This document shows, piece by piece, positions 1 to 64,000 of a DNA stretch of 64,000 nt. Location: NCBI RefSeq assembly GCF_030409055.1, contig NZ_CP116619.1:4131628-4195627 (forward strand). Reading direction: 5' to 3'. The position numbers were made by a program, and so were the translations under genes. The stretch is from Trichocoleus desertorum NBK24. GTDB taxonomy: Bacteria; Cyanobacteriota; Cyanobacteriia; FACHB-46. The notes under the pieces were generated by a model. That model saw only the letters and a program-made list of their open reading frames with translations, was not told the origin of the DNA and did no database searches. Within the stretch, counting starts at the first letter, position 1; the number at the start of each line of letters is the position of its first letter.

Positions 1-318
1 CACAACCTGTAAAGACCCATCTAAGCCTAGCTTCTCGGCCTTTTGAGTGGCAGCGATCGCTTCTTGGGAAGAATTGGACCCAGTGCCTGCCATTACCTTG
101 GCTTTGCCTGCGACGGCTTTTTGCACCACCTGAAACAGCTCATACTCCTCATCCCAACTGAGCGTAGGAGATTCGCCTGTAGTGCCACAGACAACCAGCG
201 TGTCTGTTCCATTATCAGCTAGATAAGCGGCTAGTTGCTCAGCGACAGAATAATTGACAGTGCCATCTGCTTTAAACGGCGTGAGCATCGCAGTGAGAAC
301 GCGTCCAAAATCTACCAC
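1..318 (-). CDS. dapA: 4-hydroxy-tetrahydrodipicolinate synthase, N-terminal part (cut by window edge)
   Basis: DapA condenses aspartate semialdehyde with pyruvate in the first committed step of the diaminopimelate/lysine pathway. Only the first ~106 codons are inside the window; the rest lies beyond base 1. The translated part has the family's opening ([10 protein letters not shown] followed by [11 protein letters not shown]) and the GTTGESPTL segment of the active-site barrel. The start is taken as GTG at 318, because an in-frame TGA lies only two codons upstream. A GAGGAG Shine-Dalgarno (complement of 332-337) stands 13 bases before it, rather far. It follows asd by 68 bases on the same strand, so the two probably form an operon in which Asd makes DapA's substrate. 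Confidence 0.95.
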
Positions 319-386
319 GCTCTTTCAACTTCTCCTCATGATGAATAGGCCACGGATTTTTAGCTGTGAGTTAGCAGTCACTTTCG

Positions 387-1430
387 TCAAGTTGTCAGCG
401 CCACAGTTGCCGATTTCAGCAGGTTTTTCGCAACCAGTAATTCGGCAATCTGTACTGCGTTGAGAGCTGCGCCCTTGCGAATCTGGTCACCACTCAACCA
501 AAGTTCTAAACCACAAGGATGAGATAAGTCTTGACGAATACGGCCTACTAAAACTTCGTCACGGCCACTCGCCTCAATCGGCATCGGGAAGTAGTTAGCT
601 TGCCAATCTTCAACCAGCTCAACCCCAGGCGCTTGGCTCAACAATTCTCTGGCTTCGGCCACATCAAAAGGCGCATCAAACTCTAGGTTAATTGCTTCTG
701 AATGAGCTCGGAGTACGGGAACCCGTACGCAAGTTGCCGTAATTCTAAGCTCGGGGGCTCCAAAGATTTTGCGAGTTTCATTCACCATCTTCAACTCTTC
801 TTCGCAGTACCCTTGGTCGGTCAGCTTAGAGTTATGCGGGAACAAGTTAAAAGCGAGCGGATAGGGAAAAACCTCAGTAGTGGGAGTTTCACCGTTAAGG
901 ATAGCTTGAGCTTGAGCCTTGACTTCCTCCATGGCTCTTGCACCCGCACCACTGGCAGATTGGTATGTAGCTGCCACAATCCGCTTGATGGGTTGAATTT
1001 GGTGTAAGGGCCAAACTGCAACCGACATCAAAATTGTAGTGCAATTGGGGTTAGCAATAATGCCTTGGTGTTTAGCGGCAGCGTCTGGGTTGACCTCTGG
1101 AACGACCAAAGGTACTTGAGGATCCATGCGAAAAGCACTGGAGTTATCAATGACTACTGCCCCTGCTGCCACTGCCTTGGGTGCCCAAGCTTTGGAAATC
1201 GAACCTCCAGCTGAGGCCAAAACTAAATCGACATTGGCAAATGAGTTTTCGCCGACGGCTTCAATAGGTAACTCTTCCCCTTGAAAGGTAAGAGTGCGCC
1301 CAGCGGAGCGTGGAGAAGCCAGTAGCTTCAGCTCAGAAACTGGAAACTGGCGACTTTGCAATAGCTCAATGAGTTCTGTGCCAACTGCGCCCGTTGCTCC
1401 CAAAATGGCAACTCGATAAGACTGACCCAA
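387..1430 (-). CDS. asd: aspartate-semialdehyde dehydrogenase
   Basis: Asd reduces beta-aspartyl phosphate to aspartate semialdehyde with NADPH, the branch point to lysine, threonine and methionine. The 347-residue protein is full length. The nucleotide-binding motif GATGAVG is at residues 11-17, and the catalytic cysteine is Cys130 in NPNCTT. A VLRAHSEAI segment provides the substrate-binding His region. The start is an unusual TTG at 1430. It is supported by a strong GGGAGG Shine-Dalgarno (complement of 1439-1444) eight bases upstream and by the lack of any in-frame ATG or GTG nearby. It lies directly upstream of dapA, whose substrate it makes. Confidence 0.96.
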   Translation of the reverse strand: MGQSYRVAILGATGAVGTELIELLQSRQFPVSELKLLASPRSAGRTLTFQGEELPIEAVGENSFANVDLVLASAGGSISKAWAPKAVAAGAVVIDNSSAFRMDPQVPLVVPEVNPDAAAKHQGIIANPNCTTILMSVAVWPLHQIQPIKRIVAATYQSASGAGARAMEEVKAQAQAILNGETPTTEVFPYPLAFNLFPHNSKLTDQGYCEEELKMVNETRKIFGAPELRITATCVRVPVLRAHSEAINLEFDAPFDVAEARELLSQAPGVELVEDWQANYFPMPIEASGRDEVLVGRIRQDLSHPCGLELWLSGDQIRKGAALNAVQIAELLVAKNLLKSATVALTT

Positions 1431-2307
1431 ATTGATTGCCTCCCTGGTATCGATAATTTTGCGATCGAATTAAAATATCTGCAAGAAATATAAGGTTAGA
1501 GCTGGATAAGCATTATCTAGAACTGTGACTTTACAGGTGACTTTTTAGCTGTTTTCTCTAGATGACAAGGCATTTATAGGATTTTCTCTGGTTACTTTTG
1601 ATTCCTATAGAATTTCATCGAATTAAGATTGAACCCTAATCTGGGTGTTTTTTTGGCTTGCAAGTCTCAAAAACTGAGATTTCAACATCTTAACGGATTT
1701 TGTTCGTACTGAAAAACAGCTCGCATTGTCTCAGTAGTTGGGAGTCTTAGCGCTCCTTAATTAGGAATTAGGATCTTCGCACAAGACTGGGTTTCGTCCG
1801 CTTAGCTTTGTGGTTTGGGGTGCGTCGCGGCTGATTAAGCTAGCTGTAGCAGCCCTGAGACTAGCCTGGGACTAGACGAAGGGGCAAGAGCACTAAAGTC
1901 ATTGGGCACTAAAGTCATTGGGTACGTTTGAGTGCTACTCTGCCAAAGAACAGCCTAGATGAACTTAGATCAAATTTTAATTCATCGCGTTCATGGCTGG
2001 CTAGGATCGGTTAGGATAGCTAATTGCAGTTAAGCGAAATTTCCCCAAATTGCTGAACTGAGCTTTGTCACCCTGACCTTTGGTTAAGTGATAGAGCAGG
2101 TAATTAGCCCTGTAAAAGCTAAGTCATACCGATTGCCCTGAGTATGCCCTGAGTACTTAATGCCTATAGTAATCAAGTTGTTGCTGGGCCAGGGGTTGAC
2201 CTCAATATCAGGGATTGCTCAAGGAAACCCGTGCTTTAGGGCACTGTATCACAAACCTCAATCCCTGTTGAACCAGAAAGTTTAGTTGTCTAAAAACTGC
2301 AGAGCCA
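1431..2307. other. asd-tig divergent spacer with two short tandem duplications
   Basis: This 877-base spacer separates the divergent asd and tig genes, and I see no convincing coding region in it. It holds a perfect 16-bp tandem duplication (CACTAAAGTCATTGGG at 1891-1906 and 1907-1922) and a perfect 11-bp tandem duplication (TGCCCTGAGTA at 2134-2144 and 2145-2155). Both sit on the tig side. A structured segment just before tig is listed separately. Promoters for both genes must lie here, but I cannot place them with confidence. Confidence 0.6.
2209..2267 (+). promoter_or_regulatory. Possible structured leader of tig
   Basis: A 9-bp perfect inverted repeat (CAGGGATTG at 2209-2217, CAATCCCTG at 2259-2267) encloses a smaller hairpin (GTGC 2231-2234 with GCAC 2241-2244). 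The structure ends 40 bases before the tig start codon. It could be a folded 5' leader or an operator; function is inferred from position only. Confidence 0.35.
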
Positions 2308-3765
2308 ATGAAAGTTACCCAGGAAAAACTTCCCGCCAGCCAGATTGGTTTGGAAATCGAAATTCCACCAGACATGTCTAAGAAAGCCTACGAGCAAGTC
2401 CTGCAAGAGTTTACTCGCTCGGCTAATATCCCTGGGTTTCGGAAAGGCAAAGTTCCCCGTCAAGTATTGCTTCAGCGCTTCGGTTCTACTCGAGTGAAAG
2501 CTGCGGCGCTAGAGGAGTTGGTTCAGAATGGTGTCCGTCAAGCCATTGAACAAGAAAAAATCGATGCGATCGGTAACTTCCAGTTGCGCTCTTCGTTCGA
2601 GGATTTGGTTCAACAGTATGAACCTGGTTCCGTCCTCACTTTCTCTGCTGCTGTAGATGTCCAACCAGAAGTGAAGCTAGCTCAATACACTGGCTTCAAC
2701 GTTCAGGCAGAAAAAGTAGAGTACGACCCCCAACAGGTCGATAAGGTTTTAGAAGAGCGTCGGGCTGAGTTGGCGACTCTGATTCCGGTCGAAGGCCGCG
2801 CTGCCCAGATGGGTGATACGGCTGTGGTGGACTTTTCTGGTCGCATAGTTGCTGAAGAGGGTGCCGAGGGAGAAGCCGCCGAAATTCCTGGTGGCCAAGC
2901 TGAAGACTTCCAGGTTGAGTTGTCGGAAGGCCGCTTTATTCCTGGTTTTATCGATGGCATGGTAGGCATGAATCCGGGGGAAACTAAGGAAGTCTCAGTT
3001 AAGTTCCCAGAGGATTATCCTCAGGCTGATTTGGCAGATAAACCTGCTGTTTTTACCATCACACTGAAAGAGCTGAAGGAAAAAGAACTGCCAGAACTGG
3101 ATGATGATTTTGCTCAGGAAGTGAGTGAATTTCAAACGCTGGCTGAATTGCGGGCTTCAATTGAGTCCAACTTCCAAAAGAACGCTGATAGCAAAACTGA
3201 TGCGAATAAGGAACAGGCCATTATCAGTGAGTTGCTGAAGCAAATCGAGGTGGATTTGCCTATGACCTTGATCGATCGCGAAGTTGACTATATGTTGACC
3301 CAAACCGCGATCGAGTTGCAAAACCAGGGGATTGACATCAAGCGGCTATTCACTCAAGACATGATTCCTCAGTTGCGAGAGCGATCGCAGCCCGAAGCCA
3401 TTACTCGGATCAAGCGCACGCTGGCTCTAGGTGAAGTGGCGAAGCGGGAGTCTATTCAGGTAGAGCCCGAAGCCATTGAAACTCGCATCAAAGAAGTGAT
3501 GGAGCAATACAGCGATCGCGATATCGATCAAGAGCGGTTGCGGAGTGTGGTTGAAGAAGACCTGTTAAAAGAAAAAATCTTAAAGTGGCTAGAAGAGCGC
3601 TCTACGATTGAACTTTTACCTGAAGGATCTCTCGCTAAGCCAGAAGATGAAGAAGAGTCAGCAGAACTAGAAGCTGAAGTAGAAGTAGAAACAACAACTG
3701 CTGCGGAAGCGACAGTTGACGTGGCAGCAAGCGTTGTTCCAGCCGATGCAGAGGCTGGTGAATAG
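2308..3765 (+). CDS. tig: trigger factor (ribosome-associated chaperone, peptidyl-prolyl isomerase)
   Basis: Trigger factor binds the ribosomal exit tunnel and shields nascent chains. The 485-residue protein has the N-terminal ribosome-binding domain with its signature GFRKGKVP at residues 43-50. A central FKBP-type isomerase domain follows at about 165-250 (VVDFSGRI, GRFIPGFIDGMVGM). The helical C-terminal chaperone domain runs from about 260 to 435. The last ~45 residues form an acidic, then Ala/Val/Thr-rich tail rich in Glu, longer than in E. coli (432 residues) but of a kind common in cyanobacteria. It precedes clpP and clpX in the same direction, an order well known in bacteria. The 387-base gap and a terminator-like repeat suggest that clpP has its own promoter. 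Confidence 0.97.
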   Translation: MKVTQEKLPASQIGLEIEIPPDMSKKAYEQVLQEFTRSANIPGFRKGKVPRQVLLQRFGSTRVKAAALEELVQNGVRQAIEQEKIDAIGNFQLRSSFEDLVQQYEPGSVLTFSAAVDVQPEVKLAQYTGFNVQAEKVEYDPQQVDKVLEERRAELATLIPVEGRAAQMGDTAVVDFSGRIVAEEGAEGEAAEIPGGQAEDFQVELSEGRFIPGFIDGMVGMNPGETKEVSVKFPEDYPQADLADKPAVFTITLKELKEKELPELDDDFAQEVSEFQTLAELRASIESNFQKNADSKTDANKEQAIISELLKQIEVDLPMTLIDREVDYMLTQTAIELQNQGIDIKRLFTQDMIPQLRERSQPEAITRIKRTLALGEVAKRESIQVEPEAIETRIKEVMEQYSDRDIDQERLRSVVEEDLLKEKILKWLEERSTIELLPEGSLAKPEDEEESAELEAEVEVETTTAAEATVDVAASVVPADAEAGE

Positions 3766-3799
3766 TACTGCACCCTGTTAGATTGCTGGGGGTGTTTGG

Positions 3800-3840
3800 T
3801 GGGGTTGTCTAGAGCGGTTTAACCCCCTCATCCAACCCCA
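3800..3840 (+). terminator. Terminator-like inverted repeat after tig
   Basis: TGGGGTTG (3800-3807) and CAACCCCA (3833-3840) form a perfect 8-bp inverted repeat 34 bases after the tig stop codon, with a second possible GGGGTT/AACCCC pairing inside. No U-run follows, so termination is inferred only from place and symmetry. Confidence 0.35.
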
Positions 3841-4066
3841 GCTCGCAAAGTTAATATGGTGAAGTCGTAGTTTTACGTAAATTTTCTTGAGGGAGCGATC
3901 GCTTTAAACTCACTCTACGGTCCTAGCCGATACAATGACTGGTTAGCTACCTGAGCGTGATCAAGCAAGGTTTCTTGTGCATTTCTCCCTCACCTACAGC
4001 CAGTCTTAGATGAGTTGAGGCATAATGGTCGCATATAACAGATTACAAGCGTTACGATTTCCTCTC

Positions 4067-4104
4067 AGGAGCATGTTCTCCTAAAGGAGCGTAAATAAAC
4101 GCTC
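4067..4104 (+). promoter_or_regulatory. Twin hairpins in the clpP leader
   Basis: Two small perfect hairpins stand side by side upstream of clpP: AGGAG/CTCCT (4067-4071 and 4078-4082) and GAGCG/CGCTC (4087-4091 and 4100-4104). They end 48 bases before the start codon, so they are probably transcribed as part of the 5' leader. The rest of the 3766-4152 spacer shows nothing else clear. Confidence 0.35.
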
Positions 4105-4152
4105 GAACTGTTTAGTTGACATCACAGCCCTGAACTTCAGTTCTTAGCCTCT

Positions 4153-4848
4153 ATGTTGGTATCTCAGTCCCTTTACTCCCCTATCAGCAGCCTTAACTTG
4201 CTAGACGTTGCTTCCACTGGCCCCAGCAACGTCATCCCGATGGTAGTGGAACAATCTGGTCGGGGTGAGCGGGCGTTTGACATCTACTCACGACTCTTAC
4301 GGGAGCGCATTGTCTTCCTAGGAACTCCAGTAGATGACGCGGTCGCTGATTCCATCGTGGCTCAACTGCTGTTTTTGGAAGCAGATGATGCAGAGAAAGA
4401 TATTCAGCTTTACATTAACTCGCCGGGTGGTTCTGTCACTGCTGGCATGGCCATCTATGACACCATGCAGCATATTGCTCCAGATGTAGTGACGATGTGC
4501 TTTGGGTTGGCTGCTAGCATGGGAGCGTTTTTACTCTCCGGTGGAGCTCCTGGTAAGCGGATGTCACTGCCTAGTTCCCGAATTATGATTCACCAGCCCC
4601 TAGGTGGAGCGCAGGGTCAAGCTGTTGACATTGAAATTCAAGCCAAAGAAATTCTGTATCACAAGCGCAAGCTGAATGAGCTATTGGCTGGTCATACGGG
4701 TCAGTCTCTAGAAAGGATTGAAGCCGATACTGAGCGCGACTTTTTTATGTCGGCGGTTGAAGCAAAAGACTACGGTTTAATTGATCAAGTTATTTCTAGG
4801 CAGAACATTCCCCTTCCGGGAGAGACTGTCACCGCACTGAAATCATGA
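4153..4848 (+). CDS. clpP: ATP-dependent Clp protease proteolytic subunit
   Basis: ClpP forms the barrel-shaped serine protease that degrades proteins fed by Clp ATPases. The 231-residue protein has the full catalytic triad, Ser122 (in [11 protein letters not shown]), His147 (in MIHQP) and Asp196, with the same spacing as E. coli ClpP (Ser111/His136/Asp185). The oligomerisation segment [11 protein letters not shown] is present. The conserved core begins near Met30 ([16 protein letters not shown]), so the first ~25 residues are an extension or propeptide of the kind seen in other cyanobacterial ClpP2 proteins. The next gene is clpX, eight bases on, so this is the ClpP paralogue that most likely works with ClpX. 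Confidence 0.96.
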
Positions 4849-4855
4849 GGCAGTT

Positions 4856-6196
4856 ATGTCTAAGTACGACTCCCATCTAAAATGTTCCTTCTGTGGCAAA
4901 TCTCAAGAGCAAGTTCGCAAATTGATTGCTGGGCCGGGAGTCTACATTTGCGATGAGTGTGTCGACTTGTGTAACGAAATTCTGGATGAGGAACTGTTTG
5001 ACTCTAGTACAGCAGCTCCTCAGCCCACCCCTCGACGGGAGCAACCTGCGGAGAAGCGACGCACTCGCGCCTCCAGTCTCTCGTTGAATCAAATTCCTAG
5101 ACCTCGGGAAATCAAAAAACATTTAGATGAGCACGTCATTGGTCAAGATGAGGCCAAGAAGGTGCTGTCAGTTGCAGTCTATAACCACTACAAACGCCTC
5201 AGCTTCATGCAGGCTAAAGGTAGTGCCAAATCGACTGACGATCCTGTAGAGTTGCAAAAGTCCAACATCCTTTTAATTGGTCCTACGGGTTGTGGTAAAA
5301 CGCTGCTCGCTCAAACCCTGGCCGAAATTTTGGATGTGCCTTTTGCCGTCGCCGATGCCACAACCTTAACGGAAGCAGGGTACGTCGGTGAGGATGTCGA
5401 AAATATTTTGCTGCGCTTGCTACAAGTGGCAGATTTAGATGTAGAAGAAGCTCAGCGAGGCATTATCTACATTGACGAGATCGACAAAATTGCCCGTAAA
5501 AGCGAGAATCCCTCAATCACTCGGGACGTTTCAGGGGAGGGAGTTCAGCAGGCATTACTGAAGATGCTGGAGGGAACGGTTGCGAATGTGCCACCTCAAG
5601 GCGGACGCAAGCATCCCTACCAAGATTGCATCCAGATTGATACCAGCAATATCTTGTTTATCTGCGGGGGTGCTTTCGTCGGTCTAGATAAGACGGTGGA
5701 GCAGCGGATTGGCAAGAAGTCGATTGGCTTCATTCAGGCAGGCGATGGTCAAACTAAAGACAAGCGAACGGCAGATATTCTCCGACATCTAGAGCCAGAC
5801 GATTTAGTCAAGTTTGGTATGATTCCAGAGTTTATTGGCCGCTTACCCATGGTGGCGGTGGTCGATCCCTTGGATGAGGATGCTCTATCTGAGATTCTGA
5901 CTGAACCTCGCAATGCCTTGGTGAAGCAGTACCAGAAGTTGCTCAAGATGGATAATGTACAGCTGGAGTTCAAGCAAGAAGCTGTGCGGGCGATCGCTCA
6001 AGAAGCCTATCGTCGTAAGACTGGGGCACGAGCGCTACGAGGCATTGTGGAAGAACTCATGCTAGATGTGATGTATGAGCTACCCTCCCGTAAGGACGTG
6101 ACCTGCTGCACCATTACTAAAGAGATGGTTGAGAAACGCTCAACGGCTGAGCTATTACTGCATCCGTCCTCTTTGCCGAAGCCTGAGTCTGCCTAA
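4856..6196 (+). CDS. clpX: ATP-dependent Clp protease ATP-binding subunit ClpX
   Basis: ClpX is the AAA+ unfoldase that recognises substrates and threads them into ClpP. The 446-residue protein has the N-terminal zinc finger (Cys10, Cys13, Cys32, Cys35), Walker A GPTGCGKT at 142-149, pore loop GYVG at 175-178 and Walker B IIYIDEID at 203-210. The IGF loop that docks on ClpP is at 290-292. A basic and Pro-rich linker of about 30 residues joins the zinc finger to the AAA+ core. The GAGG Shine-Dalgarno overlaps the clpP stop codon (TGAGG), so translation of the two genes is probably coupled. Confidence 0.98.
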
Positions 6197-6227
6197 TGGT
6201 GCTAAAGCATCTTGACGCTTGAGCAGT

Positions 6228-6248
6228 AGGTTTTTTAGCCAAAAACCT
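6228..6248 (+). terminator. Hairpin after clpX
   Basis: AGGTTTTT (6228-6235) and AAAAACCT (6241-6248) form a perfect 8-bp stem with a 5-base loop, 31 bases after the clpX stop and 35 bases before the next start codon. It may attenuate read-through or act in the leader of the hydrolase gene. Confidence 0.4.
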
Positions 6249-6283
6249 GTAATCTCAATCTGAAGTTTAAAACCTGCTTAGCA

Positions 6284-7237
6284 ATGCCTTATCTTCCAAT
6301 TCGTGGTGTTAATCACTACTATGAGTGGATTGGTACGTCGGATCGTCCTGCGCCGTCGGGGAAACCAGTCATGGTTTTTGTTCATGGCTGGAGCGGTTCA
6401 TCACGGTATTGGGAAAGTACAGCTCAAGCTTTATCAGATACGTTTGATTGTCTCCTCTACGATCTGCGAGGGTTTGGTCGTTCTTGCCTATCTGCTGGTC
6501 AGCAGCCCAGTCTGGAAAATCAACAGACAAGTTTGCAGCAAAGTGTAGCTCAAACCGTTGTCACTGAGACAGAACTACTGCAAGCGGCTGAAAGTAATGA
6601 AGATTTGATTTACGAGCTAGAAAGTTATGCGGATGACCTAGCTACTTTATTGCAAAAGCTGGGATTGGAGCGGGTTTACCTCAATGCTCACTCGATGGGA
6701 GCCTCGATCGCGGTCTTTTTCCTAAATCTTTACCCCCAGTTTGTAGAGCGGGCAATTCTGACCTGTAGTGGCATCTTTGAATACGATGAAAAGGCTTTTA
6801 GTGCTTTTTATCGGTTTGGCGGCTATGTGGTGAAATTTCGTCCCCGTTGGCTAGCTAAAATTCCCTTTGCTAACCGCATGTTTATGGCCCGGTTCTTACA
6901 CCGACCGTTACCTCATGCCATTAGCCAAGCTTTCCTGGAAGATTTTCTCTTAGCCGACTACAAAGCTGCCCTCGGAACCATTTTTACTTCGGTGAGCAAA
7001 AAAGCAACTGAAGTGATGCCACAAGAATTCGCAAAGCTAACGGTTCCGACTCTTTTAGTGGCTGGGGAGCATGACATCATTATCCCTGCGTCAATGGGGC
7101 AGCAGGCTGCCAACCTAAGTGAAAAAGTAGAGTTCTGCCTTATTCCTGACACGGCTCATTTTCCCATGATGGAAGACGCAGCAACCTATCTTCAGCACGT
7201 ACGGGCCTTCGCCCAGGTCAAGCAGCCTAGCCTGTAA
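6284..7237 (+). CDS. alpha/beta-fold hydrolase
   Basis: A 317-residue protein of the alpha/beta hydrolase superfamily. The expected catalytic residues are visible: nucleophile Ser137 in the elbow AHSMGAS, acid Asp264 in AGEHD, and His292 in DTAHFPMMED. The oxyanion segment HGWSGS is at 34-39. The stretch from about 70 to 110 (Gln/Glu-rich, then ESYADDLATLLQKL) is longer than in minimal members, and a cap region lies near 165-240. There is no signal peptide, so it is probably cytoplasmic. The substrate cannot be told from sequence; esterases, haloperoxidase-like and C-C hydrolases share these motifs. It follows clpX by 87 bases on the same strand. Confidence 0.85.
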   Translation: MPYLPIRGVNHYYEWIGTSDRPAPSGKPVMVFVHGWSGSSRYWESTAQALSDTFDCLLYDLRGFGRSCLSAGQQPSLENQQTSLQQSVAQTVVTETELLQAAESNEDLIYELESYADDLATLLQKLGLERVYLNAHSMGASIAVFFLNLYPQFVERAILTCSGIFEYDEKAFSAFYRFGGYVVKFRPRWLAKIPFANRMFMARFLHRPLPHAISQAFLEDFLLADYKAALGTIFTSVSKKATEVMPQEFAKLTVPTLLVAGEHDIIIPASMGQQAANLSEKVEFCLIPDTAHFPMMEDAATYLQHVRAFAQVKQPSL

Positions 7238-7293
7238 TGGTTGGGCATAGATATTACCGACGATCCTACTGAAGCTAATGGGGAAGCAACTAC

Positions 7294-7494
7294 ATGGGTA
7301 ACGAAGAAGCTTGGTATATTGTGAAACAGTCCGATGGGTCTTGTGAGATCTTGCCTGCAACCGAAATTGAGGTAAACCAATCTAGTGAGCAGCCTACGAC
7401 CTCAGTAGAACGTTGGGGGCCATTTGGTTCGCACAGTCAAGCGATCGCTCGGCGGGTTGGTCTGATTCGTGCAGGTAAGTGTCAACCTGTTTAG
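7294..7494 (+). CDS. small conserved cyanobacterial protein
   Basis: A 66-residue soluble protein of unknown function. It begins MGNEEAWYIVKQSDG and ends with the pattern WGPFGSHSQAIARRVGL, then IRAGKCQPV. I recall this WGPF...EAIARRVGLIRAGKC ending from small proteins found across cyanobacteria. There is no membrane segment. The start at ATG 7294 is 56 bases after the hydrolase gene on the same strand, so it may share its transcript. A clear inverted repeat lies just downstream. Confidence 0.75.
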   Translation: MGNEEAWYIVKQSDGSCEILPATEIEVNQSSEQPTTSVERWGPFGSHSQAIARRVGLIRAGKCQPV

Positions 7495-7529
7495 AGTTTA
7501 GAGTCAAGGGTAAAAACTAAATGAGAATG

Positions 7530-7552
7530 AGGGTGAGGAATGTTCTCACCCT
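7530..7552. terminator. Hairpin between convergent genes
   Basis: AGGGTGAG (7530-7537) and CTCACCCT (7545-7552) form a perfect 8-bp stem with a 7-base loop between two convergent genes. It could stop transcripts from both sides, although neither side has a long U-run. Confidence 0.5.
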
Positions 7553-7561
7553 ACTGCTGGT

Positions 7562-8848
7562 TTAGCGCATGCTAGATTCGGCTCGTGTGCCTTTTTGGGT
7601 AGCAATTCTTTGGGTGAGCACCGATAAGGCTTTGGCATATTGTGGATCTGAATCTGTTCCTACCTTGTCGCGATCGCGGCTCAGTTCTTCTCGCTGAGTA
7701 TCGCTGAGTTCTATCACTACATCGGGAGCAATACCGTGCTTGTTAATATCTACCCCATTAGGCGTGAGGTACTTAGCGATCGTCACCGCTAACCCCGAAC
7801 CATCGCCTAAACCCCGGACAGATTGCACTAAACCTTTGCCAAAAGTCTGAGTGCCAATTAAGACAGCTCGCTTATTATCTTGCAAAGCGCCTGATAAAAT
7901 TTCGCTGGCACTGGCAGAACCCCCATCCACCAAAACGACGAGGGGTTTATTGGTCAGGGCGCGGCGATTAGCTCGTTCACGATCCGTTTCGCCTTGTCGA
8001 TCGACTGTAGAGACGATCGCGCCATCATTCAACCACATGCGAGCAATTTCAATGCTGGAGTAGAGCAAACCACCTGGGTTGGAGCGGAGATCCAGAATGT
8101 AACCATCTACCTGCTTTGCCTCTAGGTCTTGGATGGCTCTTCGCATTTCAGAGGAAGCATTGGCGCTAAATTGCGATAGACGAATATAGCCAATGTCAGC
8201 GTTGGGCGCTTGCTGAGTGCTGTACTTGACTGGATGAATTTCAATGCGATCGCGCTTCAGCCGAAACTCTAATTGCTCTTTCTCCCGCAAGATGGTCAGA
8301 GTGACTTGAGAACCAACAGGGCCGCGAATCAACGTCACGGCCTTATCAACATCCATCCCTTCGGTGCTCTTGCCATCAATTTTGAGAATCGTGTCTTTGG
8401 CAAGTACTCCAGCTTTAGCGGCAGGTGTATCTTCGATCGGAGCCACAACAACCAGCTTCTTGGTTTTCTCATCCTGAGACAACTGGATACCAACGCCAGT
8501 GAGTTCGCCTGACGTATCGATCTGCATATTCCGGAACTCAGTTGGGTCCATGAACCGGGTGTACGGATCATTCAGCTGCTTGAGCATTTCCCGGATAGAC
8601 TTGTAAGCTTCTTCCTTATTACTGTAAGAACGGTTCAAATATTGGTTACGAACTGTCTTCCAGTCAACTTGATTAAAATTGCCGTCTACATAGTTGCGAT
8701 CGATAATTTGCCAAACTTCGTCAACTATTTCCTTAGGACTTTCGCGGAAAAAGGCTTGACTTTTAGATAAATGAATGCCAGCTCCAGTGATGCTGACAGC
8801 AGTGAGTGCAACTGCTGTTGCACCTAAAACAAGCCCGCGTTTTGTCAT
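7562..8848 (-). CDS. carboxyl-terminal processing protease (S41, CtpA/B/C family)
   Basis: S41 peptidase that trims protein C-termini in the lumen or periplasm; the CtpA member in cyanobacteria matures the D1 protein of photosystem II. The protein has a basic start and hydrophobic segment (TKRGLVLGATAVALTAV) as an export signal, then a PDZ domain (ELTGVGIQL to GPVGSQVTLTI) and the catalytic core. Counted from ATG 8848, the Ser/Lys dyad is Ser313 (in GSASASEIL) and Lys338 (in TFGKGL), 25 residues apart as in the family. An upstream in-frame TTG at 8887 and ATG at 8854 are alternative starts. I chose 8848 because it puts the charged signal start first. It resembles the CtpB/CtpC branch more than the D1-processing CtpA, but I cannot settle that by eye. 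Confidence 0.93.
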   Translation of the reverse strand: MTKRGLVLGATAVALTAVSITGAGIHLSKSQAFFRESPKEIVDEVWQIIDRNYVDGNFNQVDWKTVRNQYLNRSYSNKEEAYKSIREMLKQLNDPYTRFMDPTEFRNMQIDTSGELTGVGIQLSQDEKTKKLVVVAPIEDTPAAKAGVLAKDTILKIDGKSTEGMDVDKAVTLIRGPVGSQVTLTILREKEQLEFRLKRDRIEIHPVKYSTQQAPNADIGYIRLSQFSANASSEMRRAIQDLEAKQVDGYILDLRSNPGGLLYSSIEIARMWLNDGAIVSTVDRQGETDRERANRRALTNKPLVVLVDGGSASASEILSGALQDNKRAVLIGTQTFGKGLVQSVRGLGDGSGLAVTIAKYLTPNGVDINKHGIAPDVVIELSDTQREELSRDRDKVGTDSDPQYAKALSVLTQRIATQKGTRAESSMR

Positions 8849-9090
8849 GTCCATATGCCTACAGAGCTGGAAGGGATTGGTTTGCAAAGAGTACAGCGTG
8901 CGTTTGTACCAAAGAGATTGATCTAGCCAAGCACTCTTGGATAGAGCCTCACACCCTTATGACCTAGATTGAAGCGCCATACACTAGCAACTGTCAGCAC
9001 TCGATTTTCAATCTAAAGTCATGCCAATAGTAAAGACTATAACAACTTTATTTCGCTAGCCTCAACTCCAGCCAGAAATCCATGCTTGAT

Positions 9091-10317
9091 TTAAGGATCA
9101 ACCCACCGATCATCCGCTTTGATCAGATTAATTAACTCTGTAACGCCTTGATCTTCCGGAACTTTTTTGATCTCGTCTCGCCCTCGGTACAGAGAAATAT
9201 AGCCAGGTTGCTTCCCAACATAACCATAGTCAGCATCTGCCATTTCACCAGGGCCGTTAACAATGCAGCCCATCACCGCAATATCGAGTCCGGTTAAATG
9301 CTTGGTTGCTTCACGAACTTTGTGGAGAACTTCTTCAAGATTAAAAAGGGTACGACCGCAGGAAGGACAGGCGACATATTCCACCATTGTTTTCCGCAAA
9401 CCTAAAGCTTGCAGAATGCTATAACAAACCGGAATCTCTTTTTCGGGAGCTTCGGTGATCGATACCCGAATCGTATCGCCAATGCCATCGGCTAACAGCG
9501 GTGCTATACCAGCCGTGGACTTGATGCGACCATATTCACCATCCCCTGCTTCAGTCACTCCGAGATGGAGGGGATAATCCATACCCAGCTCATCCATCCG
9601 CTTTGCCATCAGGCGGTAAGCTGCCACCATGACAGGCACCCGCGAAGCTTTGAGAGAAATGACCAAATTGTGAAAATTCAGCGACTCGCAGATCTGGATA
9701 AACTCGATCGCAGATTCCACCATGCCTTCAGGGGTGTCCCCGTAGGTGAACAGCATCCGCTCAGCTAAAGAACCATGATTGACCCCAATCCGCATCGCCT
9801 TACCTTGGTCTCGTAAAGAAATAACCAAGGGTTCTAGGGTTTCGCGAATTTTGGCTCCAATCTCGTCAAATTCGGCTTGGGAGTATTCAGTGCGGTCAGC
9901 CTTGGGCTTTTCAAACACATATAGCCCTGGGTTAATTCGGACTTTATCGACGTGCTTGGCAACCTCTAGGGCAATCTTCATGCCGTTGTGGTGGACATCA
10001 GCCACCAAAGGCACAGGCTGATAGGTTTCTGCTAATTTTTGTTTAATATCTTTGAGGGCGTAAGCATGGGCCAGACTGGGTACTGTCACCCGCACAATTT
10101 CGCAGCCGATCTCATGGAGACGGCGAATCGCGGCAACTGAACCCTCAATATCCAGGGTGTCCTCATTGATCATCGATTGCACGACGACTGGGGCACCTCC
10201 GCCAATCGTGACATTGCCGACCTGCACAGGACGGGTTTTGCGGCGTCGGATGGTGGTGTCAACGAAGGTTTGACCGGAGGCGGTGGAGGTAGTAGTTGGC
10301 GTGGGCAGGGTTTGCAT
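9091..10317 (-). CDS. ispG: 4-hydroxy-3-methylbut-2-enyl diphosphate synthase
   Basis: IspG (GcpE) is the iron-sulfur enzyme that converts methylerythritol cyclodiphosphate to HMBPP in the MEP isoprenoid pathway, feeding carotenoid, chlorophyll and quinone side chains. The 408-residue protein matches the usual cyanobacterial length. The three cluster cysteines are Cys317 and Cys320 (ACPSCGR) and Cys351 ([10 protein letters not shown]). The TIM-barrel part has VQSMINEDT near residue 47 and VADVHHNG near 105. In cyanobacteria IspG is generally thought to draw electrons from ferredoxin. It is a single gene with no obvious operon partner. Confidence 0.97.
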
Positions 10318-10486
10318 ACGCTGATGGCTGGCTTCTAAACCAAGACAAGTAAGTGTTTCTCTCTATCTCTCAGATTGCCACAGTTAGGCTTCATTTCACG
10401 AAAGGAATTCAAATTTGCGTAATTCTCTCAGCAGAACTAGTAGGTACAGATTGTTGAGTTAAAAATCTGTAATCAGGGAAACTACA

Positions 10487-11191
10487 GTGACTAATATGGG
10501 CGTTTTGAAGGTGTCGAACTTGGCTTTGTTCAGTGCTGGTGTGGGTTTGTTATTGCTGAGTACAACACCACAAAGAGTAGTGGCTGAGACAGCCGGAGAT
10601 CTGTTGTGCCAGAAATCTCCCCATAACTCGCAGTGTGTGAAACAAGGTACATCTTCGCCCAGCCCTACCAGTTATGCAGCAACCGCTAAGGCCAATTTGC
10701 GGGTTGTCCCTGTGGAGCAAGACTGGCGATCGCCAAAATCAGAAATTCCTTGGTCGGAACCTGTGATTGTACGCGATCAATTTGATGGCGAATATTTAGC
10801 TGTATTCGACAAAAGTCACTCTGGTAGTGCTTTCTGGAGCGGGCGTGAGTCGGGAGTCGTCACCCAATGGACACCAACTAAAATTGCTGTGTTTGCCTAT
10901 AAGAAGACCAGCTCTTGTGGATTCCTGACTTGTAAGAACATCATGGACTCGTCTTTAGTCGGCAAATCCCTCGAAATTAAATTAGGGAGCGAAATCTTCA
11001 AGCTAGATGGAGAAGATAGTACGTTTGCTGTTACTCCTGAGTTAGCCAAAGCATTGCAAAGTGCTCCTGCGGAGGAAGTTGTGATGAGAATTACTTTGGC
11101 TGGCAATGGTTCGACGATCACAAACAAAATTGGCAAAGGCACCGTTCAAGCTTGGAAAACGGTTTACCAAGCACTAGAGCCAACTCGTTAA
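10487..11191 (+). CDS. secreted protein of unknown function
   Basis: A 234-residue protein with an N-terminal hydrophobic segment (LALFSAGVGLLLLS) and a likely signal-peptide cleavage near VVAETA, so it should be exported to the periplasm or cell surface. The mature part has paired cysteines at LLCQKSPHNSQC and at SSCGFLTCK that could form disulphides. I do not recognise the fold. The GTG start at 10487 is favoured because an AGGGA Shine-Dalgarno lies seven bases upstream; ATG at 10496 is the alternative. A HIP1-built hairpin follows the gene. Confidence 0.75.
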   Translation: MTNMGVLKVSNLALFSAGVGLLLLSTTPQRVVAETAGDLLCQKSPHNSQCVKQGTSSPSPTSYAATAKANLRVVPVEQDWRSPKSEIPWSEPVIVRDQFDGEYLAVFDKSHSGSAFWSGRESGVVTQWTPTKIAVFAYKKTSSCGFLTCKNIMDSSLVGKSLEIKLGSEIFKLDGEDSTFAVTPELAKALQSAPAEEVVMRITLAGNGSTITNKIGKGTVQAWKTVYQALEPTR

Positions 11192-11202
11192 TTCGTAGAT
11201 AA

Positions 11203-11238
11203 AGGCGATCGCTATCTCTGCACTCCAAGCGATCGCCT
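11203..11238. terminator. Hairpin built from two HIP1 octamers
   Basis: AGGCGATCGC (11203-11212) and GCGATCGCCT (11229-11238) form a perfect 10-bp stem around a 16-base loop, 12 bases after the stop of the upstream gene and 24 bases from the end of the convergent gene. Each arm contains a complete HIP1 site. Likely a bidirectional terminator. Confidence 0.5.
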
Positions 11239-11261
11239 CTGTAATCCTAGAAATTAGCTGA

Positions 11262-11471
11262 TTAGTCTTGAGAGAAATCGGGGAAAACCCATTGAGGTGG
11301 TTCACTCACTCTTCTGCGGGCACGTTCCTCAGCAATTTCCAGCATCTTGTCGAGTGAAGTATTGGCTATAAACTTGGTTGCTGCCTCCTTGTACTCCAAA
11401 TTTGGGCATTGATCCCCAAGGACACAACCGTTCTTACAAGCTTCGGCGCAGTTTATAGATGCTGACGTCAC
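11262..11471 (-). CDS. small Cys-rich conserved cyanobacterial protein
   Basis: A 69-residue protein with four cysteines in the first third, spaced as in NCAEACKNGCVLGDQCPN. The rest is helical (TSLDKMLEIAEERARRR) and ends PQWVFPDFSQD. The cysteine spacing suggests a small metal or Fe-S site, but I know of no assigned function. I recall very similar proteins in many cyanobacteria, which supports it being real. A plausible AGGAGA Shine-Dalgarno lies ahead of the start. No operon partner is evident. Confidence 0.8.
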   Translation of the reverse strand: MTSASINCAEACKNGCVLGDQCPNLEYKEAATKFIANTSLDKMLEIAEERARRRVSEPPQWVFPDFSQD

Positions 11472-11755
11472 TTCTGTTCTCCTAAAATCTCAAAATGACA
11501 GTTGGTTAAAGCAGCTTTTTAGAGTTGTTGGCAGAGGCGAGGCTCTTTCAGATTTTACCGCTAGAGATCGCGCCACCCATCTGAAACTTGAAACCCTTTT
11601 TCTAGGCCGGGGATCGAAGCTCAAATTAATTTCTGTGACTGCTACTGCTTGATTAATTGCTTTGAGTGGCAGCTTAGAAGGAGAGGGAAAGAAAGCAATC
11701 TTCCCTGAAGATCATTTTGGCGATCGCTTCACAGATTGTTACCGATTTCGTTGGG

Positions 11756-12871
11756 TTAAGCCTGATCAGGTGCTAAATCCTGAGGTATCGAGTCTTGGGG
11801 CCGATAGACCTTACCTGGCGAATGATCGGCGTTAATTTCAACTACTAAATCAACATGGCGGGGATCGCGAGTGAGCGGTTGGATGAAGAGCTCAGGATGC
11901 AGAGCTTTCCAGAAATATTCCACAAATTGATTAATCTCGCGATCGCTCATGCCGCTCTTACCCGCTGCAATCATCTGGTGTTCCGCTTGTCGCCGCCATT
12001 GCTGACTCAGGCGGTAATCGGTCGGATGAAGCACCATGAGTCGGTCTAATTTGGCCCAAAGTGGCAGATAATCTTGCAACTTTGCGTTCATATCTTGCGC
12101 AAATTCACGGTCTGCTTCGGTTACAATTGGAGGTAGTGCGGTAGCAAATGCTGCTGGGTTAATCGGGCGAGCTCCGACAAACCAACCTTCAAACAGCACA
12201 ATTGCCACACCTCTGACTACCTCTGGTACGGTTCTATCCCCTGCTCCGTTAAACGCAGCCTTGTCAAACCGAGGAACTTGAATCGAAGTGGACGGGTCAG
12301 CATGGCGTAGCTGGTCTAAAACCATGCAACCCAGATCCACATTGTGAGTACCTGGGGGTCCCCGCCACACTAGGCGAGGATCATTAGCTCTGAGGCGTAG
12401 CCGATCTGAATAAGTTTTGTACAGATCGTCGAGCGAAAAACTGAGGGTGCGATACCCTAAGTGGCTAAGCAGCAAGGTTAAGATCGCGGCTAGAGTAGTC
12501 TTGCCTGTTCCCTGTCCACCTAATATTCCCTGCACGAGGGGTCGTCCTAACGCTTGATGGCGTGCTGCCAACTCTAAAGCTAAGGGCAACCACAAATTCC
12601 ATAGGGGAACTAGAAGGTCAGAGTCTTGGCGGAAGGTGTGCTGACAAAACTGTTGGATTGCTGGATAAACACCTTGAAGAAGGTGCGATCGCACCTTGAC
12701 AGCCTCGCTGACATTGGTAGAGTTAATGCCAAAGGTTTTGGCTCTCAATGAATCTTCTAAAAGCCAAGTCTCCAATTGCTGCTGCAAGACTGAGTTCCGT
12801 ACCTGTCCTGCTACCCAATTTTGCAGGATTAGGTTCAAAGATGAATTGGATGGCTGCATGCCTTTACGCAT
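11756..12871 (-). CDS. D-glycerate 3-kinase (plant GLYK type)
   Basis: A P-loop kinase of the plant glycerate kinase family, which phosphorylates glycerate to 3-phosphoglycerate, the last step of photorespiratory 2-phosphoglycolate recycling. The 371-residue protein has Walker A GGQGTGKT at 118-125, followed by FSLDDLYKTYSDRL and then WRGPPGTHNVDL, both typical of GLYK and related uridine-kinase-like enzymes. FEGWFVGARP lies further on. An ATG at 12859 is an alternative start. It lies 12 bases after the Ycf20-like gene on the same strand, so the two are probably co-transcribed. Confidence 0.88.
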   Translation of the reverse strand: MRKGMQPSNSSLNLILQNWVAGQVRNSVLQQQLETWLLEDSLRAKTFGINSTNVSEAVKVRSHLLQGVYPAIQQFCQHTFRQDSDLLVPLWNLWLPLALELAARHQALGRPLVQGILGGQGTGKTTLAAILTLLLSHLGYRTLSFSLDDLYKTYSDRLRLRANDPRLVWRGPPGTHNVDLGCMVLDQLRHADPSTSIQVPRFDKAAFNGAGDRTVPEVVRGVAIVLFEGWFVGARPINPAAFATALPPIVTEADREFAQDMNAKLQDYLPLWAKLDRLMVLHPTDYRLSQQWRRQAEHQMIAAGKSGMSDREINQFVEYFWKALHPELFIQPLTRDPRHVDLVVEINADHSPGKVYRPQDSIPQDLAPDQA

Positions 12872-12883
12872 CGCTGATTTGGT

Positions 12884-13216
12884 CTAACTGCCGATCTTGA
12901 ATGCCTCAATGAACATGCCATAAATCAGGCCCAGTTTAACGGCATTTAAAGCTTCTAGCAGCAGTGATTGTGTTGCCCCCTGACGATTGCTGTAAACAAT
13001 TCGGCTAATTGCTTCTGTAAACGCCATTAAAACTGCGGCTGCAACAATGTCCCATGTGGCTGCTTGCCCAGTAGTAGTTGGAATGGCTGTCCCTGAGAAG
13101 ATTCCGAAGAGCACGCTGATCACCAGCACCGATAGCCGTCGCCAAGGGTTACGCAACCACCGTCCCAACTGACCCAGCACTCCATCTACAAGGTTGTTTA
13201 GGCGGGTGTTTTGCAT
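12884..13216 (-). CDS. Ycf20-like protein (DUF565)
   Basis: A 110-residue membrane protein resembling Ycf20, a chloroplast and cyanobacterial family linked in green algae and plants to photoprotective quenching. The N-terminal RLNNLVDGVLGQLGRW and NPWRRLSVLVIS segments are family marks. Two or three hydrophobic stretches follow (SVLFGIFSGTAI, DIVAAAVLMAFTEAI, LGLIYGMFIEA). I take ATG 13216 as start because a GGAG lies about 12 bases upstream. A TTG at 13234 would add six residues but has no ribosome-binding site. Upstream of glycerate kinase in a probable two-gene operon. Confidence 0.82.
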   Translation of the reverse strand: MQNTRLNNLVDGVLGQLGRWLRNPWRRLSVLVISVLFGIFSGTAIPTTTGQAATWDIVAAAVLMAFTEAISRIVYSNRQGATQSLLLEALNAVKLGLIYGMFIEAFKIGS

Positions 13217-13431
13217 GAATAGCGTAGGCTCCAAAGGGTTTAGGTAACGGGATCACAAAAACAGATCTTAGTGACAAAGTATATAACTCCTGTGCAGGGG
13301 AAGATGACCTGTAGCAGGGCCAAAGTTGATGACATGAATTGAAAGCGCATTGTGTGAAGCACACAGCAGCGTAAATAATTTCAACGTACAGATTACGTAC
13401 AGGTTTCGATGACTGGGGTAGGGGGCACACC

Positions 13432-14103
13432 ATGAAGCAGGGGCAAGTGAGCAAGCAGATGAAATCGATCGCCTATCCGATAGCTGCGATCGCTGGAACA
13501 AGTTTATTTCTCGGCACAGCGGCGTTAGCTTTAGGTTGGTTACAAGTTGGTGTTTGGATTGGTCCTGTGGAACCGAAGGCTTCTGTCATTCCAGGAGTTG
13601 TTCCGGCGGAAACGGCAATGAATGTGGCTATGCGATCGGCTACAGGTAATTCTCCTATTTTGTCTTCCGCTGAGGTTGATCCCTCAGTTCAGCCAAGTAA
13701 GGTTCCAACCCGAATCGCTGTTAACAGTAGCCCTGCTCGCTTGAATGCGACCCCTAATCCTGGTGGTTTGCGGGTCAGTAACCCTACCGACCATCCAGTC
13801 CGGGTTGCTCTGTTAGCGCAACAACCTTCAACTAACTCCGCTCAAGCTTCCTTAGCTCCGACTGGTAAAGCACCTGTCTACGGCCAACCTGCCCACTGGG
13901 ATTTTGCTCCTGGTGAGGGCAGCACTCAAGGCTTAGTGTTGTCTCTCCCCGAAGGAAATCTACAACTCAAAAAAGGAGATGTGTTGGTAGCGTTTGCTCA
14001 AGATGGCTCGCGCCGTTACTGGGGGCCTTACGTCATTGGAGAAACGAACCAACCTCTCTGGAATGATCAAAGTTCTGAGTGGCAACTGAATCTGCAACCT
14101 TAA
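13432..14103 (+). CDS. single-pass membrane-anchored protein of unknown function
   Basis: A 223-residue protein starting MKQGQVSKQMKS, followed by one hydrophobic segment (residues ~13-40, IAYPIAAIAGTSLFLGTAALA). This is a signal anchor or uncleaved signal, and the rest should lie outside the cytoplasm. The middle is low-complexity, rich in Pro, Ser, Ala and Thr. The last ~110 residues look like a small beta domain (NPTDHPVRVALL, PVYGQPAHWDFAPGEGS, KKGDVLVAFAQDGSRRYWGPYVIGE). I do not recognise the family. It ends 115 bases before the first glycosyltransferase gene. Confidence 0.75.
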   Translation: MKQGQVSKQMKSIAYPIAAIAGTSLFLGTAALALGWLQVGVWIGPVEPKASVIPGVVPAETAMNVAMRSATGNSPILSSAEVDPSVQPSKVPTRIAVNSSPARLNATPNPGGLRVSNPTDHPVRVALLAQQPSTNSAQASLAPTGKAPVYGQPAHWDFAPGEGSTQGLVLSLPEGNLQLKKGDVLVAFAQDGSRRYWGPYVIGETNQPLWNDQSSEWQLNLQP

Positions 14104-14217
14104 CCGAGTTCCAGATTCACGTATTCTGACTCCTAGGTTCACGGATGGGATGATAATACTGGAGAACTTAAAATCTGGTTCTCTCGTCTCTAGTATTTTG
14201 TCCAGCCTTGTTGAATT

Positions 14218-16083
14218 TTGGATGAATTGAGTGTGGGCCGCCATATTGTACATTTGCTGAAGCATGACGAGAAGCAGCGTCCAGCGCTAATTTGGACCCT
14301 GGCGATCGCGTGGTTGCTGTTGATTGGCTGGATCGCGTTTTTTGGGCACTTGGGCAGCATTGGCTTGATTGATGAAACTGAGCCGCTGTTTGTGGAAGCT
14401 GCGCGACAGATGACGGTGACGGGTGATTGGATTACGCCCTTTTTTAATGAAGTGCCTCGCTTTGATAAGCCTCCTCTGATTTATTGGCTGATGGCGATCG
14501 CCTTTAAAGCGTTTGGGGTGAACGAATGGGCCGCTCGGCTGCCTTCGGCTTTGGCAGGATTTGCCTTGAGCTGTTTTTGCTTTTATACGTTACGTCAGTT
14601 TGGCTGGCCTCACAGACTCTCAAAAGCTACGACTCAGAAGCTACCCGCTAACTCATCAGAGCCTTCAGCAGCACCCAATCAAACTGTTGACGCTCGACGA
14701 GATTGGCAGTTGTGGCTGACGGCTGGACTGGGGGGCACAATGGTAGCGCTGCACCCCTACACGTTCTTTTTTGGACGAACTGGCTATTCGGATATGCTGC
14801 TTAGCCTCTGTATGAGCGGCTCGTTGCTAGCCTTTTTTCTGGGGTATGCCCATCCCGAAAACCGCAAAGTTCAAATTCGTTGGTATTTAACTTTCTATGC
14901 CTTGATCGGATTGGCGGTGCTGACGAAGGGGCCTGTGGGGGCGGTATTGCCTGGGATGATCATTAGTGCTTTCTTGGCCTATGTCGGTCGCTTCAAAGCA
15001 GTTTTACAAGAAGTAAAACTCGGTTGGGGAGCTTTGATTGTTTTAGGGTTAAGCGTTCCTTGGTTTGTACTGGTGACGTTAGCTAACGGGCAAGCCTACA
15101 TTGACTCATTCTTTGGCTACCACAACGTAGAACGATTTACGAGTGTGGTGAATCAGCATGGTGGCCCCTGGTACTTTCACTTTTTGGTTGTGTTAGTTGG
15201 CTTTTTACCTTGGTCAGTGTTTCTGCCTGCCGCGATCGCCCGTCTGCAATTTTGGCAACGTCGAACTTGGCAACAGCAATCCCGCTCAACTCATTTAGGA
15301 TTGTTTGCTGGTGTTTGGTTCGCCGTGGTCTTAGGGTTTTTTACCATTGCTGCGACCAAGTACTTCAGCTATGTACTACCCTCCATGCCTGCTGCTGCGA
15401 TTTTGGTGGCTCTGTGGTGGAGTGAGCAAATTGCCAAAGCAGAACTTGGGCAACAACAATCACGCAGTCTAAAGCTCAGCACGATCGCGGGGATCGCTTT
15501 ATTTGCTTTGTTGGCAGCAGCTTGTTTCTACAGCCCTCAGTGGTTGAGCGATGACCCAACCATGCCTAACCTAGGAACCCGTATGGAGCAGGCGGGCTTG
15601 GCAGAGTGGGGCGGAATGATTTGGGGAGCTAGCGCGATCGCTGGGCTTTTCCTATTACTAAAGCGGCAAGCACAGTGGTTTTGGGGCGTTAGCCTGATTG
15701 GGTTTGCGGCATTTCTGCTCTGGTTCGTGACTCCCATGTCTTTCCTGGTGGATGCGGAGCGGCAGTTACCCCTGAGAGAAATGGCTGCTGCTGCCGTCAA
15801 GGCAGGAAAGCCCCAAGAGCCGCTACTGATGATTGTGCGCGGATTTCACAAGCCTAGTTTGGTGTTTTATACAGAGCGTCCCGTCAATTTCTTGATGAAC
15901 CCGGAAACAGCCGCACCCGAAATTCAGCAAGCGATCGCCCAACCTACTGTTCCAGGTTCAGCCTTAGTGATTACTTCGCAGAAAGCTTTAACCCGATCGG
16001 GATTACAACCCACTCAATATCAGGCGATCGCTCAATCTGGGATTTATCAACTGATTCGAGTTCCTAAAACAGGTCAGCCATAA
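14218..16083 (+). CDS. GT39-type membrane glycosyltransferase (ArnT/PMT-like)
   Basis: A 621-residue polytopic membrane protein of the GT39/ArnT/PMT superfamily, which transfers sugars from polyprenyl-phosphate donors to lipids or proteins outside the membrane. The first loop has the catalytic acidic motif DETEPLF at about residues 52-58, then RFDKPPLIYWL, a motif shared by these enzymes. At least ten hydrophobic segments follow, and a soluble C-terminal part ends ITSQKALTRSG. No ATG occurs near the 5' end; TTG 14218 or GTG 14233 must be the start, and neither has a good Shine-Dalgarno. The stop codon overlaps the next gene's ATG by one base (TAATG). The acceptor is unknown. Confidence 0.88.
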   Translation: MDELSVGRHIVHLLKHDEKQRPALIWTLAIAWLLLIGWIAFFGHLGSIGLIDETEPLFVEAARQMTVTGDWITPFFNEVPRFDKPPLIYWLMAIAFKAFGVNEWAARLPSALAGFALSCFCFYTLRQFGWPHRLSKATTQKLPANSSEPSAAPNQTVDARRDWQLWLTAGLGGTMVALHPYTFFFGRTGYSDMLLSLCMSGSLLAFFLGYAHPENRKVQIRWYLTFYALIGLAVLTKGPVGAVLPGMIISAFLAYVGRFKAVLQEVKLGWGALIVLGLSVPWFVLVTLANGQAYIDSFFGYHNVERFTSVVNQHGGPWYFHFLVVLVGFLPWSVFLPAAIARLQFWQRRTWQQQSRSTHLGLFAGVWFAVVLGFFTIAATKYFSYVLPSMPAAAILVALWWSEQIAKAELGQQQSRSLKLSTIAGIALFALLAAACFYSPQWLSDDPTMPNLGTRMEQAGLAEWGGMIWGASAIAGLFLLLKRQAQWFWGVSLIGFAAFLLWFVTPMSFLVDAERQLPLREMAAAAVKAGKPQEPLLMIVRGFHKPSLVFYTERPVNFLMNPETAAPEIQQAIAQPTVPGSALVITSQKALTRSGLQPTQYQAIAQSGIYQLIRVPKTGQP

Positions 16084-17693
16084 TGCAAGCAGCACAAAAG
16101 TGGCTAACTTCCCGATTGAATCAGTGGGTAGTTTTTCTGCTGGTCGGGGGATTGTTGGTACGGGCCACCATCGCGGCTTGGCTATATCCCGGTTTTGATG
16201 AAGCCTACTACTATCTTTATGTGCTCCATCCAGACTGGAGCTATTTTGACCATCCGCTGCTGGTGGCTCTTAGCACTGGGTTTGGGCCTTGGCTCACAGG
16301 GATAGTCTCCCAGTTCACGATCCGAATTGGGACGTTGCTCCTGTATACCGGAGCCTTGATCTTTCTGTACTTGACCAGCGCTACCCTTTTCTCTGCACGA
16401 GTTGCAACTCTGACTCTAGCGATCGCCACTGCTATTCCCATCTTTCAGGTAGGTTTTGGCATTTTGACGGTGCCCGACACGCCGCTGATGTTTTTCTGGG
16501 CTGCCACCCTCTATGTCGCTGCTGTAGAATTTTTTCGAGTTCCAGAAAGCTATCGACCCAGTTGGCGATTGGCGTTGATCAGTGTTTTGGTCGGTTTAGC
16601 CTGCTTAGGGAAATATCACGGCTTTCTGCTGGGGTTTGGGTTAGTTGGGTTTTGCTTAACCAGCGATCGCCATCGCTCGGCCCTCTTTTCTCCTTGGATG
16701 GGCCTCGGTTTAGCGTTGTTTGCGCTTACTCTCTCCCCCATGCTGCTGTGGAACTGGCAGCGAGATTGGGTCTCCTTTCGGTTTCAGTCTGGACGGGCGG
16801 TTCCCAGAGATCAATACGATCTACTGGCTCTCCTTAGCACCTTTTTAGTCGGAGTTGCTTACCTATTTCCCACCTTTGGCTTTCCTTTGTGGTGGGTGAC
16901 GCTGTGTCAGGCAGGCAAACAAGTTATGCAGCCTTGGCGAAGCAAATCTGGAATTGATCTCAATTTGCATAGCAAACAGCGATTCATCCTCTGGATGTCT
17001 TTGCCCGTCATCTTAATCTTTACCCTGATTGGCGGTTATCAGCAGATTTTGCCAACTTGGCCCATGCCAGGATTTTGGGGAGCCACCTTACTGTTGGGTT
17101 ATCAAGCCGCCTTGTGGCAAAAGCGAGCTCCGCGCGCCGTTCAGCGTTGGCTGGTTGGGTCTGGAGCTACCATCCTTGTTTTGATGTCGATTGCGCTGCT
17201 GCATGTGGCGTTTGGCATTGCCCAAACCACCAGCAATTATGCTTTTTTGGGTGGTCTGTGGTCTCCCAAGGACGACTCTTCTACGCAACTTATAGATGTG
17301 CAGCAGTTACGTCGGGGCTTTGCCGACAACCCCACACTGCAAGCAGCTCTGCAAGAGACTGATTTTATCTTTACCAATCGCTATTTCTTAGGTGGACAGA
17401 TTGCAATGGCTTTGGAGCCTCTACAACCTAAGCCGATTGGCTGCTTGTGTGAAGATCTGCGCGGCTTTGCATTTTGGTCTAAGCCGAATGAATGGGTTGG
17501 AAAAGATGCACTGTACATCACCTCTGAGCAATTTAAGGGTAAAACGGGTTTAGCTCCGTACCAAGGTTACTTCAGTAGTATCGATAAGATTGCAGATGTC
17601 CCAATTCGTCGGGGGGGCGCGATCGTGCAAGTCTTTTACGTTTATCGAGCCAAGAATTTGCTACAGCCTTATCCTCGACCCTACGGAAATTGA
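16083..17693 (+). CDS. GT39-type membrane glycosyltransferase, second copy
   Basis: A 536-residue membrane protein of the same superfamily as its upstream neighbour but only distantly similar to it. The first external loop has YPGFDEAYYYLY followed by YFDHPLLVAL, equivalent to the DE and HPP motifs of GT39 enzymes. About ten to twelve hydrophobic segments follow, then a C-terminal soluble region (GGQIAMALEPLQPKPIGCLC). The ATG at 16083 overlaps the upstream stop by one base, so the two are translationally coupled and probably act in one envelope pathway, possibly glycolipid or glycoprotein modification. Donor and acceptor cannot be read from sequence. Confidence 0.87.
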   Translation: MQAAQKWLTSRLNQWVVFLLVGGLLVRATIAAWLYPGFDEAYYYLYVLHPDWSYFDHPLLVALSTGFGPWLTGIVSQFTIRIGTLLLYTGALIFLYLTSATLFSARVATLTLAIATAIPIFQVGFGILTVPDTPLMFFWAATLYVAAVEFFRVPESYRPSWRLALISVLVGLACLGKYHGFLLGFGLVGFCLTSDRHRSALFSPWMGLGLALFALTLSPMLLWNWQRDWVSFRFQSGRAVPRDQYDLLALLSTFLVGVAYLFPTFGFPLWWVTLCQAGKQVMQPWRSKSGIDLNLHSKQRFILWMSLPVILIFTLIGGYQQILPTWPMPGFWGATLLLGYQAALWQKRAPRAVQRWLVGSGATILVLMSIALLHVAFGIAQTTSNYAFLGGLWSPKDDSSTQLIDVQQLRRGFADNPTLQAALQETDFIFTNRYFLGGQIAMALEPLQPKPIGCLCEDLRGFAFWSKPNEWVGKDALYITSEQFKGKTGLAPYQGYFSSIDKIADVPIRRGGAIVQVFYVYRAKNLLQPYPRPYGN

Positions 17694-17727
17694 TATAGCG
17701 TTCGCAAACCATTTGTGAACAGGGGGG

Positions 17728-17762
17728 GTGGGGCAACGCCCCACACAGGGGTTTCACCCCTG
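17728..17762. repeat. Double GC-rich hairpin
   Basis: Two perfect 7-bp hairpins with 3-base loops stand one base apart: GTGGGGC/GCCCCAC (17728-17734 and 17738-17744) and CAGGGGT/ACCCCTG (17746-17752 and 17756-17762). They follow the second glycosyltransferase by 34 bases. This looks like a dispersed palindromic element that may also act as terminator. Only one copy is seen in this window. Confidence 0.45.
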
Positions 17763-17898
17763 CATCCCGTTCAAGAATCAAAAAGGATTGCTCTAGTTTT
17801 GAATCGAGTAGGAGTCCGCGCTCCTTCCACACTACTCAAAACTACTCAAAGTGATTATCTGTAAACCGCTTAAGACTTAACGGCAAGGAGCTATTGGG

Positions 17899-19005
17899 AT
17901 GGGTTTAAAGCTTTCCATTATGGACCGCTATCTAATCACAGAACTGCTGCCTCCTTTTTTGTTTGGAGTCGCTGCTTTCTCAGCGATCGGTTTAGCAGTT
18001 GGGGTCTTCTTCGACTTGGTACAGAAGATTACGGATGCGGGAATTCCCTTCTCAACGGCTTTACAGATTTTTTCGCTCCAAGTGCCAAACTTTGTTACCC
18101 TTTCGCTTCCTATGTCGATCTTGCTGGCTACCTTAATGGTTTATAGCCGCCTATCGGGAGATAGCGAGATTGTGGCGCTGCGGGGCTGTGGCGTGAGCAT
18201 TTATCGGCTGATCGTTCCTGCTTTGATTGTCAGCTTGATTGCAACGGGTATAACTTTTTTCCTCAACGAGTTGGTAGTTCCTAGCAGTAATTATCAGGGA
18301 GAAGTTTTACTAGAAAAGGCGGTGAGTCAAGATAAGCTGGCATTTCGAGAGAAGAACATTTTCTATCAAGAGTTTTCTGGAAAAAAACTAGCTCGCATTT
18401 TTTATGCTCATGATTTTAATGGTCAACGCATGCAGAATTTGACCATTCTTGACTTCTCGAAAGAAGAGCTGAATCAAATTGTAGAAGCAGAATCAGCCGT
18501 CTGGAATGTGGAGCAGAGTACTTGGGATTTTGCCAATGGCACCATCTATATTGTTGCGCCAGATGGTTCGTCTCAAAATTTGCTTAAGTTTGAGCGCCAC
18601 CAACTCCGCTTACCTCGTGCGCCTCTAGATCTAGCGAATAAAAAGCGTAAGACAGATCAAATGAACATTGCTCAGGTGCAAGAACGTTTGGTGCTTTTGG
18701 AGCAGGAAGGCAATCAGAAAGAGATTCGCAAATATAGGGTGCGAATTCAACAGAAACTAGCTCTCCCTTTTATCTGTGTAGCTTTGGGACTAGTCGGGGC
18801 GGCTCTGGGCACCACCAGTCGCCGTACTAACACTTCTACTGGCTTTGGCATTAGTATCTTGATTATTTTTGGTTACTACTTAATTGCGTTTATTAGCAAC
18901 GCTTTAGGAGAAACGGGAGCATTTTCTCCTTTCCTAGCGGGGTGGTTGCCAATTCTTGTAGGGTTAACGGCAGGTGGAGCATTGCTGCTTCGGGCGACTC
19001 GCTAG
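17899..19005 (+). CDS. LptF/LptG family permease (YjgP/YjgQ)
   Basis: A 368-residue membrane protein of the LptF/LptG family, the inner-membrane half of the ABC machine that extracts lipopolysaccharide and sends it to the outer membrane. It has the family opening (MDRYLITELLPPFLFGVAAFS) and two hydrophobic segments before a large soluble periplasmic domain at about 140-260. Terminal hydrophobic segments (LPFICVALGLVGAALGT and GFGISILIIFGYYLIAF) close it. A good AAGGAG Shine-Dalgarno precedes ATG 17899. Many cyanobacteria have one such gene where proteobacteria have two. Its place after two glycosyltransferases fits envelope-lipid biogenesis. Confidence 0.9.
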   Translation: MGLKLSIMDRYLITELLPPFLFGVAAFSAIGLAVGVFFDLVQKITDAGIPFSTALQIFSLQVPNFVTLSLPMSILLATLMVYSRLSGDSEIVALRGCGVSIYRLIVPALIVSLIATGITFFLNELVVPSSNYQGEVLLEKAVSQDKLAFREKNIFYQEFSGKKLARIFYAHDFNGQRMQNLTILDFSKEELNQIVEAESAVWNVEQSTWDFANGTIYIVAPDGSSQNLLKFERHQLRLPRAPLDLANKKRKTDQMNIAQVQERLVLLEQEGNQKEIRKYRVRIQQKLALPFICVALGLVGAALGTTSRRTNTSTGFGISILIIFGYYLIAFISNALGETGAFSPFLAGWLPILVGLTAGGALLLRATR

Positions 19006-19045
19006 TTCTCCCAAACTTAAATCTCACTCAATCACCCAAATCTGA

Positions 19046-22000
19046 TCATGATTCACTGGGCTGGGTGGGGGTTAAGGCTTGGTAAATCTGCTCTAACAAC
19101 TCCTCTACAGGTAAACCAGGGGGCAGGATATGAGTCGCGATCGCGGCTAAACCAGCCGTAAGCTCTAGCATGGCGATTCCTGCTTGCGCTTTTGGGTCAC
19201 TGGTAGCGTCGTCAGGGGCAGTAGCTGGTGGTTCGTGATCCCAATCCCGCCGTTGATCGAGCACCAAGATAGGAATTTGTAGTTCTAATTGCTGGAGTGT
19301 TTTTACAGCGTCCAGTACGGCTGGAGAGGTGTGGTTTCCTCGTAAGCAAATCAAGACCAGGTCAGGACTTTGGTGTTTTAACTGACGGACGACTTCGGCC
19401 CAAGAACGAGTTTGCAATCCGCGTAAGCCTGCTGTTTGCAAATACTGGGCTAAAGCTTGTAACCAATCAGCGTCTCTCAGAGTGGCTGAGAATTGTGCCG
19501 TTGGTGCTGCGATCGCGGGGGCAGTTTCTGCGACTAGATCGGGTAAGTGCAATAAATCAACTACCAGAATACCGGGCTGCCAGTTGAGACCCACGGCCAC
19601 TTGAATCGCTTGCATTAAAGCTGCGGCTTCGGAATTGTCCTGCTCAGGTCTGGTGGAGCTAGGGCTAGATTTGGCTAAACAAGGAAAGATAGACAGTCCT
19701 GGAACTTGATTTGCGGCTTGGGTGGCTGCTTTGGTAAGTGTGATGATGGGGAGAGATGCTAAAAAAGTATGCTGGGCTAGATCTTGAAAGTAACTAGACA
19801 ATTTGGGAATTGCCCGATCGATCAAGAGGACATCAGGCCGCCAAACGCGGGCCAATAGTTCTGCTTGCTCTAAATCGTCTGCTTCTAAGATGCGATGGTG
19901 ATGTTGCTGGAGTAGGTTGCTTAAGCTATTGATCACTCCGGCGGTTAGATCTGGGTTGGTTTCTAGTGCTGGGGTGGTTGTAGGTGCAGTCGGTTGCCTA
20001 AGTTTCTCTGGGATTAAGTCAGGTAGAGTAGCCGCTTCAAAGTTATTCAGGTATAGCACCGTTAAGCTGCGAGCTGGGTTGGCGATTGCCTCTGATCTAT
20101 CTTCTAAAGCAGTCAGGTGAGCTAAGTGATGTTGTAAGGGTTGGCTTTGGATGGGCAAGCAGAGAAAACCATCGGCATGATAACGGGCGGCTTGAGCTTG
20201 CTCAGCTTTGGTGGCAGTAATGACTGCTGGAATATGGTAAGTTTCTGCGTCTGACTTCAGTAGGGTGAGTACGTCCCAGCCTGAGAGGAGGGGAAGTAAA
20301 GGGTTGAGGAAAATAATACAGGGTTGCAAACGTCTAGCTTTCTCTAGCGCTTCTGTCCCAGAACGGGCGATCGCCACTCGGTAGCCTAAACTGGTGAGTT
20401 CGTCTGTCAGATGCTCAATAAACTGGGCAACTGACTCCACAATCAACACCAAACGGTTGTGACTGAGGTTTTCTAGAGGAGGGGCCACACCCACGGTGGG
20501 TTGAGGGGGACTCGGCGGTAAGAGGAGGGTAAACTGACTCCCTTGGCCTTCTTTAGAAATGAAGGTGACATCTCCCCCGTGCAGCCGCGCTAGGCGCTGA
20601 GTAATGGCTAGACCTAATCCGGTTCCTTCAAAACGGCGAGTGAGTGGATTTTCGAGTTGTTGAAACTTTTGGAAAATTAGGTGCTGTTTGTCTGCGGCAA
20701 TGCCAATGCCCGTATCTGTGACGGTAAAGACAACCCAGCCTTCCCACCGGGTCACCTTTAAACTAATGTGGCCGCTGGCTTCGGTGAACTTGATGGCATT
20801 GGACAGGAGGTTGACGAGCATCTGCCGCAAGCGCACCTCATCTGCCACAATGCTGTCTACATCGGGGGCAATTTCTACACTGTAGGGTACGGTTGAGGGG
20901 GCTTCGACCATATTCTCAACCAAAGCTTTTTCTTCAGGAAATTGAAGTTGGTAGGCTTGCTCAAGGGCGCGATCGCACACTGATTCCAGGTGAACAGGAC
21001 CCAGCACCAGCTCCATCTGCCCTGTTTCCATGCGTGTCAGGTCTAAAATGTTATTGACCACCGTCATCAAATGTCGCCCACTTTGGTAGATGAGACTGGC
21101 ATAACGGGCCTGACGCTCGTTTAAAGAGCCTAATACCTGATCTTTCAACAGATTGGAGAGACCTAAAACAGCGGTGAGTGGGGTTTTTAGCTCATGACTG
21201 ATACAAGCCAGAAATTCGTCTTTTAGTAAATTAAGTTGAACTAAGTCGGCATTCTTGGCAGCTAAAGTGCGGTTGACCTGTTGCTGCTCTGTGTAGTCCT
21301 GGGCCAGCACCAACCATAAAGTTTCTTGAGGAAAAGCCTCGTCTAAAGCCTGAGGCGACTTGGAAAAAGAGCTAGTAGAACTGACTCCTAGGTCGGCTAG
21401 CTGAAACGTCGTCGTAAAGTCTGGCGATGTACCCTGAGCCAACTGAAGCGGCTCATCACTTGGGTTTTCTGTTTCCCAAGTAGAAAAATCTAGCAGGCTT
21501 TTACTAAATTGCCAAATCCGCTCTTGCCCGTTATCGGCAGGGCAAGTACAGATGCACGTATCTGCTGCGGAGCCGACCTGGCATTGATACTGCGCGATCG
21601 AAGAAGCAAAAAATGAAAGTAAGCCAGCTTGCTGCTCTGAAGGTGTGTTAGTAGCGGGAGTCTGAGGACGCTTAGTGAAAGATGCCTGCTGTAAGTTGAG
21701 AGAGGTTCCTAAGCGGGCTTTTGCAGATAGCAGTTGTTGATTGAGTAAGGTGACACCTGGATGGGCTTGCCGGAGCTTCGAGCCACCCAGTCGGGGGCGG
21801 GCCATCTGTTGCTTTAGACCTGTAGAAAGCGATCGCTCGGCTTCGGTGTGGCTTTTGGCTGGATGCGCCCAACTGGCAACCTCACTAGCAACCTCATTGG
21901 CAACCTTAGGAGATTGGGAAGTCCGCGATCGCGGTTCATCAGAGGTGTAGTCTTTGTGGCTAGCCTGAGATACTGGATGCGGCAAGACTTCGGTATTGAG

Positions 22001-22726
22001 AATAGTTTCCGCAGCCTGCTTTAGCCTGGGGAGTTCTGATAACTCCCCAATTTGCTGTTGCCAGCACTGATTTTGGTACAAAACTTGTCCAGTGCTAGTC
22101 TGCACCATCAAAGGCAAAGAAATTCGCTCTAAGAGCTGAATTAGGAGAGAAATCGGTTGAGTTTTAGCTACACTCGTGGTTTTGCCGTTTGCCCCTCCCT
22201 TCGCTAGATTAGCTTTGCCCGTCTCCGGTGTAGGGGGTGTGGACACTTCTGAAGCCGTTTCAGTGAGTGTAGTTTCAGGGGAGGCGAGCAGCGGAGACAA
22301 TGCTTGTAAAAGGCGGGAATAATCTAGTAGCCCTAAAAATTCTCCGCTTGAATTCACCACTGCCCAAGCTCCGACTGGCTGCTTCAACTCCTGTAGGTAA
22401 GACCAGAATTGACTCAAGCTCCAAGCAGCAGGTAATGTTAATAATGGCGTAACAATAGGTAAATCAACTGCTGACAGAGGTTGCTGCAAGTTTGGTGCTG
22501 CGATCGCAGCTTGAGGAGCATCTACTTGGCCGCTTGGTTGTCCCCAGCCTAGACAGGAGACCAAAATAGGCCAGTTGAGTAAGCCAATGGGTTGTTTCTT
22601 TGCATCCACGACAACTAATCGCTCACAGTTAGCCTGACTGAGCAGGTGCAAAACCGCTGCTACCGTAGCAGACTGAGAACAGATCGAAACGGATTCAATG
22701 AACGAGCTGAGAAGAGTCGTGTGCAT
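19046..22726 (-). CDS. large hybrid histidine kinase with N-terminal CBS pair and degenerate receivers
   Basis: A 1226-residue soluble two-component protein. Residues 1-150 look like a pair of CBS motifs (ERLVVVDAKKQPIGLLN and GAWAVVNSSGEFLGLLD). A PAS-like segment near 205-235 follows, then a long low-complexity region. The kinase core has phosphoacceptor His511 (ISHELKTPL), N-box Asn643, DTGIG 671-675 and GTGLGL 701-706, so it should be active. A receiver-like domain at ~758-865 has Asn808 where the phosphorylated Asp should be, and its LxKP lysine is lost. A second (~920-1000) keeps an Asp in DVLLIDRAIP, and a third (~1110-1165) is weak. It is divergent from kaiA across a 467-base spacer. 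Whether it serves the clock is unknown. Confidence 0.88.
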   Translation of the reverse strand: MHTTLLSSFIESVSICSQSATVAAVLHLLSQANCERLVVVDAKKQPIGLLNWPILVSCLGWGQPSGQVDAPQAAIAAPNLQQPLSAVDLPIVTPLLTLPAAWSLSQFWSYLQELKQPVGAWAVVNSSGEFLGLLDYSRLLQALSPLLASPETTLTETASEVSTPPTPETGKANLAKGGANGKTTSVAKTQPISLLIQLLERISLPLMVQTSTGQVLYQNQCWQQQIGELSELPRLKQAAETILNTEVLPHPVSQASHKDYTSDEPRSRTSQSPKVANEVASEVASWAHPAKSHTEAERSLSTGLKQQMARPRLGGSKLRQAHPGVTLLNQQLLSAKARLGTSLNLQQASFTKRPQTPATNTPSEQQAGLLSFFASSIAQYQCQVGSAADTCICTCPADNGQERIWQFSKSLLDFSTWETENPSDEPLQLAQGTSPDFTTTFQLADLGVSSTSSFSKSPQALDEAFPQETLWLVLAQDYTEQQQVNRTLAAKNADLVQLNLLKDEFLACISHELKTPLTAVLGLSNLLKDQVLGSLNERQARYASLIYQSGRHLMTVVNNILDLTRMETGQMELVLGPVHLESVCDRALEQAYQLQFPEEKALVENMVEAPSTVPYSVEIAPDVDSIVADEVRLRQMLVNLLSNAIKFTEASGHISLKVTRWEGWVVFTVTDTGIGIAADKQHLIFQKFQQLENPLTRRFEGTGLGLAITQRLARLHGGDVTFISKEGQGSQFTLLLPPSPPQPTVGVAPPLENLSHNRLVLIVESVAQFIEHLTDELTSLGYRVAIARSGTEALEKARRLQPCIIFLNPLLPLLSGWDVLTLLKSDAETYHIPAVITATKAEQAQAARYHADGFLCLPIQSQPLQHHLAHLTALEDRSEAIANPARSLTVLYLNNFEAATLPDLIPEKLRQPTAPTTTPALETNPDLTAGVINSLSNLLQQHHHRILEADDLEQAELLARVWRPDVLLIDRAIPKLSSYFQDLAQHTFLASLPIITLTKAATQAANQVPGLSIFPCLAKSSPSSTRPEQDNSEAAALMQAIQVAVGLNWQPGILVVDLLHLPDLVAETAPAIAAPTAQFSATLRDADWLQALAQYLQTAGLRGLQTRSWAEVVRQLKHQSPDLVLICLRGNHTSPAVLDAVKTLQQLELQIPILVLDQRRDWDHEPPATAPDDATSDPKAQAGIAMLELTAGLAAIATHILPPGLPVEELLEQIYQALTPTQPSES

Positions 22727-23193
22727 TAATTAACGGAGACCCGCTCCAATGGATTGGCTTGGTAGCAAGGGCAGTGAGCTGAAGCGACAAACGACTAACT
22801 ATCGAATGACTATATTGAGTGACTGTATTGATGAAATCAATGGCGGGATACGATCGCTCTAAAATCAACCGAGTCACCGTCTGTAGATCAAAACTATCAC
22901 CTAATAAATATTTGGGATCAGCCCTTAGTTGTGCCTTACTAGTTTATGAGCTTTGAATCTCCTGATTTTGACAGTATTGCTTTATTATGGCTCTCCAAAA
23001 CAAAGCTCAGCAGAATAGCTAATTACAATTGATTACGGTTGTCAGTGCATTTAGAGTTAAGATTGGTTAAGATTGATGCCTGACTTCATGGGCAATTTGC
23101 CGTTTAACTTTGGTTGATTTGTTGCTTGTAGGTGTCATTAATTAGACTTAGTAATAATTCGTATCCACTTAGTTTTTTCAAGCTGCTACGGTT
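22727..23193. promoter_or_regulatory. Divergent spacer between hybrid kinase and kaiA
   Basis: This 467-base spacer must hold the kaiA promoter and that of the divergent kinase. I see no gene in it. A perfect 10-bp tandem duplication (GTTAAGATTG at 23056-23065 and 23066-23075) ends 118 bases before the kaiA start and could be a pair of binding sites for a regulator. The sequence is AT-rich near 23100-23190. No -10/-35 pair can be fixed by eye. Confidence 0.5.
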
Positions 23194-24147
23194 GTGTATC
23201 CTCAACTGTCAATTTCAATTCTGCTGAATTCTGGTGACCTAGCTCAATCTTTAACTACACTCTTAAGTGGCGATCGCTATAGAGTTACCCAATTCAGCTC
23301 TGAGAAAGAGTTACTGGATTTTCTTGAGCTAGAAAAACAACAAATTGACTGCTTGATTTTGCAATCAGGCTCCCATCTAACTTCATTAATTGAGCAGCTA
23401 CAAAAACAGGCAATTTTTTTGCCAGCCGTGGTGCTTAAATCCGAAGAAGCGACGCTTAATAATAACTCTGTGCCCTGTAATGAGTGCCCTGAGATAGAAA
23501 CTTTAGATCCTAATCCGCTTGAATCGGCACAGCCTATCGCTCAAAATACGATCCAAGATCAAGCAAATCTTGCATATCACGTTGCAACCGTAGAAGCGTC
23601 AGTTGCCCAACTCAATCAAATCGCTCAATTTATTAACCAGGCGATCGTTCAATTTATAAAATTGTCCCCGACCCACCATACATCCAATCAGCAACCTGCT
23701 CCTGACTTGATGGCGGAGTTGATTAGCCAAAACTCTCTGATGCTACAGCAGCGACGTTTGGCCGATAAGCTGAAAGAACGATTGGGATATTTAGGCGTTT
23801 ACTACAAAAGAGATCCTAAAAACTTTCTGCGTTACTTGCCTGCCGCTGAGAAACAAAAATTCCTCAGGAAACTGAAGTCAGACTACAGCGATATTGTTTT
23901 GGTCTACTTCTCAGGGGATGAGCAACTGAATCAAAAAATTGATGATTTTGTCAATACAGCTTTTTTTGCGGATGTTTCAGTCTCGCAAATCGTAGAAACT
24001 CACATGGAGTTGATGGATGACTTCTCAAAGCAATTAAAGCTAGAAGGACGGAGCGACGAAATTTTACTTGACTATCGTCTAACCCTAATTGATACAATTG
24101 CTCACTTGTGTGAAATGTATCGTCGCTCTATTCCCAGAGATCCCTAA
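23194..24147 (+). CDS. kaiA: circadian clock protein KaiA
   Basis: KaiA stimulates KaiC autophosphorylation during the subjective day. The 317-residue protein has an N-terminal pseudo-receiver domain (1 to ~85, with IDCLILQSGS) and the conserved helical C-terminal dimer and KaiC-binding domain from about 185 to 317 (RLGYLGVYYKRDP, then TLIDTIAHLCEMYRRSIPR). It is some 33 residues longer than Synechococcus elongatus KaiA (284). Most of the extra length lies in a Pro/Asn/Glu-rich insert at about 84-128. The start is GTG at 23194. It is first in kaiA-kaiB-kaiC, with spacers of 76 and 101 bases. Confidence 0.97.
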   Translation: MYPQLSISILLNSGDLAQSLTTLLSGDRYRVTQFSSEKELLDFLELEKQQIDCLILQSGSHLTSLIEQLQKQAIFLPAVVLKSEEATLNNNSVPCNECPEIETLDPNPLESAQPIAQNTIQDQANLAYHVATVEASVAQLNQIAQFINQAIVQFIKLSPTHHTSNQQPAPDLMAELISQNSLMLQQRRLADKLKERLGYLGVYYKRDPKNFLRYLPAAEKQKFLRKLKSDYSDIVLVYFSGDEQLNQKIDDFVNTAFFADVSVSQIVETHMELMDDFSKQLKLEGRSDEILLDYRLTLIDTIAHLCEMYRRSIPRDP

Positions 24148-24223
24148 AGATTCCTAATGATTTTGTTTGTCCCTGTTTTGAAACCCATTACTTGAGCCTG
24201 CTAGAAGTGAGTAGATCTAATTC

Positions 24224-24541
24224 ATGAGTTCCCTAAAAAAAACCTATATTCTCAAACTCTATGTTGCTGGCAATACGCCTAATTCAATTCGAGCTTTGAA
24301 GACTCTGAACAATATTTTGGAAACAGAATTTCAAGGAGTTTATGCTCTGAAGGTCATTGACGTACTTAAAAATCCTCAACTTGCTGAGGAAGATAAGATT
24401 TTAGCCACTCCCACTCTTGCTAAGATCTTGCCACCGCCAGTACGCAAAATTATTGGGGATTTGTCCGATCGTGAGCGAGTTCTAATCGGTCTGGATCTTT
24501 TATATGATGAATTACGGGAGGATGATTCCAACTTCGAATAA
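24224..24541 (+). CDS. kaiB: circadian clock protein KaiB
   Basis: KaiB is the fold-switching protein that binds phosphorylated KaiC at night and sequesters KaiA. The 105-residue protein is nearly the same length as the S. elongatus one (102). Family segments are visible: [19 protein letters not shown] at residues 7-25, [23 protein letters not shown] (~43-65) and [12 protein letters not shown]. The acidic C-terminal tail ([11 protein letters not shown]) is typical. The ATG start has no strong Shine-Dalgarno. It lies between kaiA and kaiC. Confidence 0.98.
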
Positions 24542-24642
24542 CTCTTGCGATTAGGTTTTGTTGACTTGGTTCTCTCCTATATTAAGTCTCAAGCAAAACA
24601 GTATTCTTACAGCTAATTCAAAAGCTAAACTTAATAGAAACT

Positions 24643-26211
24643 ATGAATCCAGACAATCAAATTAAACAAAGGGAAGACCTACAGTCAGTAGGAGTTAAAA
24701 AAATCCGAACCATGATAGAGGGCTTTGACGAAATTAGTCATGGTGGCGTTCCAGTGGGCAGAACTACTTTAGTAAGTGGCACTTCTGGTACTGGTAAAAC
24801 TCTACTAGCTGTACAATTTCTGTACAACGGGATTACCCAGTTTGATGAGCCTGGTGTTTTTGTTACCTTTGAAGAATCGCCTGCCGATATTATTAAAAAT
24901 GCCTATAGTTTTGGTTGGGATTTGCAAGAGTTAATTGATGATGGCAAGCTTTTTATTTTGGATGCTTCACCCGATCCAGAAGGTCAAGATGTCGTCGGTA
25001 ATTTTGATCTATCAGCCTTAATTGAACGAATTCAGTATGCAATTCGCAAATATAAAGCTCGACGAGTTTCGATTGACTCCGTCACTGCTGTTTTTCAGCA
25101 ATATGATGCGGCATCCGTAGTACGACGAGAAATTTTTCGGTTGGTAGCACGTCTGAAACAAGTAGGTGCCACCACTATTATGACGACCGAGCGGGTAGAG
25201 GAATATGGTCCTGTGGCTCGGTTTGGCGTAGAAGAATTTGTCTCGGACAACGTTGCCATTGTGCGTAACGTGCTGGAAGGTGAACGGCGACGGCGCACCA
25301 TTGAGATTTTAAAGCTACGTGGGACTACCCATATGAAGGGGGAGTACCCATTTACGATTACAAATCAGGGCATTAATATCTTCCCGCTAGGGGCAATGCG
25401 ACTGACCCAACGATCTTCTAATGTACGAGTGTCTTCGGGGGTCAAAACGCTAGACCAAATGTGTGGCGGAGGCTTCTTTAAAGACTCGATTATTTTGGCA
25501 ACAGGCGCAACGGGTACTGGCAAGACCTTGTTAGTAAGTAAGTTCTTGCAGGAAGGTTGCAGGCGGGGTGAACGGGCGATGCTCTTTGCCTATGAAGAAT
25601 CACGGGCTCAACTCTCGCGCAATGCCTACTCTTGGGGCATTGATTTTGAGGAGTTGGAGCAGCAAGGCTTATTAAAGATCCGCTGTGCTTACCCAGAGTC
25701 GGCTGGTTTGGAAGACCATTTACAGATTATCAAATCAGAAATCGCGGAGTTCAAACCGAGTCGGATTGCGATCGACTCTTTATCAGCCCTAGCCCGTGGT
25801 GTCAGTAACAATGCGTTTCGTCAGTTTGTGATTGGGGCGACGGGTTTTGCGAAGCAGGAAGAAATTACTGGCTTCTTCACCAATACGACTGATCAGTTCA
25901 TGGGATCTCACTCGATTACTGACTCCCACATTTCTACAATCACTGACACAATCTTGATGTTGCAGTACGTGGAAATTCGGGGTGAGATGGCGCGAGCGAT
26001 TAACGTCTTTAAGATGCGGGGTTCTTGGCACGAGAAGGGCATTCGAGAATACACGATTAGTGAACAGGGGCCAGAAATCAGAGATTCTTTCCGCAATTAC
26101 GAACGCATTATCAGTGGCTCGCCTACTCGCGTATCCTTTGACGAAAAAACAGAGCTATCCCGGATTGTTAGAGGGGTACAGGATAAAAGTGAAAGCGATT
26201 TAGAACTGTAG
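24643..26211 (+). CDS. kaiC: circadian clock ATPase/kinase KaiC
   Basis: KaiC is the central hexameric clock protein, with two RecA-like domains. The 522-residue sequence has Walker A motifs GTSGTGKT (46-53, CI) and GATGTGKT (288-295, CII). The catalytic Glu pairs are 77/78 and 318/319, and the phosphorylation sites are Ser431 and Thr432 with Thr426 nearby. All these fall at exactly the S. elongatus numbers. CI ATPase sets the period; CII autophosphorylates and dephosphorylates in the daily cycle. The C-terminal A-loop region that KaiA binds (RIISGSPTRVSFDE) is present. An 83-base imperfect inverted repeat follows the gene and probably ends the operon. Confidence 0.98.
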   Translation: MNPDNQIKQREDLQSVGVKKIRTMIEGFDEISHGGVPVGRTTLVSGTSGTGKTLLAVQFLYNGITQFDEPGVFVTFEESPADIIKNAYSFGWDLQELIDDGKLFILDASPDPEGQDVVGNFDLSALIERIQYAIRKYKARRVSIDSVTAVFQQYDAASVVRREIFRLVARLKQVGATTIMTTERVEEYGPVARFGVEEFVSDNVAIVRNVLEGERRRRTIEILKLRGTTHMKGEYPFTITNQGINIFPLGAMRLTQRSSNVRVSSGVKTLDQMCGGGFFKDSIILATGATGTGKTLLVSKFLQEGCRRGERAMLFAYEESRAQLSRNAYSWGIDFEELEQQGLLKIRCAYPESAGLEDHLQIIKSEIAEFKPSRIAIDSLSALARGVSNNAFRQFVIGATGFAKQEEITGFFTNTTDQFMGSHSITDSHISTITDTILMLQYVEIRGEMARAINVFKMRGSWHEKGIREYTISEQGPEIRDSFRNYERIISGSPTRVSFDEKTELSRIVRGVQDKSESDLEL

Positions 26212-26255
26212 GACTGAAACTGTGGAGTTAATTGAATTTGGGGTAGTGGTATTTC

Positions 26256-26338
26256 GTAAAGGGTAGAGAAAAAAGCATCACTCTGAGGGCCCTATCTAGC
26301 AAGCCCTCTAAAAACGGTGATTATTCTCCATCCTTTAC
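26256..26338 (+). terminator. Long imperfect inverted repeat after kaiC
   Basis: GTAAAGGGTAGAGAA (26256-26270) pairs with TTCTCCATCCTTTAC (26324-26338) over 15 positions with one mismatch and one G-U. Inside it are ATCAC/GTGAT (26277-26281 and 26317-26321) and GAGGGC/GCCCTC (26285-26290 and 26303-26308). The whole folds as one long rod starting 45 bases after kaiC. It may be the kai operon terminator or a small palindromic element. Confidence 0.5.
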
Positions 26339-26488
26339 TAAATAGGACTACCGAATTTGGATGCGATCGCTTGCCTGACCGAAACTAAATTTTTGGTTGA
26401 GCGCTGTTGATGTACTAGCTCCACAGCCTTAACCTGCAAGCCTCACTGCACCAAACTGACAGCAAACTTAAATTAAGCTTCAAAGCAA

Positions 26489-26556
26489 AATTACCTACCC
26501 CTAGAGATCGCTCCTCTCGTCACAAGGAGAGAAGAAGCACCTACGGTAAGGTAATT
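26489..26556 (-). terminator. Possible terminator of tRNA-Arg
   Basis: Reading the minus strand downstream of the tRNA, AATTACCT and AGGTAATT (positions 26549-26556 and 26489-26496) close a fold that contains a CTCTC/GAGAG hairpin, and the distal arm runs into TTTT. This suits a terminator of the tRNA transcript. Confidence 0.35.
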
Positions 26557-26576
26557 GTTTTTGGCTGAGATTAAAG

Positions 26577-26649
26577 CGAGCATGGAGGGACTCGAACCCC
26601 CGACCCTCAGGACCGGAACCTGATGCTCTATCCACTGAGCTACATGCCC
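26577..26649 (-). tRNA. tRNA-Arg (anticodon CCG)
   Basis: A 73-base cloverleaf on the minus strand. The acceptor stem pairs GGGCATG with CATGCTC (one G-U) with discriminator G. The D arm is GCTC/GAGC, and the anticodon arm is TCAGG-TTCCGGT-CCTGA with anticodon CCG at 26614-26616. The T arm is GGGGG-TTCGAGT-CCCTC. It reads CGG arginine codons. The 3' CCA is not encoded and must be added by the CCA-adding enzyme, as is usual in cyanobacteria. Confidence 0.97.
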
Positions 26650-27047
26650 TAATTTCCTCTGCAATTATATCACATAATGCGATCGCCAATCGGAAAAATC
26701 TGAAATCTATGGGCTGGCAGGATTCAATGTCTCGGTACGCACCCAGCCAAACTGTTATGGCAAACCCGATTTAAGCAATCTACAGAATTTTTAGATGCTT
26801 AGAATTCATCCCGTTATTTGAAATTAAAATGGGGCATTTTAAGCAAAGCTGCTGTGTGGTTTCCTGCTGGTTAAAGGTCTCAATATAGTTCGTTCTAAAG
26901 CAGCTTTGTAAGCCAGAAGTAACGCTAAGAATACTGAAATTACTTCAGAAACTAAATGACTGAGTGAGCTTGAGGGCGGAGAAGACTTTTGAAGAAATGC
27001 TTTTTCGCAAAGCTTTGCTGTGTTTGCATCTATCCTGACAAACGTAA
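26650..27047. other. Spacer between tRNA-Arg and helicase gene
   Basis: A 398-base AT-rich stretch that holds the upstream regions of the divergent tRNA-Arg and helicase genes. I see no coding region, no strong repeat and no duplicated tRNA end that would mark an integration site. Confidence 0.5.
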
Positions 27048-28670
27048 ATGATGACTCACCAAACTACTGTCGAAATTTTGCCAGTTACGTTGCCACGGGA
27101 GATTCCAGAAGGGACTGCGGCTAATAGCCCGATCCGAGTGATTCAGAATTTGGAATCCCAAGTTAAAGTTTTAGATGAAAATCAACAAAAAATCGCTTTT
27201 GAGTATCCCGATGGGCCTCAGCGGCTCAGGGGATTAGCGGGGACGGGAAAAACAGTTTTGTTCGCTAAACGAGCGGCCAAAATTCATGCGGAGCATCCAG
27301 ATTGGAATATTGCTTTTGTATTTTTTACGCGATCGCTGTACCAACAAATTATTGAAGAACGAATTGGGCGGTATTACCAGGAACTAACAGGAAAAGTGCC
27401 CAACTGGGAAAAACTCAAGGTTTTACATGCTTGGGGGGCTAAGGATCAACCTGGTTTTTATCGCACTTTGGCGATCGAAGCTGGGGTAAAGCCAAAGAAT
27501 GTGAAGGATGTGGAGCAGGAAATTGGCAGAGTTTCGCCTGCAAAAGCCTTTGCCTATGTTTGCAATGGCTTGGAGCGGCAAGTGTCTCCGATTCCGTGCC
27601 TCTATGACGTGGTGTTGATTGATGAAGGTCAAGACTTGCCCTTTGCCTTCTATCGACTCGCTCGCAATAGCCTCACAACGCCAAAGCGCTTGTACTGGGC
27701 TTACGACGAGGCGCAGGGAATCGGTTCCTTAACGGTGCCCGAACCCGCTCAAGTATTTGGTCGTGATGCGGATGGTGTCCCGGTTGTAGATTTAGGTTTG
27801 GGACGCAACCAATCTTTTTTCTATGAAGGAACGACAATTCGTAAGTCGGAAAACCTGAATCGCTGCTACCGTACCCCACAATTGCTACTAATGACAGCCC
27901 AAGCCGTCAACATGGGGCTACTGAGACCGGAGGGGCCTTTGCAAGGGGTGAGCAATCAGGCGGAGTGGCGGAAGCTAGGCTACGAAGTGCTGGAGGGAGA
28001 CTTTACCGAGGCTAGTGTTCAGGCACGGCAACAGGTGACGATCGCCCGCCCTGCCGACAAAAATCTGCACCCAATTGACCAAGAGAATTTTGAAGCGAGA
28101 GAAGCGATCGCCGAGTTACTGAGCTTCCAGACCTTTGATCAGGAAGCAGCAGAACAAGAGTGGATCGCGCAGCAAATTGTGAATGATTTACGGCACGGCC
28201 TCCAACCCACTGATATTTTAGTCACTGCGTTATCTGGGGAGAATGAGAAACAGTATTGGCAAAGCTTTCAAGCTAAACTAAGCGCCTACGGCATCAAAAG
28301 CTTCATGGCAGGCGGAGAGACGCATCGCAATGAATTTATGCGGCCTGGACAGGTAACTTTAGCCAATATTCATCGGGCCAAAGGCAACGAAGCTTGGAAA
28401 GTCTATGCTTGTCGCTTTCACTGGGCGACTCGGCCTCTGATTTGGAAGCAAGAAAGCGAACTGCACAAGCGTAATGAAGCGTTTGTGGCCCTTACGCGAT
28501 CGCGAGTTTGGTGTGTCGTCACGGGATTGGACGATCCGATTTTTGAGGAACTCCGTCAAGCCAAAGCGCAATATCCCCAACTGACATTCCCTGCCTTTAA
28601 CAAAGCCTCGTTGCGACGAGTTCACGATGAAGAAAGCAGCGAAGCAGAACTAGCTCCCGTGGTTGGATAG
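27048..28670 (+). CDS. superfamily 1 helicase-like ATPase
   Basis: A 540-residue protein with the core motifs of UvrD/Rep-type SF1 helicases: Walker A GLAGTGKT at 62-69, Walker B/DExx as IDEGQD at 191-196, a motif V-like NIHRAKGNEAWKV, and motif VI-like FVALTRSRVWCVV. It is shorter than UvrD (~720) and has no nuclease or 2B-sized insertion, so it belongs to the compact helicase-like ATPases often found alone in bacterial genomes. DNA or RNA translocation is inferred, not shown. It is transcribed towards recJ and shares no operon. Tandem ATGs at 27048 and 27051 are both possible starts. A clear terminator follows. Confidence 0.8.
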   Translation: MMTHQTTVEILPVTLPREIPEGTAANSPIRVIQNLESQVKVLDENQQKIAFEYPDGPQRLRGLAGTGKTVLFAKRAAKIHAEHPDWNIAFVFFTRSLYQQIIEERIGRYYQELTGKVPNWEKLKVLHAWGAKDQPGFYRTLAIEAGVKPKNVKDVEQEIGRVSPAKAFAYVCNGLERQVSPIPCLYDVVLIDEGQDLPFAFYRLARNSLTTPKRLYWAYDEAQGIGSLTVPEPAQVFGRDADGVPVVDLGLGRNQSFFYEGTTIRKSENLNRCYRTPQLLLMTAQAVNMGLLRPEGPLQGVSNQAEWRKLGYEVLEGDFTEASVQARQQVTIARPADKNLHPIDQENFEAREAIAELLSFQTFDQEAAEQEWIAQQIVNDLRHGLQPTDILVTALSGENEKQYWQSFQAKLSAYGIKSFMAGGETHRNEFMRPGQVTLANIHRAKGNEAWKVYACRFHWATRPLIWKQESELHKRNEAFVALTRSRVWCVVTGLDDPIFEELRQAKAQYPQLTFPAFNKASLRRVHDEESSEAELAPVVG

Positions 28671-28722
28671 CCTTACCCTGCGATTGCTAGCCGAAGTAAG
28701 TTGAATTGTTGGGCATGTGTAG

Positions 28723-28745
28723 TGCGGGTATCTTGCCCGCATTTT
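28723..28745 (+). terminator. Intrinsic terminator after the helicase gene
   Basis: TGCGGG (28723-28728) and CCCGCA (28736-28741) form a 6-bp GC-rich stem with a 7-base loop followed by TTTT, 53 bases after the helicase stop and just before the convergent recJ end. Confidence 0.65.
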
Positions 28746-28757
28746 GATGGCGCTATT

Positions 28758-30845
28758 TTATGACCCTAAAGCCGATAGAGCCGTCTTAATCAGTTGATAG
28801 AAGAATGGCTGCGAAACGTTGATTTGTTTCGCTTCCACATCCGATTTGATCAGCCAACCTAGTTTTTGCCCTTTTTGAATTACAAGCTGCTGCCCTTCCG
28901 AGTTGGTAATTCTCAACTCTTTACCGCTTTGCTGCTCGTAGAGACAACAGGTGTATTGGCGATCACGGTAATCAAACGTCTGTTGGGTAGTTGGGGCATC
29001 TGGAGCCTGCTGATTCAGAGGCTCTAAAGCTTGAGAGGGGATTTCAGTGCTAGGCAACCGGACACCGACTAATTCTAGTTCTACCGTTTGATTGCCTTGC
29101 CAGTCATTTACTCGCAACTTGTAGGCAATATCGACTCGATTAGGCAACGGATAATATTCTCCCCAACGCCATGCCAAAGCCTGGATTCGAGGTTGAGCGA
29201 TCGCGGCTAAGGGGGCATGAGATGAGCTGACATCCTGGCTCACAGTGACCTTGAGGTGAGCTTGGTCTTTTCCAATCGTGCGCTGCTCAATTACCCGCAC
29301 ATTTGGAGTCCAGAACACTGGATCGGGGTTCTGGATGCCGCAGGGATGCAGCGCATCAATTTGCTCGTAAAGCGGTAAGTCAATTTGCTCCAAGTGAGCT
29401 TGCACATCAATCGCCAGGAGAGGCTTAAGCTGTTCGGGTTGAAGAGAATTACGGGCAAAGGTACGGAGGCGCGATCGCAGCTCTTCCAAATTTTCGGCTA
29501 AGAGGGTAAAACCACCTGCCGCTTGATGGCCTCCATGCTTTTCCAAAACTTCCTTGCAAAACTCCAACGCTTCAAACACATGAAAGTCAGGAATGCTGCG
29601 AGCTGAACCGCGAATTTTCTGATTGTCCTCCTCATAGGTGCCAATGAAAACGGGTACCCCGTAACGCTCAACCAAGCGAGACGCCACAATGCCAATTACC
29701 CCGTGATGCCAATTGGGTTGCACCAAAACCAACACGCGATCGTCTTGCAGATCGATATTACTCGCTTCATACCAGGCGATCGCTTCCTGTTCAATTTGGG
29801 TGCAAAGTTGTTGACGTTGCTGGTTAATTTGCTCACACTGCATCGCCCTCTCTAGAGCTACGCCCATGTCATCGGTCGTTAGCAGCTCGATTACCACTTG
29901 CGGATCAGCAATGCGCCCCACCGCGTTAATTCTCGGCCCCAAACTAAATCCGATCGCCTCTGGTTTTAGGGCTTTGGAGCTACCCAACCCAGCCACTTGA
30001 ATTAAAGCTTGCACCCCAGGAATCTGCGATTGGGGTAGTCGCTGCAAACCTCGCTTCACCCAACGCCGATTTACCCCGGTTAAAGGCGCTAAATCCGCGA
30101 TCGTTCCTAGAGTAAACAGTTCTAGTAGTAAATTGCCTAGGTCTTTTGCGTCCAGTTGCTGAGCTAGGGTTGTCGCCAAAATATAGGCTACCCCGACTCC
30201 AGCTACCCCTCGATAAGGCGAGTCCTCATGAATCAGCTTGGGATTGAGGATGGCATTGGCAGGTGGAATCTCTGTCGGGACTTCGTGGTGATCGGTGACG
30301 ATGACGGCTAGACCCAGCTCACGGGCTCTAGCGATCGGTTTGACCGCAGCAATGCCGTTATCCACCGTCAGAATCAGCCGTACCCCTTCGCGATGGAAGT
30401 CCTCCACAATGCGCTCATTGATGCCATAGCCCTCGCTCATGCGGCTAGGAATGGCGTAATCTACCTCCGCGCCCAACGCCCGCAAAGCCCGCAGCAATAG
30501 TGCCGTGCTGGTCATGCCATCAGCATCGTAGTCGCCACAAATGGCAATTTTGTGCTGATTTGCAATCGCTTCTTGCAATAGCTCCACACTCACCGCCAAA
30601 TCGGGAAAATCTTCCAGCGGCGAGGGTAGCACCTGTAAGTCTGGGTCGAGATAAATTTCTGCCTGCTCCGGCGTAGCTATGCCCCGGTTGATCAACACCT
30701 GAGCCAGTAGCGGTGAAAGCTGGGTCGCCTGCACGATCGCTTCAACCCGTTCCAAATCACGCTCAGCGATTGCCCACCGTTTATCAGGCAGTCGGGGCTC
30801 CCGGTGGGACAAGGATGGAGAGGAAGAAACGGGTAAATCTAGCAC
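28758..30845 (-). CDS. recJ: single-stranded-DNA-specific exonuclease RecJ
   Basis: RecJ is a 5'-to-3' exonuclease on single-stranded DNA used in recombination, mismatch and base-excision repair. The 695-residue protein has the DHH-family metal motifs: DYDADG at 105-110, VDNG at 161-164 and DHH at 185-187. The C-terminal DHHA1 domain includes GGHQAAGGFTL. It is about 120 residues longer than E. coli RecJ (577), with the extra sequence as a C-terminal region beyond ~570, as in other cyanobacteria. The start is GTG at 30845. A small secreted-protein gene lies 39 bases upstream on the same strand. Confidence 0.96.
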   Translation of the reverse strand: MLDLPVSSSPSLSHREPRLPDKRWAIAERDLERVEAIVQATQLSPLLAQVLINRGIATPEQAEIYLDPDLQVLPSPLEDFPDLAVSVELLQEAIANQHKIAICGDYDADGMTSTALLLRALRALGAEVDYAIPSRMSEGYGINERIVEDFHREGVRLILTVDNGIAAVKPIARARELGLAVIVTDHHEVPTEIPPANAILNPKLIHEDSPYRGVAGVGVAYILATTLAQQLDAKDLGNLLLELFTLGTIADLAPLTGVNRRWVKRGLQRLPQSQIPGVQALIQVAGLGSSKALKPEAIGFSLGPRINAVGRIADPQVVIELLTTDDMGVALERAMQCEQINQQRQQLCTQIEQEAIAWYEASNIDLQDDRVLVLVQPNWHHGVIGIVASRLVERYGVPVFIGTYEEDNQKIRGSARSIPDFHVFEALEFCKEVLEKHGGHQAAGGFTLLAENLEELRSRLRTFARNSLQPEQLKPLLAIDVQAHLEQIDLPLYEQIDALHPCGIQNPDPVFWTPNVRVIEQRTIGKDQAHLKVTVSQDVSSSHAPLAAIAQPRIQALAWRWGEYYPLPNRVDIAYKLRVNDWQGNQTVELELVGVRLPSTEIPSQALEPLNQQAPDAPTTQQTFDYRDRQYTCCLYEQQSGKELRITNSEGQQLVIQKGQKLGWLIKSDVEAKQINVSQPFFYQLIKTALSALGS

Positions 30846-30884
30846 AGATATTTCAGTTCAAACACGCTCAGCCGATTGTACTGG

Positions 30885-31337
30885 CTAAAAGATGGCAACA
30901 CGACCATCATTTAACAAATAAACAGAGCGATCGCCGGGGGGGCTGCCTCCGGGCCGAATTTCAATTCTGAGTGTTTTAGGATTCGGCTGAGAAATTCTAG
31001 CTTGGAGAGGCAGCGCCGTTTCGTCCCAGAAATACACTGAAATGTTCGGAGTTGTACCATCGCCTTGAGTAAATTTCAATTCCTGTCCAGGCCGCATGGG
31101 GACTGGATCAGTACCAAAGACTTTTTGAAACTGCACTAAACTAGCAGTCTGATTGACCACTTCCACGCTAATTCGTTGTCCTGGAGTGAACTGGATTGGC
31201 TTAGGGCCACACCGAGAAGCACAAGTGCCCGCCCAAACAGGATTAACGGCCTGAGCTTGGCTCAGAAGCAGCGTTGCAGTCATCAAAGCTGGCGCGAGTA
31301 AAACACCGGGTAAAAGTTTAACCATAAGTTTAGCCAT
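30885..31337 (-). CDS. small secreted protein of unknown function
   Basis: A 150-residue protein with a clear signal peptide (MAKLMVKLLPGVLLAPALM then TATLLLSQAQA, cleavage near residue 30). The mature part has two cysteines (GTCASRCG) and a likely beta-sandwich (RISVEVVNQTASLVQFQ, ISVYFWDETALPLQARI, LRIEIRPGG). I recognise no family. It is 39 bases upstream of recJ on the same strand, so the two may share a transcript, although an exported protein and a DNA exonuclease have no obvious link. Confidence 0.75.
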   Translation of the reverse strand: MAKLMVKLLPGVLLAPALMTATLLLSQAQAVNPVWAGTCASRCGPKPIQFTPGQRISVEVVNQTASLVQFQKVFGTDPVPMRPGQELKFTQGDGTTPNISVYFWDETALPLQARISQPNPKTLRIEIRPGGSPPGDRSVYLLNDGRVAIF

Positions 31338-31443
31338 AGAAAAATTGCAGAAATGAGTGGATCTCTGTGATTGCTCCCATTAGCAGGATGCCGCACTTTA
31401 AGACAAATCATGCCCATTGGCTGCAAAATTATTGCCGCTTGGC

Positions 31444-32751
31444 TTAGAGGAGGCGCAATTGGGTTTCTCCATCTAGTGCTCGGCTGGAACCTGGATGGTT
31501 AGCGATCGCAGGCTGTTCGTCAAGCCACTCTTCCGCATCAGCGTCTAGTAAACCTTGGGCCGCTTGCAGCAGATCGCTCTGAATATCTTGCAAATCTTCC
31601 CGATTGGCTAAGTAAGTTTTCAGAGCTGCTAAAGGGTCAATGCTGCTACCAACTCCTAATTCTGGTAACCGAGGACGAGCCAACTGGCTGACTAGCTCTG
31701 GCTGAATCGTATAACTGTGGGCACTGTGCAGAGCGGCGTGCAAAGGAGCATTGTCAATCTCGTCTAGTTGCTCAGAGCGAATTTGATAAATCAACCGCAC
31801 CACAGCATCCGCTACCAACTCTGGCTTTAACGCTTTTAGGAGCTTTGCTTGGGGGTCTTCCGCCTCTGAAACATTTACTTCAATCGTGCGAAATGCTCGT
31901 ACAGGCAAGGCACAAAACTCCAGCTTCGTCGCTCCCCGCTCTACCTCGACCAGCACAAAGCCTTTGTCTTCCTTTTCCTCACTGAAATCCACCCGCTCAA
32001 TACTGCCGGGATAGACCACGGGTGGCTCATGACACAGGATCTGATGCCGATGCACATGCCCCAGCGCCACATAGTCAAAGCAAGGCCGAGCCAGCAACGC
32101 CAGCGGAATCGTAAATCCCTTACCCACTGCCAGAAACCGTTCCGCTCCATAGAAGGCTGAGTCTGCCATCAAATGCCCCAAAAGCACCGTTGGCATCTCC
32201 GGATCAAGCCGCCGCACCTCCCCCTCTAGCGCTACCCGCAGACGATCGATCAACAACTGATTCACCTCCGCCATTGATAACCCTTCCGTTTCCGGGCGCG
32301 TCAATAACGTCGAGCGAGTTAGCCAAGGCAAAGTCACGACTTGAATTGGGCCGTTGCGAGTCGGAATTAGGTGAGTTTCCAGGCGATCGCCTACCACAAA
32401 CCCAGGCACCCCCAGCGTCCGATAAATGCACAAACTCGCGCCCCCCTGCCCCTGCGAATGCTGATCATGGTTGCCCACCAGTAACACCGTCGGAATCTGA
32501 GCATCCACCAAACGACGAAACTGAGTCGCAAACACCTCCTGCACAATCGGCGGTGGCGTCGCATCCGGAAACGCATCTCCCCCAAACAGCACCAAATCCA
32601 CAGGCTCCGCGATCGCCCGGTCAATACAGCGCCCTAGCGTCGCCACAAAATCTTCCAGGCGAGTATTCAATCCCGTTTCTGGATTAACCCGCCCGTGGGA
32701 AAACCCACTACCCATGTGAATATCAGAGAGATGCAGAATTTTAATTGCCAC
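31444..32751 (-). CDS. SbcD/Mre11-like DNA repair exonuclease
   Basis: A calcineurin-like metallophosphoesterase of the SbcD/Mre11 type, the nuclease half of a complex that processes DNA ends and hairpins. The 435-residue protein has the metal motifs in order: HLSDIH (Asp10, His12), GGDAF (Asp59), GNHDQH (Asn94, His95), LLGHLMAD, and ALGHVHRHQ. The C-terminal ~150 residues would be the capping and partner-binding region. The start is GTG at 32751. No SbcC/Rad50 ATPase gene lies next to it, so its partner, if any, is elsewhere. Confidence 0.9.
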   Translation of the reverse strand: MAIKILHLSDIHMGSGFSHGRVNPETGLNTRLEDFVATLGRCIDRAIAEPVDLVLFGGDAFPDATPPPIVQEVFATQFRRLVDAQIPTVLLVGNHDQHSQGQGGASLCIYRTLGVPGFVVGDRLETHLIPTRNGPIQVVTLPWLTRSTLLTRPETEGLSMAEVNQLLIDRLRVALEGEVRRLDPEMPTVLLGHLMADSAFYGAERFLAVGKGFTIPLALLARPCFDYVALGHVHRHQILCHEPPVVYPGSIERVDFSEEKEDKGFVLVEVERGATKLEFCALPVRAFRTIEVNVSEAEDPQAKLLKALKPELVADAVVRLIYQIRSEQLDEIDNAPLHAALHSAHSYTIQPELVSQLARPRLPELGVGSSIDPLAALKTYLANREDLQDIQSDLLQAAQGLLDADAEEWLDEQPAIANHPGSSRALDGETQLRLL

Positions 32752-32811
32752 TTCAGGTCATCCGGGCGCAACGAATCGACTGGGTATACAACAACTTAGC
32801 ACTGAGGGGAG

Positions 32812-33018
32812 GGATGAAAGATGAAAGAGGGGAGAAGGGAGTGCTGGGTGCTGAGAAGTTGGAAGTTGGAAGCTAGGAGTTGGAAACTAGAAAGTGAGGA
32901 GTGAGGAGCGCAAGAAACAAGAATCGAAACACCCACACTCAAAGTCGTCTGGAGGAGGTCTGGAGGACGCAGCCGTCCTTCAGCGGGGGTTTGGGGGCGA
33001 GTGCCCCCAAGGTTCGGG
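32812..33018 (+). repeat. Composite intergenic repeat, copy 1
   Basis: The 409-base spacer at 32752-33160 is mostly this element. A ~100-base purine-rich stretch (32812-32910) leads into a ~93-base core (32926-33018) that is nearly identical to 36942-37033. The core has two hairpins: AGGACG/CGTCCT (32964-32969 and 32974-32979) and TTGGGGGC/GCCCCCAA (32991-32998 and 33003-33010). No coding sequence is seen. It sits between the divergent nuclease and glutaredoxin-like genes. Confidence 0.75.
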
Positions 33019-33160
33019 CCGTAGATGTAGCATTCATCTCAAAAGCACCCAATCTCAAAAAATTCCAAACCGCTAGATATAACGAGACTTTCCTGAAAAA
33101 ATAAGCTTCGTAGCGGATAAACAAAACAGATCTTGCAGGGGCCAAGGTAGAAAACAGAAC

Positions 33161-33445
33161 ATGAAATTGATTTTGTACAGTAAACCTGGTTGCCACTTAT
33201 GCGAAGGATTGCAGGAAAAGCTAGCTCAAATTCAAAACTTAAAGATTGACCTAGAAATTCGTGACATTACCACCCGTAACGACTGGTTTCAGGCTTACCA
33301 GTACGAAATCCCTGTCCTTTTGCGAGTGAATCCCCAACCAACAGGCGAAGTCGAAGAACTATTACCTCGTCCTTCACCCAGAGCTAGCGTTACCCAGTTG
33401 GAACAAATGCTACAGAAATATTGGCTAGCAGATCAGTCAGAATAG
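33161..33445 (+). CDS. glutaredoxin-like thioredoxin-fold protein
   Basis: A 94-residue thioredoxin-fold protein of the glutaredoxin-like family (DUF836 type). The redox motif is CHLC at 11-14 after LILYSKPG. A cis-Pro region follows at EIPVLLRVN (the Pro precedes VLL). It lacks the typical glutathione-binding TVP and GG sequence of true glutaredoxins, so the electron donor is uncertain. It lies 31 bases upstream of murE on the same strand and may share its transcript. Confidence 0.85.
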   Translation: MKLILYSKPGCHLCEGLQEKLAQIQNLKIDLEIRDITTRNDWFQAYQYEIPVLLRVNPQPTGEVEELLPRPSPRASVTQLEQMLQKYWLADQSE

Positions 33446-33458
33446 GCGCAGGATGTGC

Positions 33459-33469
33459 GTGTGAGGAGT
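33459..33469 (+). promoter_or_regulatory. murE Shine-Dalgarno with full complement of the Yfr1 sRNA core
   Basis: GTGTGAGGAGT is exactly the reverse complement of ACTCCTCACAC, the ultraconserved single-stranded motif of the cyanobacterial sRNA Yfr1. It ends seven bases before the murE ATG and contains the GAGGAG ribosome-binding site. Yfr1 is known to repress targets by pairing near the ribosome-binding site, so murE could be a target. Chance overlap with an ordinary Shine-Dalgarno explains about six of the eleven bases. Confidence 0.5.
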
Positions 33470-33476
33470 TGCTGAC

Positions 33477-34967
33477 ATGAAACTACGAGAATTATTAGCA
33501 GCAGTACCAGGCGTAACACAACCGCCCAGTCATGCCGCCTTGGAATCCGAAGTGAAAGGGTTAACCACCAACTCTCTCGCTTGCCAACCCGGAGATTTAT
33601 TTATCGGCATGCCCGGAACCCGTGTCGATGGTGGCGAATTTTGGCCCAGTGCGATCGCCTCTGGTGCCGTAGCAGCTTTGGTTTCATCCACTGCTGCCCA
33701 GAAACGACCCCACACTGAATCAGAAGATGCTTGTGTGATTCCTGCTGCCGATATGGTGCAAGCTTGTGCCCAAGTAGCCGCTGCCTTCTACGACTACCCC
33801 GCCCAAAAGCTGCAACTGGTCGGCGTTACAGGTACCAACGGCAAAACCACCACCACCCATCTGATCGAATTCCTGCTTAACCAAGCAAATCCCTCCACGG
33901 CTTTATTCGGCACGCTCTATGCTCGCTGGCCTGGTTATCAGAAAACCGCAGCCCACACCACCCCCTTCGCGATCGATTTACAACAAAACCTAGCAGCAGC
34001 AGTGGCAGCAGGCTGCGAATATGGCGTGATGGAAGTTAGCTCTCATGCGCTGGCTCAAGGTCGAGTGTTGGGTTGTGGCTTTGAAGTGGCTGTCTTCACC
34101 AACCTCACCCAAGACCACCTAGACTACCACCGCGACTTAGAAGATTACTTTGCTGCAAAAGCTCTCCTGTTTAGCCCTGCCTACCTCACGGGCCGAGCCA
34201 TCATCAACCTTGACGATGCTTATGGGCGGCGCTTAATTGATCAGCTACCAGCAGAGCAGGTATGGAGTTACAGCACCCAAGACTCCAGTGCTGACTTATG
34301 GACAAGCGACCTCACCTACGAATCCAACGGAGTCAGCGGTACACTGCACACCCCTAAAGGAGCGATCGCCTTCCTATCACCCCTGGTAGGCCAATTTAAC
34401 TTAGCCAATTTACTCGCTGCGGTTGGCACGGCGCTTCATCTGGGTCTAGACTTACCCGCCCTTGTCGCTGCTTTACCTCAGTTCTCTGGGGTGCCCGGAC
34501 GGATGGAGCGAGTCCAAATCAACGCTAACCAAGACATTAGCGTGATCGTGGATTATGCCCACACCCCAGACAGCTTAGAAAATCTGCTTAAAGCGGCTCG
34601 GCCCTTCATCAAAGAACGCATGATTTGTGTGTTTGGTTGTGGTGGCGATCGCGATCGCACCAAGCGGCCTCAAATGGGCAAAATTGCCGCCGATCTCGCC
34701 GATCTCGCCATCGTCACTTCCGACAACCCCCGCACCGAAGACCCAGAGCGGATTTTGCAAGACATTCTGGCTGGCATTCCCGCTAGCGTGAACCCACTAG
34801 TGATTTGCGATCGCGCCGAAGCCATCCGCACCGCCATTCTGGAAGCCAAACCCGGAGATGGGGTGCTAATTGCAGGTAAGGGCCACGAAGATTACCAGAT
34901 CTTAGGCACCGAGAAGATTCACTTTGACGATCGCGAACAAGCCAGAGCCGCTTTAGAATTGCGCTAA
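33477..34967 (+). CDS. murE: UDP-N-acetylmuramoyl-L-alanyl-D-glutamate--2,6-diaminopimelate ligase
   Basis: MurE adds the third residue of the peptidoglycan stem peptide in the cytoplasm. The 496-residue protein has the Mur ligase ATP-binding motif GTNGKTT at 119-125, the VMEVSSHAL segment (~184-192) and VDYAHTPDSLE (~358-368). The DNPR motif at 416-419 marks specificity for meso-diaminopimelate rather than lysine. The asd-dapA pair at the window start feeds the pathway that makes this substrate. A GAGGAG Shine-Dalgarno lies in a possible Yfr1-pairing site. A strong terminator follows. Confidence 0.97.
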   Translation: MKLRELLAAVPGVTQPPSHAALESEVKGLTTNSLACQPGDLFIGMPGTRVDGGEFWPSAIASGAVAALVSSTAAQKRPHTESEDACVIPAADMVQACAQVAAAFYDYPAQKLQLVGVTGTNGKTTTTHLIEFLLNQANPSTALFGTLYARWPGYQKTAAHTTPFAIDLQQNLAAAVAAGCEYGVMEVSSHALAQGRVLGCGFEVAVFTNLTQDHLDYHRDLEDYFAAKALLFSPAYLTGRAIINLDDAYGRRLIDQLPAEQVWSYSTQDSSADLWTSDLTYESNGVSGTLHTPKGAIAFLSPLVGQFNLANLLAAVGTALHLGLDLPALVAALPQFSGVPGRMERVQINANQDISVIVDYAHTPDSLENLLKAARPFIKERMICVFGCGGDRDRTKRPQMGKIAADLADLAIVTSDNPRTEDPERILQDILAGIPASVNPLVICDRAEAIRTAILEAKPGDGVLIAGKGHEDYQILGTEKIHFDDREQARAALELR

Positions 34968-35026
34968 CAGCAGAAGTTCAAGCGTTGTAATTGAGCGATC
35001 GCCTTGAGATTGCCAAGAGTATTTTT

Positions 35027-35058
35027 AGAGGGTGTTTCGCGAAAGCCCCTCTATTTTT
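35027..35058 (+). terminator. Intrinsic terminator after murE
   Basis: AGAGGG (35027-35032) and CCCTCT (35047-35052) enclose a self-complementary TTTCGCGAAA and are followed by ATTTTT. An ATTTTT also stands on the other side, so it may act in both directions. It lies 60 bases after murE. Confidence 0.7.
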
Positions 35059-35223
35059 GTGCTCATTGACCACCCTAGTTTTCATCTCGATCCTGAGAAA
35101 TGTTGCGAAAGACTGCAAGTGGGTGGCAATTTTTGCGAATAGTCAGTAGATCTGAAAGGAGACCTGGATTCAGTCCAATCACCTAGGTTGGGTGTTAAGC
35201 TGCTGTCACTTTCTTCATACCCC

Positions 35224-36843
35224 ATGAGCTCATCTATCACTCAAGACGTTTCGCTCTACGAACTTGCCCTTCAGTCGGAAGAGTCCCCCGTCCCTCTGCA
35301 AGTGAGCCCTGCGACTCTCAAATCTATTGTGAGTTCTGCGATTGACGTTCTGATCGAGCAAAAACTGCCAGCCACCCTTTGGATCAAGCTACCCCGCGAC
35401 GACGTTTGGCAAGCCGAAATCAAACGTTATTGCGAATCAGCCCAGGTTCCTCATACCCTGTATCTCTTCAAAACGTCTAAAGATGAAGCCCTGAGTGTCA
35501 CTTCTGCGATCGCCAATGGGCAGGGAGAAGGCTATCCTAACCAAGACTTGCTGAAGAATGCTGAGGATGTCGCAGATTTTTCCGCTGTTTCCCACTCATC
35601 TTCGGCCTTAGTCACCTTTCAGCTAGCCGCCGAAAGTCAGCTAAAACGAGAATATTTCTTATTTTTTCTGTCACCCCAATTTTCGGGTTTAGTCTTGGCG
35701 CATCGGCCTCGATCCTTGAGGCCCAGTAAAGCAGACATAGCCGCTAACCCTACCACTAAAACTGGAGCTGCCGAAAAAGCAACCGGAGAAGAAGAGGGTT
35801 TAGAGAAGAAACAACCCCTTTTAGCCTGTTGCTCCTTTAACCCAACCACCCTGCAACAAGTTTTCGCAGGCATTAAGCAAGCCGTGACCGCGACTCAAAC
35901 TCTGCACTCCGAGTCCGCGATCGCTGCCTCTCAACTAGTCGGTAGCTGGGATCAACTCTTGCAGCAAGGACTCGCTCAGCCAGCAGACCCCAATCTATTC
36001 AGCCGTTTCCTCACCAAACAAGTCCAACGCCAAGAAGAAATTTGGCATCGCTCCACAATTTACCGCAAGCAAGCCGAATCTGCCGAAGCCCTGCAAGTGC
36101 AAAACGAAGAACTGCTCAATGCCTTGCGACTCAAAGACGAATTTCTCAGCACCGTTGGTCATGAACTCCGCACCCCTCTGACCAACATGAAAACCGCTCT
36201 GACCCTACTCAACTCCCCCAGCCTCAAACCCGCTCAGCGACAACGCTACATGCAGGTTTTTAGTACAGAGTGCGATCGCCAAGGCTCTTTAATTGCCAGC
36301 CTGCTCGACCTCATGCAACTCGATCGCGAAATTGAAAACTCCACCATGCAGCCCGTTTCGCTCGCCGAAATCGTGCCCGGAGTCGTTAGCACCTACCAAC
36401 CCCTAGCCCAAGAAAAAGGCATCATGCTGGCTTACACCGTGCCAGAAGAATTGCCTCCCGTCTCCTGCCTCAGCGCTTGGCTCAAGCAAATTGTGATTAA
36501 CCTGCTGCACAACGGCATCAAATTCACCCCCAAATCAGGCCAGGTTTGGGTTCGAGCCAAACAACAGGGCGACTACATCCAGCTAGAATTCCGCGACACA
36601 GGCATCGGCATCCCCACCAGCGAAATCCCCAAAATCTTCGATCGCTTCTACCGCGCTCGCCACGTCGCTGGAGAAGACCCCGGTGGTGCAGGCTTGGGCC
36701 TCACTATTGTCCAGCAAATCCTCCTCCGTTGCGGCGGTTCCGTCTCCGTCAAAAGTAAACTCAGCGAAGGCTCAACCTTCAACGTCCTCTTGCCCATTTA
36801 TAGAGCACCTGTGGAAGGAGGAAAGATGAGGGATGAAGGATGA
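35224..36843 (+). CDS. soluble sensor histidine kinase with DICT-like sensory domain
   Basis: A 539-residue histidine kinase without membrane segments. The kinase core is complete: phosphoacceptor His313 (VGHELRTPL), N-box Asn430, DTGIG 458-462 and GAGLGL 488-493. The N-terminal ~225 residues resemble the DICT sensory domain of cyanobacterial kinases (SLYELAL, LWIKLPRDDVWQAEIKRY, ACCSFNPTTLQQVF), though I judge this by eye. A helical linker (270-305) follows. ATG 35224 is preferred over a TTG at 35188; neither has a clear Shine-Dalgarno. No response regulator is adjacent. The last residues (GGKMRDEG) are coded by the beginning of a repeat element. Confidence 0.88.
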   Translation: MSSSITQDVSLYELALQSEESPVPLQVSPATLKSIVSSAIDVLIEQKLPATLWIKLPRDDVWQAEIKRYCESAQVPHTLYLFKTSKDEALSVTSAIANGQGEGYPNQDLLKNAEDVADFSAVSHSSSALVTFQLAAESQLKREYFLFFLSPQFSGLVLAHRPRSLRPSKADIAANPTTKTGAAEKATGEEEGLEKKQPLLACCSFNPTTLQQVFAGIKQAVTATQTLHSESAIAASQLVGSWDQLLQQGLAQPADPNLFSRFLTKQVQRQEEIWHRSTIYRKQAESAEALQVQNEELLNALRLKDEFLSTVGHELRTPLTNMKTALTLLNSPSLKPAQRQRYMQVFSTECDRQGSLIASLLDLMQLDREIENSTMQPVSLAEIVPGVVSTYQPLAQEKGIMLAYTVPEELPPVSCLSAWLKQIVINLLHNGIKFTPKSGQVWVRAKQQGDYIQLEFRDTGIGIPTSEIPKIFDRFYRARHVAGEDPGGAGLGLTIVQQILLRCGGSVSVKSKLSEGSTFNVLLPIYRAPVEGGKMRDEG

Positions 36844-37033
36844 AAGAGGAGTTAGGAAGTGAGAAGAGAGGAGTGAGGGGTGAGGAGTTGCGAACCAAAA
36901 GCCAATAGCTACCCACCAAAAGCTACCAAAACCCAAGACTTGAAACACCCACACTCAGCTTCGTCTGGAGGGAGTCTGAGGGACGCAGCCGTCCTTCAAC
37001 GGGGGTTTGGGGGCGAGTGACCCCAAGGCTCGG
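36814..37033 (+). repeat. Composite intergenic repeat, copy 2
   Basis: The same element as at 32812-33018 and in the same orientation. A purine-rich stretch (36814-36895) is followed by a ~92-base core (36942-37033) that matches the other copy closely, including the GGACG/CGTCC hairpin. The TTGGGGGC hairpin here has one mismatch. The purine-rich part overlaps the last codons of the upstream kinase gene. It lies between two convergent kinases. Confidence 0.75.
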
Positions 37034-37054
37034 ATTTCATCCGAAAGTGATCGC

Positions 37055-38695
37055 CTACGAATGACTCACCTCCAAAGGCAAGAAAATCGTCATTACCTCC
37101 CCTTGTTGCGGCTTCTCTCGCACAATCAACTTGCCACCCAAAGCTTGAAACAAATTCTTCGTCACACCCAAACTCAAACTTAAGCTACCCGTCTCAGGCT
37201 GGAACATCAGTAACTGTCCAATCGACTTCAAAGCCGATCGCGCTGAATGACTCGGATGAGTGGATGGGTCAGCCTGCGGTTGCAACTCAGACTGCATTTG
37301 TAGCTTCAACTGGCTTCCCGCCAACATCACCTGCACCTGGATATGGCTACCACCAGGCAAATTGCGAGTAAATCGCTCAATTAAGCTAGTCAGAGCCTGA
37401 TCCAACATCGTCGGATCGCTCACCACCATCGGCATTTTTTGGGGCAGTAACACCTTCAACGTGAGACTTCGCAAGCTCGCTTGCTTTTCCCAACGGGGAA
37501 TACTTTGCTGTAACACCTGATCAATAGAAGTTGAAGCTAAGGCTACCGGAGAACGCTTCACTGCCGACGTTTCCAACTCAACTGCTCGGAAAATCAGGCC
37601 AAAGCGATCGATTTGTTCATTACACTCGCGATCAATAATTTCTAACCGCTTCAACACTTCAGGCGCTAAATCTTTACGCTTTAACAACAGCCGAGTCAAG
37701 GTGCGGATCGTCGTCAGCGGCGTCCGTACTTCATGAGCGATCGCCTGCAACAACTCCACATCCAAATTACTCTTCGGCTCTGCCATCGTGTCAGCAGGAG
37801 CATAAACTTCTGAAGGCATTGCCTTAGCTGTAGCGCTAGCTATTGCCAACTCAGGAAATGGCTCTACAACCAAATGACTTGTTTCCGAGTTAAAGGTGTG
37901 AGTATCTAAACGAGAGGAACCTAAAGCTTCCGCTTCTAAGTCGATCGGGTCTGGTAAATGTTGCAGCAGTAGCTGACTAAACTGCATTACCGTTTTGTAA
38001 TCCGGGGCTGTGGGCGCAAACTCAGCTACCAAAGCATCCAGGCGTTCCACTTGGTGAGGGCTAGTAAGCAAAGCACGAGGCCGTAGCGATCGCCAAGCAC
38101 TTTGCACCACCTCTGGGTCAAAAGAAAAACTGAAAGCGGGTTCCCCCCTTGCCTTTTCTCCCAAGACCATCACTAAGCTAAAGGCTGAGGTTAAAACCAA
38201 ACAAAATTGTTCTGCCGCCAAAGGATCACCAGGCAACACAGGCAAGGCAGGAGTAGTTTCCAGAACCTCAGATATCTCTTTACTTACCTCTTTACTTGAT
38301 GAAGCGGGCGGTAGTTGAAATGGCATCCAAGCAAAGGCATCTAAAGCTTTAGGCGTAAACACCCAAGACGCTAGACAGGCATTGAGGCTGGGTTGCGTCA
38401 AGATGCAGGATGGCCCTGCGAGAATTAATCCTTGCTTGGCTTTGAGAGCTGAACGCTGCTTGCAGGCAAACTGAGCTGTTGCTACAGGTTCTGCTCCTTG
38501 TGGCAAGGTCACTTCCAATAAAACATTTAGGGCCGCGATCGCTCCCCACCACTCCCGCTCGGCTCGCACTCGTTGTCGCGCGATCGACACATGGTTTGTG
38601 TCTATTTCAACAGCCGATGCAGCCCCATGAGTGGCTCCGTTTGAGGTGCCCTGGGCTAATACTTCACTTAAGCTTGGCAGTAACCACTGATGCAC
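37055..38695 (-). CDS. atypical histidine kinase with degenerate ATPase domain
   Basis: A 546-residue soluble protein with a normal dimerisation and phosphoacceptor segment, His321 in AIAHEVRTPLTTIRTL. The ATPase half is degenerate: the N-box position reads LTSLIERFTRNL, no DxGxG motif is found, and the lid glycine motif is reduced to TGSLSLSLG. The C-terminal GGKLIVREKPQQGEVMTIFLPL still shows the fold. The N-terminal ~250 residues contain SFDPEVVQSAW, again resembling a DICT-like sensory module as in the convergent kinase. It may bind but not hydrolyse ATP, or act as a phosphotransfer or scaffold protein. The start is GTG at 38695. Confidence 0.8.
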   Translation of the reverse strand: MHQWLLPSLSEVLAQGTSNGATHGAASAVEIDTNHVSIARQRVRAEREWWGAIAALNVLLEVTLPQGAEPVATAQFACKQRSALKAKQGLILAGPSCILTQPSLNACLASWVFTPKALDAFAWMPFQLPPASSSKEVSKEISEVLETTPALPVLPGDPLAAEQFCLVLTSAFSLVMVLGEKARGEPAFSFSFDPEVVQSAWRSLRPRALLTSPHQVERLDALVAEFAPTAPDYKTVMQFSQLLLQHLPDPIDLEAEALGSSRLDTHTFNSETSHLVVEPFPELAIASATAKAMPSEVYAPADTMAEPKSNLDVELLQAIAHEVRTPLTTIRTLTRLLLKRKDLAPEVLKRLEIIDRECNEQIDRFGLIFRAVELETSAVKRSPVALASTSIDQVLQQSIPRWEKQASLRSLTLKVLLPQKMPMVVSDPTMLDQALTSLIERFTRNLPGGSHIQVQVMLAGSQLKLQMQSELQPQADPSTHPSHSARSALKSIGQLLMFQPETGSLSLSLGVTKNLFQALGGKLIVREKPQQGEVMTIFLPLEVSHS

Positions 38696-39004
38696 AACTC
38701 TAGCCCCCCAATGCAGTCGCTCGTCATGGCATCGAGACTGCGAATCCTGCTTAATTTCACTTCATCTAGTACCAGGTTATCGGCATCAGCCAATCCAAGC
38801 TAGGCGTAGAACCGAACTCTAAGGTGTCAATCTCCGTTGCTCTTAGAGGTTTGCTTAGGGTTTTGCCTAGAGTCTTGGTTGAGCTAGGGGTTCTGGCTGC
38901 ACCCAGGCAGATCGCCTGACTGGAAACTGACAGCCGCAAGAGAGTGGCAGCCTTGCTCCAATTAACTGCAAAATGGAAGTTAGTTTACCCAAACCCTGTC
39001 CATC
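38696..39004. other. Spacer between kinase and tldD
   Basis: A 309-base divergent spacer that must hold promoters of both genes. I see no coding region, repeat or hairpin worth naming. Confidence 0.5.
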
Positions 39005-40411
39005 ATGCCGACCTTGCTCACAGATGCCAAAAGCTTACTTTCCGACCTGGTTGCTCGCTACCGTTCCCAGGTGGATTATCTTGCCATTCGCCTAGAAGAG
39101 GCCGAAGGCACTGATATCTTGTTGCGGGGAGACAAGATCGAAAGCTTGAGTGAGGGCATTTCGATTGGTGGACAAGTAAGAGCTTGTCATAAAGGCGGTT
39201 GGGGATTTGCTAGCTTTAATCGGCTTTCCACACTCGCAGAGCGGATTGAAGAAGCGATCGCTGCTGCCTGGATGGTGGGAGATGAAGAAACGATCTTAGC
39301 GCCGATTACTCCCATTCAAGACACTTGTATTTTGCCGCTGACGGGTCAAGATCCACGCCACGTTTCCTTAGACCAGAAGAAGAATTTGTGTGATTACTAC
39401 GCAGGTCTATTGCGCTCTGTTGATCCGCAAATTACGACAATTTCTGTGCGCTACGGAGACAGCGCTCAGCGCATCCTCTTTGCTACGTCCGAAGGCACCC
39501 TGATTGAACAGTCCTGGGTGGATATGGAGATGCGCTTTGCTGCCACAGCCCGCAATGGTGAAACCGTACAAACTGGACGAGAGACTACTGGTTCTCGGCG
39601 TGGCTACGAAGATTTGTTAGGGCTAGATGATCAGGTTCGCAGTGCCGCTCAGAGAGCAGTCGATGCTTTGGTGCTGCAACCCGTCAAAGGCGGCACCTAT
39701 ACCGTTGTGATTGACCCGATTCTCTCAGGCTTATTTGTCCACGAAGCCTTTGGGCATCTATCCGAAGCGGACATGGCTTACGAGAATCCAGACATTTTGG
39801 AAGTCATGACCTTGGGACGGCGGTTCGGTTCTCCAGAGCTACAAATCTTTGACGGAGCTAAGCCACCCGGACATCGCGGTAGCTATTTCTACGACGACGA
39901 AGGCACCCCAGCCACCACCACTCAATTGATTCAAGACGGTGTGTTGGTTGGGCGGTTGCACTCCCGTGAAACGGCTGGCAAGTTAGGTGAAGCTCCCACG
40001 GGGAATGCTCGTTGTCTTAACTACCACTATCCTCCGATTGTCCGCATGACCAATACCTGGATTGAGCGCGGTAAAACGCCCGTTGCTGACCTATTTCAAA
40101 ACATCAAAGAAGGTGTTTATGCTCGCAATTGGCTGGGTGGTATGACCAATGGAGAAATGTTTACGTTCACGGCAGGGGAAGCATGGATGATTCGCAATGG
40201 CGCGATCGCGGAGCCTGTTAGGGATGTAACTCTTTCGGGTAACGTGTTCACGACGCTAGCCGATATTGAAGCGATCGGAGATGACTTTTACTGGGATGAG
40301 TCAGGTGGCTGTGGCAAAGGTGGACAAGGTGGTTTACCTGTCGGTTGTGGTGGCCCTAGCCTGCGTTTACGTAATGTTGTAGTGGGTGGCGAAGCAGTAG
40401 AAGACGAGTAG
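39005..40411 (+). CDS. tldD: TldD family metalloprotease
   Basis: TldD with TldE forms a heterodimeric zinc protease that, in E. coli, degrades unfolded peptides and matures microcin B17. The 468-residue protein has the HExxxH zinc motif as HEAFGH at 246-251, followed by the usual segment LSEADMAYENPDIL. Other conserved parts are DDEGTPA and HSRETAGKLGEAPTGNAR. A glycine- and cysteine-rich SGGCGKGGQGGLPVGCGGP stands near the end. No TldE/PmbA gene is adjacent. Its substrate in cyanobacteria is unknown. Confidence 0.93.
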   Translation: MPTLLTDAKSLLSDLVARYRSQVDYLAIRLEEAEGTDILLRGDKIESLSEGISIGGQVRACHKGGWGFASFNRLSTLAERIEEAIAAAWMVGDEETILAPITPIQDTCILPLTGQDPRHVSLDQKKNLCDYYAGLLRSVDPQITTISVRYGDSAQRILFATSEGTLIEQSWVDMEMRFAATARNGETVQTGRETTGSRRGYEDLLGLDDQVRSAAQRAVDALVLQPVKGGTYTVVIDPILSGLFVHEAFGHLSEADMAYENPDILEVMTLGRRFGSPELQIFDGAKPPGHRGSYFYDDEGTPATTTQLIQDGVLVGRLHSRETAGKLGEAPTGNARCLNYHYPPIVRMTNTWIERGKTPVADLFQNIKEGVYARNWLGGMTNGEMFTFTAGEAWMIRNGAIAEPVRDVTLSGNVFTTLADIEAIGDDFYWDESGGCGKGGQGGLPVGCGGPSLRLRNVVVGGEAVEDE

Positions 40412-40454
40412 CCCATTTTCATTGGTTTAACGCTCTAGGTTTTAGGCTATAGGA

Positions 40455-41225
40455 TTAGCACTCTAGATTTTCTCTGAGCTGCTTGCTTGAAGCATTCGTT
40501 TCTATATCTGCGTTTGCCTGAGGGTGCGCGATCGCCCGATCCACTTGCATTAGCAGCTTCTCCAGAGTAGAAGTGTTATCTAGCACCACATCGGCACAGG
40601 CCACTTTTTTCTCAATCGCCATTTGGCTGTCGATTCTAGCCTGCACCTGCTCCAGACTCAGGCGATCGCCTTCTGGGGCAGTTTTGGCATCTCGCTGCAA
40701 CAAGCGCTCAATCTGCTGATCTACCGCACACCGAATCACCCACACTTCAGTGACCAGATCGGTCATGCGGGCTTCAAATAGCAAAGGCACCACCAAAACC
40801 ACGGTGGGATAAGTTGCCGCAGGCAGAGCTTGCAACTGCGACTCCATGCGATCGCGCACATAAGGATGAATTCGCTGTTCCAACCACAGCCGCTCCGAAG
40901 GGCTGTTAAAGATGATCTTGCCTAAACGCCGACGATCTAGCTCTCCATGAGCCAAGAGAATGCCAACCCCATAGCGCTCAACAATTTCTAAAAATACAGT
41001 CGAGTTCGGTCCCACTGCCTCTCTGGCGTACAAGTCAGCATCTAAGATTGGCAAATGATAAGTAGAAGCTAAATAGTTGGAGACCGTTGTCTTGCCCATG
41101 CCAATTCCCCCCGTTAAACCAATCACGCGCTGAGTGGGTTTCAGGGGTTGGAAAACTTCTGTCTGTGTCCCTTCACGCTTTTTAGGGGGGCGCTGTTCAC
41201 GAAGGGTATTTAAGCTTTGAGTCAT
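40455..41225 (-). CDS. coaE: dephospho-CoA kinase
   Basis: CoaE phosphorylates the 3'-hydroxyl of dephospho-CoA, the last step of coenzyme A synthesis. The P-loop is GGIGMGKT at residues 39-46, counted from ATG 41225. LDADLYAREAVG and a lid region rich in arginine (QIERLLQRDAKTAPEGDRLS) follow. The enzyme core begins near RVIGLTGG, so about 30 extra residues precede it. A still longer start at TTG 41324, with AGGG five bases upstream and 15 bases after hrcA, is possible. It follows hrcA on the same strand, probably as an operon. Confidence 0.93.
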   Translation of the reverse strand: MTQSLNTLREQRPPKKREGTQTEVFQPLKPTQRVIGLTGGIGMGKTTVSNYLASTYHLPILDADLYAREAVGPNSTVFLEIVERYGVGILLAHGELDRRRLGKIIFNSPSERLWLEQRIHPYVRDRMESQLQALPAATYPTVVLVVPLLFEARMTDLVTEVWVIRCAVDQQIERLLQRDAKTAPEGDRLSLEQVQARIDSQMAIEKKVACADVVLDNTSTLEKLLMQVDRAIAHPQANADIETNASSKQLRENLEC

Positions 41226-41339
41226 ATTCGTGAACTCATCATGTGCCTCAAACGATCGATGAAAACCGTGGCTCAGTTCATCGATACTTGAAGAAATTTT
41301 AACAAGCTGACTGACCGAAACCAATAATGCCCTGATGAA

Positions 41340-42434
41340 TCAGCTTAAAGTTTCAGAGAGGAAATCAGCGGCGGCTTCCACCATCGCGATCGCATTTTCA
41401 TACACCATCCGGGTTGGCCCCAGCACCCCAACACTGCCAACGGGAACTACACCTCGGCGGTAGGTTGCAGAAATCAGGGTACAGGCGCGAATAGGCTCTA
41501 ATGGGTTTTCAGCGCCGATCCGGACTGTAGCCCGCTTGCCTGGTTGGTCAGAGTCAGAATATTCAAAAATTAAAGGCCAGAGTTGATCTTGTTCTTCTTC
41601 CAACAGGTGGATTATGGTCTGAACTTGCTGCAATTCAGAAAATTCTGGATGGCGCAAGACCTCAGACACCCCACTCACCACGATTTGAGTAGCTCTAGGC
41701 GACTGAGTTCGTCGCATTAAATCAGCCAGTGAAGCCCGCAAGGTATCGGCGTATTGGTCAAATTCTCGCCCTAGCTCACTCCAGTCTAGGAGCGGTAAGT
41801 CGGCAAGCGATCGCCCCCGCAGGTGATGGTTTAAGAAGTTGGACAAAATCTGCAACTCCCGCTCCACTAGCTCAGGATCGCTGGAGCGATCGGCTTGGTC
41901 TTGCTCAGCATTGACTTGCGGTAGTTCCATCAAAACCGACTGAGTTTCATAGGCATCTGTGACCACAATCAGCATCACTTGCCTCGGTTCAATCTGCACA
42001 ATTTGTAAATGGCGCAGGCGAGCCATCGTCGTCTGAGGCATGGTAATCAAAGTCACATAGCCGCTAAGAGCTGCCAGGATTTGAGCTGCCCCCCGCAGCA
42101 AGGCTTCAAAGCTCCAGCTATCCAAATTCAAGCGATCGCTCAGCAGTTGATCGACTCGTTGCGCTAGAGTTTCAGACGGAGTAATCAATTGATCGACATA
42201 AATGCGGTAGCCAGAATCCGAAGGCACTCGCCCTGCGGAAGTATGAGGTTGATACAACAATCCAGCTTTTTCTAAGTAACCCATCGCATTCCGGATGGTG
42301 GCTGGACTCACACTCAAGTTGTACTCTTCTACCAAAGCTTTTGAACCCACTGGCTCCGCAGTTGCAATATAGTGACGCACGGTGGCCCAAAGAACCCTTT
42401 GCTGTCGCTCGGTGAGATTCACTTGTACAGACAT
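41340..42434 (-). CDS. hrcA: heat-inducible transcription repressor HrcA
   Basis: HrcA binds CIRCE operators and represses groESL and related chaperone genes until GroEL is titrated by unfolded proteins. The 364-residue protein has the N-terminal winged helix ([46 protein letters not shown]) and the C-terminal sensor domain ([16 protein letters not shown]-like segment near residue 330). No CIRCE operator is found in this window, so its targets lie elsewhere. It is upstream of coaE. Confidence 0.95.
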
Positions 42435-42745
42435 GAGATTGGTAGCTGAATTTAACTGAGCTTTGTAAAGATTGAAAGAAGATCAATGATTGTGAGGTCT
42501 ATAAACTTTGGATGTAACTGGGATGCAACCAAGATAGCAGATGCCTTATTGTCCCTTTTGGGTTGCTGCGTTAGGAGTAACAAAAGTAACCATCTGCCTG
42601 AGATCCCCAAAGTACTTAGTAGCTGCGATCCCCTTAAGCTTCTATTCAGTGACTATAGTCTATTAGTCTTCAATTCGGAATCTTAGGTTCCTCGGCAGGT
42701 AGTTGCAAGGTCATAGCTAGCACAAGTAATGGGGAGCAACAACGA
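42435..42745. other. Spacer upstream of hrcA
   Basis: A 311-base stretch holding the hrcA promoter region and the end of the rhodanese gene. I see no CIRCE operator, no convincing gene and no strong repeat. Confidence 0.5.
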
Positions 42746-43102
42746 CTAATAACGAGGAATAGAAGGATCAACTACAACTGAATAAGCTTCGATCCCACCC
42801 TCCACATTTTTGATATTGGTGAAGCCTTGGCTGGCTAGCCACTGACACATTTGGGCTGACCGCATGCCGTGGTGACAGAGCACAATGGTTTCTGTGTGGG
42901 GGTCAAAGCGGGTTTGAATTTGCTCAGACCAGTTAGCATACTCACTCAGGGGCAAGTTCTCAAAGCCTGTAATGCTGGCGATCGCGACTTCTTGAGGCTC
43001 TCGTACATCCACTAATTGCAAGCCTTCTGAAGCTGCCAAACGGTTTGCCAGTTCCTTAACACTGATTGGAGTAAAAGCGAAATTGGTGGATTGGTTAGTC
43101 AT
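42746..43102 (-). CDS. rhodanese-like sulfurtransferase domain protein
   Basis: A 118-residue single rhodanese domain. The catalytic loop is CHHGMR with Cys76, preceded by ETIVL. The LVDVREPQEVAIASI segment near residues 30-44 is the family's other mark. The end (NVEGGIEAYSVVVDPSIPRY) is typical. It could transfer sulfur or sense redox or arsenate, as GlpE/PspE-like proteins do; the substrate is not known. It is soluble and stands alone, with no sulfur gene next to it. Confidence 0.9.
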   Translation of the reverse strand: MTNQSTNFAFTPISVKELANRLAASEGLQLVDVREPQEVAIASITGFENLPLSEYANWSEQIQTRFDPHTETIVLCHHGMRSAQMCQWLASQGFTNIKNVEGGIEAYSVVVDPSIPRY

Positions 43103-43245
43103 GACATTGCCTACTTGCTGTGATAGTCAGCTTAGAGATCTCCAAACTGATTTTATCTAGGTTTCAATCCCTCTCATCTGTTTGATCTCTTTGATCCCAT
43201 CGCTCTCACTCAGGTACTAGTTTCAGTTTGGCCCCTAATGGGCCT

Positions 43246-44379
43246 CTAATGAGTAGAGCAGAGAAATTCCAAGCGACAAAAAGCTTGTCCCGCTTTTAGC
43301 AAGCAAGGTTCAGTGCCACGATTTGTCAACTGCACCATTACTTCAGGGGGCTCTAGTCCAGATTCAGAGTTGGATGGGGGTGCTTCAAACCAAGCGGCAG
43401 TGAGTTGATGTTGAGTGCGCAGAGATGCGACTAACTGAACTTGCACAGCGGAAGTTAAGCCTTTCAACTGAAAACCCAATCGGCAAACGATGGATTGCCC
43501 TGGTTCTAAGGTCAGGCGATCGCACCGTTTGATCAGTCCCACCTGACCTGCTGCATCGGGTGTTGGTACTAGAAAATTGCGAGTCAGCCAACAGGCAACC
43601 ACTGCTGTAGCCAAATTGCCTGTAGCTGAAGTAGGAACCAAGGCAGGGACGACCCGAAGCACCGGAAAACGCATTAAATGTGGCAATTTGACCAAATCAA
43701 TGGCGGGAGTTCTGGCTGTGGGTGCAGAATGGGCCGCGATCGCAGCAAAAGTCCTACTGGTTGACTCTCTGGCAGGTCTAGCAAAAGGATGGGTTGTAAC
43801 CTGAGTTGTAGTGGCCTCGCTCAGAATCGCTGGTTCAGCTACTACTCGGCTTTTGGGAGTACCAACTTGAGCTGGTGGCTCACCTGCTTCAAACACATCA
43901 ATAATCACTAAATTGTTGATCTCCGCCGACTCAGCTACTTGAGGTTTAGCTAAGGTCGGGCGAACTGAGCGAGGCGTCACATTAGACAGCTCACGCTCTA
44001 AATCCTCCGAGAAGGAGGTAATCATTGTTCCAGTTACTTCTTTGGCAGGTTTTTCAGCGGCCCCGTTAAAGGGAGATAGTTTACGGCTAGGTGCTGATCG
44101 ATGCGCTGATCGATGCACAGAGGGGTGATTGAGCCTTGGATCTTGGCGTCGCCGTTCTTTCAGATATTGCTGGACAATAGTTTGGCGATTGCGCATATAG
44201 TCGGCCCAAAAGCCAGGTTGGATCTCATCCATCGTTTGAGCCAGAGACCAGATCTCCAACGTCATCATGTTGTAGAACGTCTGGTCAGCGCTTTGGAGTT
44301 CTTTAATCCAGCTGGCAACGTCGCGGCTCGAAGTGAGCGGGCTGCTGTCTAAAGTACTAACAGAACTCAACCCCATCAT
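43246..44379 (-). CDS. unknown protein sharing an N-terminal domain with the 46338-46634 protein
   Basis: A 377-residue soluble protein. Residues 24-78 are clearly related to residues 31-85 of the small protein encoded at 46338-46634 (26 of 55 identical, including FYN, EW/IWS, TMD and PGFW). A Ser/Pro/Thr-rich linker of ~150 residues leads to a C-terminal beta-rich domain (~240-377), with AVVACWLTRNFLVP and VMVQLTNRGTEPCLL. I do not recognise either domain. The two relatives flank a GspE/PilB-type ATPase gene on the same strand, so they may assist a type IV pilus or secretion machine. Confidence 0.75.
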   Translation of the reverse strand: MMGLSSVSTLDSSPLTSSRDVASWIKELQSADQTFYNMMTLEIWSLAQTMDEIQPGFWADYMRNRQTIVQQYLKERRRQDPRLNHPSVHRSAHRSAPSRKLSPFNGAAEKPAKEVTGTMITSFSEDLERELSNVTPRSVRPTLAKPQVAESAEINNLVIIDVFEAGEPPAQVGTPKSRVVAEPAILSEATTTQVTTHPFARPARESTSRTFAAIAAHSAPTARTPAIDLVKLPHLMRFPVLRVVPALVPTSATGNLATAVVACWLTRNFLVPTPDAAGQVGLIKRCDRLTLEPGQSIVCRLGFQLKGLTSAVQVQLVASLRTQHQLTAAWFEAPPSNSESGLEPPEVMVQLTNRGTEPCLLKAGQAFCRLEFLCSTH

Positions 44380-44502
44380 TGGCGATCGCCTCTAATACTT
44401 CGGATTATCCTACCCAACTATCCCAGCATAAAAAGACACAGGCATATTTGTTTTACCAAGCCTTTACATAATTTTTTTAGATTGTCTAATCTCAGACTGT
44501 AG

Positions 44503-46185
44503 TTATGAGGTGACATTAATCAGCTTCATATGGCTCGTTTGGGGTCGAGCGGTTGGCTTACGATACAAAGCACTATGAGGTAAAACCCGCAGTACTTCGG
44601 TAATGGTTGTCACTCCTGTTGTTACCTTTTCGATTGCGGCCACGCGGAAGGAAGCAAAGTTAATTTCGCTCAAATGCCGATGCAACTGGGTCATCGTTCC
44701 TTCATAGATAATTTGGCGCACCGTATCATCCACATCTAATAATTCGATAATCGCCTCTCGGCCCATATAACCAGAGTTAAAGCATTTTGGGCAGCCTCGA
44801 CCCTTTCGCCATAACTCTGGGGAGGCTTCTTCGAGCCTTAAGCCGAGCACTTTTAAGTCTGCTTCTGTCGGGGTATAGGGTTCAGCGCAGTGAGGACAGA
44901 TTCGGCGTACCAATCGCTGAGCGACAATGCCGAGTAAAGCGTCACTAATCAAGCCTGGGTCAGGGCCAATATCTTTTAAGCGGGGGATAGCACTGGCGGC
45001 GTCATTGGTGTGTAGCGTCGTCAAGACTAAGTGACCCGTGAGAGCCGCGCGAATTCCTGTCTCTGCCGTTTCACTATCTCGAATTTCTCCCAACATAATG
45101 ATGTCTGGGTCTTGGCGCAGAATTGCTCGCAGTCCAGCCGCAAAGGTCATGCCTGCGGGTTCGTGCACTTGAGTTTGGGTAATGCGTGGCAACACATACT
45201 CCACTGGATCTTCGACCGTGATCACATTGACAAATTCTGTGGCTACTACTTGCAAACTGGTGTAGAGCGTACTGGTCTTTCCCGAACCCGTAGGCCCCGT
45301 AAAAATCACCATTCCTTGGGGTTGCTGTAGCCAATTTTTGTAGATAGCCAAGGTTTTTTCAGTAAAACCAAGTTCGTCAATGCTGGAAAAGGGATTTTGG
45401 CGAGGTAGCAGACGAATAACGGCTTTTTCGCCACCAATACAGGGCAGAGTACTGACTCGCATGTCTAAGCCCAGGTCGGAGTCTTGACCGGAGGCATACT
45501 TTTCCCCCATCCTGGCATCCTGAGGGCGACGACTTTCGGCAATATCCATATCTGCCATGACTTTCAGCGCCACGATCGCTCGCCGACTGATTTCTAGAGG
45601 CAAGGTGGTAATATCGCGCAAAATACCATCAATGCGATAGCGCACTCGTAACCCTTCGGGTGTGGGTTCTAGGTGAATGTCGCTCGCTCGGTTGCGTAAG
45701 GCTCCAGAAATGATGGTACGAATCCGACTGATTTGGTCTACTGCTTTGGAAAGGTAGAGTTCGGTGACTTCCCCAATATTTTCTTGATCCTGTTCTCCGG
45801 TGAGGGGATTCACCAGGGGCGTTGAGCTGATCCGGTTGTTGTCTAGGTTTTGGCTATGAAACCAGTTGCGATAGCTTTTATCAGAAATTGGAATAATTTT
45901 GATTTCGGTGAAGGTGCGATCGCTGAGCTTTCTGATTTCCTCTAGGGACAAAACGACCGGACTGCCTAAGAAATAGCAGTTACGCCATAACAGCAGCGGA
46001 ATTACAGGTGGTAAAGTACCGCGATCGGGAAATTCGCGCAAAAAACGATAGCTGACTTCTCGATCGAGCAATTCCAGCCTAACGACACCCTGAGCATCCA
46101 CGAGGAGCTGTAGCGCTTTTTCGCAAGTAATTTCACGGTTCTTTAGCTGTTGCCAAGCCGACAGAGACGCAAAAGGTGTCTGCAT
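44503..46185 (-). CDS. GspE/PilB-type secretion ATPase
   Basis: A hexameric ATPase of the GspE/PulE/PilB family that drives type IV pilus extension or type II secretion. The 560-residue protein has Walker A GPTGSGKT at 297-304, the Asp box VEDPVEY at 324-330, Walker B DIIMLGEIRD at 361-370 and the His box TGHLVLTTLHTN at 383-394. The zinc knuckle uses Cys430, Cys433, Cys465 and Cys468. The N1 domain is shortened relative to PilB (~670 residues). Cyanobacteria often have a main pilB and one or more extra GspE-like copies, and this looks like an extra one because no pilT or pilC gene is next to it. Confidence 0.92.
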   Translation of the reverse strand: MQTPFASLSAWQQLKNREITCEKALQLLVDAQGVVRLELLDREVSYRFLREFPDRGTLPPVIPLLLWRNCYFLGSPVVLSLEEIRKLSDRTFTEIKIIPISDKSYRNWFHSQNLDNNRISSTPLVNPLTGEQDQENIGEVTELYLSKAVDQISRIRTIISGALRNRASDIHLEPTPEGLRVRYRIDGILRDITTLPLEISRRAIVALKVMADMDIAESRRPQDARMGEKYASGQDSDLGLDMRVSTLPCIGGEKAVIRLLPRQNPFSSIDELGFTEKTLAIYKNWLQQPQGMVIFTGPTGSGKTSTLYTSLQVVATEFVNVITVEDPVEYVLPRITQTQVHEPAGMTFAAGLRAILRQDPDIIMLGEIRDSETAETGIRAALTGHLVLTTLHTNDAASAIPRLKDIGPDPGLISDALLGIVAQRLVRRICPHCAEPYTPTEADLKVLGLRLEEASPELWRKGRGCPKCFNSGYMGREAIIELLDVDDTVRQIIYEGTMTQLHRHLSEINFASFRVAAIEKVTTGVTTITEVLRVLPHSALYRKPTARPQTSHMKLINVTS

Positions 46186-46337
46186 GATTTTTTATACGTT
46201 AAGCAGTTAAAAAAGACGCTTCAAAGCAATAAGCGATCGCTCATTCAAGTCTAGCGAATTAGCTTAGCTTAGTCGGTCAACACTGAGGTGTTATCTCCAT
46301 GACAAGAGAAACAATTTATACAGAGAGCCTGCCTAGC

Positions 46338-46634
46338 TTAAAGTTCTGATGTAGGCGGCGTTGATTCTGCATCCGAGTGAGAATGCTTATGCTGAAGAAA
46401 TTGTTTAAGTGCTGTTTGACGGTGGCTCATGAACCGGGTCCAGAACCCTGGCAATAACCCATCCATTGTTTTTGCAATCGACCACACTTCCATCGCCATC
46501 AGGTTGTAGAACGAGCGATCGGATTTTTGTAACAGTTTTAGCCACTGCTCAAAATCCATTTGAGCCGTAAATTCTGGGCTATCTTCCTGTGGCTCCTGCG
46601 GTGCGTCAAACTGCTGAAAATCAGGCTCTGGCAT
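46338..46634 (-). CDS. small protein with the domain shared with the 43246-44379 protein
   Basis: A 98-residue soluble protein that consists almost entirely of the domain found at the N-terminus of the protein at 43246-44379. It has the pattern WLKLLQKSDRSFYNLM, EVWSIAKTMD and PGFWTRFM. The first 30 residues are acidic and Pro/Gln-rich. It lies 152 bases upstream of the GspE-like gene on the same strand. The function is unknown; placement suggests a partner of the secretion ATPase. Confidence 0.8.
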   Translation of the reverse strand: MPEPDFQQFDAPQEPQEDSPEFTAQMDFEQWLKLLQKSDRSFYNLMAMEVWSIAKTMDGLLPGFWTRFMSHRQTALKQFLQHKHSHSDAESTPPTSEL

Positions 46635-46856
46635 GGCGATCGCCTCTGAATCACGCTCAACTTGGTAAAGACTTTGACACTTAGGTGCCCTAGACTGATC
46701 CCTACCCTAGCAAGCATTTTCAGGAAAACAGCCGTTGCCAGAATCAGTCTTTAGTCTCAGAATGCCCAGATTTATGGCTTGATAGATAATGATCCTGGAA
46801 TAATGATCCTGGATTGTTTTTCGCTCAATAGCCCTCAAGCAGCGTCTAAATTCACC

Positions 46857-48677
46857 ATGAAGCTCCGCTCATTTTTCTCGGTTTTGGTCGCCAGTGTTCT
46901 GGTGCTGCTCTTGGTCGGTGCCAGCGGCTTTTACTGGCTTACAACTCGCAGTCCCCTTGCGCTCTTGCAAGGTGGATCTACAGATGGTCCCGCAGCAGCC
47001 ATGTTTGTGTCCAAACAAGCTCCAGCCGTGGTGTCTTTGTTGGTGAATCCAGAGCGCTTGGAGGCATTTCGCCAAGTCGTCGCCGCTCCGGGTGACCGCC
47101 GTCAGTCTAGAGCTGAAATTGAGCAACTAAAGCAAAGTTTGCTCGCGAATACAGGTCTTGATTACAAGCAAGATGTGGAGCCTTGGCTAGGGGATGAAAT
47201 CACTCTCGCTTTGACCTCGCTGGATGTCGATCGAGATCAAAAAACTGGGCAACAACCGGGCTACCTGTTGGCGATCGCCACTCAAAATCCAGAACGTAGT
47301 CGCGAGTTCTTGCAGTTGTTTTGGCAGAAACGGGCGACAACTGGCACAGAGCTGGTGTTTGAGCAGTACAAAGGCGTCAAGCTGATTTACGGCCAACCCG
47401 AAACAGCAGTGCTGCCCCAAAAGCCAGAAACTAAGCGGAAGAAAAATAAGCAGCAAGAACCTGATCCAGGACTCACAGCTCAGCCTGCAACCACTCTGGC
47501 AACGGCTGTGGTGGGCGATCGCTTTGTGTTGTTTGCGAATCAACCCAAGGTGTTGCGAGATGCGATCAACAACGTGCAAGCCGCTGAGCTGGGTTTGGGA
47601 AGTTCTCAAGCTTATCAGCAAGCGTTGCAGAGCTTCAAACAGCGACAAATCGGGTTAGCGTTTCTCAATTTGCCTCAGTTGGCGACTTGGTCAAGTCAGG
47701 GCTCGACAGCAGATGCGAATACTGAAGCGAAAAATTTGTATGAAAGTGTCGCGCTCGGTCTAGGATTAAGCCGCAAAGGGCTTTTGGCTGAAACCGCTTT
47801 CTTGGCCGCACCCGGTCAAACCTTACCTGCTGCTACTCCTACGCTATCTAAGCCAGCAGGAGCCTTAGAATACATTCCTGCTAGCAGCCCCATCGTCTCA
47901 GCAGGCACTGACTTGCAGCAGTTGTGGGAACAAATTTCTGAGGGCGTATCGGGTTACGAAACGCTAGCTCAATTAATTAATCAGCCGCTCAACAATCTAC
48001 GGAATGCTTGGCAGCTTGATCTCCCCCAAGACATTTTTAGTTGGGTGCAAGGAGAATACGCTTTAGCTCTACTGCCACGTCCAGCACAGCAGCCCGACTG
48101 GGTTTTTGTGACTCAAAGAACCGAAGCTGCCACGACCGCGATCGCGAACCTGGATACTTTAGCCAAAGAGAAAGGCTTCAGCGTGGGACCATTAACCCTA
48201 GTTGATCGCCCAGTCTCCGCTTGGACTAAGTTAGGCTCCACTCCGCTCAAAGCCACTGGAAAGCTCAAAGCCACTGGAAAGGAGAATGGCAAAACTACTG
48301 GTATCCCCGTCACAAACGTGGTTGCGGCTGAGGTAGAAGGCGTTCATGCCACCGTAGGAAATTACGAGATCTTCGCAACTTCTGTGGAGGCGATGGAACA
48401 GGCGCTGCAAGCTACCAAAACTGCTCTAATCGACAGCCCTGGATTTAAGGCAGCGATCGCGGCTCTCCCTAAAGACAACGATGGCTACCTGTACCTAGAT
48501 TGGGCGAATAGTCGCTCAATTTTAGAACAACAGCTTCCTTTCTTGCGCCTCGTGGAGCTAGCTAGCCAGCCTTTCTGGAACCAGTTGCGATCGCTCACCG
48601 TTACCAGCCTAGGAGGAGAATCTGGAGTGCGACGGAGTGAAGTCTTCCTCAACTTGAGCGCAACTGATAAAGCTTAA
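46857..48677 (+). CDS. DUF3352 family membrane-anchored protein
   Basis: A 606-residue protein with an N-terminal signal anchor (KLRSFFSVLVASVLVLLLVG), then a large extracytoplasmic part of the DUF3352 type known from cyanobacteria and other bacteria. Visible repeats of the family are GVKLIYGQPE, VGDRFVLFANQPKVLRDAI and EIFATSVEAMEQALQ. The function is unknown. ATG 46857 is chosen because the signal anchor starts there; an upstream TTG at 46779 would add 26 unlikely residues. An 18-bp in-frame tandem duplication (48245-48280) encodes LKATGK twice. Confidence 0.85.
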   Translation: MKLRSFFSVLVASVLVLLLVGASGFYWLTTRSPLALLQGGSTDGPAAAMFVSKQAPAVVSLLVNPERLEAFRQVVAAPGDRRQSRAEIEQLKQSLLANTGLDYKQDVEPWLGDEITLALTSLDVDRDQKTGQQPGYLLAIATQNPERSREFLQLFWQKRATTGTELVFEQYKGVKLIYGQPETAVLPQKPETKRKKNKQQEPDPGLTAQPATTLATAVVGDRFVLFANQPKVLRDAINNVQAAELGLGSSQAYQQALQSFKQRQIGLAFLNLPQLATWSSQGSTADANTEAKNLYESVALGLGLSRKGLLAETAFLAAPGQTLPAATPTLSKPAGALEYIPASSPIVSAGTDLQQLWEQISEGVSGYETLAQLINQPLNNLRNAWQLDLPQDIFSWVQGEYALALLPRPAQQPDWVFVTQRTEAATTAIANLDTLAKEKGFSVGPLTLVDRPVSAWTKLGSTPLKATGKLKATGKENGKTTGIPVTNVVAAEVEGVHATVGNYEIFATSVEAMEQALQATKTALIDSPGFKAAIAALPKDNDGYLYLDWANSRSILEQQLPFLRLVELASQPFWNQLRSLTVTSLGGESGVRRSEVFLNLSATDKA

Positions 48678-48774
48678 GCTTTAGCTTAGATGCTGAGGAT
48701 GCCATCGGCGTTAAGAATCGCTACGATCAAAGGAGGAGATAACTCTCCCCGCTACGTGAAGAAAGCGGACTTTA

Positions 48775-48787
48775 CTCCTTCGGGAGG
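48775..48787 (+). promoter_or_regulatory. UUCG hairpin covering the PTOX ribosome-binding site
   Basis: CTCC (48775-48778), loop TTCG and GGAG (48783-48786) make a hairpin with the very stable C(UUCG)G tetraloop. GGAG is part of the GGGAGG Shine-Dalgarno, five bases before the ATG at 48793. Upstream, GGAG/CTCC at 48735-48748 can form a second small hairpin, so alternative pairings are possible. Confidence 0.4.
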
Positions 48788-48792
48788 TTTGC

Positions 48793-49527
48793 ATGGTCAA
48801 GTTTGTATTGCGATCGCTGGTAGGCATCCTCGTATTTGTGATTGATACGTTCTACCGCGATCGCCCTTTCCAGCGCTTCTACGTTCTAGAAACTGTTGCG
48901 CGCGTCCCCTACTTCTCTTACTTGTCGGTCTTACACCTTTACGAAACGCTGGGTTGGTGGCGCAAAGCCGATTGGCTCAAGGTGCATTTTGCCGAAGCCT
49001 GGAATGAACTCCACCACTTGCTGATTATGGAATCTCTGGGTGGCAACCGTTGGTGGATCGATCGGTTCTTTGCCCAGCACACTGCTTTAATGTACTACTG
49101 GGTGATGGTGGGTCTGTATATGATCTCGCCGCGCTCAGCCTACTACATGATGGAGCAGATTGAAGGGCACGCCTTCCACACCTATGACCAGTTTGTAGAA
49201 GCCCATCAAGCTGAGCTACAAGCTCAACCCGCTCCTGCCATTGCGATCGCTTACTACCGTGATGGCGACCTCTACATGTTTGATGAGTTCCAGACCTGCA
49301 CAAAGCCAGAGTCTCGACGGCCCTCTGTGGATAACCTGTACGATGTCTTCGTTAACATCCGCGACGACGAAGCCGAACATGTCAAGACAATGGTGGCTTG
49401 CCAGCAACTAGATGCCCAAACAGCTTTGAGAAGTCCTCACACGCTAGCCGCTGAGCAATTACCTCTAGAAGTGGAACTGGTGCTACCAACCGTAGCCCCT
49501 ACACCTATTGCCACAGTTGAAAGTTAA
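48793..49527 (+). CDS. plastid terminal oxidase-like plastoquinol oxidase (PTOX/AOX family)
   Basis: A diiron quinol oxidase that passes electrons from plastoquinol to oxygen, relieving over-reduction of the photosynthetic chain. The 244-residue protein carries all six expected iron ligands: Glu33 (LET), Glu72 and His75 (NELHHL), Glu124 (QIEGHAF), Glu193 and His196 (RDDEAEH). The family is monotopic on the membrane. It has no chloroplast transit peptide, as expected in a bacterium. Among cyanobacteria this gene is patchily distributed. A strong Shine-Dalgarno is buried in a UUCG hairpin, and a clean intrinsic terminator follows. Confidence 0.95.
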   Translation: MVKFVLRSLVGILVFVIDTFYRDRPFQRFYVLETVARVPYFSYLSVLHLYETLGWWRKADWLKVHFAEAWNELHHLLIMESLGGNRWWIDRFFAQHTALMYYWVMVGLYMISPRSAYYMMEQIEGHAFHTYDQFVEAHQAELQAQPAPAIAIAYYRDGDLYMFDEFQTCTKPESRRPSVDNLYDVFVNIRDDEAEHVKTMVACQQLDAQTALRSPHTLAAEQLPLEVELVLPTVAPTPIATVES

Positions 49528-49620
49528 ACTCCCCCTCCCTAAACCTTCCCGGCTCTTTCCCTGGGGGAGAGGGAACTAGATGCTTGCTATTTCTGAAGCA
49601 GGAAGTGAGGTCAGATTTTG

Positions 49621-49646
49621 AGGCTGCGTAGGCAGCCTTTGTTTTT
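49621..49646 (+). terminator. Intrinsic terminator after the PTOX gene
   Basis: AGGCTGC (49621-49627), loop GTAG and GCAGCCT (49632-49638) form a perfect 7-bp stem followed by TTGTTTTT. It lies 94 bases after the oxidase stop codon. Confidence 0.85.
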
Positions 49647-49688
49647 GTAGCCGCGATTTTAGTCGTCTTTAGTGGTCAGGCATCTTAT

Positions 49689-51482
49689 TTATTTTGGTTT
49701 CGCCTTGGCCTTAGCTGGGCTAGATGGCTTGAAGTAAACTTTGTACATCTCATGGGCGATCGGTACCGCAGATACCGCCCCAAATCCGCCATTCTCTACC
49801 ACAACTGCGATCGCAATTTGCGGATCTTTCACGGGGCCGTAACCTACATACACCGCGTTGTCTTCTTGCCCTGGCACTTCTGCTGTCCCCGTCTTGCCCG
49901 CAGTTAGCGGAATGGAGCCATCGTTGAGTTGCTTAGCCGTTCCCTGTTGTACCACGGCAATCAAGCCATTGCGAACTGTGGCAATAGTACCGGGAGACAT
50001 CCCCACTTTTTCAGGCTGAGTGGCTGGAGTGTTTGTTTGGGAAGCGAGCAAATGGGGCTTGACTCGCAATCCTCCATTGGCGATCGCTGAATACATCACC
50101 GCCATTTCCACGGGTGTTGCTTGGACTAAACCTTGCCCGATCGACATACTCACAGTGTCACCCGCATACCAAGGTTCACCATACAGCTTTTCTTTTTGGG
50201 CTGGAGTAGGAGCCGCGCCATAGCCCGCTTTCTCAAAGCCCAACACCTCAGTTTCACCAATTCCCAACCGATGCGACCATTTGGAAATTTGCTCTGGCCC
50301 CGCCGATAGGCCCATTTGGTAGAAGAAGGTATTACTGCTCACCGCGAAGGCCTCTCGAAAGCCAATCACCCCATAGCCGCTGCCATGCTCATGGAACTGA
50401 AAGCCGCCCACGGTGATGTAGGACGAACTAACCAGAGTGGAATCTGGCGAAAATTTACCCGATTCCAGACCCGCCACTGCTGTGACTAATTTAAACGTGC
50501 TACCCGGTGGGTATCCCTGAAAAGCGCGATTCAGAAATGGTTTATCTTCTCCTTGTAACCGTTCCCACTCCTTAGAAGCGACTCTTCGGGTGAAAATATT
50601 GGGATCGAAGGTAGGACCACTTGCCAGCGCTAAAATTGCCCCGGTTTTTACATTCAGTGCTACCACAGCGCCCCGCCGCTTATTCAACGCCTTCTCTGCC
50701 GCTTTTTGTAGCTCTAAATCCAGCGTTAACTTGACAGATGAGCCTGCCTGAGTCGGAGAATTGCCGAGCAAACGTAGTTCCTTCCCGCCTGCATCTACCT
50801 CAATCAAACGCCCTCCCCAGACACCCTGCAACTGAGGTTGCAACAACCGCTCTAGTCCCATTTGCCCCACAATCATGCCCATTGGGTATTCAGGATTCGC
50901 TTTTAGGTCATCTGCGGTTGCCTCACCAATGTAACCCAAGAGATGAGCAGCTAAGTCGCCATTTGGGTAGTGGCGGGCTGATTCTGGTCGAATCTCCAAG
51001 CCTGGCAAATCCCCGATTTGCTCTGCCAGTCTAGTAAAAGCGTCGGGGCTGAGGTTTTGGCTAATCCGGACAGGCATCGTTGATTGATAGCCTGCTTTCT
51101 GGAGTTTCTTGAGAATTTCCGCAGCAGGCACATTCAAAACAGGTTCTAAGCGAGTGGCCCACTGTTGCCACTGAGCTTGAGTTTGGTATCTGGGCCAGAG
51201 GTAAACCGCCCGTGAAACTCGGTTGGCTGCTAAGAGTTTGCCTTTACGGTCTAGAAGATTGCCTCGGTCAGCAGGAATGGGGATTAAACGAATCCGATTT
51301 TGTTCGGCCAGCTGGCGATTTTGCTGCCCTTGGATTAACTGAAGTTGGGCCACGCGAAACATACATCCTGAGATCAAGGATGTCATCACAAGGGTTAACA
51401 CAATGCCGCGACTGGTTCGCTCTTGGATGTTGTTAACAAAGCGGGTTGCAGAGGATGAAGAAAAGGAGAGTCCGGTAGCCAT
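49689..51482 (-). CDS. mrdA: penicillin-binding protein 2 (peptidoglycan transpeptidase)
   Basis: A class B penicillin-binding protein that cross-links peptidoglycan during cell elongation. The 597-residue protein has an N-terminal transmembrane anchor (~26-45, GIVLTLVMTSLISGCMF) and a dimerisation region (~60-240). The transpeptidase domain has the SxxK motif Ser328-Lys331 (GSTFK), SxN at 382-384 (SSN) and KTG at 530-532. The RGNLLDRKG segment (73-81) is typical of PBP2. FtsI is a related alternative, but the sequence order and length fit MrdA. No rodA gene is adjacent here. Confidence 0.92.
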   Translation of the reverse strand: MATGLSFSSSSATRFVNNIQERTSRGIVLTLVMTSLISGCMFRVAQLQLIQGQQNRQLAEQNRIRLIPIPADRGNLLDRKGKLLAANRVSRAVYLWPRYQTQAQWQQWATRLEPVLNVPAAEILKKLQKAGYQSTMPVRISQNLSPDAFTRLAEQIGDLPGLEIRPESARHYPNGDLAAHLLGYIGEATADDLKANPEYPMGMIVGQMGLERLLQPQLQGVWGGRLIEVDAGGKELRLLGNSPTQAGSSVKLTLDLELQKAAEKALNKRRGAVVALNVKTGAILALASGPTFDPNIFTRRVASKEWERLQGEDKPFLNRAFQGYPPGSTFKLVTAVAGLESGKFSPDSTLVSSSYITVGGFQFHEHGSGYGVIGFREAFAVSSNTFFYQMGLSAGPEQISKWSHRLGIGETEVLGFEKAGYGAAPTPAQKEKLYGEPWYAGDTVSMSIGQGLVQATPVEMAVMYSAIANGGLRVKPHLLASQTNTPATQPEKVGMSPGTIATVRNGLIAVVQQGTAKQLNDGSIPLTAGKTGTAEVPGQEDNAVYVGYGPVKDPQIAIAVVVENGGFGAVSAVPIAHEMYKVYFKPSSPAKAKAKPK

Positions 51483-51884
51483 CTTGCCTGAACTAAATCG
51501 GTTGGTTGGGGGAGCTGATCAAAGACTGGTCGAGACTGCAACGAGTGGCGCAGGTCAGTTTGAGGGAGACAGCTAAAACTGATCCTGCTCCTGTTAACTT
51601 CCTAAATTCAGACTGCCTCATCCGGAATTTCGCTGACAAATCTAGAAAACTCAGGATATGCCTTGGCCCATTGGCTGAATCTCAGCAGTATTCTGCCTGC
51701 TAGAACAAGCCCAGAACCTGGAGCGAGAGAAAATTCGGGCTTGAGGTGTAGATAGGCCCCAAGAATTTTGATTATCTTGAAGTCTACGTGGGAATACTAA
51801 AGCTTACGAGGTCGGTCTTAGTTGGTAGACTCCTCTTAGTTGTACGAAAATTGCTAAACCGTAGTTGCATATTTGGATTTGGTT
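51483..51884. other. Spacer between PBP2 and STAS genes
   Basis: A 402-base divergent spacer. It must hold both promoters. I see no convincing gene and no strong repeat in it. Confidence 0.5.
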
Positions 51885-52211
51885 ATGAGTCCTGTACTTA
51901 AAGTGGTTCAGCCTGTAGGTATTCTTGATGGCACTCAAGTCAATCATCTCCGGCAGGAAATCAATGATGCTGTAACAGCGGGTACCGATATTGTCTTGAT
52001 TGACTTAGAAAATGTTACGTTTATGGACAGCTCTGGCTTAGGAGCTTTGGTGATCGCCCTAAAAACTATTCGGACTGCTGGGGGGAAACTGTTTCTTTGC
52101 TCGATTAATGACCAAGTTAAGATGCTGTTTCAATTAACCAGCATGGATCGAGTGTTCGAAATTTTCCCCAGCCGAGCTGAGTTTGATCAGGCAAATTTAT
52201 TACCTAGTTAG
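51885..52211 (+). CDS. STAS-domain anti-sigma factor antagonist
   Basis: A 108-residue single STAS domain of the SpoIIAA/RsbV type, which in partner switching binds an anti-sigma kinase when unphosphorylated. The phosphorylation-site motif is FMDSSGLGALV with Ser49/Ser50. GGKLFLCSINDQVKMLF and the end TSMDRVFEIFPS are also typical. ATG 51885 is preferred over TTG 51873. Its likely partners, a PP2C phosphatase and a serine kinase of the RsbW type, are encoded within 2 kb. Confidence 0.92.
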   Translation: MSPVLKVVQPVGILDGTQVNHLRQEINDAVTAGTDIVLIDLENVTFMDSSGLGALVIALKTIRTAGGKLFLCSINDQVKMLFQLTSMDRVFEIFPSRAEFDQANLLPS

Positions 52212-52255
52212 ACAAGCTAACGATTAGTTGTGGGAAGTTGTGGGCATTGCTGCGG

Positions 52256-53392
52256 TTAGCCGAAGTTGACTTGCAATAGCGACAAATCATCATCAAATGT
52301 TTCTTTGGTGCTGATAGCCCGCACTGATTTCAGCACTGAAGCTAGATCGTCATTATTGGCTTGATTCAAGTCGGTGAGTAAGCTGACGAAACCATCTAAG
52401 GTCCAAGTTTCGCCATCGGGTTGATTAATTTCGTAAATGCCATCGCTGAAGATGTAGAGAGTACTACCTGCTTCAACTTCACAGCGATCGCTGACATAGT
52501 GAGCGTCAGAAAACATCCCGATGGGTAAGCCTGGAGTTTTTAATTGTTGAGCTGGGGTACTTGGGTTAGAGTTACCTGCAAGCAAGATTGCTGGAGGATG
52601 GCCTGCGCTGGCGTACACTAACTGCCGCTTTGCTTGGTTATAGACGCCGTACCAAATGGTGAAATATCGTTCATTGTGTCCACTCATTTGAAAAGTGTCG
52701 TTCAAGCCGCTGAGCACTCTATCAGGCAAATAGAAGTTGACTCCAGGTAAGGATTGCGATCGCAGCAAATTGAGTACAGAGATTGACGGCAAGGCAGACC
52801 CTAAGCCGTGCCCGGATACATCTAGTAGATAAATTGCTAGATAGTCAGGGTCTAGCCAAAAATAGTCAAAACAGTCTCCTCCAAGCTGTCTGGAAGGGAT
52901 AAAGCAGCTATTGATTGTGGGAGAGTCAGGGAGAGGAGGTGGTAACAGCGATCGCACATAATCTGCGGCTTCGGCTAACTCAGCTTCTAAAAGCTGCTTT
53001 TGTGTTTGTAAGTCTTGGGTAAGTTGATGCAAGCGTAGTCCTGCTCTGACTCGTGCTTTCAACTCATTCATTTCAATTGGCTTTGACAAAAAGTCATCTG
53101 CCCCGGAGTCTAGCCCTCTGACGCGATCCTCAACTTCTCCACGAGAAGTCAACAAAATAAAAAAGGTTGTGGACAAATCTGGGTTTGCCTTCACCTGACG
53201 GCATACTTCTAACCCATCTCGTCCCGGCATCATCCAATCGCAAATGATTAGAGCAGGACGGAGTTGTTTGGCTAACTCGCTTCCTTCATTGCCATTCCGC
53301 GCCAAAGCTACGTCATAGCCTTGGTTTTGTAGATTTCTTGTCAAAACCAATCGAATTACGGGATCATCATCTATGACTAAAATTCGAGGCAT
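52256..53392 (-). CDS. response regulator with PP2C (SpoIIE/RsbU-type) phosphatase output
   Basis: A 378-residue protein with an N-terminal receiver and a C-terminal PP2C serine phosphatase. The receiver is intact: Asp9/Asp10, phosphoacceptor Asp52 (ICDWMMPG) and Lys104 (LSKP). A coiled linker (~122-160, DLQTQKQLLEAELAEAADYV) leads to the phosphatase, with metal-binding GGDCFD and DVSGHGLGSALP and later FSDGIYEI. Phosphorylation by an unknown kinase should switch on dephosphorylation of a STAS protein, most likely the one encoded next door. I start at ATG 53392 (MPRILVIDDD); a start at 53437 would add 15 unlikely residues. Confidence 0.93.
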   Translation of the reverse strand: MPRILVIDDDPVIRLVLTRNLQNQGYDVALARNGNEGSELAKQLRPALIICDWMMPGRDGLEVCRQVKANPDLSTTFFILLTSRGEVEDRVRGLDSGADDFLSKPIEMNELKARVRAGLRLHQLTQDLQTQKQLLEAELAEAADYVRSLLPPPLPDSPTINSCFIPSRQLGGDCFDYFWLDPDYLAIYLLDVSGHGLGSALPSISVLNLLRSQSLPGVNFYLPDRVLSGLNDTFQMSGHNERYFTIWYGVYNQAKRQLVYASAGHPPAILLAGNSNPSTPAQQLKTPGLPIGMFSDAHYVSDRCEVEAGSTLYIFSDGIYEINQPDGETWTLDGFVSLLTDLNQANNDDLASVLKSVRAISTKETFDDDLSLLQVNFG

Positions 53393-53580
53393 GGCGTATG
53401 AAATGATCAATCTTGTCAAGCATGGCAGCAGACGCAATTACTAGCAGCCATAGTCATAAAGCCTAGGAGGGCCAGATCATAGCCTGACACTAAGTCTTTC
53501 AATATTATGACAATATGCTCTACGCCATCATAAACCCATTATCTACTTATTAATGGCCTATCAGTTCTTAGAGGTCTAAA

Positions 53581-54009
53581 GTGCAACAAGAAAATCATTT
53601 ACGTGTCAATACAGATCTCAATGAACTAGTACAAGTTCTTTCTTGGTTTGAAAAATTCAATCAACCGCAGATTCCTAGGGAAGTTTGGTTACAATGCCAA
53701 ACAGCTTTAGCGGAAGGGCTGACTAACGCTATTCGACACGCTCATAAGCATCAGCCTGTAGAAACCCCGATTGATATTGAAGTAAAAACCTCGGCTGATA
53801 CTCTAGAAATCCGCATTTGGGATCAAGGCCAACCTTTTGATCTCAATAGTAGGTTGGAGAAAACTACGAATACAGTTGACTTTATGGCTTCTAGTGGTCG
53901 TGGTCTACAGATTTTGAAGTCAGTTGCAGATCACATCAGCTATAGCGTTACAGAAGATAATCGTAACTGCTTATTGATTGTGAAACATTATGCAGCTACA
54001 AAACCTTGA
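53581..54009 (+). CDS. anti-sigma regulatory serine kinase (RsbW/SpoIIAB-type HATPase)
   Basis: A 142-residue GHKL ATPase of the anti-sigma serine kinase family. The N-box is ALAEGLTNAIRHA, followed by IRIWDQGQPFD (G1-like) and SSGRGLQILKSVAD (G2). In known systems such a kinase phosphorylates a STAS protein and holds a sigma factor or other target. The start is GTG at 53581. It is divergent from the PP2C response regulator, and with the STAS gene makes a complete partner-switching set. Its final target is unknown. Confidence 0.9.
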   Translation: MQQENHLRVNTDLNELVQVLSWFEKFNQPQIPREVWLQCQTALAEGLTNAIRHAHKHQPVETPIDIEVKTSADTLEIRIWDQGQPFDLNSRLEKTTNTVDFMASSGRGLQILKSVADHISYSVTEDNRNCLLIVKHYAATKP

Positions 54010-54033
54010 GCTTTCTAACAACGCTAGAAAGCT
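54009..54033 (+). terminator. Perfect hairpin at the end of the RsbW-type gene
   Basis: AGCTTTCTA (54009-54017) and TAGAAAGCT (54025-54033) form a perfect 9-bp stem with a 7-base loop starting on the last base of the stop codon. A-rich sequence follows rather than a U-run, so it may protect the 3' end rather than terminate. Confidence 0.45.
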
Positions 54034-54147
54034 GAAAAATTAGCGAGAGAGTTTGAAGTAATTTTTAGTCTCAATAAATTGGTTGAATACCAAGCAGCAA
54101 AATCACAATAGTAACTAAAAGTAACCAAGCTTATAGCCTTATCTCTA

Positions 54148-54963
54148 TCACTGATTTTCTTGAGTAAATTTATCTATTTGAATTAAAGCTTCTTCAATTT
54201 CTGTTAGAAGCTGGGTTGAATCTTCCGACTTCTGCTGACGGGCTTGTTGCTCTATTTGGGCAGCTGCAACCTGCATTGTTTTTGCGCCTACATTTGCGCT
54301 AGCACCTTTAATGTGGTGTGCTGCTTGCTCAATTTCCCAGAAATTACTTTCTGCGATCGCTGTTTTGATCGCCTTTAAATGTACTTGAGTATCTTCAACA
54401 AAAATAGTGAGTAACTCCAACTCAAATTCATAGCTATTGTCAGACATTTGATGGAGGTGATCCCAATCTATAGGGGGCGTACATTTATCTAGTTCTGCCG
54501 AAAATTCTGAAGAACTAGCGCCTGATTGATCTTCCTGCAAAGTACCCTGACGTTTGACCGCAAGGATTTTTTGGCTCCATTCTTCTAGTTTGAGGGCTAG
54601 CTCATCTTTGCGAACGGGTTTATTTAAAACATCATTGACTCCTGCTGTTAAACACCTAGATTGCTCCTGCGGGGTTAGATCGGCAGTCATCGCCAGTATC
54701 ACGATGGGGGTGCGATCGCCCGTCGCCGCGTCCAGTTCCAAGCGACGAATTGCTGCTGTTAAAGCGTAACCATCCATTCCTGGCATCTCACAGTTGGTGA
54801 GGACAATGTCATAATTCACCCCAGAGATCTGTTGCAGCGCCTCTTGCCCATTAGTACTCACATCAGCTGCGTAGCCCAAGCTTTTGAGTTGATACAAAGT
54901 TACTTTTTGATTAACTGGATTGTCCTCAACCAGTAAGATCTTTAGGCCAGACTCATTATTCAT
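54148..54963 (-). CDS. receiver-HPt protein with substituted phosphoacceptor
   Basis: A 271-residue two-domain signalling protein. The receiver (6-130) has acidic Glu13/Asp14, Thr93 and Lys115, but the phosphoacceptor position reads Asn57 (VLTNCEMPGMDG, codon AAC) instead of Asp. The HPt domain (~165-265) has His216 in AAHHIKGASANVG and should accept phosphate. This arrangement is that of the tail of a large hybrid kinase, here as a separate protein. It may act as a phosphotransfer protein whose receiver is a constant-state or binding domain. It is convergent with the RsbW-type gene. Confidence 0.9.
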   Translation of the reverse strand: MNNESGLKILLVEDNPVNQKVTLYQLKSLGYAADVSTNGQEALQQISGVNYDIVLTNCEMPGMDGYALTAAIRRLELDAATGDRTPIVILAMTADLTPQEQSRCLTAGVNDVLNKPVRKDELALKLEEWSQKILAVKRQGTLQEDQSGASSSEFSAELDKCTPPIDWDHLHQMSDNSYEFELELLTIFVEDTQVHLKAIKTAIAESNFWEIEQAAHHIKGASANVGAKTMQVAAAQIEQQARQQKSEDSTQLLTEIEEALIQIDKFTQENQ

Positions 54964-55292
54964 ATTATTTCTTGCTGAGAGTTATTTCTAGGAAGTTTTA
55001 GTTTACTAAGACCTTTTCAAATTTTCTAAGATGTGACTTATCTGTTATGAATCTACAGACATTAGGCGCAGTTCGGAGTGTCCTCTTCTACGACCCCTGT
55101 GAGCCTCTGTAGCCTAAGGTTATCGCTCTGTAGGGTGTCACTTTGAAAGGCTCTGTTTAAATCAGAATGCCCGCTTCAGGTCTCAGAGCCATATTCATCC
55201 AGCAAGATTTGAGGTTCAGGTCACCTGATGATTTTAGTTATAATTAATACATCTAGCTACCGAAAAACTACTTTGAGCTTAGATGCCTCTGC
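54964..55292. other. Spacer upstream of REC-HPt gene
   Basis: A 329-base stretch that should hold the promoter of the REC-HPt gene. I see no coding sequence and no notable repeat in it. Confidence 0.5.
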
Positions 55293-55451
55293 TTAATCTC
55301 CTAGAAACCAGGCTGCTACAGCTATGAGGAGCATGAAACCAAGCCAAGTAGGGATGTGTAGTAACCCTAAAGTCTTTAGCGGCAGCAATACCAGAGCTTC
55401 AGACACCGTGAAGCCAGCAAACACTAAAATTACAATAATAAGTGCAAGCAT
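55293..55451 (-). CDS. 52-residue hydrophobic membrane protein
   Basis: A short reading frame on the minus strand, ATG at 55451 to TAA at 55293. It encodes a protein with two hydrophobic segments (LALIIVILVFAGFTV and WLGFMLLIAVAAWFLGD) joined by SEALVLLPLKTLGLLHIPT, so it is likely to span the membrane twice. The composition (hydrophobic stretches, few charges, clean stop) is unlike chance frames nearby. No clear Shine-Dalgarno is seen. It is convergent with no gene and divergent from the secreted-protein gene at 55563. Function is unknown. Confidence 0.55.
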   Translation of the reverse strand: MLALIIVILVFAGFTVSEALVLLPLKTLGLLHIPTWLGFMLLIAVAAWFLGD

Positions 55452-55562
55452 AGATTTTTCGATGAAAGGGCACTTGAGTGATCAATGTTTCGTCAATACT
55501 TACGTAGCTTCAACCGGCTACATCTTGAAGTTGATACGAGTTGATGAGAAGGTGTTCCGAGA

Positions 55563-56045
55563 ATGTTGATGCCAACTAGATTCAAACTGATAACGATCGG
55601 CTGCTTGCTGGGGCTGACAACCGCAACAGTAGCTCCTGCCTTAGCTGAGTCAGCCAATTTTGATACCTTAAACCTCTCTCCTGGATTTTCTCGTGCGGAT
55701 GGAACTGTGAGGGGATTTACAGGCGGCTCCTACTCTTTGTCCTCTATTGCAAATCGCGATCGTGATGGTACTCGCTGTCTAGGGTTTGGCGATACTCAGC
55801 CCGACCACATTATGGTGTTGCAAAAGGATTTTTCTCAACTCCAGCTTAAGGTGGATACCCAAGGTAAAGACACTACCTTGGTAGTCAAGGGGCCAAACAA
55901 CACGACTCTGTGTGGTGATGACACAGGTTCTAGTAAGGATGCCAGCATTAACGCCAGCAAGTGGCCTGCGGGAACTTATGAAGTTTGGGTTGGCACGTTT
56001 GATGCTAACGCTCGTTGGAAGTATACACTCACGGTACAACAATAG
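55563..56045 (+). CDS. small secreted protein of unknown function
   Basis: A 160-residue protein with a signal peptide (LITIGCLLGLTTATVAPALA, cleavage after ALAES near residue 30). The mature part has two cysteines (TRCLGFGD and TTLCGDD) and reads as a beta-sandwich, with HIMVLQKDFSQLQLKVD, TTLVVKGPNN and WPAGTYEVWVGTF. The pattern of a pro-peptide C-terminal-like or adhesin-type beta domain is seen in many cyanobacterial exported proteins. ATG 55563 or 55569 may be the start. No partner is evident. Confidence 0.8.
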   Translation: MLMPTRFKLITIGCLLGLTTATVAPALAESANFDTLNLSPGFSRADGTVRGFTGGSYSLSSIANRDRDGTRCLGFGDTQPDHIMVLQKDFSQLQLKVDTQGKDTTLVVKGPNNTTLCGDDTGSSKDASINASKWPAGTYEVWVGTFDANARWKYTLTVQQ

Positions 56046-56169
56046 CTAAGGAGTTAAGGCCAGTGCTGATGTGGGTCAGAACGGCTTAGGTTTTAGGCGT
56101 TGTGCAGCTAAGGCCACTGAGAACGTTAAGATAGTGAGTGGCCTGTCTTGCCAATGAGGGTGTCCACTC

Positions 56170-56997
56170 GTGATAGCTACCCTAATCACTGACTTCCGCA
56201 TTATTTTTGAGCGTGACCCAGCAGCTCGTAACTGGTTGGAAGTTCTATTTTGCTACCCAGGTCTGCAAGCATTACTTTTCCATCGGCCAGCTCATTGGCT
56301 CTACAAACTTGGGATTCCTTTCATTCCTCGGCTGATTTCTCACCTGGCTCGTTTTTTTACAGGGATTGAGATTCACCCAGGCGCGACGATTGGTAAGGGT
56401 GTTTTTATCGACCACGGTATGGGAGTTGTGGTAGGTGAAACGGCGATCGTGGGAGATTATGCTTTGATTTACCAAGGGGTAACCCTAGGCGGTACAGGTA
56501 AGGAAAGCGGTAAACGGCACCCAACCCTAGGCGAAAATGTGGTGGTCGGTGCGGGCGCTAAAGTTCTAGGCAATATCGAAATCGGCAGCAATGTCCGAAT
56601 TGGGGCAGGTTCTGTGGTGCTGCGGGATGTGCCTTCAGATTGCACTGTAGTTGGAGTTCCTGGTCGGATTGTCTACCGGGCTGGTGAACGTGTCGGTCCC
56701 CTGGAGCATGGTCGCTTGCCAGACTCTGAAGCTGAGGTAATTCGGATTTTGGTCGATCGCATTGAAGTGATGGAGCAACAACTGCAACTCCTCCAAGGTC
56801 GGCAAGCTTTGACTAATAGCTATTATCAGAATGCGACACAGTCAGATTACGCGATCGCGGTTCCCGTTGGCCGCGCCGTGCCTGCTGACCCAGAGTACCC
56901 AAACCCAGAAACAGAAGCTGAAGGAACTCAGGTTGTACCCAGTTGCCGATTGCGTGACAAGGTAATTGAGCAGTTTTTGGATGGCAGTGGGATTTAG
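56170..56997 (+). CDS. cysE: serine O-acetyltransferase
   Basis: CysE acetylates serine with acetyl-CoA, the first step of cysteine synthesis. The 275-residue protein has the N-terminal helical domain and a left-handed beta-helix of hexapeptide repeats (~65-170). The catalytic pair is Asp81-His82 ([13 protein letters not shown]), with [12 protein letters not shown] following. It carries an extra ~75-residue C-terminal tail beyond VYRAGERVG, with a coiled stretch ([14 protein letters not shown]). The usual C-terminal Ile seen in CysE proteins that form the cysteine synthase complex is present (GSGI end). The start is GTG at 56170. Confidence 0.94.
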
Positions 56998-57004
56998 CTG
57001 CTTT

Positions 57005-57586
57005 CTAGGGATTGATGCTCTGAGCAGACCAAGCTTGGTTTTGATCTCTTTGATAGAGACAACGATTTTGTGGATCTCCACGCAGTTCTAGGTGATCTAC
57101 CTGCTCTGGTTCTAGTAGGAGTAGACAGAAGTGAGGCAGGGGTTCTGTCGCATCGGGAGGCTGTGACGCAAAAGCCGCAGCCTCTTGTTTTGGCTGTCCT
57201 GGTGTTGGCCAAGTAAATTGTAGACGTGCGGCATCTGAAAGTTCTTGCCAAGCTGTTTTACGAGCTTGTTGCAACTCTATGCCTGGATGCTCAGCTCGCA
57301 CTAAAGTGAGGACACCAGCAAGGCGAAATTGCTCTCTGGTCTTAACAAAATACCAGCAGGCTTCTGCTTTGGGATTCTGCTCAATTTGGCCTGTTTTCTC
57401 GCTGCGAGCGTTGGTGACAAACTTTAGTTGGTTTGTGGGATCAAGAAAGCCTCGGAACACAACTGTCCGGTTTGCAGGCTGGCCGTTGAGGTGTACTGTC
57501 GCTAGTTGCAAAAAACGAGCCTCAGGCTGGCTACGGTTGCGATGTAAAGCATGAGCAAGGGGCGATCGCCAAGGCGCAAAGGACAT
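57005..57586 (-). CDS. pyridoxamine 5'-phosphate oxidase-related FMN-binding protein
   Basis: A 193-residue protein of the PNPOx-like split-barrel family (Alr4036 type). Visible family segments are FLQLATVHLNGQPANRTVVFRGF (~25-47) and LKFVTNARSEKTGQIEQNP, then EACWYFVKTREQFRLAG, as in flavin-binding oxidases. The end (LELRGDPQNRCLYQRD) is also typical. It may bind FMN and oxidise a small substrate, but true pyridoxamine phosphate oxidase activity is not certain. Its end is seven bases from the convergent cysE stop. Confidence 0.88.
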   Translation of the reverse strand: MSFAPWRSPLAHALHRNRSQPEARFLQLATVHLNGQPANRTVVFRGFLDPTNQLKFVTNARSEKTGQIEQNPKAEACWYFVKTREQFRLAGVLTLVRAEHPGIELQQARKTAWQELSDAARLQFTWPTPGQPKQEAAAFASQPPDATEPLPHFCLLLLEPEQVDHLELRGDPQNRCLYQRDQNQAWSAQSINP

Positions 57587-57933
57587 TACAAACTTTCTTT
57601 CTAACGCGACTTCAGGCTTTCCAGTATTACAGAGATTTAAGATCCTTCTTGCGGCTCTGGAAGTAATCCAACTTTAAGCCAGTGGACTGAAGTACGACTA
57701 GCTCAGACCAGTAGACGTATTGAGCTTGTCAGTTTGTAGTAGACCCAAGCATGGCAGTTTCAGGCGTCACTTGAGCGATTTTACTTTGACAAACCTGAGT
57801 ACAAGTGTCTTATCCTTTAATTGATTTGAGCATGAATAGTGGTTAAAGCCAGTTTTTTAGCCCTTTAGACACTACATATAGACTATTGGATCAACTATAT
57901 TTAGACTTAGGCCCAATAGTGAGATCTAAATCT
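57587..57933. promoter_or_regulatory. Divergent spacer upstream of the HExxH gene
   Basis: A 347-base spacer. No other coding region is convincing. It contains a NrdR-box-like palindrome (57869-57884) listed separately, and a weaker match with half-site TAGTG around 57827-57842, so it resembles the region in front of nrdJ. Confidence 0.45.
57869..57884. promoter_or_regulatory. NrdR-box-like palindrome upstream of the HExxH gene
   Basis: ACACTACATATAGACT matches the published NrdR consensus (acaCwAtATaTwGtgt) at 13 of 16 positions. It lies 49 bases before the ATG at 57934. NrdR represses ribonucleotide reductase genes, and the nearby nrdJ has similar sites. Confidence 0.5.
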
Positions 57934-58848
57934 ATGGCTCAAGGTGTTGAACAGGTGAACAGTCAGCCTTCTAAAGCTATAACTGCTGCTAATCCTGTAT
58001 TTTTCAGGTCTTACGGTCGTCGAGGCAGCAAAACCGACAATGAATTAGTAAATAGGCTGAATGCTAAAGTTCGCCAGATTTTGAAACACGCTCGGAGGCT
58101 TGCAGAAATAGATCCTCAAACTGAAGAAATCACAAAGCCACTAGACCATTACTCTAATGGGGTCATTTTTGAGCCTTTAGAGGACGACGGCCACCTACCT
58201 AATGACTCCAATCGAACTATCATCCTCAATTCAAAAGCTATTATTCAGCTAACCGAGAAAGTCCCTAAACCGTGGCTACCTATATCTCTCCTAGTTTTCT
58301 TATGCCATGAGGCGTCACACATCTCTCAAAGAGTTAAATATCGAGAAGATGTTCAACGTATGAAAGGAGTTGGCAAAGATATTGGGGAGAAGCGAATGGG
58401 AGAGCTGGATTTGAGAAGTGATTTTCTAGCAGCCCATACGTTAAGCCTATTTTTTATGTTGCACGATAGAAAAACTTATAACCGTAGAGAGTATGTTAGA
58501 TGGTTTTATGAAGTGTGGCACAAAGTATGCAAAGCCATGCTTGATGCTTTTCCTGCTAGTCAACGAGAAGACAAACAGCAGCGAGTCTTTGGATACTTAC
58601 TCATGTCAAACCTCATTAGCGATGCTTACCTTGGTAACTACCCATTAGAATTTGAAGCTGAGTTATGGCCTGTCTGGGGCGATTCTTTAGGCTGGCTATC
58701 GATATACAGTAACGGCAATTCTTTACTCTCAGGCAGTCCAGTTAATTCAAACCTAATGGAGCAAATACTAAACAATATCTCCACAGGAGAATATGACTTT
58801 GCTGCTGCGGGCATTAGAGAGCTATGGCGGCAACTACCAAGACGCTAA
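57934..58848 (+). CDS. HExxH protein with a nrdJ-like N-terminus
   Basis: A 304-residue soluble protein of unknown family. Residues 1-30 are clearly related to the start of the downstream NrdJ: both share the E-x-V...SQ pattern and ANPVFFR (19-25) followed by Y and RR. From ~35 on it has nothing of NrdJ. A zinc-peptidase-like motif HEASH is at 125-129, and ELDLRSDFLAAH at 157-168 could give a third ligand, as in ImmA/IrrE-like proteins. ATG 57934 is chosen because its surroundings match those of the nrdJ ATG; TTG 57886 is an alternative. It may be an inserted gene fused to an old nrdJ 5' end. Metalloprotease activity is not proven. Confidence 0.75.
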   Translation: MAQGVEQVNSQPSKAITAANPVFFRSYGRRGSKTDNELVNRLNAKVRQILKHARRLAEIDPQTEEITKPLDHYSNGVIFEPLEDDGHLPNDSNRTIILNSKAIIQLTEKVPKPWLPISLLVFLCHEASHISQRVKYREDVQRMKGVGKDIGEKRMGELDLRSDFLAAHTLSLFFMLHDRKTYNRREYVRWFYEVWHKVCKAMLDAFPASQREDKQQRVFGYLLMSNLISDAYLGNYPLEFEAELWPVWGDSLGWLSIYSNGNSLLSGSPVNSNLMEQILNNISTGEYDFAAAGIRELWRQLPRR

Positions 58849-58879
58849 TCTCAATCGTCCTGGCTTTCCTTTACAGATT

Positions 58880-58928
58880 TAGTGATCTATAGTGTTTGTT
58901 TTAGTAGTTGAAGCACTATATATAGCCA
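58880..58928. promoter_or_regulatory. Pair of NrdR-box-like sites upstream of nrdJ
   Basis: Two sites lie in the 114-base spacer before nrdJ. At 58913-58928 the sequence contains CTATATATAG, an exact match to the ten central bases of the NrdR consensus. At 58880-58895 the right half TATAGTGT matches fully. Their centres are 33 bases apart, about three helical turns, close to the spacing usual for paired NrdR boxes. Confidence 0.6.
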
Positions 58929-58962
58929 CTTCCTCTCCTACGTTAGCGAGACTTCATTATCT

Positions 58963-61248
58963 ATGGTTCGAGATCTAGAGCGGGTACGCCCAACCAGTCA
59001 ATTTCCGGAAACAGCACCTACAGCCAATCCAGTTTTCTTTAGGACTTATAGCCGTAGAACTGATGGTCGGCGTGAAACCTGGGAACAAGTCTGCGATCGC
59101 ACAATTGAAGGCATCGCCAAACTGGGTAAGCTCACTGACGCGGAAGTAGATTTGCTGCGGCGGATGCAGTACCAGATTAAGAGCTTGCCATCCGGTCGTT
59201 GGTTATGGATTGGGGGCACTGACTGGATCGAAAAACCAGAAAACTTTTCCGGCGCTTATAACTGCACCAGCACCAACGTCATCGACTGGCGAGCTTTTGG
59301 CTTAATGATGGATCTCGCCATGCAAGGATGCGGAACTGGGGCGATCTTAGAACCCAAATACATCGATCGCCTCCCTGCCATTCGTAACCGCTTGAATGTC
59401 ACCGTTTCAGGCGAAATTGGCACTACCCCTGCTGATCAGCGTCGCAGCACCACAGATGTTCAGATTGAAGGCAACCAAGTTCAGATCAATGTCGGTGACA
59501 GCCGCCAAGGTTGGGTCAAGTCCTATCAGTCTTTGCTCGAACTCTCTAGCAGCGATCGCTTTTCTGGTGAAGTTCAAGTAGTTGTCAATCTCAGCGATGT
59601 CCGTCCGGCGGGTGAAACGCTAAAAGGCTTTGGTGGTGTTGCCAACCCGATCAAGTTACCCGAACTCTACGATCGCTGCGCTACCATCCTGAACCGAGCC
59701 GTCGGTCGCCAATTAAACTCCGTAGAATGCTGCTTGTTGATTGATGCTGCTGCGGTAACGATTGTCGCCGGAAACATTAGGCGCAGCGCGGGTATGCGTC
59801 AAGGGGATAGCAACGATGCAGAATTTGCAACAGCTAAGGACAATCTCTGGCAGCAAGATGCAGAGGGTAACTGGCGCATTGACCCCGAACGCGACGCTCT
59901 GCGGATGGCAAACCATACCAGAGTGTTTCACCGCCAACCTTCTGAGCAAGAGTGTATTGAGGCAGTTCGTAAGCAGTTCTACTCTGGGGAAGGCGCGATT
60001 CAATATGCTCCAGAAGCGATCGCCCGATCTAACTCTGACTTATTGCCTACACCAGAACTAAAAGCAGAATTCCTGCAAGTATATGAGCAGGGCGATATTA
60101 AACAGTGGATACAAAATCACTATCCTCAGATATCAATTGAGGAGATCGAGCACCGCTTAGGACGTTATGGTTTAAACCCATGCGGAGAGATCACGGGGGC
60201 CGACTTCCACTGCAACTTAGCAGAGGTACATCTTAATCAACTCGATCCTCACAATCCGCAAGAACAGGAAGAGGCTTTCACCGCTGGAGCGCTCTCTGTG
60301 GCGGCGCTGTTGAACCATCGATTTGTGGAAGAACGCTATCAATGGTCGCGGGAAGTTGACCCGATTGTGGGAGTCTCTTTCACGGGGCTGTTTGACTTCT
60401 TCGTCAGAGCCTTTGGCGTGGACTGGTTGCACTGGTGGGAAGCGGGTCGGCCCGATACTGTAGCTGGCTTAGAGTTTAAGCAGAAAGAGCAAGCTTATCT
60501 ATCGCGCTGGAAAGAAATTGTGCATCAGGTGGTGTGGGAATACTGCGATCGCCACGGCATCAAGCGTCCTAACCGTTGCACTACTGTCCAGCCTTCCGGC
60601 ACTAAGTCACTCCTGACAGGTGCATCTCCCGGTTGGCACCCGCCCAAAGCTCAGCGTTACATTCGGCGGATCACATTCCGTAAGAATGACCCCGTAGCGC
60701 TGGCTTGTATTGAGTACGGCTATAGTGTCGTGCCGTCTCAGTCGGATAAAGATGAGAATGGCAACCTACTCAACGATCCTTTTGACCCACGGGTGACAGA
60801 GTGGCTGGTCGAAATCCCGGTCGAGGTGCCTTGGGCCAACTTGCCAGGAGCCGATCAAATCGCGATCGAGAAGTTCTCCGCCGAAGCGCAGTTTGACTTC
60901 TACATGCAGGTGCAGACGCACTATACCGCTCATAACACCAGTGCCACGGTGGAGCTACGAGAAGATGAAGTTGAGCCTTTGGCCCGACGGATTTATCAGG
61001 CGATCGCGAATCAAGAAGGCTACATTAGTGCGGCTCTCTTGGCTCGATTTGATGCACCTTTCCCCCGTTTACCTTTCGAGAAGATCGATCAACAAACTTA
61101 CGAACAGTTGCAGGAAGGGGTGCAGGCACGACGTAGAACTGATAACTTCTATACGGCCTTAAGCCGCTATGACTCTGGAGAGGCTACTGTTGAAGGCCCA
61201 GCGGGTTGCGACAGCGACAAATGCATGATGCCTGAGACAAAAAACTAG
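58963..61248 (+). CDS. nrdJ: adenosylcobalamin-dependent ribonucleoside-triphosphate reductase (class II)
   Basis: Class II ribonucleotide reductase, which uses coenzyme B12 to make deoxyribonucleotides without an oxygen-dependent subunit. The 761-residue protein resembles the monomeric type. Visible motifs are FSGAYNCTSTN with Cys101, the radical-site loop NPCGE at 405-409 (Cys407), and QPSGTKSLLTGASPGWHPP. The C-terminal redox pair is Cys749/Cys754 (CDSDKC). Some cyanobacterial copies carry inteins, but this one does not. Two NrdR-box-like sites lie upstream. The first 30 residues are duplicated in the gene before it. No Shine-Dalgarno is seen at ATG 58963. Confidence 0.95.
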   Translation: MVRDLERVRPTSQFPETAPTANPVFFRTYSRRTDGRRETWEQVCDRTIEGIAKLGKLTDAEVDLLRRMQYQIKSLPSGRWLWIGGTDWIEKPENFSGAYNCTSTNVIDWRAFGLMMDLAMQGCGTGAILEPKYIDRLPAIRNRLNVTVSGEIGTTPADQRRSTTDVQIEGNQVQINVGDSRQGWVKSYQSLLELSSSDRFSGEVQVVVNLSDVRPAGETLKGFGGVANPIKLPELYDRCATILNRAVGRQLNSVECCLLIDAAAVTIVAGNIRRSAGMRQGDSNDAEFATAKDNLWQQDAEGNWRIDPERDALRMANHTRVFHRQPSEQECIEAVRKQFYSGEGAIQYAPEAIARSNSDLLPTPELKAEFLQVYEQGDIKQWIQNHYPQISIEEIEHRLGRYGLNPCGEITGADFHCNLAEVHLNQLDPHNPQEQEEAFTAGALSVAALLNHRFVEERYQWSREVDPIVGVSFTGLFDFFVRAFGVDWLHWWEAGRPDTVAGLEFKQKEQAYLSRWKEIVHQVVWEYCDRHGIKRPNRCTTVQPSGTKSLLTGASPGWHPPKAQRYIRRITFRKNDPVALACIEYGYSVVPSQSDKDENGNLLNDPFDPRVTEWLVEIPVEVPWANLPGADQIAIEKFSAEAQFDFYMQVQTHYTAHNTSATVELREDEVEPLARRIYQAIANQEGYISAALLARFDAPFPRLPFEKIDQQTYEQLQEGVQARRRTDNFYTALSRYDSGEATVEGPAGCDSDKCMMPETKN

Positions 61249-61352
61249 AGGAGCGTTACGCTAAGAGTGTTATTGCTGCTGTTAGTTTTGACAGAGCAAA
61301 AATCGCTTTTTTAATCTAGTTCCGTAAAAGGTTTAGCGTTAGGAGGACTTTC

Positions 61353-61571
61353 ATGTTTGTTGATGAACTCACACCTATTTTCAAAGAATTAACTCGACAG
61401 CCAATGGCATTTCTAGGAGGATTGGTTTCTGGCGTTTTTCGGCTGAACTTGGCTGATGATCCAGTAAAAAGCTGGCTAGATCAACAAGCGGGGACTTCAA
61501 CGTCTACTACTTTCAATCACAGCACTTCAAACGGTCGAAACAACGGTCCTCAATCCATTTCAATCGATTAG
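61353..61571 (+). CDS. small conserved cyanobacterial protein
   Basis: A 72-residue protein starting MFVDELTPIFKELTRQPMA, with a moderately hydrophobic stretch (FLGGLVSGVFRLNLADDPVK) followed by SWLDQQ and a Ser/Thr/Asn-rich tail. I recall short proteins with the pattern PxxFxGGxVSGxxRLNLxxxPVxxWL in many cyanobacteria, with no known function. An AGGAGG Shine-Dalgarno stands seven bases before the ATG. A strong terminator follows, so it is probably a monocistronic gene or the end of the nrdJ transcript. Confidence 0.8.
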   Translation: MFVDELTPIFKELTRQPMAFLGGLVSGVFRLNLADDPVKSWLDQQAGTSTSTTFNHSTSNGRNNGPQSISID

Positions 61572-61590
61572 ATTCATCAAGATTCCATAG

Positions 61591-61624
61591 AAAGAGAGTC
61601 AGATTTGGGTCTGGCTCTCTTTTT
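61591..61624 (+). terminator. Intrinsic terminator after the small conserved gene
   Basis: AGAGAGTCAGA (61593-61603) and TCTGGCTCTCT (61610-61620) form an 11-bp stem with one G-U and a 6-base loop, followed by TTTT and flanked by A's on the 5' side. It lies 20 bases after the stop codon. Confidence 0.85.
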
Positions 61625-61652
61625 GCTATCTAAAATTAGAATTAAAAGCCTG

Positions 61653-61922
61653 CTAAGTACTCTGCCGAGTCAATAAGCTCCACAGAAAAAGGGCAATAAC
61701 TGCGCCTAAAACTGCTAGGAAAATACCCCCTAAGGTGAGACTAGTTGCAACAAGTTGGAAAGTCCCGGTTTGTAAAAATACGCCTAAGCTACCGCCGATT
61801 AGAGCACCAATAATTCCTAAGAACATTGTGCCAACAATACCGCCACCTTGTCGACCTGGGGAAATGGCTTTAGCGATCGCCCCTACAAGTAACCCTAAAA
61901 TGATCCAAGCAATAATATTCAT
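61653..61922 (-). CDS. GlsB/YeaQ/YmgE family small membrane protein
   Basis: An 89-residue integral membrane protein of the transglycosylase-associated/YeaQ family. It begins IIAWIILGLLVGAIAKAI and has the family mark SPGRQGGGIVGTMFLGIIGALIGG. A third hydrophobic segment (GIFLAVLGAVIALFLWSLL) ends it, so three passes are likely. Such proteins are often linked to stress response, but the molecular role is unknown. It is convergent with the small gene at 61353-61571 and 204 bases from the argC end. Confidence 0.9.
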   Translation of the reverse strand: MNIIAWIILGLLVGAIAKAISPGRQGGGIVGTMFLGIIGALIGGSLGVFLQTGTFQLVATSLTLGGIFLAVLGAVIALFLWSLLTRQST

Positions 61923-62046
61923 AAGTTAAGGGATTTCTGAGAAATATTATTTTTATTAAATCAATTGAATTAACTAACACCTTAGCGACTGCAATTTTGA
62001 GGAGTATCCGCCAACAGATGTAATTTTGATCAGTGAAATTAGCGAC

Positions 62047-62077
62047 TAAAAAGGAGTAGATACTAACACCTACTCCT
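62047..62077 (-). terminator. Intrinsic terminator of argC
   Basis: On the minus strand AGGAGTAG, a 10-base loop and CTACTCCT (62070-62077 and 62052-62059) form a perfect 8-bp stem followed by TTTTT (62047-62051). It lies 48 bases after the argC stop. Confidence 0.85.
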
Positions 62078-62125
62078 AAGTTTCTTTGGAACGCCAATTT
62101 TTCTCTAATTGAGCTAGCTCAAACG

Positions 62126-63184
62126 TTAGGGATAAAAGCTTAACTGTGGCAATCCTAAAGTTTCATTCCAGCCCATCATCAAGTTCAGGCATTGGACTGC
62201 TTGTCCTGCTTGACCTTTCATCAAATTGTCGATCGCAGACATCACAATAATGCGATCGGTGCGTGAGTCTACCTCTACACCGATGTAACAGAGGTTAGTA
62301 CCACTGGCCCACTTAGTTTGCGGATATACACCACTGGGCAATATTTTTACCCAAGGTGAGGAGCGGTAAAAAGCCATGTAAATTGTGAGTAAATCCTCAC
62401 GCACTAGACCCGGATCTCGCAGCGTTGCATACACGGTAGACAAAATACCGCGAACCATCGGAATTAGGTGGGGCGTAAACTGCACTAACACTTCATGACC
62501 CGCCAAGTCACTACAGACCTCTTCAATTTCTGGGGTGTGGCGATGGCGTGCGACTCCATAGGCAGAGAGAGAGTTATCCGCTTCTGCCAAAAGGAGATTC
62601 GTCTTGGCTTGCCGCCCTCCACCAGAAGTGCCTGACTTGCCATCGATCACAGCAGTTTCAGGGACAATCAACCCTTGCTTCAATAAAGGAGAGAGAGCCA
62701 ATAAGCTAGCTGTGGGATAACAACCTGGACAACCTACCAGTTGCGCCTCGGCAATGCGATCGCGATATAGCTCAGGCAATCCATACACTGCCGTTTCTGC
62801 GATCGCTTGATCGGTGCGGGTCTTCCCGTACCAATTCTCGTAGGTTTCTAAATTGGAAAATCGGTAGTCTGCGGATAGATCTAAGACCTTGCACCCTTTC
62901 TCCAACAATGTAGGTGCCATTTGACAGGCTAAGCCGTTCGGCAAAGACAAAAAGACAACCTGGCAGCGTTTAGCAATCTGATCGAGATCAATCGGTTCGA
63001 TGACCAAGTCAACTCGATGGTTGAGATGGGGGTAAAGCTCAGCAAACGCCTGTCCAGCACTGCTCTCTCCACCCAAATAGACAAGTTCAACTCCTGGATG
63101 GTCAATCAGAAGCCGTACTAGCTGTACGCCGCCATAACCCGACGCGCCAATAATCCCAACGGGCACGCGTCCCACATCACCCAT
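62126..63184 (-). CDS. argC: N-acetyl-gamma-glutamyl-phosphate reductase
   Basis: ArgC reduces N-acetylglutamyl phosphate to the semialdehyde with NADPH, the third step of arginine (and cyanophycin precursor) synthesis. The 352-residue protein has the nucleotide-binding GASGYGG at 13-19 and the catalytic Cys155 in [20 protein letters not shown] is the substrate loop, and HRHTPEIEE near residue 217 gives the catalytic histidine. It is full length for the family. No other arg gene is adjacent; cyanobacterial arg genes are usually scattered. An intrinsic terminator follows. Confidence 0.96.
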
Positions 63185-63482
63185 GATATTTGGCCTTTCT
63201 GAGGTTCAACAATAAACGCTTAACTTTTGCTGCATTGTAGTACCTAAAGTGTCAAGTTGGTGTGCATAATTGCTGTGATTTTTTCCAGAAGTTAGCGCTC
63301 CGGATCAGCCCGATCCGCTTTCGCTAATATTGAAGCTCTAGTATTAGAAGTTACTGCTTTGACAAGTCGATTCTGGCGGTTTACCTAAGCTTTTTGCAGC
63401 ACTCTGCCGCGCTAAACGGATTACAATCGAAACATAAGTAGGCTTCAAAAAACTTTACGGTGTCGTTACTTTGAGTTTCTCT
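63185..63482. promoter_or_regulatory. Divergent spacer argC-ribBA
   Basis: A 298-base spacer that must hold promoters of both genes. I see no FMN riboswitch (RFN element) before ribBA and no strong repeat. Confidence 0.5.
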
Positions 63483-64000
63483 GTGAAATCGCCTCAAACC
63501 GCCTTAACCCAACCTTCCAAGTTTGATGCTATTGATGCTGCTCTGGCTGACCTCAAGGCAGGTCGTGCCATTGTCGTGGTCGATGATGAAAACCGGGAAA
63601 ACGAGGGAGATGTCATTTGTGCAGCTCAATTTGCTACACCTGACATGATCAACTTCATGGCGGTGGAAGCGCGAGGATTGATTTGCTTGGCGATGACGGG
63701 CGATCGCCTTGATGAGTTGGACTTGCCTTTGATGGTTACGAACAACACCGATAGTAACCAGACCGCCTTTACGGTTAGCATTGATGCGTCGCCTCAGTTA
63801 GGGGTTAGCACTGGAATTTCGGCAGAGGATCGCGCTCGGACAATTCAAGTGGCTATCAACCCAGCTACTCACCCCGAAGACTTACGCCGCCCCGGACATA
63901 TTTTTCCTATCCGAGCTAGAGAAGGTGGAGTACTGAAGCGCGCAGGTCATACCGAAGCAGCCGTTGACTTGGCTCGTTTGGCAGGGCTGTACCCTTCCGG
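63483..64000 (+). CDS. ribBA: 3,4-dihydroxy-2-butanone 4-phosphate synthase / GTP cyclohydrolase II, N-terminal part (cut by window edge)
   Basis: The first 172 codons of a riboflavin-synthesis enzyme. The visible part is the RibB domain, which converts ribulose 5-phosphate to dihydroxybutanone phosphate. Its metal- and substrate-binding motif [10 protein letters not shown] is at 34-43. [15 protein letters not shown] follows, then [12 protein letters not shown] and [16 protein letters not shown]. Cyanobacterial homologues with this sequence style are usually fused to GTP cyclohydrolase II, but that half lies outside the window, so the fusion is inferred. The start is GTG 63483 or TTG 63471; neither has a good Shine-Dalgarno. 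Confidence 0.93.

Follow-up and report, generated by a model that had tools for sequence, protein, structure and literature searches.

An HExxH gene with an nrdJ-like promoter and leader upstream of cyanobacterial nrdJ, and its possible entry at the nrdJ 5' end

The nrdJ locus and its two related 5' ends

We analyzed a window of 64,000 nucleotides from Trichocoleus desertorum NBK24 (contig NZ_CP116619.1), in which nrdJ lies directly downstream of an open reading frame (ORF) encoding a protein with an HExxH motif. The features of the locus, in window positions, are as follows:

57005-57586, minus strand: PNPOx-like (Pyridox_oxase_2) gene (Pfam PF12766, E 1.7e-29)
57642-58944: segment with no match in the sister genome G002 (the blastn alignment breaks off after 57641 and picks up again at 58945)
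57827-57842, plus strand: NrdR-like box 1 upstream of the HExxH gene (p = 0.004 for the pair score, with a 26-bp spacer)
57869-57884, plus strand: NrdR-like box 2 upstream of the HExxH gene, ACACTACATATAGACT (same pair)
57892-57907, plus strand: third palindrome of the NrdR-box type, CAACTATATTTAGACT, out of NrdR phase with the other two
57934-58848, plus strand: HExxH gene, 304 aa (ORF)
57934-58029, plus strand: nrdJ-like leader of the HExxH gene, MAQGVEQV...AANPVFFRSYGRR (sequence comparison; disordered in the structure model)
58306-58320, plus strand: HEASH motif, residues 125-129, putative zinc site (family alignment)
58880-58895, plus strand: NrdR-like box 1 of nrdJ (pair p = 0.002, spacer 17 bp)
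58913-58928, plus strand: NrdR-like box 2 of nrdJ, GCACTATATATAGCCA (same pair)
58939-58962, plus strand: final bases 5' of the nrdJ start, like those native to the genus (AGCGxGACTT..ATCT; alignment to G001 and G002)
58963-61248, plus strand: nrdJ, adenosylcobalamin-dependent ribonucleotide reductase, 761 aa (TIGR02505, E 8e-239)

The reductase is a class II RNR of the monomeric type (TIGR02505 RTPR, 794 bits), with a GC content of 52% for its gene versus 42% for the HExxH gene. Synteny with G001 and G002 identified the PNPOx-like gene as the conserved left neighbor of nrdJ in the window's genus, and Rfam gave no structured-RNA match at the nrdJ 5' site.

The ORF and nrdJ were found to agree in promoter layout, in the sequence around the start codon, and over about 32 codons of leader, with no likeness beyond. 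Upon aligning the two 5' blocks (-30 to +110), we obtained a DNA alignment score of 54 (z = 12.7 against shuffles), with an alignable stretch from about -25 to codon 36, complete divergence after ANPVFFR-x-Y-x-RR, and leader copies that are ~64-74% identical. The HExxH leader peptide scored above 200 of 200 shuffles against the best-matching nrdJ leaders. These results bear out the first-pass annotation, which had reported that the two proteins share their first ~30 residues and nothing after, and ATCTATGG indeed spans both start codons. When the whole HExxH protein was searched against 96 relatives at E ≤ 0.01, the matches were limited to one other HExxH protein, nrdJ leaders, and one weak frame with an internal stop, indicating that the leader is no common motif. 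The reservation that ANPVFFR might be a short motif common to many proteins thus found no backing among the 96 relatives or in the shuffles, and chance or a common motif as the source of the likeness was ruled out by the shuffles and whole-genome searches.

NrdR is the repressor of ribonucleotide reductase, known to act chiefly on RNR operons and often on its own gene, and one NrdR gene is present in the window's genome. The "TATATAG" palindromes noted earlier before both genes are present and form NrdR-box-like pairs (p = 0.004 for the ORF and 0.002 for nrdJ, against dinucleotide shuffles), with spacers of 26 and 17 bp that are compatible with the 14-17 and 24-27 bp bound by NrdR (PMC12051234). 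Such pairs, palindromes at integer-turn spacing, occur in all seven HExxH promoters of the family described below, each at p ≤ 0.05, with a combined p of 3e-8 for promoters that are not fully independent. Hence, the constant feature is the promoter type and not the leader. NrdR may bind the candidate boxes of both genes. In front of each HExxH member, the boxes resemble those of the NrdR regulon in sequence and in helical-phase spacing, although the HExxH gene would be a new member of that regulon.

A small family of HExxH proteins

Profile searches over 390 Cyanobacteriia genomes recovered the HExxH family in 7 of them, while a further sample of 386 genomes from the phylum contained no member except the window's own. 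In one genome-contig scan, the window protein alone gave no match and a two-sequence profile gave two members. The absence of any match in plasmids, phages, or viral contigs, including IMG/VR, ruled out a phage or plasmid origin, just as the absence of a PADLOC match ruled out a defense gene and the absence of a credible Pfam or NCBIfam match, or of a PHROG match below E 0.05, ruled out a known peptidase family. By these searches, the family is an undescribed one.

The HExxH motif is present in six of the seven members (G226 has HDVAH instead), and D159, D163, and H168 are invariant across the family alignment. The AlphaFold2 model of the window protein had a mean pLDDT of 79, with most of residues 1-33 scoring below 50, and a fold search gave no significant PDB or viral match, the top hit being PprI (8sln; Foldseek E 0.31). 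For the pair from G309 and G275, sister proteins with 77% identity, a core dN of 0.133 and a dS of about 1.6, which is near saturation, pointed to purifying selection. The protein is likely a zinc peptidase. It resembles the gluzincin-type peptidases of the PprI/IrrE (M78) group in its helix-borne HExxH, acidic residues ~30 positions on, and the weak top fold match, but there is no significant match in sequence or fold, and the invariant downstream residue of the family is Asp, not Glu. That the protein acts in DNA or dNTP stress, as PprI does, is a guess, and one that we think unlikely to hold. If NrdR acts at these promoters, the putative metallopeptidase would be made at low dNTP supply, together with the RNR, upon lifting of NrdR repression.

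Four of the seven genes immediately precede nrdJ and share its orientation (window, G309, G275, and G226, from three bacterial families), and all four encode an nrdJ-like leader in which PVFFR is kept. The remaining three lie away from nrdJ: the G281 copy stands near topA with a degenerate leader and an nrdJ promoter of the type found in genus g54 (z = 13), the G083 copy adjoins psbA, and the leader is absent from both the G083 and G229 copies. HExxH proteins without the nrdJ-like N-terminus, for which the first-pass annotation had proposed a search, thus exist, and the notion of a single event peculiar to the window genome fails, as relatives occur at nrdJ in other families and elsewhere without a clear leader. 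In the protein tree, the nearest relative of the window protein is that of G226, a member of family f25 (support 94/96), whose leader is nearest to the nrdJ of its own family. In G226, an insertion sequence with a DDE transposase gene (L054:3586-4605, minus strand) separates the HExxH gene from nrdJ and apparently truncates the HExxH C-terminus; given this and the HDVAH motif, the G226 copy may be decaying.

The retention of PVFFR in all four nrdJ-adjacent members, and of a degenerate leader form in G281, could be read as a sign that the leader is a working peptide tag, required by both proteins for docking, localization, or degradation, which selection has preserved or made to converge. We consider this very improbable, since G083 and G229 lack the leader, the leader is predicted to be disordered and evolves faster than the core (dN of 0.29 versus 0.13 in the G309-G275 pair), and the likeness continues into promoter DNA.

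Empty and occupied nrdJ 5' ends

Both other genomes of the window's genus, G001 and G002, lack the HExxH ORF and have the PNPOx gene followed by nrdJ with one 5' end. G002 has 261 bp where the window has 57642-58944, and the two genomes are 93-94% identical on both flanks (blastn). As the window nrdJ is 93% identical to that of G002 at the DNA level from codon 1 onward, its first codons are native and the HExxH leader is the diverged copy. A single 5' end was likewise found in five uninserted genomes of genus g54, so the expectation that a locus free of the gene carries one copy holds in all of these genomes.

The clearest view of the insertion came from G309 and G275, two g54 genomes in which the native nrdJ promoter (z about 50 and 47, respectively, against uninserted relatives) and the first nine nrdJ codons head the HExxH gene, while the promoter of nrdJ itself and its first 12 codons are foreign and common only to these two (nrdJ_G309 against nrdJ_G275, z = 31). 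The promoter of the G309 HExxH gene matched that of nrdJ in the uninserted G257 (z = 50; 100/98 in the promoter tree), and that of the G275 gene matched nrdJ of G083 and G223 (z = 45-48). Between G309 and G257, homology is continuous (83.7%) across the start of the HExxH gene as far as codon 9, breaks off there, and is found again from nrdJ codon 12 onward. Gene conversion as the cause of likeness between the two leaders was ruled out in G309 and G275, where the HExxH leader resembles the nrdJ of relatives and not their own. A 115-aa nucleotidyltransferase-like ORF (L066:713-1060) is found upstream of nrdJ in the uninserted G257 and G083 and is missing from G309 and G275.

Grouping the HExxH promoters of G309 and G275 as one was rejected (AU p = 0.008, 159 columns), a statistic that suggests separate entries into these genomes; one entry with promoter exchange afterwards would also fit the foreign promoter that they share. 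The g54 nrdJ tree is unresolved and does not settle which genomes are sisters.

These loci also bear on an old duplication, in which a single ancestral event duplicated the nrdJ 5' end and the HExxH gene was afterwards inherited vertically, with loss from most lineages. The divergence between the window and G309 proteins (56% identity) is not obviously younger than that of their hosts, and the purifying selection on the gene would suit such a history. Leader codons 10-28, however, are present in the uninserted g54 genomes and in no inserted copy, such that the uninserted loci are not deletion products, a deletion being unable to restore these codons. Furthermore, only 7 of 390 genomes have the gene, and leaders and promoters track the nrdJ of their own locus, not the tree of the HExxH proteins. 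This already disfavored account strikes us as highly unlikely.

For the window, we compared the regions upstream of -24 of about 30 promoters. The HExxH promoter was closest to that of nrdJ in G002 (p = 0.001; 0.7% of cross-family pairs score as high) and did not resemble that of nrdJ in G001 (score 17). The nrdJ promoter was closest to f25 nrdJ promoters (p = 0.001; 0.4% of cross-family pairs score as high), compared with p = 0.05-0.08 against its own genus, and the HExxH leader peptide was most like f25 leaders. With this many promoters compared and no likeness to G001, the statistics are modest, and the pattern is suggestive, though not proof, of promoters that were swapped, as would follow from recombination with an f25-like donor at the start codon. 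The earlier model, in which the old promoter and start of nrdJ pass to the incoming gene and nrdJ is given replacements, was seen directly in G309 and G275, including the replaced nrdJ codons 1-12; in the window it extends, suggestively, to the promoters but not to the first nrdJ codons, which are native.

Proposed entry at the nrdJ start and its precedents

Overall, we propose that a unit consisting of a single gene, for a putative zinc peptidase, and carrying an nrdJ-derived promoter and leader, enters the nrdJ 5' end through recombination in the leader, a scheme that we regard as moderately probable. The product would be the resident promoter, a hybrid leader, and the HExxH gene, followed by the incoming NrdR-type promoter, a hybrid leader, and nrdJ, an order in which both genes stay under NrdR-type promoters and nrdJ remains intact. 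In G309 and G275, the crossover would lie between codons 9 and 12 of the leader; in the window, it would lie near the start codon, leaving the nrdJ codons native and the HExxH leader foreign. Because both junctions fall at corresponding leader positions, one crossover with a circular donor would suffice. The G281 copy near topA, with its g54-type nrdJ promoter, corresponds to the free form that entry of such a unit predicts. In the window, G309, and G275, the unit contains the HExxH gene only. Against the scheme, the window unit showed no integrase, transposase, or circular form, and its leader copies, given their low identity, would be poor material for homologous recombination. Related insertions at this position in distant species suggest that entry at the nrdJ start happened more than once, though the known family numbers only seven members.

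An identical arrangement would result from allelic replacement, in which donor DNA spanning the HExxH gene, promoter, and nrdJ recombines at both ends, with the left crossover in the promoter or leader and the right one in the nrdJ start, the unit being passive cargo of homologous recombination. This account makes a circular intermediate unnecessary and accommodates the foreign promoter common to G309 and G275, yet it requires two crossovers, both inside a short leader and at corresponding positions in separate cases, and it alone leaves the copies away from nrdJ (G281, G083, and G229) unexplained. We hold it to be possible but rather doubtful.

The closest precedent for entry of a unit at the 5' end is provided by dusA-associated genomic islands and prophages, which enter the dusA 5' end and replace it with their own sequence, with promoters before and after (PMC4482086); removing one such island together with dusA took a 48.3-kb deletion (PMC4482086). 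Both cases have the 5' end of a conserved gene replaced by an element-borne copy, which we found for nrdJ codons 1-12 and the promoter in G309 and G275 and, weakly, for the promoter only in the window. dusA islands, by contrast, have a dedicated integrase and can be large, whereas the HExxH unit is one ~1-kb gene without an integrase, and, unlike in the islands, the displaced native 5' end becomes the promoter and N-terminus of the incoming gene.

The inteins and homing endonucleases of cyanobacterial nrdJ likewise mark this gene as a repeated landing place for selfish DNA, but inteins splice out of the protein, whereas the HExxH unit stands as a gene of its own at the 5' end, and no endonuclease domain was recognized in it. 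Many relatives have an nrdJ interrupted near residues 275, 357, or 408; that of G226 (L054:2-3445, minus strand) has LAGLIDADG, Hom_end, and intein-splicing domains. The window nrdJ is intein-free and that of its sister G002 is interrupted, while the G001 nrdJ region (L038:1636-5160, minus strand) has eight stops in straight translation, such that its insertion may hold a frameshift.

More tentatively, and with more doubt than confidence on our part, the HExxH gene may represent a minimal one-gene mobile unit whose leader serves as an integration address, and which repeatedly entered nrdJ in unrelated cyanobacteria without an integrase, trading promoters each time and so coming under control of the host's dNTP-sensing repressor. 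If so, a gene would spread by using the start of an essential gene as its own and would thereby acquire a promoter that matches the host and senses dNTPs, while leaving the host gene unharmed, and an undescribed family of HExxH proteins would be tied to the control of DNA precursors in cyanobacteria.
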